Positions 1-41,168 of a stretch of DNA of 41,168 bases are shown in pieces (the first letter of the stretch is position 1; each line of letters starts with the position of its first letter). The notes beneath the pieces were generated by a model. That model searched no databases and was not told the origin of the DNA. It saw nothing but the letters and a program-made list of their open reading frames with translations. The position numbers and the translations under genes are program-made. Origin of the DNA: Ignavibacteria bacterium RIFCSPLOWO2_12_FULL_56_21 (GTDB lineage Bacteria; Bacteroidota; Ignavibacteria; UBA10030); assembly GCA_001802945.1 (NCBI GenBank), contig MHAK01000014.1, positions 26,375 through 67,542 of the forward strand, in the 5' to 3' direction.

Positions 1-13
1 ATTTGCAATTCGT

Positions 14-177
14 AGTGCCCCCAACCCCTCGACCCTTCGATAAACTCAGGGTCGCTCGTGGTCCATCCGCGAAGTGCAACGTAAGAGATTCCCGCCAAAA
101 GATGAAAAAGGCGGGCAGGCCCGCCAGAAGATGAAGCAGGCGGGCAGGCGAACTCGTGTACCGAGCTTGAAAAGCTC
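14..177 (-). repeat. Disrupted copy of the 3' half of tRNA-Glu
   Basis: Read on the plus strand, positions 14-25 (AGTGCCCCCAAC) equal the acceptor 3' end of the intact tRNA-Glu gene at 10884-10895. Positions 156-177 equal its variable-region and anticodon-arm segment (10909-10930, 22 of 22 bases), in the same orientation. Between them the T-arm is split. A CTCGAC...GGTC palindrome follows the acceptor part, and two tandem CCCGCC...GGCGGG palindromes (91-119 and 120-148) sit between GAGATTC (85-91) and GAACTCG (150-156), that is, inside the T-loop. Upstream of the anticodon arm (178 onward) the match to tRNA-Glu stops, so only the 3' half is present. It cannot be a working tRNA. It is best read as an attachment-site remnant or duplicated tRNA fragment. 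Confidence 0.75.
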
Positions 178-336
178 TCTCACCCTGTTATCCGATTGAT
201 TCCAGGAGCTTTTCTCACCCAGTTTAGTGCAGAGTGTTGGCAATGTGTTAGCAGATCGCGCGGACTTCTGCTGTGAGTTTGGTGTAATCTACAATGAATA
301 TGCCTACATTCGGGAAGTCAACGACCGAGAGACTCC

Positions 337-1443
337 ATGACAGCATCTCCGGCTTCCCTCCGCGGATTTCTTCTTCTCGCCGATATTTCTGGCTACACTT
401 CCTTTCTTTCGAGAACTGAGCTGGATCATGCGCACGAGATCGTTTCGGAGTTTGTCGAGCTCATCGTTAGTCGACTGACTTCAGTCTTCGACATCGTGAA
501 GTTGGAGGGGGACGCTGTCTTTGCGCACATTCCACTCGGAACGCTCGAACGGAACGAGTTGATTCTCGAATCCATAGAAGACACGTATGCGGCATTCCGC
601 AATCGGATCGTAACTGTTCGTCGTAAACGGTCGTGCAACTGCGCATCGTGTTCATCTATTCCGTCGCTTGACTTGAAATTTGTACTCCACTCTGGCGAAT
701 ATGTTCAGCGCTCAATCGCGGGCAAACCCGATCTTCTCGGCAATGATGTCAACGTCATTCACCGACTTCTCAAGAACGGTGTTGTCGCTTCTACAGGATG
801 GAAGGCATACGTGCTTATGACCGAGAATGCTGTATCGGACATGGGGATCGGTGCCTCTGAGATGGCACGTGGACGCGAAGAATACGAGCACATCGACCCG
901 ATCCTTACTTATTCCTATGATCTGCATCGCAGGTTAGAAGAAATGACCGCGGCTAGGCCCTGGCTCACCGAGGTTGCTGCTTCCGACTGGTCGTACAGCA
1001 AAAGAGTGAAGGCTCCCCCGTCGATTGTATGGGAATGGCTCAATGACCCGCTGAAGCGCGGATCGATGGACAATTCGACCATCTCACTTCAAACAAGGTC
1101 CCGTGGACGCATGGGTGAAGGTGCAGTGCTCCACTGTGCGCACGGCAAGAATGTCGAGAAAGAGGAGATCGTGGAGTGGAGGCCCTTCAGCTCATTTGCC
1201 TACCTTCATCACACTTCGATCGGGCCGATCCTGTTTGTTCACGACATTGTGCCCACGGACGATGAAGTGCGGCTTGATGTCCGTGTGAAGCTGAAACCGG
1301 AGTTGGCCATTCTCCGTCCATTTTCAAGGTCGATCGTAGCCATCCTGTCCAGAGCATTTTCCATGAGAAAGCAGTACGACGACCTTATTCGTATGGCGGC
1401 GGAGGACTGGGAGAAACGCACGGAATCTCATCAGCCGACGTGA
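337..1443 (+). CDS. DUF2652 cyclase-homology protein with SRPBCC domain
   Basis: A 368-residue soluble protein. Residues about 10-200 look like the DUF2652 family, related to class III nucleotide cyclases: a DISGYTSFL segment with an Asp at residue 16 and KLEGDAVFA with an Asp at 59, where class III enzymes hold metal-binding aspartates. A Cys cluster (C100, C102, C105) precedes the second beta-strand region, a feature I associate with this family. From about residue 213 the sequence (WSYSKRVKAPPSIVWEWLNDP) looks like an SRPBCC/polyketide-cyclase-type ligand-binding domain. Whether it makes a cyclic nucleotide is not known; substrate-specifying residues were not identified. The ATG at 337 is used; no strong ribosome-binding site is evident. 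It lies just inside the left tRNA-Glu remnant and upstream of the stress genes, so a regulatory role in stress response is possible but is inference. Confidence 0.8.
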   Translation: MTASPASLRGFLLLADISGYTSFLSRTELDHAHEIVSEFVELIVSRLTSVFDIVKLEGDAVFAHIPLGTLERNELILESIEDTYAAFRNRIVTVRRKRSCNCASCSSIPSLDLKFVLHSGEYVQRSIAGKPDLLGNDVNVIHRLLKNGVVASTGWKAYVLMTENAVSDMGIGASEMARGREEYEHIDPILTYSYDLHRRLEEMTAARPWLTEVAASDWSYSKRVKAPPSIVWEWLNDPLKRGSMDNSTISLQTRSRGRMGEGAVLHCAHGKNVEKEEIVEWRPFSSFAYLHHTSIGPILFVHDIVPTDDEVRLDVRVKLKPELAILRPFSRSIVAILSRAFSMRKQYDDLIRMAAEDWEKRTESHQPT

Positions 1444-1524
1444 TTGGGGAAAAGAGGCTCCGTGGGCTTCGATCGGTTCAAGCTTGCCGGTGAATTTCCT
1501 CAGGAGAGAATGGAGTTCCTGTAA

Positions 1525-1553
1525 TTGACTCTCACTGCGGGATTCGGTATGGT
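1525..1553 (+). promoter_or_regulatory. Probable promoter of small paralog A
   Basis: TTGACT (1525-1530), 17 nt spacer, TATGGT (1548-1553). The same two hexamers with the same 17-nt spacing precede the paralogous gene at 10360 (10377-10405 on the minus strand), and the -10-like box is 22-23 nt from the ATG in both. The recurrence in front of two diverged paralogs is the main support. Because the ATG at 1559 is only 5 nt past TATGGT, this promoter favours the ATG at 1571 as the real start. Confidence 0.6.
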
Positions 1554-1570
1554 AAACAATGAGCAAGCTC

Positions 1571-1933
1571 ATGAAGCAAATCCTGAAAAGGGCGATCGTG
1601 CTGCTGCTCCTTTGCGGCTACCTTCATGCGGGGGTCGTTGGACATTTAATCACCTGGACAGTGATAGATGGATGGTCCCGGAGCGAAGAACAGGTTTCGA
1701 AATCCAAGTCGACAATTCCAGCGTCAGCGAAGGTATACTGGACACAGCACAAGCATATCCCCTCCAGCGCCAAGACAATTTCATCCGCGGTCGCAGTGCT
1801 TCCTGCGGTTCACCCTTCCACGTCACTTCGTCCGCTCCGATACATCTTCTTCTCCTCCATGTGCGTTCCACTTTCGGTATGTGAGGTTACGACTCCGCCT
1901 CGCGCACCTCCTTCCCCTTCCGTATCTATGTAA
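1571..1933 (+). CDS. Small secreted/membrane-anchored protein, paralog A (unknown function)
   Basis: A 120-residue protein not recognised as a named family. The N-terminus is basic then strongly hydrophobic (MKQILKRAIVLLLLCGYLHAG), a signal peptide or signal anchor. It is clearly homologous to the 118-residue protein at 10004-10360: both have YLHxGVVGHLIxWT right after the hydrophobic segment, QVxKSK, WTQxxHI, a Pro/Val-rich stretch, and a RAPPS C-terminal end. The start at 1571 is chosen over the ATG at 1559 because it aligns with the paralog's MKRFFN start and leaves room for the promoter at 1525-1553. The RAPPS-type end resembles small exported proteins found in Bacteroidota metal or stress loci, but that is only a resemblance. 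It faces the stress operon and its paralog from the left edge. Confidence 0.75.
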   Translation: MKQILKRAIVLLLLCGYLHAGVVGHLITWTVIDGWSRSEEQVSKSKSTIPASAKVYWTQHKHIPSSAKTISSAVAVLPAVHPSTSLRPLRYIFFSSMCVPLSVCEVTTPPRAPPSPSVSM

Positions 1934-2191
1934 CTCTTTCTGCCGCTGATTCACGCCAGTATAATTCGGCTACAACTTCGTCTTTTTCATAAATCGAAAC
2001 AGTCAGTCCAACAAGCTCATTGTGCCAAAGCACGGCCATGCGTGGGATGCGCCACGCTTTTCTCATTCATCAACTCCGTTGCATGGGAAGGAGAACAGCT
2101 TGTGACGACATAGAGCTGTAATTGTTGCCGTCATCTTTGTCATTGAAGTGACCGTACATCGTCATCGGGAAACATTATCGAATACCGACTT
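1934..2191. other. Intergenic region without recognisable feature
   Basis: These 258 nt between paralog A and the stress-protein pseudogene hold no ORF with coding character, no repeat shared with the other intergenic regions and no hairpin followed by a T-run. A promoter for the downstream genes probably lies here, but no convincing -35/-10 pair could be picked. Confidence 0.4.
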
Positions 2192-2716
2192 ATGGGCAAG
2201 AAGCGTAGAATGAATATCGTGTGCGCCCTTACCTTCGACGCGGCCGAGGATGCAACCTTGGCTTCTGCTGCCTCACTTGCCAGGATGCTTTCGGCGCAGT
2301 TGACGGTTGTTCACGTATTAGAGTCTTGGTGGTCGTATGTCGCGTCAGGCATGATAACTGAGCAAACGACGACTAAGTCCTGGTTTCCAAGCCTAATCGA
2401 TGTTGCGGAAATGGACACTGCAATACGACAGATGCTGAGTAAGACAGTTCAGGTCCAGAACTCACCAGCCATTCGAATCGTTCGGGGGGAACGCGTAAAC
2501 ACCATCGTCTAGCTCCTGCGCGAAGTTCACGGAGATCTTCTGGTGATTAGTGCATTGAGGAAGCGAGCGTGGTGGCGTTCTGTGCCTCACGATTCGCGTA
2601 TCCGACAATTGATCGAAAGTGTTGATTGCCCCGTCATGGTGATTCCCCATGGCGGCACGTTCACTGCACACGGAAATCGTCGCAGCGGCAAGAAGGGTAA
2701 TCGCAAAGCACAATAA
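2192..2716 (+). pseudogene. Universal stress protein (UspA family) broken by an in-frame TAG
   Basis: The frame from ATG 2192 gives a typical UspA start (MNIVCALTFDAAEDATLASAAS, then LTVVHVLE) but meets TAG at 2510-2512 (codon 107). The same frame continues without interruption to TAA at 2714-2716, and the continuation is plainly the UspA C-terminal half: LLREVHGDLLVISALRKRAW followed by RQLIESVDCPVMVIPHGG. The stop falls just after RGERVNTIV, which corresponds to the G-D-P-x-x-x-I-L region of UspA. No frameshift is needed; a single base change in a CAG, AAG, GAG or TGG codon would explain it. Read through, the product would be 174 residues with a basic tail. Alternatives are a sequencing or assembly error or translational readthrough. 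The mechanosensitive-type gene starts 24 nt downstream, so the gene was probably first in a stress operon. Confidence 0.8.
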
Positions 2717-2740
2717 TTCTTCTTGTCAACGGAGGTCCAC

Positions 2741-3412
2741 ATGCCAAGTCAATTCGAAGTTCTGTTCCAGTCGCTATCACGGTTTTGGTCTCAGCTTATG
2801 GAGTCAGGACCGTATGTTGTCATAGGAGTGTTGCTCTTGGCGCTCGGCTGGTTGGTTGCCCGGCTGACGCGCCGGATCATCGTCGGCTTGCTGAAGGCGG
2901 TGCGTTTCGATGCCGTGGCAGAAAAGGCGGGTATCGAAGATTTCCTGGTTCGTGGCGGAGTGCAAAAGACCACTGTTATTCTCATCGGTGATCTTGTTTA
3001 CTGGGTTGTCCTGTTTATCATTGCATTGGCGGTTCTCTCGACTCTAGGAATCAACCTTGCCAGTGAACTGACGCGTGCCGCCATACTTTTCGTACCGCAT
3101 GTGGTAATTGCCGTCGTGATTGTGGTCTTTGGAACACTGGCGGCCCGAGTCGCGCGAGGAACATTGTCCACGTCATTGAAAACGTCGGGTATTTCGGGTT
3201 CGGAGGTCATTTCCACCGTCGCCTATTGGGTGCTGGTGATGCTCGTTGTTTCGGCCGCTCTTCAGGAAGTGTCTATTGGGGGGCAGGTACTTGTGGTTGC
3301 GTTTGAGATCGCATTGGGCGGATTAGTATTGGGTCTGGCGATTGCATTTGGCTTGGCGGGGAAAGAATGGGCGGGACAGATACTCGAGAAATTGTGGAGA
3401 CACAGTCGCTGA
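2741..3412 (+). CDS. TM-helix-repeat mechanosensitive-type membrane protein
   Basis: A 223-residue integral membrane protein resembling the conserved TM-helix repeat proteins (MscS-related, CmpX-like). It begins with a short soluble stretch, then hydrophobic helices at about 26-44, 90-115, 120-142, 160-180 and 190-210. The segments FDAVAEKAGIEDFLVRGG and the Gly-rich last helix GLVLGLAIAFGLAGKEWAG are characteristic of the family. The soluble MscS beta domain is missing, as expected for this short subfamily. The ATG at 2741 is chosen because GGAGG (2731-2735) lies 5 nt upstream; the TTG at 2723 would place that site inside the gene. It sits between the stress-protein pseudogene and the trehalose genes, which suggests a role in osmotic response (inference). 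Confidence 0.8.
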   Translation: MPSQFEVLFQSLSRFWSQLMESGPYVVIGVLLLALGWLVARLTRRIIVGLLKAVRFDAVAEKAGIEDFLVRGGVQKTTVILIGDLVYWVVLFIIALAVLSTLGINLASELTRAAILFVPHVVIAVVIVVFGTLAARVARGTLSTSLKTSGISGSEVISTVAYWVLVMLVVSAALQEVSIGGQVLVVAFEIALGGLVLGLAIAFGLAGKEWAGQILEKLWRHSR

Positions 3413-3463
3413 CGTTTTTATCGGTGAAACGAAGTTCTATACGGACAACAAAGGCCCAGCCGA

Positions 3464-5725
3464 ATGAAAATCACCATACGCCTTATAGTGTCGCTTCTCT
3501 TGGTCGCTGCGGGAGTCGCATTTGTGTTCACGTACTTGCAAGTGCAGTCTGAACGAGAGATTCTCCTCCGGGAGTTCGATGCACGTGCAGGAGTCGTCGG
3601 AGAGAGTCTTGAAGAATCCATTGCAGGATATTTTCGAGCAAATGCGATGGACAGGCTCCGCAGATTTGTCGATCGGTTTGGGAGAAAGGCACAGCTCATT
3701 GGTGTTGCCGTGTACGACAGTCAGGGGACCTTGCTTGTTGCCAGCCGGACGCTTTCTGGTCGCCTTCCGTCAACCCCCGACCAAGTATGGGAATGCATCA
3801 CGCGCAGCCAACCGGTGTCGGAACTGATTGGTAATACGGATTCCGCCCATGTCGCGGCATTCCCTGTTGAGGTGGAAGGGAGACTCATGGGCGCAATTTT
3901 CCTCTATCAGGATGCGTCGTATATTGACGCGCGACTGGACGCCATTTGGCGGTCAAATTTCATTCGATTGCTGGCACAAACGTTCCTGATCATTGTCACG
4001 ACCATCATCGTTGTACGTTGGAGTATCACGGGGCCAATCGCACAAATCACCCAATGGATGCGGGGGCTTCGTACAGGTAAATCGCCTCAGTTAATGGTGG
4101 TTCCCCGGGGTGACATTCTCGCTCCCCTGACAACGGAAGTGACTTTGATGGCCAAGAGTCTCTCTCAGGCGCGAGCTTCGGCCAGGGAGAAGGCCCGCGT
4201 TCGGGTCGAGGGAGAGTCCCTGTGGACCTCGGGACGACTCAGGGAACATGTGCACGTCGAGCTTGGCGGGAGAGGTTTGTACATTGTGTCAAATCGTGAA
4301 CCTTATATGCACATGAATCAAGGCAGTTCTGTCGAGTGCATCATGCCGGCAGGCGGCCTTGTCACAGCGCTCGACCCTATTCTTCGCTCTTGCGGCGGGC
4401 TTTGGATTGCTCACGGGAGCGGTACTGCAGACCGTGAAACGGTGGACGAGCGCGGTTGCATAGCCGTGCCTCCGAACGAGCCAAGGTACACGCTCAGGCG
4501 GATCTTTCTTTCAAAGGAAGAGGAGGAAGGGTACTATTATGGATTCTCGAACGAGGGCATTTGGCCGTTGTGCCACATAACACATACAAGACCGGTTTTC
4601 AGTCTCAACAGCTGGATCGAATATCAACGCGTCAACGAGAAGTTCGCCGATGCGTTGTTGGAAGAAATTCACAAAGAAGAGTCGCCTCTTGTGCTCATTC
4701 AGGACTATCACTTTGCGCTTCTTCCGCTGTTGATCAAGGCCAAGCGACCTGACGCCCGGGTAGCTATCTTTTGGCATATTCCCTGGCCCAATCCGGAAGT
4801 GTTCGGTATTTGTCCCTGGAAACAAGAGCTCCTCTTTGGGCTCTTGTCAGCCGACCTGATCGGATTCCACACGCAATTTCACTGCAACAATTTTCTTGAG
4901 ACTGTTGACCGCTTCCTCGAGTCAAAAGTCAATTGGGACAACTTCTCTGTTGAACGTCACGGACAACTTACGCTTGTGAGGCCGTTTCCGATAAGCGTGG
5001 CTCCCCCAGCGGTTGTCGAGTCGAAAGACGAGATTACAATCGATGCTTCGGATCGCAAACGTGACATTCTTAAGAAGTTGGGCATTACTTCGCAATGGCT
5101 TCTGGTTGGCGTCGACAGAATTGACTATACAAAGGGTATCCTCGAGCGATTTCGGGCAATCCAGAGATTCCTCGAAAAGTATCCCGAGTATCAGGGCAAG
5201 TTGACGTTTGTCGAACTCGGGGCGCCGAGCCGGACGCATATCAAGCGATATCATGACCTCATGGGCGAATTGGAGGAGACCGTCGATCGCATCAATTGGC
5301 CATTGCAGACGAAGAATTGGAAGCCCATTGTCTTTTTGAAAGCGCATCACACGCACGACATAATATCACAATTCTATCAGGCGGCAGACATCTGCATGGT
5401 GACTTCTCTTCATGACGGCATGAACCTGGTTGCGAAGGAATTCGTCGCCTCACGGAAAGATATGAAGGGAGTCTTGATTCTGAGCCAATTCGCGGGAGCA
5501 GCGCAAGAATTGCGTGATGCCTTGGTTGTCAATCCATATGATGTAGAGGAAATGGCTGATTCGATCCATCAAGCGCTGACGATGAATCCAAAAGAAGTTC
5601 AGGAGCGGATGGAACGGCTCAGCGCTGTAGTCAAGGAAAGAAACGTGTATCGTTGGGCTGCAAACATTGTGACGACGCTCGCGCGCGTGCGGATTCCCAA
5701 AGCTACAGCAGCGGTCGAACAATGA
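3464..5725 (+). CDS. otsA: Membrane sensor-HAMP-trehalose-6-phosphate synthase fusion
   Basis: A 753-residue fusion. Residues 7-24 are a membrane helix, 25-163 an extracytoplasmic sensor-like region ([15 protein letters not shown] resembles a PAS/dCACHE strand pattern), about 166-185 a second helix, about 186-240 a HAMP-like linker, and about 270-753 a complete GT20 domain. The GT20 part has YIVSNREP (273-280), [22 protein letters not shown], the DYH motif at 414, [29 protein letters not shown] (549-559) and [12 protein letters not shown] (649-660). OtsA makes trehalose-6-phosphate from UDP-glucose and glucose-6-phosphate; the related glucosylglycerol-phosphate synthase is an alternative. The usual bacterial enzyme is about 450-500 residues and soluble, so the 270-residue sensory front is the unusual part. 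The otsB start overlaps its stop. It could let an external osmotic signal control the enzyme directly (inference). Confidence 0.88.
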
Positions 5726-6549
5726 CGGCCGGAAGCGTTAGACCTATCACAGGAAAGAGAGTATTTGACGAAGTCAGAAACCGCGTACAAGCCGCCAAGG
5801 CGTTGGCGTTCTTTCTTGACTTCGACGGTACTCTCTCCCCAATTCGTCGATTTCCATCAACGGCTACTCTCCCTCAAGTAACGGCGAAGCTTCTCGGTGA
5901 ACTTGTCCGTCAACCGAAGGTGTCGCTGACCATCGTCACCGGTAGATCACTTCCCGATATTCGTCAGCGTGTTCGAGGTCTGCCTCTTGCTCTGGTCGCG
6001 AATCATGGCTTTCACATCGTCGACCGTCGTGGAGATGAGTGGACACATCCGGCCGCTCGCCGCGCGGTGGGCCGGTTGAAGTCAGTGACCGCGCAACTTG
6101 CAGATGCAATCACGGCATATCGTGGGGCTTTCGTCGAAAACAAAGGGCTGACGGCATCTGTCCATTTCCGGACTGTACACCCTCGCAAGATCCGTGCACT
6201 TCGGTCGAACGTGCTCGCAATCCTACGTGGCTACAAATCGCGATTCAGGGTTGTCACGGGGAATAAGGTCATTGAAATTCGCCCCGCTGCAACGTGGGGA
6301 AAAGGTCATGCCGTCCTAAGACTGCTACATCGCACCAAACCTGCAAATGGAGCGCTCGTCATCTATGTGGGGGATGACATGACTGATGAGGATGCCTTCA
6401 CATCGCTTCGTTCGCGCGGTATTACTATCCGCGTGGGACGTACGCGCAAGACCGCTGCCCGGTTCACGGTACGTTCTTTGTCCGGGGTAAGGCAGATTCT
6501 CCGCCTTATCCTTATCTCATGGAAAATTCGCGCTTCGTCATTGGAATAG
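5722..6549 (+). CDS. otsB: Trehalose-6-phosphate phosphatase
   Basis: A 275-residue cytosolic HAD-superfamily phosphatase that removes phosphate from trehalose-6-phosphate. The motif I nucleophile is in FFLDFDGTLSPI (D33 and D35), the motif II region is TIVTGRS, and the motif IV acidic cluster is VGDDMTDEDAF (D218, D219, D222), all intact. KTPANGA-type cap residues and NKVIEIRP (substrate region of TPP enzymes) are present. The start at 5722 is chosen because its ATG overlaps the otsA TGA as ATGA, typical of translational coupling; an upstream in-frame start at 5653 would lie deep inside otsA. Length is normal for the family. It is the second step of the OtsAB pathway. Confidence 0.92.
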   Translation: MTAGSVRPITGKRVFDEVRNRVQAAKALAFFLDFDGTLSPIRRFPSTATLPQVTAKLLGELVRQPKVSLTIVTGRSLPDIRQRVRGLPLALVANHGFHIVDRRGDEWTHPAARRAVGRLKSVTAQLADAITAYRGAFVENKGLTASVHFRTVHPRKIRALRSNVLAILRGYKSRFRVVTGNKVIEIRPAATWGKGHAVLRLLHRTKPANGALVIYVGDDMTDEDAFTSLRSRGITIRVGRTRKTAARFTVRSLSGVRQILRLILISWKIRASSLE

Positions 6550-6575
6550 CATCCAAGGCTGGAAAAGGAGGATAC

Positions 6576-7784
6576 ATGGCAACGCTCGAGGAGTACCGTA
6601 GTATCGTTGGTGACGAAGTGATTGCGGAGATTTACAGGACTGCCAGGCCGCTATATGGCAAGAGAGTCCTTCATATTAATTCCACCTACTACGGTGGCGG
6701 TGTTGCTGAGATGTTGTATTCTCTAGTGCCCTTGCTCAATGCCGCAGGTGTAGAAGCAGACTGGAGGACATTGCGCGGCACTCCGGAATTCTTCGCAATT
6801 ACCAAGAAATTCCACAACGCCATTCAAGGCGAGTCGATCCACATGACTGATATCAAGGCGGAATTGTATGTTGAGAACAACCGTGACTTCGCGGCATACT
6901 GCAAGATTGACGCTGATTGTGTGATGATCCACGATCCACAGCCGCTCCCGTTGATCCGTTTCTATCGTAAATCGCAGCCATGGCTCTGGCGGTGTCACGT
7001 CGATATGTCGCACCCGAATGAGGCACTGTGGGATTTCCTCAAAGGCTTCATTCTGGCCTATGACAGCATCATCGTATCCGACGAGCAGTATGTACGAAAG
7101 GATCTGCCTGTAACATACAAGATCATCGAACCCGCCATCGATCCGCTTTCTTCCAAGAACAAGGATATACCGGAGGATCTTATCCAACGAACGCTTGCAA
7201 AATACGGCGTGCCGGACGACAAACCGTTCATTACGCAAATCTCCAGGTTTGACAAATGGAAAGATCCCGCAGGCGTCATTGAGGTCTTCAAACATGTTCG
7301 CAAGGAAGTTGACTGCCGCCTGGTGCTCTGCGGCAGCATGGCAACAGATGATCCCGAGGGTTGGGATCTCTTCGAGAGGACCCGGCTTTCCGCCGGGTCG
7401 ATGATTGACAACAAAGAGGTTATTCTGATTACCGCGGAGGACAACATCCTGGTCAATGCATTGCAGCGGATGGCGCGCGTCATCCTTCAGAAGTCGTCAA
7501 GGGAAGGATTCGGGCTCACAGTAACAGAGGCATTGTGGAAAGCGAAGCCTGTCGTTGCATCAAACGTAGGGGGTATTCCACGGCAGATCATCGACAACTC
7601 GACCGGGTATCTTGTGGAACCCGGCGACACAACCGGATGGTCAGAAAGGATCTGTTACCTGATGAAGCATGAACGGACCGCACGGGCTTTTGGAGAGGTG
7701 GGGAAGGAGCATGTGCGGAAGAACTATCTTATAACTCGTCACGCGATCGACGACTTGAGGCTTTTCTCGAAAATGCTGGCCTAG
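6576..7784 (+). CDS. treT: Trehalose synthase TreT (GT4 trehalose glycosyltransferring synthase)
   Basis: A 402-residue GT-B glycosyltransferase of family GT4. The N-terminal signature HINSTYYGGGVAEMLYSLVP is that of TreT, which reversibly makes trehalose from NDP-glucose and glucose. The C-terminal domain carries the GT4 E-x7-E motif (E310 to E318 in EGFGLTVTEALW) and VVASNVGGIPRQI. The start at 6576 is supported by AAAGGAGG at 6562-6569; a longer frame back to 6519 overlaps otsB and has no such site. It is 26 nt after otsB, so otsA-otsB-treT are one operon with two routes to trehalose. TreT can also break trehalose down, giving the cell a reversible branch. The stop codon is the first part of an inverted-repeat element (7784-8020). 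Confidence 0.88.
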   Translation: MATLEEYRSIVGDEVIAEIYRTARPLYGKRVLHINSTYYGGGVAEMLYSLVPLLNAAGVEADWRTLRGTPEFFAITKKFHNAIQGESIHMTDIKAELYVENNRDFAAYCKIDADCVMIHDPQPLPLIRFYRKSQPWLWRCHVDMSHPNEALWDFLKGFILAYDSIIVSDEQYVRKDLPVTYKIIEPAIDPLSSKNKDIPEDLIQRTLAKYGVPDDKPFITQISRFDKWKDPAGVIEVFKHVRKEVDCRLVLCGSMATDDPEGWDLFERTRLSAGSMIDNKEVILITAEDNILVNALQRMARVILQKSSREGFGLTVTEALWKAKPVVASNVGGIPRQIIDNSTGYLVEPGDTTGWSERICYLMKHERTARAFGEVGKEHVRKNYLITRHAIDDLRLFSKMLA

Positions 7785-8020
7785 CAGGATGCGGAAAAAC
7801 GAATTTTAGAAGATTTTCACGCAATGGCGCAACCTGCCCGCCATATCGAGTCTTCGATGGCAGGCGGGTGACTGCAATGGACGCAAAGTGTAAAAATTCA
7901 CTAAAATCTCATTGCGCCCGCCCTCGGCCGAGCCTGGCCTCGGGCGAGGCCGGGGAACTTTGCGTAGTCGCAGTTCATGGCCCTTTGCGTCATTGCGTGA
8001 TTTCTTTTTCCGCAGCCTGC
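7784..8020. repeat. Inverted-repeat (MITE-like) element after treT
   Basis: Sixteen-base ends GCAGGATGCGGAAAAA (7784-7799) and its near reverse complement (8005-8020, one mismatch) frame a 237-bp segment. A second inner pair, TCACGCAATGGCGCAA on the left and TTGCGTCATTGCGTGA on the right, continues the inverted repeat. Inside are a CCTGCCCGCC-type palindrome (7832-7869) and a GC-rich stretch near 7916-7955. The left end begins on the last base of the treT stop codon. No ORF with coding character is inside. A relative of the inner CGCAATGACGC pair occurs at 25611-25698. Confidence 0.7.
7832..7869. repeat. CCTGCCCGCC-family palindrome
   Basis: ACCTGCCCGCCAT (7832-7844) pairs with ATGGCAGGCGGGT (7857-7869) with one G-T and one C-A mismatch at fixed places. 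The same arm pattern with the same two mismatches recurs near 27856-27893, so these are two copies of one element rather than chance GC-rich hairpins. Confidence 0.7.
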
Positions 8021-8062
8021 TAGTGGTCATGTGATGCTGCAGCAAGAACGATGGAGGTCTCA

Positions 8063-9391
8063 TCAGGCACCTGAACTTCTACGTTCGAAACCGACTGAAC
8101 GCAAATACAACCATCCGGCGACACCGGCAATGAGCGACGACATCAATACGCCCACTTTTGCCTGCTCGAGTTCTTGTGTTCCAGGGAACGCCAGAGCTGC
8201 AATGAAAAGAGACATCGTAAACCCGATGCCGCCAAGCACTCCTGCCCCAATCATGTGTCTCCATCCGGTGCCAGCCGGAAGAGCAGCAAGTCGGAACCTG
8301 ACTGCAATAAATGACGAAAGCGCAATCCCGATCGGTTTGCCAAGCACGAGGCCGACCATGATACCCACTGCAATGGGTTGATTGAACGGTAATGGGCCGG
8401 CGAGAACGAGGCCCGCATTCGCGAGTGCGAACAATGGCATTATAACAAATGTCACCAACGGTTGCAGGCCGTGCTCGAATTGATGGAGTGGTGATTCCAC
8501 ACGATCGCACGCATCCTCCATTTCCTGCACTACAGCAGCTCTCCTTCCTGTCAGCGGCAATTCGGCGTCACCGACTCCTTTTTCCAATTCCTTCAGCAGA
8601 ATATAACCCCGCTGGACAAATGATCTCGCGGAGAGGATCGGCCGAGCAGGTATCATCATCGCCAAAAGCACGCCAGCGACTGTCGCATGGACTCCGGAGT
8701 ACAAGAAGGCGATCCAGAGAAGAATACCCACTGAAACGTATGCGAACAGACTTCGCACGTTAGCCACGTTCAAAAGAACGAGAATGAGCAGGAGCACCGC
8801 CCCGAATCCAAGTAACGGCCACGACATTTCGGCAGTGTAGAACAGTGCGATCACCAATACTGCTCCAAGGTCGTCAACAATCGCGAACGCCGTGAGAAAC
8901 ACCTTAAGGCCGGCAGGGATGCTTCGGCCTATCAGCACGAGAACGCCAATAGCAAAGGCAATATCTGTCGCCATCGGGATGCCCCATCCCCGTACTCCCG
9001 GCCCGCCGGAATTGAGCATCCAGAAAAAAAACGCGGGAACGATCATTCCACCAAGGGCGGCGATTAAAGGGAGCATAGCTTTTTGTCGTTGAGAAAGTTC
9101 TCCAACAATGAGCTCTCGCTTTATCTCAAGGCCCACGACGAAGAAGAATATCGCCATGAGACCATCGTTCACGATATGGGACAGCGAAGTCGAAAACGAA
9201 TAGATCCCAACACTCGCTGAGACTTTCGTGTGCCAAAGCGAGTCGTAGCTTGAGCCAAGTGGTGAATTTGCCCAAACGAGAGCTGTGACCGCAGAACAAA
9301 GGAGAAGAATGCCTCCAATGCTTTCCAGGCGGTAGAACCTCTGGAATTGTGAAACAACTCGACTAAGTATTGGACTCATGGCTTTGCTCAT
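8063..9391 (-). CDS. nhaA: Na+/H+ antiporter NhaA
   Basis: A 442-residue inner-membrane antiporter that expels Na+ (or Li+) in exchange for protons and controls internal pH and sodium. Key residues are intact: D143 in MATDIAFAIGV (D133 of the E. coli protein) and the paired D173-D174 in TAFAIVDDLGAV (D163-D164). FFFVVGLEIKREL and the late FALANAGL helix are also typical. It is about 50 residues longer than the E. coli protein because of a charged loop (about 265-310, LKELEKGVGDAELPLTG), common outside Proteobacteria. Start may be the ATG at 9391 or at 9379; both lie inside the 47-residue small gene (9363-9506), implying coupled translation. It fits the salt and osmotic stress theme of this block. 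Confidence 0.95.
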   Translation of the reverse strand: MSKAMSPILSRVVSQFQRFYRLESIGGILLLCSAVTALVWANSPLGSSYDSLWHTKVSASVGIYSFSTSLSHIVNDGLMAIFFFVVGLEIKRELIVGELSQRQKAMLPLIAALGGMIVPAFFFWMLNSGGPGVRGWGIPMATDIAFAIGVLVLIGRSIPAGLKVFLTAFAIVDDLGAVLVIALFYTAEMSWPLLGFGAVLLLILVLLNVANVRSLFAYVSVGILLWIAFLYSGVHATVAGVLLAMMIPARPILSARSFVQRGYILLKELEKGVGDAELPLTGRRAAVVQEMEDACDRVESPLHQFEHGLQPLVTFVIMPLFALANAGLVLAGPLPFNQPIAVGIMVGLVLGKPIGIALSSFIAVRFRLAALPAGTGWRHMIGAGVLGGIGFTMSLFIAALAFPGTQELEQAKVGVLMSSLIAGVAGWLYLRSVGFERRSSGA

Positions 9392-9506
9392 TCAATTTAC
9401 TCGCGGCTTCTTTGTCTGATTTGACGATCCTGATAAAGAAGTATATGACGAAGAAGATGACGTATGCCCAAACGATGGACATTGTAATGATTGCTCCAGT
9501 AGACAT
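9363..9506 (-). CDS. 47-residue single-span membrane protein overlapping nhaA
   Basis: A short gene, ATG at 9504-9506 and TAG at 9363-9365, with a strong GGAGG site 6 nt before the ATG on the minus strand. The product begins MSTGAIITMSIVWAYVIFFV, has one long membrane helix (about 5-28), then a charged tail (RIVKSDKEAASKLNEQSHES). Size, one-helix layout and the MSTGAII start resemble the small MetS subunit that accompanies some sodium-coupled NSS transporters; that assignment is tentative. It overlaps the 5' end of nhaA by 29 nt (or 17 nt with the second nhaA start). It may be a partner or leader of the antiporter (inference). Confidence 0.7.
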   Translation of the reverse strand: MSTGAIITMSIVWAYVIFFVIYFFIRIVKSDKEAASKLNEQSHESNT

Positions 9507-9581
9507 CGGAATCCTCCAGATTGTGATAGCCACAAACAATGATTCGTCAGGTATCCATAAATTCTGTCCACCACTTCAATT

Positions 9582-9806
9582 CTACTTGGACACCTTCTTA
9601 TTCGGATCCTGCGATGTGCCACGATCTCGATTTTCACGAATAATCGCGCCTGCGACTAAGAGAACACATATCAAGCTAGCAATAGGCCAATTGACCGAGA
9701 CTGATGGCTCGAATTCCAAGCTATAGGCAACAGTGCAGAAAATGCCGATCAACATGCCAATCGGCGCATAGAGCAGGAGGAAGATAAGGCGTTGTTTTAC
9801 GGTCAT
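9582..9806 (-). CDS. Small two-helix membrane protein, unknown
   Basis: A 74-residue protein with two hydrophobic helices (about 7-28 and 40-57) joined by a short acidic loop and ending in a charged tail (IIRENRDRGTSQDPNKK). A GAGGA site lies 8-9 nt upstream of the ATG at 9806. Not recognised as a named family. It lies 75 nt upstream of the 47-residue gene and on the same strand as nhaA, so the three are likely one transcript of small membrane proteins plus antiporter. Confidence 0.65.
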   Translation of the reverse strand: MTVKQRLIFLLLYAPIGMLIGIFCTVAYSLEFEPSVSVNWPIASLICVLLVAGAIIRENRDRGTSQDPNKKVSK

Positions 9807-9969
9807 GGCGGTTCCTCGTGAATAGAGTGGACGTCCCGCTTCTCCCGCATTGTCAAACTCGACACATGGAGCTAGTTGGCGTCACCTCTTCAAGGGTGCC
9901 AAGACAGGCCACACCTATATGAGAGGCTTTGGCCCAAACAATGTTGAGAAAAACAGGGGCGTTGAATCA

Positions 9970-9994
9970 GCGCGGACCTGTATCGGGTCCGCGC
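9970..9994 (-). terminator. GC-rich hairpin after paralog B
   Basis: GCGCGGACC (9970-9978) and GGTCCGCGC (9986-9994) form a perfect 9-bp stem with a 7-nt loop just past the stop of the 10004-10360 gene. No good T-run follows on the minus strand, so a factor-independent terminator role is only possible. Confidence 0.45.
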
Positions 9995-10003
9995 AAGGTT
10001 AAA

Positions 10004-10360
10004 CTAGAGGTAAACGTTGAAGGAAGGAGGAGCGCGATCTGAGGACGAGACTTTACTTGCGGAGTGCGATTCTTGGTCTATGTCGCAAACAAGCCCATAA
10101 ACTTCAAATGTAGAAGATGTGGGAACAACCGACGGAAGAATGGCTGGAGCTGGTACAGTGGTCTTGACAACTGTTACGATATGATTGTCTTGAGTCCAAA
10201 GAACCCTCGTCGGTTGCGGCGGTTTACTTTTTGTGACCTGCTGTCCATTCTGGCCCCAGCCTCCGTTTGCAGTCCATCGAATGAGATGACCAACCACTCC
10301 CAGATGGAGGTATGCTGTCAGGAGAACCAGGGCAACTGAAGTATTGAAGAATCTCTTCAT
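10004..10360 (-). CDS. Small secreted/membrane-anchored protein, paralog B (unknown function)
   Basis: A 118-residue protein homologous to the 120-residue product of 1571-1933. Shared blocks in order: hydrophobic N-terminus, YLHLGVVGHLIRWT, QVTKSK, LWTQDNHI, a Val/Pro-rich region, and DRAPPS near the C-terminus. The N-terminal MKRFFNTSVALVLLTAYLH is a signal peptide or anchor. The match covers the full length, while the loop regions have diverged. Its promoter (10377-10405) has the same hexamers and spacing as that of paralog A. It closes the right side of the stress block and points inward. Function is unknown; a stress-inducible envelope protein is a reasonable inference from the setting. 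Confidence 0.75.
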   Translation of the reverse strand: MKRFFNTSVALVLLTAYLHLGVVGHLIRWTANGGWGQNGQQVTKSKPPQPTRVLWTQDNHIVTVVKTTVPAPAILPSVVPTSSTFEVYGLVCDIDQESHSASKVSSSDRAPPSFNVYL

Positions 10361-10376
10361 GGCGTAATTCTATACT

Positions 10377-10405
10377 ACCATACAAAATCCAGGCGCTAGA
10401 GTCAA
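10377..10405 (-). promoter_or_regulatory. Probable promoter of small paralog B
   Basis: On the minus strand TTGACT (10405-10400), 17 nt, TATGGT (10382-10377), 16 nt before the ATG at 10360. The hexamers, the spacing and the following A match the promoter of paralog A at 1525-1553, and short similar stretches extend upstream. Confidence 0.6.
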
Positions 10406-10548
10406 TCCAACGGTCCCGTTCATTCCTTCTGGTGTGGTTCAAATCCTAAACAAAAGCCAACCCGTTGCGGAGTTGACGGAGAAGATCGGAAGAGATAGCA
10501 GGTGAGATGTGAGACGCAAGATGTGAAAAGAATGGGCTTCTTCCCCAA

Positions 10549-10862
10549 ACTTCTTACTTTTAAGTTTAAACTTTTTACTTGCTAAGTGCCCCCAACCCCT
10601 CGACTCCCTTCGGTCGCTCGGGGTCTAACCGTGAAGAGCAACCGAAGAGATTCCCGCCAGAAGATGAAGCAGGCGGGCAGGCGAACTCGGCCCTTGACCC
10701 CTCGACTCCCTTCGGTCGCTCCGGGCAGGCCTTCCCTCAGGGTTGGGCAACCTTTGCAACTTTAACTCTGCAATCTTTTCCGTTCTTACTTCCAATTTCA
10801 AACTTGTTCCTTGCTCAGTGCCCCCAACGAGATTCGAACTCGGCCCTCGACTACGCTCGGGC
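10549..10862. repeat. Array of partial tRNA-Glu 3' ends with palindromic insertions
   Basis: Two extra copies of the tRNA 3' end AGTGCCCCCAAC lie at 10585-10596 and 10817-10828, before the intact gene (10884-10895). Each is preceded by a related 38-nt A/T-rich segment (10549- and 10783-), so they are tandem copies about 232 bp apart. The second has an uninterrupted T-arm (GAGATTCGAACTCGG at 10829-10843). The first has the T-arm opened twice: by a CTCGACTCCC...GGTC palindrome after the acceptor part, and by a CCCGCC...GGCGGG palindrome between GAGATTC (10647-10653) and GAACTCG (10683-10689). That architecture is shared with 14-156. Confidence 0.7.
10843..10862. repeat. CTCGACTACGCTCGGG palindrome, copy 1
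   Basis: The 20-base palindrome GCCCTCGACTACGCTCGGGC directly follows a tRNA T-arm fragment. An identical copy is at 33117-33136 inside an unrelated repeat. Relatives with altered loops occur at about 26-63, 10597-10625, 10697-10722 and 36962-36980. Confidence 0.65.
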
Positions 10863-10885
10863 CCTTTCATAAGGGAGCAAAGTAG

Positions 10886-10958
10886 TGCCCCCAACCGGAT
10901 TCGAACCGGTGTACCGAGCTTGAAAAGCTCGTGTCCTAGGCCTCTAGACGATGGGGGC
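10886..10958 (-). tRNA. tRNA-Glu (TTC)
   Basis: Cloverleaf on the minus strand: acceptor GCCCCCA (10958-10952) pairs with TGGGGGC (10893-10887), and the discriminator A is at 10886. The D-arm GTCTAGAGGCCTAGGAC is the usual tRNA-Glu form, the anticodon stem is CGAGC/GCTCG with loop TTTTCAA giving TTC, and the T-arm is CCGGTTCGAATCCGG. CCA is not encoded. Its 3' end faces the stress block and the array of partial 3' ends. Confidence 0.95.
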
Positions 10959-11003
10959 CAAACATTGGTACATTGAACATTGGACATTTTGTAATTGAAC
11001 GCG

Positions 11004-11357
11004 CTAGGAGGAGCTTCGGGCAGTCTTGAGTGAAGATGCGAAGATCTTTGTCAATTCCAGAGCCTCGGCTCGAAGGGCATCGTGATCCTCCGCATTGGCG
11101 TGACCAGAATCCTTCAGGACATCAAGCCAATAGACGCACTCATCAGATTCCTCAGAAACAATCTGTAGTTTTGAAAGGAACTCGGCCTTTGAGCGAGCCA
11201 AACAGCTCGCGCGATAATTGGCCCCTATCGAAGTGCCCGACTTCACGAGTTGACGAGCGATCACATCGATTGAGATTCGACGTGGAAGAGAATCCACATA
11301 CTTTACGATTCTCGCTGCAAATCGCTTAGTTCGATCCTTAAGTTCCTCCGATGTCAT
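11004..11357 (-). CDS. Four-helix-bundle protein (S23 type)
   Basis: A 117-residue helical protein of the family first seen in 23S rRNA intervening sequences and common as free-standing genes in Bacteroidota relatives. RTKRFAARIVKYVDSLP, then LVKSGTSIGANYRASCLARS and FLSKLQIVSEESDECVYWLDVL are the typical conserved segments of helices 1, 2 and 3. The family forms pentamers of four-helix bundles; its molecular role is unknown. It lies 46 nt upstream of tRNA-Glu on the same strand, and tRNA-His is upstream of it. The ATG at 11357 gives full family length. Confidence 0.85.
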   Translation of the reverse strand: MTSEELKDRTKRFAARIVKYVDSLPRRISIDVIARQLVKSGTSIGANYRASCLARSKAEFLSKLQIVSEESDECVYWLDVLKDSGHANAEDHDALRAEALELTKIFASSLKTARSSS

Positions 11358-11442
11358 GCTTCCCCCTCAAATTTGTTGACGTCTCTAAATCTAGACCTCA
11401 ACAAATTTTCAATGTACAATGTACAAATGTCTCAATGTTATG

Positions 11443-11517
11443 GGTGACCAGTGGGATTTGAACCCACGACCTCCAGGGCCACAACCTGGCGTTCTAACCA
11501 ACTGAACTATGGCCACC
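11443..11517 (-). tRNA. tRNA-His (GTG)
   Basis: On the minus strand the acceptor GTGGCCA (11516-11510) pairs with TGGTCAC (11450-11444). An extra 5' G (11517) can pair with discriminator C (11443), the hallmark of tRNA-His. The anticodon stem is CCAGG/CCTGG with loop TTGTGGC giving GTG, and the T-arm is GTGGGTTCAAATCCCAC. CCA is not encoded. Confidence 0.95.
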
Positions 11518-11523
11518 ATGTAG

Positions 11524-11571
11524 ATTGTAAATTGTCGATTATCGATTGTCGATTTTCGATTGCCGATTGTG
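11524..11571. repeat. Degenerate ATTGTCGATT short tandem repeat
   Basis: About five imperfect copies of a 9-11-nt unit (ATTGTCGATT, ATCGATTGTCGATT, TTCGATTGCCGATT) directly upstream of tRNA-His. Similar runs built on ATTGCGGATT occur at 12424-12466 and 18398-18422, and on ATTGACGAA at 21655-21705. No CRISPR-like regular spacing is present. Confidence 0.55.
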
Positions 11572-11651
11572 AAGCAAAACCTGCAAGGTTCGGTGATTTT
11601 CCTCGCATGTTTCAAGTTGAGACAATCTTCAACAGAGCAAAAGACAATAAA

Positions 11652-11670
11652 AGCCTGTTGCACACAGGCT
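11652..11670 (-). terminator. Hairpin with T-run on minus strand
   Basis: AGCCTGT (11652-11658) and ACAGGCT (11664-11670) form a 7-bp stem. Read on the minus strand it is followed by TTTTATTGTCTTTT, a good intrinsic-terminator shape. No minus-strand gene is seen between it and the plus-strand plsY start, so what it would terminate is unclear. Confidence 0.4.
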
Positions 11671-11796
11671 CACATCTCAAAAATACCACTCCTTGCCTGG
11701 AAAAGCAAGGAGACGACCCTGATCGACTTGGGATGCTCTCCGGGGGATACTTCTGTATATTACTGACGAAGAATTTTCGCTTACCCTCTCCTGCCA

Positions 11797-12408
11797 ATGG
11801 AATTCTACGATACGCTTCTCCTGCTTTGTTCGTACGTGCTCGGTTGTGTGACGACCGGATTCTACCTCGTTTCGTTCGTGCGGCACACGGACCTTCGATT
11901 CATTGGCGACCGAAGCCTCGGCGCGCGTAATGTCTACCACGTTCTGGGCTTCTGGGGATTTCTTGTTGTGGCAACCGTCGACTTGCTGAAAGGCATGATC
12001 GCCGTGTGGCTTGCCGGTCGCTATGGAACGTCAGTATGGATACCGTTCGCCTCGATCGTTGCCGTCACTTCCGGACACGTTTGGCCGTGCCAGCTCCGGT
12101 TTCGCGGCGGGAAAGGGATCATGACAGCGACCGGCGGCATGCTCATCCTCGATCCGCTCCTGATGCTCTCCTTCATCGGCCTTCTTGTGCCGGTGCTTAT
12201 CGTCCTTCGCCGACTTGACATCAGCGGACTCATCGTCGTGGCCTTTGCTCCCCTCATCGCTTTCGTTCTCGGACGGTCTGAAATGATGTCCATCATGCTT
12301 GCGACCGTTGCGATCATCGTGCTCTTTGCCCACCGGGAAATACTCAAGCAGGAACTTGGCTTGGGCAAGACCGATCTGGGAAAAGCGTGGGAAGACGTGG
12401 GGGAATGA
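11797..12408 (+). CDS. plsY: PlsY-like glycerol-3-phosphate acyltransferase
   Basis: A 203-residue membrane protein with about six helices. PlsY moves an acyl group from acyl-phosphate to glycerol-3-phosphate, the first step of phospholipid synthesis. The motif 2 region GHVWPCQLRFRGGKGI is strongly conserved. Motif 1, usually GSGNPGATN, is here DRSLGARNVYHVLG, keeping the G-A-x-N-V core but lacking the GSGNP front, so this may be a divergent paralog rather than the main enzyme. The C-terminal FAHREILKQELG resembles the family's RHxxNIxRL end, also divergent. No strong ribosome-binding site is seen before the ATG at 11797. It stands alone after tRNA-His on the opposite strand. Confidence 0.75.
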   Translation: MEFYDTLLLLCSYVLGCVTTGFYLVSFVRHTDLRFIGDRSLGARNVYHVLGFWGFLVVATVDLLKGMIAVWLAGRYGTSVWIPFASIVAVTSGHVWPCQLRFRGGKGIMTATGGMLILDPLLMLSFIGLLVPVLIVLRRLDISGLIVVAFAPLIAFVLGRSEMMSIMLATVAIIVLFAHREILKQELGLGKTDLGKAWEDVGE

Positions 12409-12716
12409 AAAGGGAGAGCATTGGAAATCGCGGATTGCGGATTTCGGATTTTCGATTGCGGATTAGCTGAGGTGTAGCTGCGCTCTTTCAAGCCGCACGG
12501 CTGGCAATTTGTTTCCCGTCTCTGTTCCCCGTCCCTTATCATAGTTCAGACTTCCCATATTTAACCATTTAGCCAACTTTGTTTTCCGATCGCCATTCAA
12601 CCATCCTGCTTGCATCTTTACCACCTCTTCTGTACCGTATAGGCCGTCGCAGGTTCCCCACCGACCTACGCTTCGAACCTCATTATCCACTTCTCTATTG
12701 AAGGAGGCAGCACGCA
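12409..12716. repeat. Intergenic region with dispersed 56-bp repeat, copy 1
   Basis: Positions 12424-12466 are a degenerate run of ATTGCGGATT-like units. Positions 12454-12509 are a 56-bp sequence containing GATTAGCTGAGGT, CTCTTTCAAG and TGGCAATT that recurs at 18410-18464 with a few substitutions. The rest (12510-12700) is pyrimidine-rich with no further recognisable feature until the AAGGAGG ribosome-binding site of the peptidase gene. Confidence 0.65.
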
Positions 12717-14372
12717 ATGAAACGCGCGCTCATTGTCGCTTTGGCGTCCCTCTTCTGCCTTTCCCTTGCTGCTGCACAGATGACCGGGGAAAAGGTCGAT
12801 ACGGCCGCCATTTCCAAAATCAAGGACGAGGGCTACAACCGTTCCAACGTCATGAATATCCTCTCTCACCTCACCGACGTGAGCGGACCTCGACTGACCT
12901 GGTCCCCCGAATACAAAGAAGCTGCGGATTGGGCCAGCGCCAAACTCAAGGAATGGGGGCTGGTCAACATCGGCTACGACGAGTGGGATCCACAGGGAAA
13001 AGGCTGGACCCTGAACAAGTTCTCCGCCAACATGGTGGAGCCGACGACTGGTCCGTTGATCGCGTATCCGAAAGCTTGGTCACCCGGGACCAAGGGGACA
13101 GTGCGGGGCAAGGTTGTTCGCTTGAAGGTCGAAAAGGCGGAAGACTTGGCGGCCTATAAGGGCAAACTGAAGAACGCGTTCGTCTTCATGAGCGATTCGC
13201 GCGACATCAGTGCCCACTTCACAGCCGAAGGATATCGGCTGGCGGATTCAACTCTCCTTGCGATGGCGAACGCTGGTGAGACGGGTGGACAGATGCGCAG
13301 AATGATGGGAGATTCAGCGTCACGACAACGGTTTATTGATCGGACAAATTTCTTTGCCGATGTGCTCGAATTCCTCATGAAGGAAAAGGCCGCGGCTCTT
13401 GTGGATGCCGGCCGAGGCGATGGCGGGACGATCTTCGTTCAATCGGCCACTGTCCCGCGAAGAGTAAAGAGCATCAACGAGATGTTCTCGGGAGCCGCCG
13501 GAGCGTTCAGCGAAGCCGCGCCGGAGATCCTTCCACAGGTGACGATGGCGGCCGAGCACTATAACCGCATTCTTCGTACGCTAGATGCGGGTAAAAGTGT
13601 CGAGCTGGAAATGAACATCGACGTGTCGTGGACAAAGCCGGTGAAGGGGTTCAACGTCATAGGCGAGATCCCAGGTACGGACCTCAAAGACGAGATCGTC
13701 ATGATCGGCGCTCACTTCGATTCCTGGCATGGCGGCACCGGTGCCACGGATAATGCCACCGGCTCGGCAGTCTGCATGGAAGCTATCCGTATCCTTCAAG
13801 CAACAGGACTGAAGCCGCGCCGAACGATCCGTATCGGACTGTGGGGCGGCGAAGAGCAGGGCTTGTACGGCTCCCGCGAATACGTAAAGGAATACCTTGC
13901 CGCGCCCAAGTCGGATGATATGATGGGCATGATGATGGGCGCACAGAATCGGGAACTTGATCGGAAGCCGGCTTACGATAAGTTCGCGGCCTACTTCAAT
14001 AACGACAACGGGACGGGAAAAGTGCGGGGCGTGTATCTCCAGGGTAATGATGCCGTGAGGCCCATTTTCCGTCAATGGCTGCAGGCCGCCGGAGACAAGA
14101 CCGCGCAGACCCTCACGATCGAGAACACGAGCGGCACGGACCATCTCGCGTTCGACGCCGTCGGACTTCCGGGATTCCAGTTCATTCAAGATCCCGTGGA
14201 GTATAATACCCGGACGCATCATTCGAACATGGACGTCTACGATCGCGTGCAGGCGGACGATGTGAAGCAGGGCTCGGTTTTCATGGCAATCTTCGCATAC
14301 AACGCCGCCATGCGCGACCAGAAACTGCCGCGCAAACCGATGCCGGCACCCCAGACTGTCGGAAGTAACTGA
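12717..14372 (+). CDS. Secreted M28-family zinc metallopeptidase
   Basis: A 551-residue exported peptidase. Residues 1-20 form a Sec signal peptide (MKRALIVALASLFCLSLAAA). A PA-type insert (about 120-250) precedes the M28 catalytic domain. Zinc and catalytic residues visible are H333 in MIGAHFDSW, D345 in GATDNATGS, the GGEEQGLYGS pair E379-E380, D430 in FNNDNGTG and H501/H502 in RTHHSNMD. M28 enzymes are aminopeptidases or carboxypeptidases; specificity cannot be read here. A Met/Gly-rich loop (DDMMGMMMGAQ, 401-410) is unusual. AAGGAGG before the ATG supports this start. No T9SS tail is present, so the protein is likely periplasmic. A clear terminator follows, so it is transcribed alone. Confidence 0.92.
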   Translation: MKRALIVALASLFCLSLAAAQMTGEKVDTAAISKIKDEGYNRSNVMNILSHLTDVSGPRLTWSPEYKEAADWASAKLKEWGLVNIGYDEWDPQGKGWTLNKFSANMVEPTTGPLIAYPKAWSPGTKGTVRGKVVRLKVEKAEDLAAYKGKLKNAFVFMSDSRDISAHFTAEGYRLADSTLLAMANAGETGGQMRRMMGDSASRQRFIDRTNFFADVLEFLMKEKAAALVDAGRGDGGTIFVQSATVPRRVKSINEMFSGAAGAFSEAAPEILPQVTMAAEHYNRILRTLDAGKSVELEMNIDVSWTKPVKGFNVIGEIPGTDLKDEIVMIGAHFDSWHGGTGATDNATGSAVCMEAIRILQATGLKPRRTIRIGLWGGEEQGLYGSREYVKEYLAAPKSDDMMGMMMGAQNRELDRKPAYDKFAAYFNNDNGTGKVRGVYLQGNDAVRPIFRQWLQAAGDKTAQTLTIENTSGTDHLAFDAVGLPGFQFIQDPVEYNTRTHHSNMDVYDRVQADDVKQGSVFMAIFAYNAAMRDQKLPRKPMPAPQTVGSN

Positions 14373-14396
14373 TCGCTCCGATCACGGGTTTGTTGG

Positions 14397-14432
14397 AAAA
14401 AGGGCTTGCCGGCACATCGGTGAGCCCTTTTT
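14397..14432 (+). terminator. Rho-independent terminator of the M28 peptidase gene
   Basis: AAAAAGGGCT (14397-14406) pairs with AGCCCTTTTT (14423-14432), with a 16-nt GC-rich loop region that can pair further. The A-tract and T-tract make it usable in both directions, but it lies right after the peptidase gene. Confidence 0.85.
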
Positions 14433-14528
14433 CTTTGGCTTGAAGTTTAGGCGGGGGGGTACATTGTGCTTGTTGAGGAATATCCTCTTCTCGTTTGAGA
14501 AGTTCTTGCTTTCATGGAGGGATTCGTC

Positions 14529-15779
14529 ATGAAAATCTTCGCATCAACTCTCGCATTGTGCCTTCTTCTCGTACTCGGCCTCGAGGCGCAATCGCCAACT
14601 TGGTCTGCCATGGCTTCCCCTGACACTGTTTTTGTCTCAGACCTCTCCGTCACTTCAACGGGGACGCTTTTCTGTCTCGGCTATTACAATGGATCGAAGC
14701 ATCTTTTTTCTTCCACCAATCTCGGCGACACCTGGTCAAGGGTCACGAACGATTCCCTCATCGACCACCAACCATCGAACAGTCTGCTTGTCGACAATGA
14801 CGACATCGTATATGTCGGGATCAGTGAAGGAGTTTCACGTTCGACGGACAATGGAGTGACCTGGTCGTATACCGCGGCATCGGCCTCACTGACGCTCGCC
14901 TGCGTCACCTCTGCTCGCGGTGAACTCTATGCCTATGGACCTATTGGAATGCTCTACCGCACACAGGATTCAGCCCGAACATGGACTGTCTCGGGAACAT
15001 CGCAGTCCCATCTCGTCGCTGATTCCGCCGGTGTTCTCCACGCCGTGAATGACGGAGATGGCGCGGTGTACCGATCAACGAACAACGGTGCGACCTGGGT
15101 GCAGACGAATTTCGGGTTGGGAGGGACTCTGGTTCATGGACTGACGCCGCATGGAAGTCGAATGTATGCATCAACCTCCGGCGGAGGGGTTTTTCGATCA
15201 ACGAACGGCGGCATCTCCTGGCTTCCGACCAACGCGGGCGTGGCTGTTAGCGACGTTCGGGACATCGTGTTGGTCCCGGGTGGGGTGCTAGCGGCGGGTA
15301 CATGGGGAGGAGGAGTCCTGTTATCGACAGATAACGGGGATAGTTGGACCGCAGCGAATAGCAGCCTTTCCGACTTGTTTGTGCGGGATCTGCTTGCGTT
15401 GCCATCCGGCCGTTTGATCGCCGTAACGCACGCCGCATCGCTTTTCCGCACTTCGCAATCGATAGCAGGATTCCAGAATCCAACATCAAGTCCCGCCACG
15501 TTCGCCCTCCACCAGAATTTCCCGAATCCCTTTAATCCCACGACAGAGATCCGTTTTGAAGTGCCGCTCGGCGGATTTGTTTCGTTGTCTGTCTATAATA
15601 TCCTCGGGGAAAAGGTAGCCACGTTGCTGGAAGGTGAATTACCCGGTGGATCGTATACCAGGACATTCGACGCCAAGGACCTTGCCGGCGGTGTGTACTT
15701 CGCAAGGCTCCATATAGCTCTTCACGTTGATGGACGAGGAGAGATCACAAAGACGCGAAAGATGGTGCTCCTCAAGTAG
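14529..15779 (+). CDS. T9SS cargo with BNR/YCF48-like beta-propeller repeats
   Basis: A 416-residue secreted protein. Residues 1-20 are a signal peptide (MKIFASTLALCLLLVLGLEA). The body has repeated S-T-D-N-G-x-T/S-W motifs (RSTDNGVTWS, RSTNNGATWV, RSTNGGISWL, LSTDNGDSWT), the Asp-box pattern of sialidase-like and YCF48-like beta-propellers; no sialidase active-site set was identified. The C-terminus is a type A sorting domain of the type IX secretion system: HQNFPNPFNPTTEIRFEVP, YNILGEKVATLLEG, LAGGVYFARL and a final KMVLLK. It should cross the outer membrane and be cleaved or anchored there. GGAGGG at 14517-14522 places the start at 14529 rather than 14514. Function is unknown, perhaps a binding or adhesion role. 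Confidence 0.9.
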   Translation: MKIFASTLALCLLLVLGLEAQSPTWSAMASPDTVFVSDLSVTSTGTLFCLGYYNGSKHLFSSTNLGDTWSRVTNDSLIDHQPSNSLLVDNDDIVYVGISEGVSRSTDNGVTWSYTAASASLTLACVTSARGELYAYGPIGMLYRTQDSARTWTVSGTSQSHLVADSAGVLHAVNDGDGAVYRSTNNGATWVQTNFGLGGTLVHGLTPHGSRMYASTSGGGVFRSTNGGISWLPTNAGVAVSDVRDIVLVPGGVLAAGTWGGGVLLSTDNGDSWTAANSSLSDLFVRDLLALPSGRLIAVTHAASLFRTSQSIAGFQNPTSSPATFALHQNFPNPFNPTTEIRFEVPLGGFVSLSVYNILGEKVATLLEGELPGGSYTRTFDAKDLAGGVYFARLHIALHVDGRGEITKTRKMVLLK

Positions 15780-15834
15780 ACGAATCTTACGTCCAGTGCG
15801 GATTATCACAATAGCACAATTTCAAAATAGCAAA

Positions 15835-16302
15835 ATGCAGATCATCCTCGAACCGATCGCCATCGTAAGAAATTCGGGCACGAAGGTCGATGACCGCTGG
15901 GGAGGAGTCGAATCTACCATCGAACTTCTCCCCCGGTTCGGACCTGATGCGTTGCTCGGCATCGACGAGTTTTCCCATCTCGAGATTCTGTTCAGTTTCG
16001 ACAGGATCGATCCCCGGACGATCGTCGAATCATCCCGCCATCCGCGGAACAATCCGCAGTGGCCGAAGGTGGGCATATTCGCGCAGCGTGGAGCCGTACG
16101 TCCGAACTGTCTTGGGGCCACGATCGTGCGGCTGCTCGGATGCGAAGGCAGGACACTGCGCGTGGCGGAGCTCGATGCTCTCGATGGGACGCCTGTGCTC
16201 GACATCAAGCCGGTGATGCAGGAGTTCCTTCCCCGCGAGCCGGTGCGACAGTCGGCGTGGTCGAGAGAGGTGATGGAGAAATATTGGGAGGTGAAGAAAT
16301 GA
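15835..16302 (+). CDS. trmO: TrmO-like tRNA N6-methyltransferase (UPF0066)
   Basis: A 155-residue SAM-dependent enzyme of the TsaA/TrmO family, which methylates N6 of threonylcarbamoyladenosine-37 in some tRNAs. The beta-barrel core is visible: MQIILEPIAIVRNSG start, DEFSHLEILFSFDRID, and the family hallmark IFAQRGAVRPNCLGATIVRLL, followed by LDALDGTPVLDIKPV. The start at 15835 fits the family; an upstream in-frame start at 15727 would overlap the previous gene and adds unrelated residues. E. coli TrmO is 235 residues; this short version lacks the C-terminal extension, as many bacterial homologs do. It starts 55 nt after the T9SS gene. Confidence 0.85.
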   Translation: MQIILEPIAIVRNSGTKVDDRWGGVESTIELLPRFGPDALLGIDEFSHLEILFSFDRIDPRTIVESSRHPRNNPQWPKVGIFAQRGAVRPNCLGATIVRLLGCEGRTLRVAELDALDGTPVLDIKPVMQEFLPREPVRQSAWSREVMEKYWEVKK

Positions 16303-16940
16303 ATAGGTGGAAGATCGCGGCGAAGATGAGGCAGTGAATTATCAACACGCCCGCCCGACCGCTCTTAAGCCCAAGAAATGGGCGGGCGGGGAACACGGAA
16401 TGATCAAGGCGCAAGTTCTAGTGGAGGAGCTGCCCTAATGGAGCTTCGTTGAGTATCTACAAACCCCTGCCCTACACCTCTTGAGGAGCATTGTACAAGC
16501 CCGGCGCGAGATCGGCGACGTTTACACTGCCCCGATTTTCTATTCCTTCAATTCCGGCACATTTCCATTTCTCTCTAATGTTTGTCATGTCTCCAAGTGC
16601 CGGAATTGAAGCAATGAGGTCCGGGATATCCCAAGCGAAATCGGTCTCCACTCTTCTTCTCGATGATCTCCTTCTTTCACCTTCCGATCTCGCGCAAAGT
16701 TTCTTTCTGCCGCTTTCTTTCCTAAAGAAAGCGGCAAAAAGATCATTAGCCTGGAGAGGACATCATGTGGAGATATTCATAAGACGCCAGCCCCAGATCT
16801 TTGAAACCTTTGCCATTGACTGAAGTCAATGGCAAATTAAACCAAAACCCTTCGGGTTTGTTGAGCAGTTTCCCTCTTCTGGCTTCTCTCCTCCCCGTTC
16901 ACTATACTTTCCATCGCCCTGAACTGAACAGGAGGTACGC
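16303..16940. repeat. Gene-free region with three perfect palindromes
   Basis: No coding ORF is supported. CGCCCGCCC (16348-16356) pairs with GGGCGGGCG (16380-16388), related to the CCTGCCCGCC palindromes. TGCCGCTTTCTTT (16708-16720) and its exact complement (16724-16736) form a 13-bp stem with a 3-nt loop. TTTGCCATTGAC (16809-16820) and its complement (16825-16836) form a 12-bp stem, followed by AAACCC-TTC-GGGTTT at 16845-16859. None is followed by a T-run. The end of the region holds the GGAGG site of the kinase gene. Confidence 0.65.
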
Positions 16941-18386
16941 ATGTTCCGCAACCTGCCCCTTTCCACCAAACTTCTGCTCACGCTTGTTCCACTCTTTCTC
17001 GTCCTCATCCTGAGTTCGTATGTGCTGACGTCCCAGGGTCAGGAGGAAGCGATGATGGAACAGGCGAAGAATTCCGCCTTTGAGCGGGCCCACATTGTTC
17101 GCCTGGCCCTAGTGCAACAGATGCTCGAGAACGAAATGGTGGACGATGCGTTCGTGGACGGGCTCCGTCGCGTCGGCGGATTGCAGGATCTCTACATTCG
17201 CATCAAGACGGAAAACCTGCATTTGAAGGATTGGCTTGAAGATTCAGTCCGCACCGTCCGACTGATGAAGCGCGAGGCTGAGGCGAGCGCCAAGGGAAGC
17301 CTGGGAGAGGAGGTCTTCAATACCGGTTCTGCACTCTTCGTGAATCGTGAGAGCGACATCGAAGCCATCATCCCGTTCAAGGCCGAGAAGAAATGCCAGG
17401 CATGCCACGATGTGCCGGTCAACCACGTGCTCGGAGCCGCGCATATCACCGTGCCGATGGCCCAGATCAACGCCTCCATCGCCGCCAATTCGCAGCGGAC
17501 CGCGCTCATCACGTTCGGGTTCGCGCTCCTTACCGTGCTTGTCGGCGCTCTATTGTATCGATCGCTCATTCAGAAGCCGATCAAATCGCTCGTGGCCGCC
17601 ACGGAAGCCATTGGACAGGGGAACTTGAACGTTGAGGTGCGGGTCTCCGGGGCAAAAGATGAACTGGGCGTGCTCTCGCAGTCGTTTGAGGGCATGCGCA
17701 AGGCGTTGCGGACCGCACAAGATGCTCTCCGCACTTCGACCGTTGGACAGATCGCCGGGTCGCTCATCCGCGACTTCCGCGCGCCGATGCGTCAGATCAT
17801 CGCCGCCGTTGGGCAGATCGAGAAAGGCGAGCCCGACCCCGCCATGCGGGCGCAGCTTGTGAACACCGCCAAGAACTCGGTGTTCGACATGAACAAGATG
17901 GCGCAGGACCTGCTGGATTTCACGACGGGGGAAATGAAGGTCAACAAACGGTCCGCCAACATCCAGAATTTCCTGAATTACGTCGCGGAAAACGTCCGCC
18001 AGGACCTGGACCGGGACATGATCAAACTCGAAGTCAGTCACGGATTCACGGGGAATGCACCGATCGACTACGAGCGCTGTTCCCGGGCCGTCGCCAATAT
18101 CATTTCGTATTCCGTCAACTACATACCGCCGGGGGGCGTGATCAGGCTGATGTCGAAGAGTCAGGGGGCCGGATTTCAAATTATCATTTCTGACAATGGA
18201 AACGGGATTCCGGCGCAGTTCCTAGACCGCATCTTTGAGCCGTTCAACAGGGTCGTTCAGGAGAAAGGCCTTGGTTTGAGCATGGCCCTTGCCAAACGGA
18301 TCATCGACGCGCAGGGAGGGAAAGTGACAGTGGCGTCAGAAGAGGGGAAGGGGACGGTGTTTACCATTACGATGGCGGGAGCCTAG
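16941..18386 (+). CDS. Haem-c HAMP sensor histidine-kinase-like protein, catalytic His lost
   Basis: A 481-residue membrane sensor. A helix at about 8-29 is followed by a periplasmic domain (30-185) carrying one CXXCH haem-c motif (C152, C155, H156 in KKCQACHDVPVNH), a second helix (about 188-207), HAMP (208-260) and a kinase-like region. The dimerisation/H-box segment reads AGSLIRDFRAPM (272-283): the normal phosphoacceptor His is Arg277 (CGC at 17769-17771; His would be CAC). In the N-box the second Asn is Tyr390 (NIISYSV). The G1 motif DNGNGI, the F-box IFEPF and a GLGLS G2 motif remain. It probably senses redox state or a diatomic gas by haem but may not autophosphorylate (inference). GGAGG precedes the ATG. 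No response regulator is adjacent. Confidence 0.85.
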   Translation: MFRNLPLSTKLLLTLVPLFLVLILSSYVLTSQGQEEAMMEQAKNSAFERAHIVRLALVQQMLENEMVDDAFVDGLRRVGGLQDLYIRIKTENLHLKDWLEDSVRTVRLMKREAEASAKGSLGEEVFNTGSALFVNRESDIEAIIPFKAEKKCQACHDVPVNHVLGAAHITVPMAQINASIAANSQRTALITFGFALLTVLVGALLYRSLIQKPIKSLVAATEAIGQGNLNVEVRVSGAKDELGVLSQSFEGMRKALRTAQDALRTSTVGQIAGSLIRDFRAPMRQIIAAVGQIEKGEPDPAMRAQLVNTAKNSVFDMNKMAQDLLDFTTGEMKVNKRSANIQNFLNYVAENVRQDLDRDMIKLEVSHGFTGNAPIDYERCSRAVANIISYSVNYIPPGGVIRLMSKSQGAGFQIIISDNGNGIPAQFLDRIFEPFNRVVQEKGLGLSMALAKRIIDAQGGKVTVASEEGKGTVFTITMAGA

Positions 18387-18672
18387 GTGTAGCTCTATTG
18401 CGGATTGTCAATTGCGGATTAGCTGAGGTATAGCCTCACTCTTTCAAGCGGCAAGGTTGGCAATTGCGGATTGCGAAAAGCGGGGTCTAGAAGATTGAAC
18501 TACGAGTGACGAGTTACGAATGAAGAAGTGCTTGTTTCCGGGATGCGTTACGCGGGACATCTTTCTCCGTACTCAGCGCTGAGCACTGGCCGCATAATCT
18601 TTCTCCGCACTCCGAACTGGACACTGGGCGCTTTCTCTAAGCGGCTTTCGCTCCTTCAATGCCCTCAGCTCT
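18387..18672. repeat. Convergent intergenic region with dispersed 56-bp repeat, copy 2
   Basis: Lies between the kinase and the convergent end of the polysaccharide cluster. Positions 18410-18464 match 12454-12509, with GATTAGCTGAGGT, CTCTTTCAAG and TTGGCAATT conserved. ATTGCGGATT-type units flank it on both sides. 18500-18620 holds short ACTGGACACTGG and CGAGTGACGAGTTACGA-like near-repeats. No clear terminator is seen for either gene. Confidence 0.6.
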
Positions 18673-19401
18673 CTATTGCTTTCTCGCAACTGCCAAGAGG
18701 GACAGACCGAACGGAAGGCTGATGGTGGGGACGAAATAGCGCTCGAGGGTGAATGCGAATTCAAGCACATCATTGATCAGAGGCGCCGGCACGGTCAATC
18801 CGTCATCCACAAGTGTTCCCGTCAATTTCGCCGCGCCGCGCTGCACGAGCGCCAGAGGAAACAGCAATGTGTTCATGTAGGTGATGTGCTCAACGTGGCA
18901 GCCGGCGGCGTTGAGCGATTCTAGCAGCGTCGCACGCGTGTAACGTCGCCGGTGATGATTGATCTCGTCATGCTGTGACCAGAGCCAGGGATATGCGGGA
19001 ACGGTCACGATGATCTTGCCGTCGGGGGCCAGAAGTCCGAGCATCTGTTGGAGCACTTCAACATCGTCGTCGATGTGCTCGATCACATCGAGCGCTGTGA
19101 TGAGCTTGAACCGCTTCTCCGGCCGGGGAAACGCATCCAGCGTGCACTGAAACACCCGCTCCAATCCCCTCTTTTTTGTGTACTCTACTGCAAGCTCCGA
19201 CGTATCTGTCCCCCATCCTTCCCACTCCTTCGACAATTCCTTCAGGAATACCCCGGTACCGCAGCCAACGTCAAGTGCCGGCCGCTGCAATCCCGGACCA
19301 AACTGCCATCGGATCACATCCAGAACAATTCTCTGGCGCGAAACGAACCACCAGTGCTTTTCTTCGATTTCAAAGAAACGATGATAAAGCGAGGAGTCCA
19401 T
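18673..19401 (-). CDS. Class I SAM-dependent methyltransferase (cluster end)
   Basis: A 242-residue methyltransferase. The N-terminus MDSSLYHRFFEIEEKHWWF is common in methyltransferases found beside DPM-like glycosyltransferases. Motif I is LDVGCGTGVFLKEL, the acidic loop is GTDTSE, motif II is ITALDVIEHIDDD and motif III is LAPDGKIIVTVPAYPWLW. The last 60 residues are hydrophobic (NTLLFPLALVQRG, VLEFAFTLERYFVPTISLPFG), suggesting membrane association. The ATG at 19401 is preferred over a TTG at 19446 on homology grounds, although no good ribosome-binding site is visible. It is the last gene of the minus-strand cluster, 61 nt after the GT2 gene. Substrate may be a polyprenyl-linked sugar or lipid (inference). 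Confidence 0.85.
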   Translation of the reverse strand: MDSSLYHRFFEIEEKHWWFVSRQRIVLDVIRWQFGPGLQRPALDVGCGTGVFLKELSKEWEGWGTDTSELAVEYTKKRGLERVFQCTLDAFPRPEKRFKLITALDVIEHIDDDVEVLQQMLGLLAPDGKIIVTVPAYPWLWSQHDEINHHRRRYTRATLLESLNAAGCHVEHITYMNTLLFPLALVQRGAAKLTGTLVDDGLTVPAPLINDVLEFAFTLERYFVPTISLPFGLSLLAVARKQ

Positions 19402-19462
19402 GAGAAAGGCGTGAGAAGAAACATTCAAAACGTCCAAACGTGCCAAACTATGAAGAAGCCGT

Positions 19463-20203
19463 TTATCCCTGCTTTCGGCCCGGTACGTCCCGGTACGCTT
19501 CGCGCCAGAAGGACCGCCTCACTCGAATAAGTCCCTTGATATCATCCACAGCAGTGCGCACGATCTTCACCCTGCTGTCCATATCTTCCACCCACGACAC
19601 GGGCAGGTCGAAGATGCGGTAGCCGAGCTTCTCGGCGATGACGAGGATTTCGGTATCAAAGAACCAGCCGTTGTCTTCAGCGACCGGGATCAATGCATCG
19701 GCGGCCTGTCGTGTAAGGGCTTTAAACCCGCACTGGGCGTCGGAGAACTTTGTCGCAAAGAAGGCTTTGACGAGCAGATTATAACCGCGAGATATCACTT
19801 CCCGCTTGAAGCTCCGCAACGTGGTCGATGCCTTCAGGAGACGCGAACCGATGCCGATGTCAAATCCACCGCTGATGAGCGCCTCGATCATCGGCGGAAA
19901 TGCATACAGATTCGTGGAGAGGTCGACATCCATGTACGAGACATGATCGGCCTTCGATTCGGTCCAGACCCTCTTGAGCGCCCGACCGCGGCCTTTCTGA
20001 TCAAGGTGGACGATGCGAACACCGGAATACTGACGCGCCAGTTCTTCTCCCACTTCCTGAGTCCGGTCGACGGAAGCATTGTTCGCAATGACGATTTCCC
20101 AGTCGAAACGCGCATGCTTCGCGAGGAATTCGTGGAGCGTGGCGATACTCGACGGAAGGATCTTCTCTTCGTTGTATACAGGGATGGTGACGTTAACGAG
20201 CAC
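19463..20203 (-). CDS. GT2 dolichyl/polyprenyl-phosphate glycosyltransferase-like protein
   Basis: A 246-residue GT-A enzyme of family GT2, like DPM1/ALG5: it should move a hexose from a nucleotide sugar to a polyprenyl phosphate at the inner face of the membrane. Features are VTIPVYNEEKILPSS at the start, the nucleotide-binding NNASVDRTQEV, the DxD motif in SYMDVDLSTNL, GFDIGIGSRLL, QCGFKALTR and an ED-containing acceptor segment (VSWVEDMDSRVKI). No C-terminal membrane helices. The start is GTG at 20203, overlapping the end of the GT39-like gene by 11 nt. This pairing is logical: the GT2 product (polyprenyl-P-sugar) is the donor that GT39-type enzymes use. Confidence 0.88.
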   Translation of the reverse strand: MLVNVTIPVYNEEKILPSSIATLHEFLAKHARFDWEIVIANNASVDRTQEVGEELARQYSGVRIVHLDQKGRGRALKRVWTESKADHVSYMDVDLSTNLYAFPPMIEALISGGFDIGIGSRLLKASTTLRSFKREVISRGYNLLVKAFFATKFSDAQCGFKALTRQAADALIPVAEDNGWFFDTEILVIAEKLGYRIFDLPVSWVEDMDSRVKIVRTAVDDIKGLIRVRRSFWREAYRDVPGRKQG

Positions 20204-21545
20204 GGAAATCTTCGGAATCTGGTGATCGACGAAGGAGGTCCCACCCGGCGGAAGCGAGCATCAGGACGAACGGAATGGCCGGATAGAAATACCGGGCCTC
20301 CGTGTTGGTGGGAATGTGGACTGCAATGTAATAGACAATCACCGCACTCGGAAACCAGACGAGCCGGAGCGGCCGGATGCGGAACATGACGACTGCGGCC
20401 AATGCTAGAGAAGCCCACTGCAGGCCGATGACAAGGGCACGCGTTGCGGCGGCCCCAGGATATGCAGACACATATGAACCGATGGAATTCCCCTTCTGTT
20501 CTTGCAGATGTTCCATGAGTGAAGGGGCAAACTTGCGGGTCATGATCCAGTCGGGCGTGAGAAGCACAGGAATACGCTTGAACATGTGAAGCATATAGAA
20601 TCCGGGATTGTCCCGAATAATGCCCAGGGCTTCTGCAAAACGGGCACGGTCGCGCTCGATCCCGTCCGGATACGCCCACGACGCATACCCTTCTTTCTCG
20701 GCCAGTCGCGTGTCTCCATATAACGTGCCCAGCGTGTCGCCGAATTGGCTGATCCCTTCCCACATACTGATGCCGTTCCCCAATCCGAGCGGTGCAATGT
20801 TTCCTTCGGTTGCTTCGTAGTTGCGCCACGTGTGAAGTCCAAGGACAAGAACGATCGCAGCCGTGGCTGAACCAAGGGCACCAATGCTTGGCAGTTTTCG
20901 ATCGGTAAGCCAAACACCCGCCAACAGAAAGATCGGAAGAAAGAGCATGTCGGGTCGCATGGTCATACCTGCCGCAAGAGAAATGCCGACGGTAGCGGAC
21001 CATCTGAAGTTCCATCCCCGATCCCGCGCTTCCAGCAAAAGCCAGGACGCAAGCAACAGAAAGAATGGCATGACGGAGTCCGGGAGAACGGCGACTTCGA
21101 AGCGGGCACTCAAGGGCCACAACGCCAGGAGCCACGCAGCGCGAACAGCCGCTCTTTCGGCGACGATCTTCCGTCCCACCAGGAACATGAGCACACATGC
21201 CGCCGCGCCCATGAAGGCGTGAAGCACCTGAATGGCGACGGCAGACTGCCAAATTGCGTATGCCGGCAGAGCCAGAAATACATAGCCCAAGGGGCGGTCA
21301 ATGAAGGGCTCATACCGGAAGTCTCGTTCGGGACTGGAGAGCGGAGCAACATCGACATACACCGTTAATCCGCGTCCGTTCAGCAGATTATCCATGGCCT
21401 GAACGTATGAGTCGGTGATGCCTTCGAAGTAATTCGGACCAGTGAAGACTGCGATGAAAGCGAGGCGAAACAGGAATGCGGCGACGAACAATCGCAAGAG
21501 CGGACTGTTGCTAAGAGAAAATCGCTTTATACTTTGGAATTCCAT
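20193..21545 (-). CDS. GT39/ArnT-like membrane glycosyltransferase
   Basis: A 450-residue integral membrane enzyme with about 11-12 helices and a GT-C fold. The first periplasmic loop contains GITDSYVQAMDNLLNGRGLTV, matching the family's acidic catalytic loop and LLNGRGL motif. DRPLGYVFLALPAYAIW and RPDMLFLPIF are also typical of PMT/ArnT-related proteins. It would move a sugar from a polyprenyl phosphate to an acceptor on the outer face of the membrane. The ATG at 21545 is chosen because the frame upstream of it (to 21665) runs through a repeat-derived palindrome and does not look like protein. No clear ribosome-binding site. Overlaps the GT2 gene by 11 nt. Confidence 0.82.
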   Translation of the reverse strand: MEFQSIKRFSLSNSPLLRLFVAAFLFRLAFIAVFTGPNYFEGITDSYVQAMDNLLNGRGLTVYVDVAPLSSPERDFRYEPFIDRPLGYVFLALPAYAIWQSAVAIQVLHAFMGAAACVLMFLVGRKIVAERAAVRAAWLLALWPLSARFEVAVLPDSVMPFFLLLASWLLLEARDRGWNFRWSATVGISLAAGMTMRPDMLFLPIFLLAGVWLTDRKLPSIGALGSATAAIVLVLGLHTWRNYEATEGNIAPLGLGNGISMWEGISQFGDTLGTLYGDTRLAEKEGYASWAYPDGIERDRARFAEALGIIRDNPGFYMLHMFKRIPVLLTPDWIMTRKFAPSLMEHLQEQKGNSIGSYVSAYPGAAATRALVIGLQWASLALAAVVMFRIRPLRLVWFPSAVIVYYIAVHIPTNTEARYFYPAIPFVLMLASAGWDLLRRSPDSEDFRAR

Positions 21546-21996
21546 TGTGACATAGTCGATGAAACTGAACGTGGAACCCCTACGGGGTTCTGGTGGCTCT
21601 ACAACATGTTCGGTATTATCACCGATACTTCCACATTCGTAACTCGATTGTTCGTCATTCGTCAATCAATCGAGATTGACGAACAACGATTGACGAAATA
21701 CGATTCACAAATTGCTTTCTGTTTTCGTTTTCATCTGTGCCGACACCGTAGAGGTCGAAGGTTAGTAGGGGCCATCTCAAAAATGGTCTGACCCGTCACC
21801 CCGAAACCGCCGAAATCCACCGCAGGCGGATGAAGGCGGGCTTCGGGGTCCATTCTGCGACGGAATAGATGCTGAATCCCGTTTACCCCGACATGCTCTC
21901 AGTCGGGGCCTGCGGCGGGTTCAGCATGACAATTGTGGTTTTTGAGATGGCTTCTAGACATACACAGTAGAAAGAATGCCGAGCTCCGTAGGAGCT
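21546..21996. repeat. Repeat-rich intergenic region before the GT39-like gene
   Basis: Contains the palindrome GAACCCCTACGGGGTTC (about 21574-21590), a cluster of ATTGACGAA/ATTCGTCAAT units in both orientations (21655-21710), a MITE-like element (21771-21951) and the palindrome AGCTCCGTAGGAGCT near 21982-21996. No gene is supported. Confidence 0.65.
21771..21951. mobile_element. MITE-like element with 13-bp terminal inverted repeats
   Basis: GCCATCTCAAAAA (21771-21783) and TTTTTGAGATGGC (21939-21951) are perfect terminal inverted repeats around 181 bp without an ORF. Inside are nested palindromes: CCCCGAA...TTCGGGG (21800-21848), TGCTGAATCCCG...CGGGTTCAGCA (about 21869-21926) and CCCCGAC...GTCGGGG. 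No target-site duplication is obvious. It looks like a non-autonomous element; no transposase is in the window. Confidence 0.6.
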
Positions 21997-21999
21997 TAA

Positions 22000-23997
22000 C
22001 TACGCCCGCCCGATCTCGGTTGTCAACCGCAGCGGAACAGTTCCCTTTATTACAACCCGTACAACCTGTGAAGTCTCTTTGACTCCGTACGACCGGGAAT
22101 ATATATCGGGCTCCATCGTCACGATACCATCGGAAAATACGACCTCATACCGCGCATCGTTGCGCTTCAATACAACGGACCTTTCTGCCAGCTTCAAAGC
22201 CTCAACATTCGGCGCTAGATGCAGTGAAGCAACTCCGACATGTTCGCCGCTTCCTTCGAGAATGTCTTCAATGACCAGATGTCCGGTCTCATGCAACAAG
22301 GTGAACCTGCGTCGGTGTTGGACAGACATATGCAATCGGTCATACGCATGGTGTCGGGCGACCAGGTCGGTCATGTAGTTGTCCACCCGCCACGACAACA
22401 CTTCGGGACGCGTCGGATCTGACGAAATGCTCCAAAGACCCGAGAATTCGGCCAGCTCCTCGCCGTCGACCATGATCGTATTATGCGCCGTAGTCCCCCG
22501 CATTCGCTGACGCATCCTGACATCGGCCGTATAGGTGAATGTCCCCGGATCGACGATCAACGGCGCTCCATCGGCCCAAAATTCAAAACTGAGCGTATCG
22601 TTATGTCCGTGTCCTCCCCTGCCGTCCATGCCGATGTCCCCGGCATCGACGAAGACATGCGTATTCTCGTTCCGAAGGATGTAGAACCCTCCTTCCGGAA
22701 ACGCCACAGAAGTCAGCGGGACTGCCTCCTTCCGAATGAGCCGGAACTTCTCAAACCCTTCTCCCCCCATCATCCACAACGCATCCTGTCGAAATCCCCC
22801 CGCGACATTCCGCAGTTCCGGGTCTTCATACATCACCGCACCGACGGCAAGGATATGACGAAGATCGTTGATGTCGTCCTTACGCCGCATCCGGAAAAGA
22901 CGGCCGTCGTCAGCATCTCCAACGAGCGGTATGGTGCCGTCGGGCCGTTGATAGGAGGCGACGAACCTGAACATCTTCCGGAGACGGTCATGATACGGCG
23001 TGGAGAATGTATGTCCATTCTGCTCTGCGAGCAGGGTTGGCACGACGAACAGCTCCAGGACGAGCCGTTGATACGTCGTCGATTTCTCCCAGTTGACGCC
23101 GTCCGCGTACACCTGCCGCCGCATTTCCGTTTCGAGTTGTTCAACTCCCCACTGGAACCAACGCCGGCCGAAATCGTGATCGCGGAAAAGAACGCCAAGC
23201 ACGACAAGTCCGGCAACATTCGACAGGAAGTGGTTTCCCCGCACGAAAGCGTATTCCAGGTTGTTCTCGATGAACTTTCCGTGCTGGTAGAGCGATCGAA
23301 AGAATTTTATCCAAAACGACGAGGAAATCGACCGCGATTCACAGAAGAAGAAATATCCCGCCGCCAAATTGCACGCACGGATCGCCGCTTCCATGGCGAT
23401 CGTCCAGTTGACGCCGCGGTTGAGCGGATTGGCCTCGATCCAGTCCGCAACGAGCGACTCGAATTTTCTCGCGTATTCTTCGTTGCCCGTCACCCAATTG
23501 GCTTTTCCGAGCCACCATACCTGATGAAAGCGGCTCAGCTCCCAGGGTACCTTGACGTCGCTCGGCCGCCCCAATTGCAGTACGTCGAGTGTGTGAGATG
23601 ACTCCAACGGCCACGATGTGCCGCTCTTGAAATCCTTTTGCCAGTCGACGGACTGACCGAGGTCGACAAGACCCGACCCGAGCGTGTCGAACCTGTTCTG
23701 TACGGTCTCTTCCGCTTCTTCGAGTATATCGTCGAACGGTTGGAGCGACGTGAGGACGTTGAGGAAGAAGTCTTTGCGATTCCGGGGATGAAAGAAAAAC
23801 CGGAGCCGCAGGCGTTCGTGGAGCTCCTGCGCGGCTTCGTCGTCGCCTTTGGGCAGGCCCAACAGGCGCTTGAAGCCCTTGTCGCTGAGGGAGGCAGCCC
23901 ACGGTCCTGCCACGGTTCGCCACCATCTGGGACGAAGCTGGCGGTAGACGATCCAATTGCGCCAGTCGGCCGGCGATTTCTTGCCTGTCGGACGCAT
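22000..23997 (-). CDS. Heparinase II/III-family polysaccharide lyase
   Basis: A 665-residue protein of the heparinase II/III-like (alginate-lyase-like) family. An N-terminal alpha/alpha-toroid (about 1-380, with WPLESSHTLDVL, WIEANPLNRGVNW and YAFVRGNHFLSNVAGLV) is followed by the beta-sandwich domain with the hallmark GRGGHGHNDTLSFEF, then PLIVDPGTFTYT and MRGTTAHNTIMVDGEE. These enzymes cleave uronic-acid-containing polymers by beta-elimination; catalytic Tyr and His candidates are in those motifs. No clear signal peptide is visible, so secretion is uncertain. The ATG at 23997 overlaps the GT4 stop as TGATG; a GTG one codon earlier is possible. In synthesis clusters such lyases may trim or edit the polymer (inference). 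Confidence 0.88.
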   Translation of the reverse strand: MRPTGKKSPADWRNWIVYRQLRPRWWRTVAGPWAASLSDKGFKRLLGLPKGDDEAAQELHERLRLRFFFHPRNRKDFFLNVLTSLQPFDDILEEAEETVQNRFDTLGSGLVDLGQSVDWQKDFKSGTSWPLESSHTLDVLQLGRPSDVKVPWELSRFHQVWWLGKANWVTGNEEYARKFESLVADWIEANPLNRGVNWTIAMEAAIRACNLAAGYFFFCESRSISSSFWIKFFRSLYQHGKFIENNLEYAFVRGNHFLSNVAGLVVLGVLFRDHDFGRRWFQWGVEQLETEMRRQVYADGVNWEKSTTYQRLVLELFVVPTLLAEQNGHTFSTPYHDRLRKMFRFVASYQRPDGTIPLVGDADDGRLFRMRRKDDINDLRHILAVGAVMYEDPELRNVAGGFRQDALWMMGGEGFEKFRLIRKEAVPLTSVAFPEGGFYILRNENTHVFVDAGDIGMDGRGGHGHNDTLSFEFWADGAPLIVDPGTFTYTADVRMRQRMRGTTAHNTIMVDGEELAEFSGLWSISSDPTRPEVLSWRVDNYMTDLVARHHAYDRLHMSVQHRRRFTLLHETGHLVIEDILEGSGEHVGVASLHLAPNVEALKLAERSVVLKRNDARYEVVFSDGIVTMEPDIYSRSYGVKETSQVVRVVIKGTVPLRLTTEIGRA

Positions 23998-25169
23998 CAC
24001 CCTCGCACCTCGTTGAGTGCATCGATGACGCGCGCGGCATTGATGCGCCAGGAATATTTCGCAACTGCATCCTCGCGTGCCTTACGTCCGAGCCGTACCG
24101 CCAGATCCGGATCGTGCGCAACCTTCTGGATCTTCTCGGCCAGGTCGTTGTGGTCCTGATGCCGCATGGCGAGCGAGTTCACGCCTTCCTGCATGACTTC
24201 GCCGATCTGTCCGACGCCGCACGCCACAATGGGGAGACCCATGCCCATGTATTCGAACAACTTTGTGGGGGAACCGAAGAATTCCGTTCCGTCGACATTC
24301 TGCACGTGGGGCGACAACAGCACGTCGCAAGCGGCAAGATACGATGGGACTTCGTCATGCGGAACGGAACCGGTGAGCGTAACGCGGTCGCCGACGCCGT
24401 CATCTTGAAGAATGCGTTCCACTTCGGTTCTCAGCGCGCCGTCACCGATGACGAGGAAATGGACATTGTTGAGCAGAGAGACGGTCCGTTTGACCGAGCG
24501 CGCCAGCACATCGACGCCGTGCCATGCACCGAACGTGCCGACGAATCCGGCAACGAAATTGTCTTTCAATCCATACCGGTTGCGGATCGCGGATCCGTTG
24601 AGACCGGGTCGGAACAATTCCGTATCGACACCATTCGGGTTCACAACGATCTTCTCGGGCGGAACTCCGAGGTCTGTCAATTGCTCCTTCAGGACGGTCG
24701 AAACGACGGTGATGATGTCGGCCGCCGCGAACTGCACTTCTTCGGCCATGACGAGGAGTCTTTCAAAGTACACCTTCCCCCAATTCTTCTTCACCCACAC
24801 TTCGGACCCGTTGCACTCCAAAACAAGGGGAATGCCGAATTCGCGTTTCAACAGGGACGATGTGTAGTTGAATTCGCTGTGCCTGTGATAGATGAAGTCG
24901 GGATGTTCGTCTTTGAAGATGCGACGGGCCTCCCGTTCGAGCTTCAGATTATAGGCGAGCGAGAGCACTTCCGGCAGATTACGAAAGAGGGGGGAATACG
25001 GGACTTCATAGCATCGGACATTCGGATCCACGGGAATGGAGCCGCTGGAGATCGCAAAATACTCGTGGCCAATCGATCGGAGACCGTCGAGGAATCCTTT
25101 CACGTGGGAGAAGGATCCACCCACGTTGACGGCGCCGTAGAAATCGGTTCGGAGGAAAGCAGCCTTCAC
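23997..25169 (-). CDS. GT4 glycosyltransferase
   Basis: A 390-residue GT-B retaining glycosyltransferase. The N-terminal NVGGSFSHVKGFLDGLRSIGHEY carries the glycine-rich acceptor loop. The donor-binding half has VVNPNGVDTELFRP, VGTFGAWHGVDVLA and the E-F-F-G-S-P-T-K-L-F-E-Y-M segment followed by GLPIVACGVGQIGEVM, the GT4 E-x7-E equivalent. The GTG at 25169 is chosen: it overlaps the previous stop as GTGA and has GGGGAG 5 nt upstream. An ATG frame running back to 25292 would be out of register with the family. It lies between the small unknown gene and the lyase gene, with overlaps at both ends, so the three are translated together. Confidence 0.87.
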   Translation of the reverse strand: MKAAFLRTDFYGAVNVGGSFSHVKGFLDGLRSIGHEYFAISSGSIPVDPNVRCYEVPYSPLFRNLPEVLSLAYNLKLEREARRIFKDEHPDFIYHRHSEFNYTSSLLKREFGIPLVLECNGSEVWVKKNWGKVYFERLLVMAEEVQFAAADIITVVSTVLKEQLTDLGVPPEKIVVNPNGVDTELFRPGLNGSAIRNRYGLKDNFVAGFVGTFGAWHGVDVLARSVKRTVSLLNNVHFLVIGDGALRTEVERILQDDGVGDRVTLTGSVPHDEVPSYLAACDVLLSPHVQNVDGTEFFGSPTKLFEYMGMGLPIVACGVGQIGEVMQEGVNSLAMRHQDHNDLAEKIQKVAHDPDLAVRLGRKAREDAVAKYSWRINAARVIDALNEVRG

Positions 25170-25588
25170 GGTCGCTCCCCGTACGAGCGTTTCAGTCGGG
25201 GCAGCCGCGCCCAGGCATGCAGAAGTACTGCGAGGCTTGCGATCGCCTCCAGTATGAATCTTGGGACGTCGACGAACAGAAAGGAACTCCATGACACCGT
25301 GATGATCTGCCCTCCTTCATCGACCAGGAATCGAGAGCCGGAACCGAAGAACAAGAGATAGAACTTCAGGGCAACCTGGAATCGCTGCAATGTCAGGTCT
25401 TTGCAGCCGAAGGCGACGGCTTCATGCCGTCCTTCGCGCAATGCGGAACGGACAAGCGACGGAGAGGTGATCTTCTTCTCTTCAAAGGGACGAAGGACGA
25501 GCGATGCGTCTCCGGCAATTGAAGCCGCAGCCGCACGAAGAACCTCGGGTCGGCCGGAAAGATGGTAGATGGTCAGGCTGGATGGCAT
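25166..25588 (-). CDS. Unknown 140-residue membrane-associated protein
   Basis: Not recognised. The sequence starts with a Rossmann-like pattern (LTIYHLSGRPEVLRAAAAS) and has REGRHEAVAFGCKDLTLQRF, a hydrophobic stretch FQVALKFYLLFFGSGSRFLVDEGG and a membrane helix near the C-terminus (about 103-124), ending in a basic tail (RLPRLKRSYGERP). The middle pattern (basic residue, hydrophobic strand, helix, then a D-E-G) resembles the acceptor-domain start of some GT-B glycosyltransferases, so a truncated or helper domain is possible. Its TGA overlaps the GTG of the GT4 gene by 4 bases, which ties it to that enzyme. A subunit or membrane anchor role for the GT4 is inference. Confidence 0.65.
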   Translation of the reverse strand: MPSSLTIYHLSGRPEVLRAAAASIAGDASLVLRPFEEKKITSPSLVRSALREGRHEAVAFGCKDLTLQRFQVALKFYLLFFGSGSRFLVDEGGQIITVSWSSFLFVDVPRFILEAIASLAVLLHAWARLPRLKRSYGERP

Positions 25589-25610
25589 AGATTCGGCATC
25601 AAAGATTATC

Positions 25611-25698
25611 GCGCAATGACGCTATGACAGCAATAGTCGCAATGAAAACAAAGTGCGCCGCAGAAGTTCATAACAACCCTTTCTTAGCGTCATTGCGT
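25611..25698. repeat. CGCAATGACGC-type inverted repeat
   Basis: CGCAATGACGCT (25612-25623) and AGCGTCATTGCG (25686-25697) are perfect 12-bp inverted arms; more CGCAATG/CATTGCG units lie at about 25638 and 25716-25730. The core resembles the inner arms of the 7784-8020 element, so the two likely share an origin. The element fills most of the gap between the small unknown gene and the methyltransferase gene. Confidence 0.6.
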
Positions 25699-25739
25699 AT
25701 CTGCTCTCCCGAGACCATTGCGACATTGCGTGAACATCT

Positions 25740-26495
25740 CTACGGTTTCTGCGCCAGGAATCCCATGCGGTCCCCGAACAGCACCAACGGCATCAGCAAT
25801 GCGCGCGCGAATTTGGGGAGATCGCCGATGTTCTTCATGTCGGAAGTAAATCGCACGATCCGGAGTCCGCTGTTGAGCAGCTCGTTCCGGAGCTCCGATC
25901 GGCTGTAGAAATATTGGTAACCGACGTCGAGCTGAACGCCTCGCCGGACATTTCTCTCATACATGTACCGGTAGTAACTATGCCGGTTGGGCACGGAAAT
26001 GACTACGTATCCTCCTGGTTTCACAACGCGTGCCATCTCCCGAACGGCGTTGCGACGCACTACTGAGTCGGGGATGTGGTCGAAGACGGAGAACGAAACG
26101 GCGACGTCGAAGCGGTTATCGGGAAATTCCAGTTTCTGTGCGTCCATGACGAGCAGTTTGACTTTCCGGGCGATGTCCGGAGCAAGATGTCTATCCACCA
26201 TCCGACGCGCAGTTTCAATTGCCTGCGGAGTAAGGTCGACGGCAGTCCATTCTGCGACAGACGGCGCCCAGATGAGCTCGTCGATCGGCTCGAAGCATCC
26301 GACGTTCAGCACGCTCTTTCCGACGATCCCCGCGGTGTGCATCAGATCCCAGTCGACAACCGCCTTGCGCGCGAGGTAGATGGGATTGTGGCGGTAGCCG
26401 ACGGTCTCCACGGCGTGGGCAAGCTGGTCGTAGGTGGAGAGGACCTTCTGGCGATCGTTGTCGCTGTGCTTCGGATCTGTCGTACTCATCATCAT
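25740..26495 (-). CDS. SAM-dependent methyltransferase with unusual motif I
   Basis: A 251-residue class I methyltransferase-like protein. The SAM-binding loop reads VLNVGCFEPIDELIW, keeping G-C but lacking the second and third Gly of the usual G-x-G-x-G. The later motifs are standard: VDLTPQAIETAR, LLVMDAQKLEFPDNRFDVAVSFSVFDHI and MARVVKPGGYVVISVPN. The start is at 26495, where the ATG overlaps the flippase stop as TGATG; two further ATG codons follow directly (26492, 26489) and any of the three could be used. The tail FARALLMPLVLFGDRMGF is hydrophobic. Probably methylates a sugar or lipid-linked intermediate; the target is unknown. Confidence 0.82.
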   Translation of the reverse strand: MMMSTTDPKHSDNDRQKVLSTYDQLAHAVETVGYRHNPIYLARKAVVDWDLMHTAGIVGKSVLNVGCFEPIDELIWAPSVAEWTAVDLTPQAIETARRMVDRHLAPDIARKVKLLVMDAQKLEFPDNRFDVAVSFSVFDHIPDSVVRRNAVREMARVVKPGGYVVISVPNRHSYYRYMYERNVRRGVQLDVGYQYFYSRSELRNELLNSGLRIVRFTSDMKNIGDLPKFARALLMPLVLFGDRMGFLAQKP

Positions 26496-27784
26496 CAATG
26501 CGATAGAAGATTTCTTGGGGAAAGCGTTCTCAGGTCTGCCAGGGAGAGAATCCACAGTTGCCTCCATGGTGCCTTCCAGTATTTTCGGACGATGATCAGC
26601 AGTACTCCTGCGGTAACAAGGGCACCCGTCGAAGTTCCCACCGAGGCCGCTTCGATTCCAAATGTACCAAGAAAAGTGAATTGAATGGCCGAAGAACTTG
26701 CGACGCCCGCGACAAGCGCCCAGAGCACCGATCGCGGAAGTCCGCGGCCGGCAAGGTCATTGTTGAGTATCGAGACCAGCGCAAGCGCGAAAATACCGGG
26801 TGTGAGAAGCTGTAATGCCCGGGACGATTCTGCAAACGGCTCCCCAAACATCAGCACAAGAATGGGTTTCGCTGCCAGGGCGAGGGTCAGGCAAAACAGT
26901 CCGACGGATGCCACTGTGAACCGGAACACTTTCGCGGTAAGGTCGCCGGCGTCCTGTTCGTTCCGTGCGACGCGCGGAAAAAGGATCACGCCGAGCGTGG
27001 TTGGCAGGATCGCGGCCAGGTCGAGAAATTGAAGGTTCACGGAGAACAGGCCGGCCGCATGATCGCCCAACGTGGGGCTGATCAAGAGCATATTCAGCCT
27101 GATCAGAAGGAAGCTCAGCATGCTTGCGAGGTACGTGCGCATGCCATACTGAAGCATTTGGCGGAAGAGCCTGAGTTCGACATGGAACCCGAATGGAATG
27201 GAGCGACGGACCGTCGCCGCATAGACGACTCCCCCCGCAGCGGAGATTCCTAGGAGTATGACGATTGCGGTCGACGTTCCGCCCGACAGCAGCACCAGGG
27301 CCACGACAAAGCCGAGAAGCTGGAATGTCCTGAGAGCAAGGTCGATGACATTGTACGAGATCAGCGCATCGCGCGCGACCAGCACGTTTTGGAGGAATTG
27401 GGCGACGAATGTCAGCGGGAGAGAGGCCAGCAGAAGCCCGATGTAAAGACGGTCGAGCGAGCCGAACAGCTTTTGCGGAGCAAGGACGTAGAGGGCTCCC
27501 ATAGCGAGGGCCACCAGGCTGCCGAAGACAAGGGCTGCGACGAAACTCGACGACACAACGACGCGGGGTTCTTTGTCCTTGTGCGAAAGGAAATACATCG
27601 TCGACCCGTTGAAGCCGAGAGTGCCGAATTGGATCGCGAGACCCTGGAGCACCATGATCGCCGCCAGGACTCCGCGTCCATCGGGACCGAGCGTTCGTGC
27701 GGTCACGATCGCCGACGCGATGCCGATCGGGATGGTAAGCCCGCGGGCAAGCAGAGTAATGAAAGCTCCTTTGGCGTAGCGCAT
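26495..27784 (-). CDS. Wzx-type polysaccharide flippase
   Basis: A 429-residue integral membrane protein with about 12 helices, of the MOP/polysaccharide-export family. It would flip lipid-linked repeat units across the inner membrane. The N-terminus MRYAKGAFITLLARGLTIPIGIASAIVTARTLGPDGRGVLAAIM is typical (Arg after helix 1, LGPDGRG loop). LLISPTLGDHAAGLFSVNLQFLDLAAILPTTLGVILFPRVAR and LLTPGIFALALVSILNNDLAGRGLP are also family-like. The ATG at 27784 is chosen because upstream in-frame residues are not family-like and derive from the repeat region. It overlaps the methyltransferase gene by one base. Its presence points to a flippase-dependent polymer pathway. Confidence 0.88.
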   Translation of the reverse strand: MRYAKGAFITLLARGLTIPIGIASAIVTARTLGPDGRGVLAAIMVLQGLAIQFGTLGFNGSTMYFLSHKDKEPRVVVSSSFVAALVFGSLVALAMGALYVLAPQKLFGSLDRLYIGLLLASLPLTFVAQFLQNVLVARDALISYNVIDLALRTFQLLGFVVALVLLSGGTSTAIVILLGISAAGGVVYAATVRRSIPFGFHVELRLFRQMLQYGMRTYLASMLSFLLIRLNMLLISPTLGDHAAGLFSVNLQFLDLAAILPTTLGVILFPRVARNEQDAGDLTAKVFRFTVASVGLFCLTLALAAKPILVLMFGEPFAESSRALQLLTPGIFALALVSILNNDLAGRGLPRSVLWALVAGVASSSAIQFTFLGTFGIEAASVGTSTGALVTAGVLLIIVRKYWKAPWRQLWILSLADLRTLSPRNLLSH

Positions 27785-27813
27785 CGGTTTTGTATTATCC
27801 TGAAGTGGAACGT

Positions 27814-27966
27814 AACCGCGAATGGACGCGAATGAAGATTGGGGTACATGGTGAACCTGCCCGCCCATTGAGTTCACCGAGGGCAGGCGGGTGGTGAATC
27901 GTCAATAGAAATGCGGCAAAGATGGTACTCCTCCTTATTCGCGAGTATTAGCGTTCATTCGCGGTT
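27814..27966. repeat. ACCGCGAATGAACGC-type inverted repeat with nested palindrome
   Basis: Left arm AACCGCGAATGGACGCGAAT (27814-27833) pairs with the complement of 27937-27966 (ATTCGCG...ATTCGCGGTT) with a few mismatches. Between the arms lies a CCTGCCCGCC palindrome (about 27856-27893) with the same two arm mismatches as the copy at 7832-7869. So one palindrome is inserted in, or part of, another repeat. Confidence 0.65.
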
Positions 27967-28091
27967 TGTATGTTTTCCTAAGCTGAATGCCGGCCCTGGA
28001 AACGGCAAGGCCTCCTGTGGACACCGCAGAAGGCCCGTCGTAGGTGGGATAAGATCGTATTAAACTACTTGAGCAGCAACACTTTTCCAAT
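27967..28091. other. Gap after DUF362 gene with hairpin and T9SS-like tail
   Basis: GGCCTCCTGTGG (28009-28020) and CCGCAGAAGGCC (28024-28035) form a 12-bp stem with two wobble positions. On the minus strand, right after the DUF362 stop, eight codons in the same frame read IGKVLLLK and then a second TAG, which looks like the end of a T9SS sorting domain. The rest of the gap shows nothing else. Confidence 0.4.
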
Positions 28092-29633
28092 CTACTGTTC
28101 TGGGAATTTTTCCGGAATAGTTGTTTCATCTACCTGATTGTTCGATGGTGTTGCCGATAGAGATCTGTCTTCTCGCCATCCGTACGGCACCGAGAAATTC
28201 AAGTATGAACCGGACTGGCGGGAAATATTCTTGAGTGCCGGAACATTTGTGTACACCTCTGCGCCGTCCACATTGCATGGCGCCAATGGATGGATGGCAT
28301 CACGAAAGGCCTTCCAAAAGAGAGGAATGCGCTCCAGGGAAAAACCCATCAACCGGGCTCCTATCAAGTCGACAAGCAGTGGGCTGAATCCAGCAATGAT
28401 GACACCGCTGTTCTTGGCAGACGGCCCCAACGGTCCGTTACCCTCGCCGGCAATTATTCCATCTACAACGGACAAAAACTTTCGCTGCCGCGAAGAATTC
28501 AGGCGCCCATTCTCAGCGGCGTACAAGAGGATCTTGTTGAGATCAAGCACCATCCTCCACACGGTGTCATTACCATTCCAGTTTCCTCGGTGGATCGAAT
28601 TGCCTGTCGCCCGGGTGATGAGCCCGATGGCTGGATAGTACACTTTAAGGAATACCCGGTACAAAAGCTTTCGGAAAACAGTGTCACGCGACAAGAGGAT
28701 GTCCACAAGCCATCTATCGGTTCGACGCAGGAAATTTTCGAACCACATTGAACTTCTCGGAAACTCATCCCCGCCGTTTTCGGGATATCCGATTCGATAG
28801 TGCGGAAGCCAGTTCTTGTCGCCGTTGATGCCAACGAGGTTTTTCAGATTTATCGTAACTCCCGCCTTGCTGTGCACTTTAAGCTTTGGAACACTGACGA
28901 CGACATTCGCCCGAAGAATGCTGTTGGCAATGAGGTACTCGTGTCGTCCCGGCCGATGATGCTCTCGAATGATCGAACGATCGTAATCGGCACCATACAA
29001 TCGCTCGAGAAAGGGAAGGTTTTCAAGCTCACTTTCCTTCCCCAAATCAACTACACTGTATCCTCGAGGATCGCCGGGCAAGGGAGTTTTCGTTTCCTTC
29101 AAGAACCCTTCTTCACCGTAGCCGTATCTGTATTTACGAAAATCGACGAGTTCGATCACAATCCCTTTTTCTCGAAAATATTCCACCACCTCCCGCGCAC
29201 CGTTGACATCTACTATTCTGTCAAAATCAGCGTTGCCATGGGGTGCGTCGCCGACAGTGATCGAACCACTTCCTTTCAAAGCAATCACGACATAATCGAG
29301 GACTGCGCGAAGAACACTTCCATGGGTGACCACCGGCGTTATGTCCCCTCCGGAAGAGTTGAAATGAAGCACGAAATTCGGTTTGACTGCTACACGGTCG
29401 CCAGGCTTGATGATTCCTCCAAGCGGATTCCAGCCGGAAGTGCCGAACTGTGCGATATCTAGGTTCAGCCTGTGGAATGCCTCACGAACAGCCGCATATA
29501 CTCCATTGTGGTCGCGGGTAATGTTGGAGGACAACGGGAGTTCCGGAAAAGCTTCCGAAGGGTGAAACGGCGGAACGGACGGATACACCGTCCCTTCTTG
29601 CTGAATGAGGGCTATAGAGCGATTGTCGAACAT
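28092..29633 (-). CDS. DUF362-family protein
   Basis: A 513-residue protein with the DUF362 pattern: GDRVAVKPNFVLHFNSSGG (about 77-95), GSITVGDAPHGNADF, an Asp/His-rich middle, VVVSVPKLKVHSKAGVTINLKNLVGI and a closing VVDGIIAGEGNGPLGPSAKNSGVIIAG followed by GARLMGF. The biochemical activity of the family is not settled; members occur in surface-sugar loci and with iron-sulfur proteins. No Cys-rich ferredoxin motif is visible here. Its ATG is 2 nt after the CapK-like stop, and the CapK-like gene is 3 nt after asnB, so the three form a tight unit. The tail (about 490-513) is polar and probably disordered. Confidence 0.82.
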   Translation of the reverse strand: MFDNRSIALIQQEGTVYPSVPPFHPSEAFPELPLSSNITRDHNGVYAAVREAFHRLNLDIAQFGTSGWNPLGGIIKPGDRVAVKPNFVLHFNSSGGDITPVVTHGSVLRAVLDYVVIALKGSGSITVGDAPHGNADFDRIVDVNGAREVVEYFREKGIVIELVDFRKYRYGYGEEGFLKETKTPLPGDPRGYSVVDLGKESELENLPFLERLYGADYDRSIIREHHRPGRHEYLIANSILRANVVVSVPKLKVHSKAGVTINLKNLVGINGDKNWLPHYRIGYPENGGDEFPRSSMWFENFLRRTDRWLVDILLSRDTVFRKLLYRVFLKVYYPAIGLITRATGNSIHRGNWNGNDTVWRMVLDLNKILLYAAENGRLNSSRQRKFLSVVDGIIAGEGNGPLGPSAKNSGVIIAGFSPLLVDLIGARLMGFSLERIPLFWKAFRDAIHPLAPCNVDGAEVYTNVPALKNISRQSGSYLNFSVPYGWREDRSLSATPSNNQVDETTIPEKFPEQ

Positions 29634-29635
29634 AT

Positions 29636-31075
29636 CTAATCGGAAAACTTCACAGGCAGGTGCTGCAGTAGGAATCGATGTTTTCCCCGTTGCGTCGGCT
29701 TGATATGTTCTACAAAGTCAATGGTGATGTCCATCGCCTTGCCCATTTTTGTGTGAAGCACCTGCAAGATCTTCTGCTTATCGGCATCCGAAAAACTTGG
29801 CTTACGAACGATGTGCATGATCAATCGTCCCTTTTCCGATTGCTCAAACTGGAATTGCCGAACTTGATTGAAGATATCCGTATGCATGTTGATCGCGGTC
29901 ATCGAGATGTAGCGGCCATCCGATGTGACAATCAGCTCCTGAAGCCTGCCGTCAATTCGTTCGAGCCTAGGATACGGCCTGCCGCAAGCACAATCGCCTT
30001 TCGCATAACTCGCCTGGTCGCCTGTTCTATATCGGATGAACGGCATGATATCGTTGATGAATCCTGTCCCGACAATCTCACCGACTTCGCCCGGACCTTC
30101 GATCACCGACCCATCCGGACGAATCAACTCCAATACTCCGTGCTCACTGAATGCGTGATACGCGTGACCCTTCTCGCACTCTCCCGCCAGCAAGACATTC
30201 TCCGAGTGACCATACCAGGAAAAGACACGGCAATGAAATGCTTCTTCAATAATCTCACGTTGCCATTGGTAGATATTCTCCGACCCGCACAGGATCAACC
30301 GCAGAGAGGGGATTGGAGGGAGTTTTTCGTCCACGATATGTTGAGCAAGCGGTGTCGCCGCCGACGGGTAGGCCTGTAGCGAACGCGGGGCGAATTCGAC
30401 GAGGATAGTGTACAAGCGATGCAGCCAATCCGGCCGAATATGGTATGAAGAAAGCAGAAGCTTGTTGCTTAGAACGTCGTAATCGAAATACGCGTCGGGA
30501 TTATCACTATCGATGGGTATACCCCGCAGAATTGCTCCCCGCTCCCACGGCTTGTACCCCACCCAGCCCCACATGCGATGAAAGAACGCTTCGCGCAACG
30601 TATTCGTTCGCGAAAAATCGACGTAGAAACGTAGTGGAACACCCGTCGATCCGCCTGTCGTGAAGTATTCTTTTTGTCGATTCGGAGTGCCTTCGGCAAC
30701 AAGTCGGTCAAATTGCTGTTCTACAATCTCACGCGTCAGGAACGGAATGTTCCGCATTGTTTTCAAAGTCACTTCATCCGCACGAATTCCGCTGTCTGCA
30801 AATAGACGGCGATAATAAGGGACCTTCTTGGCCGCCATGGCGAGAAGTGATCCGAGTCGCTCTTCTTGCCATCGAATTATCGACATGCGGTCCCAATGCG
30901 CGCTCTCCTCCAGGAATGCAACAGTTTCCTGAAAGAGCCTTCGGGCCCGGCTTGGAAAGGGCAAACGCCGCACGCATTCCAGACGTTCTACTGCTGTCGG
31001 ATCCCAATTCTTCAGGACCTTGGCGAGTCGAATGGCATTGCTTTTCAGGCTTCGTGGATGAGACCTGATCAACAT
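29636..31075 (-). CDS. CapK/PaaK-like adenylate-forming ligase
   Basis: A 479-residue member of the phenylacetate-CoA-ligase-like branch of the ANL superfamily, often named CapK in capsule clusters. The phosphate loop is YFTTGGSTGVPLRFYVD (137-153). Later motifs are SWYGHSENVLLAGEC, IRYRTGDQASY and CACGRPYPRLERIDGRLQE, the A8 hinge region. Such proteins activate a carboxylic acid as acyl-adenylate; in capsule loci the acid and acceptor are generally unknown. The start at 31075 has a GGGAGG site inside the end of asnB, 3 nt downstream of its stop. In this setting it may activate an acyl group or a sugar carboxylate for the AsnB or DUF362 partners (inference). Confidence 0.85.
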   Translation of the reverse strand: MLIRSHPRSLKSNAIRLAKVLKNWDPTAVERLECVRRLPFPSRARRLFQETVAFLEESAHWDRMSIIRWQEERLGSLLAMAAKKVPYYRRLFADSGIRADEVTLKTMRNIPFLTREIVEQQFDRLVAEGTPNRQKEYFTTGGSTGVPLRFYVDFSRTNTLREAFFHRMWGWVGYKPWERGAILRGIPIDSDNPDAYFDYDVLSNKLLLSSYHIRPDWLHRLYTILVEFAPRSLQAYPSAATPLAQHIVDEKLPPIPSLRLILCGSENIYQWQREIIEEAFHCRVFSWYGHSENVLLAGECEKGHAYHAFSEHGVLELIRPDGSVIEGPGEVGEIVGTGFINDIMPFIRYRTGDQASYAKGDCACGRPYPRLERIDGRLQELIVTSDGRYISMTAINMHTDIFNQVRQFQFEQSEKGRLIMHIVRKPSFSDADKQKILQVLHTKMGKAMDITIDFVEHIKPTQRGKHRFLLQHLPVKFSD

Positions 31076-31078
31076 GCC

Positions 31079-33052
31079 TTACCAGCCTCCCTCAAACCAA
31101 CGGCGATGCCACAGGGACAAGTTCAGCAACGTCCACAATACCATGCTCTCGTTACGGCGGCCGCTGGCATGCACCGCCAGCATCTTTTCCACTTCGGTGC
31201 GGTCGAGAATCCCTTCACGAACGAACCACGATGTCGTGATCATCTCGGAAACAAAAGGGTGCCATGTTGAGCGCAACCATTCGTTAATCGGAGCGGCGAA
31301 TCCCTGTTTCCGACGGTAGATGATCTCGTTGGGAATGATCCCCTTGACAGCCTTCTTCAAGATATACTTGGTTACTCCCTTTCGTAACTTCAACCCCACC
31401 GGGAGACGCATGGAATATTCCACCATGCGGTGATCCAAAAACGGAACTCTCGACTCGACGGATGTAGCCATAGACATCTTATCGACGCGCATCAAGAGCA
31501 ATTCGGGCAGCCGGTTGCGGAATTCCATCCAGATCATACGCTGCAAATAGTCTGCATCAGGCATCCGATCCAGCACTTCGCCATGCCACGAGCGGGCCAG
31601 TTCTGAAATACCGCCATCACCGTTGCGTCCTCTCATGAGATTCCGCTTATGCTCTTCGGTAAGTCCTATCGCTCCTCCCCAGTAGAGCTCACTATTCTCA
31701 GCTCCTTTTCTAATGTAGTCGAGTGCCAGCCATTGTCGCTGCTTGCGCAAAGGTGGGCCCGCAACGGCATAAACAGCTGATCGTAGGAACGATGGCAAGA
31801 TCCGAAATGCACGCCAAAGACCGTTGTAAAAACCCAGCTCCCTCTTCATCCACGAATACCCCGCAAACTGCTCGTCGCTCCCCTCCCCCACCTGCACCAC
31901 GATAGTGCCGTTGTCGCGCGCAAGCTTGGAAACGAAGTAGAGCGGAATGCAGACCGGATCGGCCAACGGTTCGTCCTGATGCCAGACCAGCTTCGGCAAG
32001 AAATCGAAGGCGTCCTTCTGGTCGATCATCACCTCGTGATGATTGGTTTTGAATTGATGCGCGATCTGGCGGGCGTACCCCATTTCGTTGTACTTTTCCA
32101 GGTCGCGGAAACCCACCGAGAACGTGTCCACCGGCCGGTCCATCAGTTCCGCCATCAGCGCGACATTCGTGCTCGAATCGATGCCTCCGCTCAGGAAGAC
32201 GCCGAACGGCACGTCGCTCATCATCCGGTCCTTGATCGACTGGCGCAAAAGCGTGCGGATCGTGTCGATCGCTTCCGCTTCGGATTGATTCGGGGCAACC
32301 GCCGCGAATGACGATGAAGCCGTCGGTTCGCCGTTGAGGTCGATCGTCTGCTGCGCCCCCGCGGGCATCGGATCCCAATATGCCTCCTTCGTGATCGCGC
32401 CGTCCTTCGTGACCACCATCCGATGTCCCGGCTCCAGCTTGTGGATCCCCTTGAACATCGTCATGGGAGCAGGCGGGATCAGGAAGGTCAAATAATATTC
32501 GAGCGCGTCACGATTGAATTCCTTCGATATGGAGGGATGCTTCAGAAGCGCCTTGATCTCCGAGCCGAACACCAGCCGTCCGTCGCGAACCGTATAATAC
32601 AACGGCTTGATCCCGATACGGTCGCGGACGAGGATGAGACGCTGTTGCCGATCGTCCCAGATGGCGATCGCGAACATCCCCAGAAGCTTGTGAACGAATT
32701 CTACGCCGTATTCCTGATAGCAGTAGAGGATCGTTTCCGTGTCTGAACGGGATTTGTACCGATACCCTTTTGCCTCGAGCGTCTTTCGCAATACCGCGTG
32801 ATTGTAGATCTCGCCGTTGAAGACGATCGTCACGCTCCCGTCGGGCGTCGACATCGGCTGATGTCCGGCCGGGGACAGGTCGACGATCGCAAGTCGCCGG
32901 AATCCGAACCCGCAGTTTCGCCCGGGAGCGAGAAATGTCCCCGAATCGTCCGGACCCCGATGCGCGATCTCGTCGCTCATCGTTCCAAGCGTCCGTTCGT
33001 CAACTCCGGGCTGCGTTACGCCGAATTCCAATACGCCGCATATTCCGCACAT
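31079..33052 (-). CDS. asnB: AsnB-type glutamine-dependent amidotransferase
   Basis: A 657-residue class II glutamine amidotransferase with an asparagine-synthase domain. The nucleophile C2 is in MCGICGV. The glutaminase domain shows HRGPDDSG, FNGEIYNH, and DRIGIKPLYY. The ATP-binding loop SGGIDSS is at 288-294 in the synthase domain, with GEGSDEQFAGY and DHRMVEYSMRLP. A polar insert (about 229-257) lies between domains. In a sugar cluster such enzymes commonly amidate uronic acids rather than make asparagine. The chain is longer than the E. coli enzyme (554 residues). It is first in the tight asnB-capK-DUF362 group. Confidence 0.9.
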   Translation of the reverse strand: MCGICGVLEFGVTQPGVDERTLGTMSDEIAHRGPDDSGTFLAPGRNCGFGFRRLAIVDLSPAGHQPMSTPDGSVTIVFNGEIYNHAVLRKTLEAKGYRYKSRSDTETILYCYQEYGVEFVHKLLGMFAIAIWDDRQQRLILVRDRIGIKPLYYTVRDGRLVFGSEIKALLKHPSISKEFNRDALEYYLTFLIPPAPMTMFKGIHKLEPGHRMVVTKDGAITKEAYWDPMPAGAQQTIDLNGEPTASSSFAAVAPNQSEAEAIDTIRTLLRQSIKDRMMSDVPFGVFLSGGIDSSTNVALMAELMDRPVDTFSVGFRDLEKYNEMGYARQIAHQFKTNHHEVMIDQKDAFDFLPKLVWHQDEPLADPVCIPLYFVSKLARDNGTIVVQVGEGSDEQFAGYSWMKRELGFYNGLWRAFRILPSFLRSAVYAVAGPPLRKQRQWLALDYIRKGAENSELYWGGAIGLTEEHKRNLMRGRNGDGGISELARSWHGEVLDRMPDADYLQRMIWMEFRNRLPELLLMRVDKMSMATSVESRVPFLDHRMVEYSMRLPVGLKLRKGVTKYILKKAVKGIIPNEIIYRRKQGFAAPINEWLRSTWHPFVSEMITTSWFVREGILDRTEVEKMLAVHASGRRNESMVLWTLLNLSLWHRRWFEGGW

Positions 33053-33295
33053 AGGCTCGCTTAAAGATTGGACACAGAGAACACGGAGGAGACACGGAAA
33101 AGAATTTCACGCAAAGGCCCTCGACTACGCTCGGGCCAAGCTCGCAAAGGTCCGAGAAGAGCTCGTACGCAAAGACCGCAAAGAAAGAGATGACATGGGG
33201 GAAAACTGGAGACATCCCTTTTCCCAATTCTTGGTGTTCTTGGCGTGCTTGGCGACCTTGGCGGTAAGATCTTTCACGCACGGCCCCCATGCGCC
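33053..33295. repeat. GCAAAG/CTTGGCG-type inverted repeat region
   Basis: The left part (33061-33185) has AAAGATTGGACACAGAGAACAC and repeated ACGCAAAG units. The right part (33228-33283) has TTCTTGGTGTTCTTGGCG, CTTGGCG and AAGATCTTTCACGC, roughly complementary. The 20-base palindrome at 33117-33136 interrupts the left part between GCAAAG and CGCAAAGG. No gene is seen. Confidence 0.55.
33117..33136. repeat. CTCGACTACGCTCGGG palindrome, copy 2
   Basis: Identical over 20 bases to 10843-10862. Here it splits an ACGCAAAGG repeat unit, whereas copy 1 follows a tRNA fragment. The flanks are unrelated, which supports mobility of the palindrome itself. Confidence 0.65.
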
Positions 33296-34084
33296 TTACT
33301 TCGTCCCTTTGATGACCAACCAGAAGCCCCACCAGGGGGCGAAGAGCTTCTGGTTGATCGCATTCAACGCCGGCGAAAGCCCGCGGCGGATGGGGTCGAC
33401 TGTTGTGAGCCGAAGGTCGGCGAACCGATGGAACATTGTGCGGACTTCTCCGCGCGTGTACGCCTTCCCCAGCGGATTCTCGGCGCCGTCGTATTGACGG
33501 ACCCAGTCTTCGACGGCATCCGCATGTGGGCGCAGCTTTTTCTTCAGCCGCGCATACCAAGTTCCGAGCTGCACGTGCATCGACGTCTTGTGATACAGCA
33601 TGATGATGATCTTTCCGCCCGGTCTCAGCACGCGATAGACTTCGTCCACGGCCTTGGCGGTGTTGGGCGTATGGTGGAGGACGCCGAATGAATAGACGAC
33701 GTCGAACGAGCCATCCGCGAATGGGAGCCGCTCGGCATCGGCGACTTGCGCGGTGCCGGAAAGTCCATAGAGCGCTAGACGCCGGCGAACGAGTTCGGCG
33801 CTGGCAGGCGTGAGGTCGACGCCGGTCACAATCGCCCCGCCGCGCGCAAATTGCACGAGGTCGGTGCCGAGGCCACAACCGATCTCCAGGAGCTTCTCCC
33901 CCTTGTGCCGGTCAAATTCCATCGCATTGCGCATGAACGGCTGCGATGCATACCGGAATCGCTCAACCTCCTCGTAGAACTCCTTCGACCCCTGCTCGAG
34001 ATGCGTAAATTGCGTGCCGCATGGATGCGCGTTCCAATACGCCCGAACCTCAGCCTTCAAGTGCTCATTGTCTTGTTCGATCAT
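33296..34084 (-). CDS. SAM-dependent methyltransferase
   Basis: A 262-residue class I methyltransferase. The N-terminal MIEQDNEHLKAEVRAYWNAHPCG is a common start for sugar-locus methyltransferases. Motif I is LLEIGCGLGTDLVQFARGG, then VTGVDLTPASAELVRRR, ADAERLPFADGSFDVVYSFGVLHH and YRVLRPGGKIIIMLY. The later part has basic and aromatic residues (YARLKKKLRPHADAVEDWVRQYDG) and ends APWWGFWLVIKGTK. The ATG at 34084 is chosen over 34129 because upstream residues are not family-like. The substrate is unknown. It lies between AsnB and YfhO, separated from each by repeat-rich gaps. Confidence 0.85.
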   Translation of the reverse strand: MIEQDNEHLKAEVRAYWNAHPCGTQFTHLEQGSKEFYEEVERFRYASQPFMRNAMEFDRHKGEKLLEIGCGLGTDLVQFARGGAIVTGVDLTPASAELVRRRLALYGLSGTAQVADAERLPFADGSFDVVYSFGVLHHTPNTAKAVDEVYRVLRPGGKIIIMLYHKTSMHVQLGTWYARLKKKLRPHADAVEDWVRQYDGAENPLGKAYTRGEVRTMFHRFADLRLTTVDPIRRGLSPALNAINQKLFAPWWGFWLVIKGTK

Positions 34085-34149
34085 TACATCAACGCCGATA
34101 GTACGTATTGGTAAATAGTGAATGGTCAATCAAAGAGCGCTGCCGTGAA

Positions 34150-34229
34150 CGTCAATTGCTTCGTGCCCTTTCGTGTCCCCGCTATTACCTGTCTTCGTGC
34201 CCCTTCGTGGGCAACTCTTTTACGCCGCT
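34150..34229. repeat. CCCACGAAG-family arm at the YfhO stop
   Basis: TTCGTGCCCTTTCGTG and CTTCGTGCCCCTTCGTGGGC, then AACTCTTTTA, match the right arms seen at 37001-37030, 37134-37161 and 38658-38685. No full left arm is present, so it is a partial copy. Its end overlaps the YfhO stop codon (34220-34222). Confidence 0.55.
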
Positions 34230-36748
34230 CTCCGTTTACGCACCTCCTGGACTCCGAGGAACCCGAAGCCTACAAGCAACACGAGGTTCACACCGAGGCT
34301 CAGATTCTTTCCCAACTCAAATCCACGCGGCTCGAATTTCATCTCAATTGTGTGCTTTCCGGCAGGTACGACGACGCCACGGAACAGATAATTCAACCGC
34401 AGGATCGGCGATTCCTGACCGTCGATGAATGTCTTCCATCCTTCCGGATACCAGACTTCACTCAGGAACAACAAATTGTTACCCGTTGCCGTTGCGCTTA
34501 CCGTGAGGTCCTGCAATCCGAATTTTACAACGCTCGCTGTCGCATCCGGCCCCGGCGGATCGACCTTGATTCCCGGATCTTCCTGCACGTACGCAAGGTC
34601 CCTCGGGTCGAACGAACGGTTCGCCATGTTGTTGAGGATTTGCACCGCCGTGGTCACCTCATACCGATTGACAAAGAAGACTCGGGGCAATGCCGCCCGG
34701 AACCGATAGACCGAGAACGTTTCCCCGGCGAACGCCCGTTCGATCAGCATGCTGCTATCGGGTGTGTTCGATATGATATACTTGACGTTCATCAACTGCC
34801 ACACCAGAGGGTTGTCGAGTCCGGCAATGTCGACGACGTCCTGATAGGACCTCATCTTCGCTCCCTGATATCCGTAGGCGCTTTGGATGCGCCAGTACGC
34901 GAGCGTGTTGTCGTACGGAGTTTGTCCATTCTGGAACGTCAGCGTGCGGAACAGCGTGGTGTCTTGCTGCAGTGCGCGCACATAGTCGGGGGTCGCGAAA
35001 ATCGCTTCATGATCCTGACGCGGCTTCGGGTCCATGACCCGGTAGTCGATGCGCCAGAGGTCCGCCGCAACGACCGCGATGAGCGCCGACGCGAAGATGT
35101 TGACCGACATCCGTTGGCGCATGTAGAAGTAACAAACACCGAACGCCGCAAGCAATAACAAGAACGCAGCCAGAATATCGGTCATAACGGCATCGACCAC
35201 GGCATTGTAAAATTCCAGGACCACGGACGACTGCACCTGGCCGAATTGCGGCGCAAGTCTTCCACCGACTTGCTTGAACGGGAAGATCCCTTCATAGAAC
35301 GACGAGATCGGACCGCGAAGCACGACGGCCGCAACGGCTCCAACGGCCAACCCCAGCAGGATGCGTTTCCATAGCTTCTCGTCCCGCGGAGACATCGCAT
35401 GTTCCCTCCGTGCCATGAACTCGGCGATCCCGTAAGCGGCGAGGATCGGCACGAAGATTTGGACGATGACCAGGATCATTGAAGGGATGCGGAACTTATT
35501 GAACATCGGCAGATACGAGAACATCGGGTCATAGACAAGGGACATCTCCTTGCCAAAAGCAACGAGGAGCGAGAAGACGATCATCACACCCAGATACATG
35601 ACATACGGGTCCTTCCTGTTTCGAACGAACCCCATGACCGCGAGCAGGAGGAGGACGATCCCCATGTATTGCGCCGCTTCCGTGAACGGCTGCGGTCCCC
35701 AATACCCGTTGAACCGAAGGGGTTGCCGGACCAACGGACCTGTGTAGGTGAGATTTCCAAACCCATACCACGTCGGCACAAAGAACGTCATCACTTCTCC
35801 CACTCCCAGCGACCACTGCGTTGCATACTCGTAATCCAGACCTCCTGAAGCCGATTCAACATCCGCCGCACCTGGAGCGGCGATAGCCGGTCCGGCGCCT
35901 CGGATCGAATGGGGATTATATTCCAGGACCGAAAGGTAGCGGTCGGCGTCCATCGCGAACGCGAGAATGGCGGCGACGGCGAGCGTAAGGGCAGACCTTA
36001 CAACGCCGGCCCATGCTTCCTTTTTCCGAAGCGCCTGGACGGCGAGTATGATGTAGTAGACACCGAGTGAAAGGGCCGCATAGAAGATCATCTGCACGTG
36101 ACTCGGCATGAACATCAGATGGAGCAGGAATACTGCGACGATGGCCCAGGCCGCGTGGAATTTGCTGCGCAAACGATCCGCCAGAAACAGCAGGAACGGG
36201 AACGGCGCCATCGTGGCGATCTTTGTGTTGTGCCCCGACATGACCCAGATGATGATGTACATCGAGAACACGGCGCCAAATGCCCCCACAAAGGCCGCGA
36301 GCCGGTTGTTGACGCGGTGCCAAATCAACAGATACATGCCTGCCGCAAAGAGAAGATAGTGGAACACCACCCATCCGACGGGCGCATTGCCCAACAGGAA
36401 TTGCACCACGATCGAGGTTTTTCCGAGAATCCATCCTGAGAGGTCATACCATCGGTCGCCGGTGACCGTCAGACTTCCGTATCCGGGCATTCCACAAAAG
36501 ATGTAGGGATTCCAGAGCGGAAAGATTCCCTGCGCAGCGGCGTCCTTGAGCATTGTGTCAAAACTGTGCGACGCGATCGAATCGACGCTGACGAACGTCT
36601 TTCCTCCGTAAAGAACGGGGAACAAGAAGAGGATGATGCTCAGCGCTAACGCCGCAAGTGCGACGGTGTGGCGGTAGCGCTCGGGGATAAGCGGACGATC
36701 CTCCTGCGCGTCACGGCGGGAGGGGCGATCTTTGTGGGGTGAGCTCAT
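34220..36748 (-). CDS. YfhO-family membrane protein
   Basis: An 842-residue integral membrane protein with about 13 helices, GT-C-like in layout. A cytoplasmic charged start (SSPHKDRPSRRDAQEDRP) is followed by helix 1, then a loop with DSIASHSFDTML and PLWNPYIFCGMPGYGS, typical of YfhO. A large extracytoplasmic C-terminal domain (about 590-810, with YVRALQQDTTLFRTL, LNVKYIISN and AFAGETFSVYRF) precedes one last helix and a basic end (RKRRAA). YfhO proteins are thought to glycosylate envelope polymers using polyprenyl-phosphate sugars; that fits the GT2 in this cluster. The ATG at 36748 has only a weak ribosome-binding site. Confidence 0.85.
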   Translation of the reverse strand: MSSPHKDRPSRRDAQEDRPLIPERYRHTVALAALALSIILFLFPVLYGGKTFVSVDSIASHSFDTMLKDAAAQGIFPLWNPYIFCGMPGYGSLTVTGDRWYDLSGWILGKTSIVVQFLLGNAPVGWVVFHYLLFAAGMYLLIWHRVNNRLAAFVGAFGAVFSMYIIIWVMSGHNTKIATMAPFPFLLFLADRLRSKFHAAWAIVAVFLLHLMFMPSHVQMIFYAALSLGVYYIILAVQALRKKEAWAGVVRSALTLAVAAILAFAMDADRYLSVLEYNPHSIRGAGPAIAAPGAADVESASGGLDYEYATQWSLGVGEVMTFFVPTWYGFGNLTYTGPLVRQPLRFNGYWGPQPFTEAAQYMGIVLLLLAVMGFVRNRKDPYVMYLGVMIVFSLLVAFGKEMSLVYDPMFSYLPMFNKFRIPSMILVIVQIFVPILAAYGIAEFMARREHAMSPRDEKLWKRILLGLAVGAVAAVVLRGPISSFYEGIFPFKQVGGRLAPQFGQVQSSVVLEFYNAVVDAVMTDILAAFLLLLAAFGVCYFYMRQRMSVNIFASALIAVVAADLWRIDYRVMDPKPRQDHEAIFATPDYVRALQQDTTLFRTLTFQNGQTPYDNTLAYWRIQSAYGYQGAKMRSYQDVVDIAGLDNPLVWQLMNVKYIISNTPDSSMLIERAFAGETFSVYRFRAALPRVFFVNRYEVTTAVQILNNMANRSFDPRDLAYVQEDPGIKVDPPGPDATASVVKFGLQDLTVSATATGNNLLFLSEVWYPEGWKTFIDGQESPILRLNYLFRGVVVPAGKHTIEMKFEPRGFELGKNLSLGVNLVLLVGFGFLGVQEVRKRRAA

Positions 36749-36812
36749 GGGAGCGTAAAGTTCACTGTTAGATCAGATGTTAATTCCAGGAATTCTTCAA
36801 AGTGCTCTTAGA

Positions 36813-37030
36813 AAAGATGACCCACGAAGAACACTAAGATAGTGAAGGGTAAATAGTGAATAGACAATTGGAAAGCGATTTGGTAGATCGGAGAAAAGAC
36901 TATAGCTGAGTGTAGGACTCTGCCATGTTTTCATAAGCGCTTTTCGATTCACAATTTACCACCATCGACTTCGCTCGGGTTGAATGTCACGATCAACTTA
37001 CTTCGTTTCATTCGTGGGAAATTCTTTTAG
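36813..37030. repeat. CCCACGAAG-family inverted repeat, 218 bp
   Basis: Left arm AAAAGATGACCCACGAAGAA (36813-36832, continuing to 36839) pairs imperfectly with 37001-37028 (CTTCGTTTCATTCGTGGGAA then ATTCTTTT). The interior includes ACCATCGACTTCGCTCGGGT (36961-36980), a relative of the CTCGACTACGCTCGGG palindrome. Together with the 37086-37161 copy it fills the gap of about 450 nt between the GT4 gene and YfhO; no gene is present. Confidence 0.65.
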
Positions 37031-37221
37031 CCGAGGCCATACGTTACTACTTCCTAGCTTCTTTTCATCTTAACGCCGCCGTTGTAAAAGATCACCCACG
37101 AAGAACACGAAGAGTTCATAAATTTCATTTTTCCTTCGTGTCCTTAGTGGGCAATTCTTTTAGCCGAAGCCATCCATTTCTTTTTCCTAGTTTCTTCTTG
37201 AACTAGCGCCGTGTTTGTAAA
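37001..37221. repeat. Direct repeat pair, 133-bp offset, reaching into the GT4 gene end
   Basis: 37001-37088 aligns without gaps to 37134-37221: each has CTTCGT...GTGGG, ATTCTTTTAGCCGA, GCCAT, TTCCTAG and GCGCC/CGCC...GTTTGTAAA-like ends. The second copy's last 19 bases are the final codons and stop of the GT4 gene (stop at 37203-37205). Confidence 0.6.
37086..37161. repeat. CCCACGAAG-family inverted repeat, 76 bp
   Basis: Left arm AAAAGATCACCCACGAAGAA (37086-37105, continuing to 37112) pairs with 37134-37161 (CTTCGTGTCCTTAGTGGGCA then ATTCTTTT). The A-tract and T-tract ends give it the form of a bidirectional terminator. Confidence 0.7.
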
Positions 37222-38522
37222 TAGTCCAGCAGTTCCGCGAGCCTCCGCGTCACCTCGCGGCGCTCGTATTTCCGGACCTCCTCTTCGTTGGGTTGAATGA
37301 AAGAAGTATGGTAGAGATAATTCCTATAACACTCAACGAACGCCGCTTTGATCGAGGGGACATCCTGATTGTTCACCGCGCGGCCGGATGACGTCTCGGC
37401 GATCAATCGCGCGACGGCTCCGTCGACATCCGTCAACGCCAGGATCGGTTTGCGGGCACCGAGGTACTCGAAGACCTTTCCTGGAACGATCTCTCGACTA
37501 TCCTTGGATTCGTCGACAATGAGCAGGAGAAGGTCGGACTCTGTGAGTCGCCGGATGCTCTCGGCATGCGCCACGTAGTCGAGTCGTTCAACGGACGGTC
37601 TGATCGTTGACCGGTTGATCATCTCCTTCACCTCGGCGCCGAATCGTCCGACGAACGACAAACGAATCTTGTTCGCGGCGACCGCTCCCTCTGCTACGAG
37701 CTCTTCCACACTCCGGAGAAACGTGGCGGGATTGCGTTTGCCGTACATCGAGCCCGTGTACGTGACGGTGAATCTGTCGTTGTTCCGCGGGGCAGCTGCA
37801 GGATAGTCGGCGGAATCGAAGCCGTTCGGCAGATGGACCGCCTTTAAAGCATTTCCCTCCGGATATTTGCGACGAAAATCTTCCAGGATCCCGGCCCAGG
37901 CGCATTCGACAAGGTCTGCCTCCTGATACACGGTTTTTTCGAGATACATGTCGACCGCGCGGGGAAGAGCCCAACGCTCTGGCGATGACAAAAAGCCGAT
38001 CCATGGGTCGCGAAATCCGGCAATCCACGGAAGTTTCGTACGGCGATGAAGCTCGAGTCCAATGAGTGCTGTCGTATATGGAGGAGACGAGGTATAGACG
38101 GCGTCGATTCCTTCGTTACGGACGATCTGCATCGCTTCGGGAACGGCATAGGGGAACCAGCCGATGCGCGCATCGGGAATGAAGAACGTCTCCCGAACAA
38201 GCCCGGCGAAACGCTCCATGATTGAACGCTTCTTCTCTACCTGTGGAATGTTCTCGACGTCCACCGCAGAGTCGGGGGGCTTTCGGGTGAGAAATCGATA
38301 CACCCGGTACGGCTCGAAGATCTTCGTGCGGTGAACGCGAATGTCGGCGGGGATCTCGTTCAACAACGACTCGTCGCGCGCCGGAAAATCGCCATTTTGC
38401 ACCGTCAACACGACCGGCTGCCAACCGAACTGCGGCAGGTATTTGACGAATTTCAGGACCCGCTGGACGCCGGGGCCTCCCGACGGCGGGAAATAATACG
38501 AGACGACGAGGACCTTTTTCAA
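37203..38522 (-). CDS. GT4-like glycosyltransferase
   Basis: A 439-residue GT-B enzyme. The start VLVVSYYFPPSGGPGVQRVLKF is the typical acceptor-side loop of a GT4 subgroup in surface-sugar loci. The middle has DAVYTSSPPYTTALIG and IAGFRDPWIGF; the donor half has LPNGFDSADYP, TVTYTGSMYGKRNPATFL and DSREIVPGKVFEYLGARKPILAL, the family's E-containing nucleotide-sugar site. The start codon is TTG at 38520-38522; no ATG gives a family-like N-terminus and no ribosome-binding site is evident because the repeat at 38535-38685 ends 13 nt upstream. The last codons overlap a direct repeat (37134-37221), hinting that the gene end has been reshaped. Confidence 0.85.
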   Translation of the reverse strand: MKKVLVVSYYFPPSGGPGVQRVLKFVKYLPQFGWQPVVLTVQNGDFPARDESLLNEIPADIRVHRTKIFEPYRVYRFLTRKPPDSAVDVENIPQVEKKRSIMERFAGLVRETFFIPDARIGWFPYAVPEAMQIVRNEGIDAVYTSSPPYTTALIGLELHRRTKLPWIAGFRDPWIGFLSSPERWALPRAVDMYLEKTVYQEADLVECAWAGILEDFRRKYPEGNALKAVHLPNGFDSADYPAAAPRNNDRFTVTYTGSMYGKRNPATFLRSVEELVAEGAVAANKIRLSFVGRFGAEVKEMINRSTIRPSVERLDYVAHAESIRRLTESDLLLLIVDESKDSREIVPGKVFEYLGARKPILALTDVDGAVARLIAETSSGRAVNNQDVPSIKAAFVECYRNYLYHTSFIQPNEEEVRKYERREVTRRLAELLDYLQTRR

Positions 38523-38534
38523 GCGCTGATTAAG

Positions 38535-38685
38535 AAAAGATTACCCACGAAGGACACGAAGCGGTGTAGAGCACGATCAAGCAAAGAACACGAAGATAGA
38601 TGAGGTGACCATAAATTTTCTGACATTTCGTGTTCTTGTTGAATTTTGTCCAAACGACTTCGTGCTCTTCGTGGGCGAATCTTTT
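38535..38685. repeat. CCCACGAAG-family inverted repeat filling a gene gap
   Basis: Left arm AAAAGATTACCCACGAAGGA (38535-38554, continuing to 38561) pairs with 38658-38685 (CTTCGTGCTCTTCGTGGGCG then AATCTTTT). A second nested pair, AAGAACACGAA (about 38585) and TTCGTGTTCTT (about 38627-38637), sits inside. The right arm ends one base before the methyltransferase stop codon (38686-38688). Confidence 0.75.
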
Positions 38686-39495
38686 TCACGGCTTCGCAGC
38701 CACGACATTCAACCCCGTCCCGCTCTTGTTCTCCATCAGATAATCGAGAGCCATAAGTGGAAGGACGACCCAGAGGGAAAGCACATAATAGAACGGAAGG
38801 ACGATGAAGAATGCCCGCGATATGTTCACCAGCATGATAGGCCATTTGATGCCGATTCGCCAAGCGAGACTGCCGAACGGTCCGTACGTGTATCGCACCG
38901 ACTCCACCCGAAATCCGGCCGACTCCAGCTTTGTCTGTATCTCGCCCGCATTGTAACCGTTCCGCGCGTGTTCCTCGATGAAACTCGGGTCATCCGAGCT
39001 GTGCGCATCGGAGCCGCCGAGATCGGAGGGAGTGTTGATGAACAGCCGGCCACTCGGCTTGAGGGCGCGGAAGAAATTGCGGAAGACAGACGCATCGTCG
39101 GCAATGTGCTCCATGACGTCGACGGAGAGAATGAAGTCAAACCGGGACTCGTGGGCAATGGCGGTAAGATCTTCAACGCCGAATGTGCAGTTCGTTATGC
39201 CTCGTGCCTGAAAGAAGCGGCGGCAATCTTCGATCTGTTCCGTTTTCACATCGACGGCAGTGATGCGGACGTGCGGAAAATGCTGCGCCATGTAGTACGA
39301 ATACTGTCCGAACCCGCTGCCGGCATCATACACGTCGATCGGTTTCGCCGAACCTCCCAGCTGCCTCCTCAGCTCCCTTTTGACATGCCATTCCCGAAGG
39401 AACATGAGCCCGAGCGCCGTGTAGAAGAGCCTGCGAAGGAGAACGGAGTTGCTTACAAGATTGCCAATGGAGAACTTGATTGGATCGTATTTCAA
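38686..39495 (-). CDS. Membrane-associated SAM-dependent methyltransferase
   Basis: A 269-residue class I methyltransferase. Motif I is VYDAGSGFGQYSYYMA, followed by ITAVDVKTEQIEDC, FDFILSVDVMEHIADD and ALKPSGRLFINTPSD. The C-terminal 60 residues contain one or two membrane helices (WPIMLVNISRAFFIVLPFYYVLSLWVVLPLMALDYLMEN pattern), so it works at the membrane, likely on a lipid-linked sugar (inference). The start is TTG at 39493-39495 with no strong ribosome-binding site; the first ATG in frame would remove conserved N-terminal residues. Positioned between two GT4 genes at the promoter-proximal end of the cluster. Confidence 0.82.
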   Translation of the reverse strand: MKYDPIKFSIGNLVSNSVLLRRLFYTALGLMFLREWHVKRELRRQLGGSAKPIDVYDAGSGFGQYSYYMAQHFPHVRITAVDVKTEQIEDCRRFFQARGITNCTFGVEDLTAIAHESRFDFILSVDVMEHIADDASVFRNFFRALKPSGRLFINTPSDLGGSDAHSSDDPSFIEEHARNGYNAGEIQTKLESAGFRVESVRYTYGPFGSLAWRIGIKWPIMLVNISRAFFIVLPFYYVLSLWVVLPLMALDYLMENKSGTGLNVVAAKP

Positions 39496-39605
39496 AACTG
39501 ATGAGAGCTGTTTGGTGAAAAGTGAAAGGTGAACTGTGTTAGGACAATTGTGAAGCGAAGTTTAGGGACAGGGACGGAAAAAATGACAATGAACCAACTT
39601 CGCCA

Positions 39606-41162
39606 TCAACTGCTTGTAGGCTGTCCTCCGTCGCCTCTCTTAGGCCCATGCCATCGCCTGTTGCGCCGTCGTCGTCGTCCGCCGCCCTGCTGTTTTTGCG
39701 ATTGTTGCTGATGAGGAGTGGGAGGAGACTGGGCGTTCGACGAATCTTCCGGACGGGACGTCGAGTCTTGTTGTGTAGACGATTGTCTGGTCGTTTCGTG
39801 CCGCCGCGGGTCTTGTTGCCGTGGAGCCTGTCCCGAGTCTCTCCTTCCCGCATACCCTCCCCTTCTCTCATCTCGCCTGCCGCCAGACTGATGACCGCTT
39901 TTTCCCGGCTCTTGTCTGTTGGCAGTTGGGGATTGTCCTTTGGCAGTTGTCCACCCGCCCTTCCTTGTTGGCGGTTGGCCCTTGGACGTCGGCAGTTGCT
40001 TTCGAGCTCGTCCTTCCTCTAGCTGCTTGCCAATGTCCCGGTGCAATTCCTCCAAACCTCTCACCAAATGTTCCCACGAATATTTCTTCTTCTCTTCATG
40101 AATCCCCCGCACGTACGTCCCTTCCAGTCTCTCTTTATAGTACCGAACGACGGCATCGGCAAAGGCGCGCGGGTCTTCGGGAGGAACTATCGAACCTGAT
40201 TTTCCGTCGATGACCACCTCCGACAACCCGCCGACATTCGTCGCGATCACGGGCTTGTCGAAGTTGTAGGCGATCTGCACAATCCCGCTCTGGGTGGCGG
40301 AGACATACGGCAACACCACCACGTCGGATGCGCAGAAATATGGTGCAACCTGGTCGTTCGGCACATACTCAGGCCGTATGTCGACATCCTTCTCCAGCTT
40401 CAGGTCCCTGACCATCTTTCGGTAATCCTGCTCGTCGCCGTAAAATTCCCCCACCACCAACAGTTTCACCCGAATCCTTCGTACGATCTCCGGCATCGCT
40501 TTCAGGAGGATGTGGAGCCCCTTGTACCGGCGGACATACCCGAAGAAGAGCATAACATGGTCGTCACGAAGCCCCAAACGATGCTTCGCATCCTTCTTGG
40601 CCACGGGGCGGCCGAAGATGTCGTAGATCGGGTGGGGAACATGTCGGAACGGCTTCCCGGGGTAGAGACGCTTCAGGTCCTTTTCGACGGTCGTCGACTG
40701 GACGATACAGCCGTCGAAGGAGCGGAATGCGTAGTTGGTGAACGTGCGGTCGAAGGGGCGCCGCTCATGCGGAATGATGTTGTCGCAGATGCACGCAACA
40801 CGCGCTTTTCCGCCGGTCAGTTCCTTGACGCGGCGGGCAATGTATCCGAAACAGGGACCGAAGAAAGGAAGCCAGTACTTGAAGATGACGAGGTCCGGCT
40901 GCAGAGCGGCGATCCGACGTGCCGCCGTGCGCCACGTGAACGGATTGATCGAATCGATCAACGCTTCCGCGGGCACGCGCACCGATTCGCCTCCCCCCTG
41001 CTCCTTCTGCGACTTCCCCGGGAACAGGAATCCCGGATATTGACGGGAGAACGTAACGATCGACACTTTGTGGCGCCGTGACAAATTGCGGTACAAGAGC
41101 GCGACGTAGTGAGCGATGCCGCCACGGAGCGGATATGCCGTGCCGACGATGACGATGTTCAT
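39606..41162 (-). CDS. GT4 glycosyltransferase with long basic disordered tail
   Basis: A 518-residue protein. Residues 1-386 are a complete GT4 enzyme: VGTAYPLRGGIAHYVALLYR start, HVPHPIYDIFG, LFFGYVRRYKGLHILL, ASDVVVLPYVSATQSGIVQIAY and PVIATNVGGLSEVV. Residues 387-518 are a low-complexity tail rich in Q, R, G, S, P, with a RRRRRNRR cluster and GGG/QQ runs, not found in usual GT4 enzymes. The part encoded at about 39920-40000 comes from near-repeats of GGCAGTTG on the plus strand, giving QLPTSKG, QSPTANRQ-like units. The ATG at 41162 is 6 nt from the window edge, so the operon may extend further upstream. The tail could bind acidic polymer or nucleic acid, or be neutral (inference). Confidence 0.83.
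   Translation of the reverse strand: MNIVIVGTAYPLRGGIAHYVALLYRNLSRRHKVSIVTFSRQYPGFLFPGKSQKEQGGGESVRVPAEALIDSINPFTWRTAARRIAALQPDLVIFKYWLPFFGPCFGYIARRVKELTGGKARVACICDNIIPHERRPFDRTFTNYAFRSFDGCIVQSTTVEKDLKRLYPGKPFRHVPHPIYDIFGRPVAKKDAKHRLGLRDDHVMLFFGYVRRYKGLHILLKAMPEIVRRIRVKLLVVGEFYGDEQDYRKMVRDLKLEKDVDIRPEYVPNDQVAPYFCASDVVVLPYVSATQSGIVQIAYNFDKPVIATNVGGLSEVVIDGKSGSIVPPEDPRAFADAVVRYYKERLEGTYVRGIHEEKKKYSWEHLVRGLEELHRDIGKQLEEGRARKQLPTSKGQPPTRKGGWTTAKGQSPTANRQEPGKSGHQSGGRRDERRGGYAGRRDSGQAPRQQDPRRHETTRQSSTQQDSTSRPEDSSNAQSPPTPHQQQSQKQQGGGRRRRRNRRWHGPKRGDGGQPTSS
39921..39997. repeat. GGCAGTTG near-repeats inside the GT4 tail
   Basis: GGCAGTT occurs at 39921-39927, 39942-39948 and 39991-39997, with GGCGGTT at 39970-39976. 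Similar G/T-rich units are seen in intergenic repeats elsewhere in the window (for example TTGGCAATTGCGGA near 18457). The repeat is translated in frame on the minus strand. Confidence 0.55.
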
Positions 41163-41168
41163 GTGCTT

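Follow-up and report, generated by a model that had tools for sequence, protein, structure and literature searches.

The window, i.e., the whole 41-kb stretch of DNA analyzed herein, corresponds to G000:C14:26375-67542 of a 3.36-Mb genome consisting of 138 contigs, and carries a gene whose 481-aa product is built like a membrane-bound sensor histidine kinase having a periplasmic haem-c site. As summarized in Table 1, the CXXCH motif of the periplasmic domain and the HAMP domain were both found to be intact, and the two replacements pointed out in the earlier note, namely Arg277 for the phosphoacceptor His of the H-box and Tyr390 for the Asn of the N-box, were likewise borne out by alignment. 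Arg277 was aligned with the phosphoacceptor of ZraS, the best PDB sequence match, as well as with the His of the active homologs, and Tyr390 with the N-box Asn of the active homologs. Both codons, CGC and TAT, are a single base away from a His or Asn codon. The Pfam HisKA profile (PF00512) scored 16 bits at aa 275-329, under its curated cut-off of 26.9, and an NCBIfam search of the 481-aa protein returned generic kinase matches alone, far under their cut-offs.

Table 1. Features of the haem-c sensor pseudo-histidine-kinase gene (positions in the window).
Feature	Position	Strand	Evidence
AGGAGG, likely ribosome-binding site	16930..16935	+	sequence; 5 bases 5' of ATG
Haem-c sensor pseudo-histidine-kinase gene, 481 aa, ATG at 16941	16941..18386	+	ORF; orthologs in two bacterial families
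First transmembrane helix, ~aa 8-30	16962..17030	+	hydrophobic stretch; model helix; exact ends by inspection
Periplasmic sensor domain, aa 31-187, Cache-like fold	17031..17501	+	model pLDDT 87.7; Foldseek/VIA: Tll0287, GSU0935, GSU0582, WalK, CitA
CQACH covalent haem-c attachment motif, aa 152-156	17394..17408	+	sequence; C152, C155, H156 invariant across whole family
His168, possible distal haem ligand (putative role)	17442..17444	+	12/12 in pseudokinase clade; rare in active relatives
Second transmembrane helix, ~aa 188-207	17502..17561	+	hydrophobic stretch; model
HAMP domain, aa 208-257	17562..17711	+	PF00672, 51.9 bits
DHp-like helical hairpin, aa 264-328, without phosphoacceptor	17730..17924	+	HisKA below cut-off; model helices; alignment
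Arg277 codon CGC at H-box His position	17769..17771	+	sequence; alignment
Ala281 codon, H+4, position governing phosphatase activity in active kinases	17781..17783	+	alignment; H+4 role from PMC8292422
HATPase_c (CA) domain, aa 376-478	18066..18374	+	PF02518, 69.8 bits
Tyr390 codon TAT at N-box Asn position	18108..18110	+	Tyr in 15/15 clade members, Asn in 15/15 active f3 and paralog relatives
G1 box DNGNG, aa 418-422, kept	18192..18206	+	alignment
F box, ATP lid and G2 box, aa 430-452	18228..18296	+	FEPF, GxGL kept; lid rewritten (positions 437, 439, 440, 444)

A search covering the order (98 genomes), the class (391), and the phylum (395) identified orthologs in 7 of the 32 genomes of the window's own family (f1) and in 9 of the 22 genomes of a second family (f5), and a scan of the genome contigs added no members beyond the orders already found. 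The six other f1 genomes belong to five other genera, and their orthologs are 55-62% identical to the window protein. Tyr390 was present in all six, and Arg277 in all five that cover the H-box, so that this residue is Arg in 6/6 copies including that of the window. The f5 copies (~45% identity) possess Gln277 (7/7) together with Tyr390. Throughout the clade, the phosphoacceptor His was thus missing in 13/13 members and the N-box residue was Tyr in 15/15. By contrast, His and Asn were kept in all sequences of the active groups, namely f3 (5 sequences), which is the nearest active set with 36-40% identity to the window protein, the haem-c paralogs (10 sequences, including the one in the window's own genome, at L070:9491-11092), and f6 (8 sequences). 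Since the double replacement has become fixed throughout a clade, it is not a matter of chance, and since most of the other alignable kinases in the own genome retain His and Asn, it does not reflect a general trend there either.

In the full-length tree and the kinase-core tree alike, a single branch (support 98/99 and 100/100, respectively) set the pseudokinases apart from the other sequences, though the placement of the root was not firm. The simplest history suggested by these sequences would be one loss in the common ancestor, with Arg and Gln as the states of the two families. The earlier note had held that close relatives having His and Asn at the two positions would point to a sequencing error or a recent inactivation; the close relatives turned out to have Arg and Tyr, and His and Asn were found in distant homologs alone (≤40% identity). 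A sequencing or assembly error at positions 277 and 390 would be in keeping with the single base that separates either codon from the canonical one, but the same residues recur in independent genomes of five other genera and the second family has Gln and Tyr. Sequencing error and recent inactivation were therefore rejected, the chance of an error being practically negligible.

Comparison with the active f3 and paralog kinases revealed that further changes accompany the two replacements throughout the clade: Asn390 → Tyr is joined by D393 → N, A394 → Tyr, and H458 → Gln, and the ATP lid has undergone T437 → Lys/Arg, G439 → Val, K440 → Gln, and T444 → Val/Leu. The earlier statement that the ATP-lid motifs are kept thus stands for the G1, F, and G2 motifs but not for the surrounding lid, which in the window protein has T437 → R, G439 → V, K440 → Q, and T444 → L relative to the active relatives. 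The F box and the G2 glycines were retained in the clade, and the G1 Asp in 13/14 members (D418 → Asn in the other one, and G422 → Ala in two). In addition, all members covering the HAMP-DHp linker share a 4-residue deletion within it. The H+1 Asp was retained in all clade members, and the H+4 residue was Ala or Ser in 12 of 13 (Thr in the other one), being Ala281 in the window protein, in comparison with Thr, Ser, or Asn in the active f3 and paralog groups, where the lid Lys is mostly kept. The clade alignment showed no conserved cytoplasmic His, and hence no substitute phosphoacceptor His. In HisKA kinases, a Thr or Asn at H+4 governs the phosphatase activity, which is diminished by an Ala there, and the Asn of the N-box is involved in the transfer of the phosphoryl group (PMC8292422). 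Judging from these residues, it appears that the kinase activity has been lost in the clade, and that the phosphatase activity has also been lost in the window protein having Ala281.

Despite the missing His, the N-terminal, H-box half of DHp helix 1 was among the best-conserved segments, with identities of 0.86 and 0.94 in the two pseudokinase families. The part of the helix below the H-box, which is usually the regulator-recognition face, was poorly conserved in these families (0.50 and 0.45); among the active groups, the same part gave 0.66 in f3 and 0.77 in f6, but 0.37 in the paralogs. The conservation of helix 1 thus speaks somewhat against a close fit to a single response regulator, although this sequence-based indication is mixed, as the active paralogs are also variable there.

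The dN/dS values calculated by the Nei-Gojobori method were ~0.03-0.11 in close clade pairs, indicating strong purifying selection, and 0.20 and 0.14 in two comparisons of the window gene with diverged copies, in which the synonymous sites were near saturation. By domain, the values were 0.02-0.08 for DHp and 0.08-0.17 for CA, similar to those of the active paralogs (0.09 and 0.13), and thus the cytoplasmic half is not drifting freely. The reading frames were intact in most genomes, and 2/16 copies looked broken. The ortholog in Ignavibacteria bacterium UBA6688 (G018, L081:1535-2989) is interrupted by an in-frame TAG at residue 394, where the same-genus G003 has Tyr, and that of G091 (L091:9228-10620) has lost ~20 codons and changes frame within residues 160-183, shortly downstream of the CXXCH motif, the copy of the same-genus G090 being intact. 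Both defects may stem from assembly (sequencing) errors or represent real decay. A clean absence of the gene was seen in G014 between the M28 peptidase and methyltransferase genes that flank it elsewhere, indicating that it is dispensable at the family level.

The patchy presence, the clean empty site in G014, and the two broken copies would all suit a relic kinase on its way out, whose sensor may still bind haem while the cytoplasmic half is functionless. However, such a relic is very unlikely given that DHp and CA are under purifying selection near that of the active paralogs and that both families have retained Tyr390. The proposal in the earlier note that the gene might simply be inactive was thus refuted at the clade level by the low dN/dS in close pairs and the intact frames in most genomes, notwithstanding the two broken copies. 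With the kinase fold kept in the predicted model, the catalytic residues lost, and the orthologs under selection, the protein appears to be what is understood as a pseudo-histidine-kinase.

The sensor model (aa 31-191; pLDDT 87.7) resembled Cache domains, with VIA Z values of 10.1 for WalK, 9.3 for CitA, and 8.8 for Tll0287, which are modest and refer to a predicted model. GSU0935, Tll0287, and GSU0582 were among the first nine Foldseek rows for this model with likewise modest E values (4e-3 to 3e-2), and these three proteins have been named as members of the haem-c Cache family (sCache_heme, DUF3365/Tll0287-like, PF11845), a signalling-type member of which binds NO tightly (PMC12889525). The PF11845 profile did not match the window protein, for which the best Pfam sensor match was Mcp40H-20_sensor (16.1 bits, cut-off 27). 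As PF11845 matched 3/31 family members alone (best E 0.0014), the assignment to sCache_heme rests on the motif and the fold. At position 168/169, 12/12 clade members have His168, whereas 15/15 active f3 and paralog sensors have Met169; the axial (distal) haem ligand possibly differs between the pseudokinases and their active relatives. The own genome encodes cytochrome c assembly proteins (PF01578, three matches).

The remark in the earlier note that no response regulator adjoins the gene proved to be an understatement, since none of the 59 receiver-domain matches in the genome fell in the 41-kb window and the nearest one on the contig (C14:23506-23841) ends ~19.5 kb upstream of the gene. In f1, the gene lies between an M28 peptidase gene upstream and a polysaccharide cluster downstream; in f5, arginine genes are located upstream, and a DsbD/CcdA-like gene downstream, and the neighbourhood also contains two genes resembling a ferredoxin oxidoreductase pair (the arginine and oxidoreductase genes having been named by sight). 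No kinase or regulator was found as a conserved neighbour in the f1 and f5 gene neighbourhoods, and a neighbouring gene was accordingly rejected as the partner. Elsewhere in the window, a 23S rRNA intervening-sequence protein gene (PF05635) occurs at 11004-11357 (-), and a relative of this gene lies just upstream of the G013 ortholog. Several of the f5 pseudokinase genes are followed by the DsbD/CcdA-like gene, and in G000 and G020 a pair of genes, one thioredoxin-like and one for DsbD, lies before the active paralog (L087, L091, L092, L093, L070); such neighbours, which the window gene does not have, may reflect c-type cytochrome or thiol chemistry. The active f3 haem-c kinase genes (L095, L096, L098, L099), but not the pseudokinase genes, start a few bases after an N-acetylmuramoyl-L-alanine amidase (Amidase_3) gene, which hints at a link to cell-wall remodelling. 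Furthermore, the own genome encodes a receiver-kinase fusion (L013:1111-2328 (+), on G000:C127) having Tyr at the H-box (RLLYDLHNP) and a kept N-box Asn, directly before an NtrC-type regulator gene. Its sequence makes it a possible second, DivL-like pseudo-acceptor.

The active haem-c paralog occurs in 10 of the 98 genomes, and 7 of these 10 also carry the pseudokinase. Fisher p values for the co-occurrence, which ignore kinship, were 7.5e-5 over the order, 0.0048 in f5, and a non-significant 0.20 in f1. Shared ancestry alone may produce such a pattern, and several pseudokinase genomes have no active paralog; the paralog is thus one tentative candidate for the partner. A mixed dimer of the two proteins comparing two haems (His168 versus Met169), in which the inactive subunit would report one redox or NO range and gate the active one, is a speculative arrangement that we hold to be quite unlikely.

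Taken together, we propose that the protein is a long-established pseudo-histidine-kinase which passes its haem state on via HAMP and the helical bundle and acts by contact on a partner, most likely an active histidine kinase, and we give this reading a probability of about one half. Among the three roles suggested in the earlier note, that of a pseudokinase regulating a partner fared best, being favoured by the presence of both replacements in every f1 ortholog covering them and by purifying selection, although the search yielded no partner. The covalent haem c in the periplasmic Cache domain would sense a redox state or a small ligand such as NO, and the signal would pass through the second transmembrane helix and HAMP into the DHp bundle, which probably still dimerizes. 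As the DHp/CA half has neither phosphoacceptor His nor phosphatase residue and its ATP site is remodelled, the output would be exerted by protein contact. The pseudokinase would thus most likely join or dock on an active histidine kinase and shift the activity of this partner, as RocA does on CovS; the allosteric target would be such a kinase or, less likely, a response regulator. Within this scheme, the lack of catalysis, the loading with haem, the choice of partner, and the sign of the effect on it are predictions.

The alternative outputs differ in what the DHp and CA domains are supposed to do. The DHp surface might read or sink a phosphorylated or unphosphorylated response regulator with an affinity set by the haem state. 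The high conservation of the H-box region, the rank of the DivL structure (4q20) as the fourth Foldseek match for the model, and the binding of DivK~P by DivL without catalysis (PMC4211667) speak for such a role, which is nevertheless rather unlikely in view of the low identity of helix 1 below the H-box compared with two of the active groups, an argument tempered by the equally variable active paralogs. It is also doubtful that CA binds nucleotide without phosphoryl transfer and lets the ATP/ADP ratio gate the output: the largely retained G1 Asp, the kept F box and G2 glycines, and a lid segment strongly conserved in f5 (0.95) would be in agreement with such an ATP-dependent switch, but the N-box Asn → Tyr, lid Lys440 → Gln, and Gly439 → Val changes in all members, the G1 substitutions in a few of them, and the weak binding of TNP-ATP by DivL (PMC4211667) are not. 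Finally, a non-canonical enzyme, in which another residue takes the phosphate or which works in trans on a partner kinase, could be imagined from the HATPase_c domain still being recognized and the H+1 Asp being retained in all; this is highly improbable, however, considering that a kinase deprived of the N-box Asn and the lid Lys should be severely impaired in phosphoryl transfer and that the clade has no conserved cytoplasmic His. We hence continue to prefer a contact with an active kinase.

To our knowledge, few bacterial pseudo-histidine-kinases are known, and the principal one with conservation throughout a large clade is DivL. Such pseudokinases have been described before, as have haem-c Cache sensors; in the open-access literature, we found no description of their combination as a conserved natural clade, nor of this protein in Ignavibacteria. 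The clade would represent another natural pseudokinase lineage with a different sensor, in which first the His and the N-box Asn, as well as the phosphatase residue in most members, were lost and a rewritten ATP lid was then fixed, and also a haem-c Cache sensor coupled to an output without catalysis. Since this order, and sometimes a single genome, contains both active and inactive versions of one protein design, they offer a comparison set in which the role of a kinase fold after the loss of catalysis is directly testable.

Among the closest proteins in design, the active haem-c kinases of the same order (f3 and the paralogs) share the sensor/HAMP/DHp/CA layout at ~30-40% identity but keep the His, the Asn, and mostly the lid Lys. 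As for the sensor, the window protein shares with the sCache_heme family the Cache fold, as predicted by the model, and a CXXCH motif in a short helix between strands. It differs in lying under Pfam detection, and the members described for that family are fused to conventional signalling modules, histidine kinases among them (PMC12889525). DivL, a pseudokinase of Caulobacter and other alphaproteobacteria which has neither kinase nor phosphatase activity and binds DivK~P, resembles the window protein in its HisKA/HATPase_c architecture, its fold (4q20), and the replacement of the phosphoacceptor His throughout a clade (PMC4211667). It differs in having PAS domains, a Tyr at the His site, and DivK~P as the sensed signal, in contrast to the periplasmic haem-c sensor, the Arg or Gln at the His site, and the Tyr at the N-box of the window clade; no PAS domain was matched by Pfam in the window protein, in which a periplasmic domain, a transmembrane helix, and HAMP precede DHp instead. 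RocA of group A Streptococcus is a membrane pseudokinase interacting with CovS in the membrane (PMC7028121), and is likewise membrane-spanning and kinase-like; a contact output without autophosphorylation has been demonstrated for RocA and is proposed here by analogy. Unlike the window protein, RocA has six putative transmembrane segments and still possesses its dispensable DHp His, H246 (PMC7028121). In Corynebacterium glutamicum, a pseudokinase variant of ChrS alters signalling by HrrS (PMC9491836), and thus provides a precedent for an inactive haem-responsive kinase acting through an active paralogous kinase, as proposed herein. That variant was, however, evolved in the laboratory by a frameshift in its CA domain, whereas the window clade is natural and conserved and has a complete CA domain.
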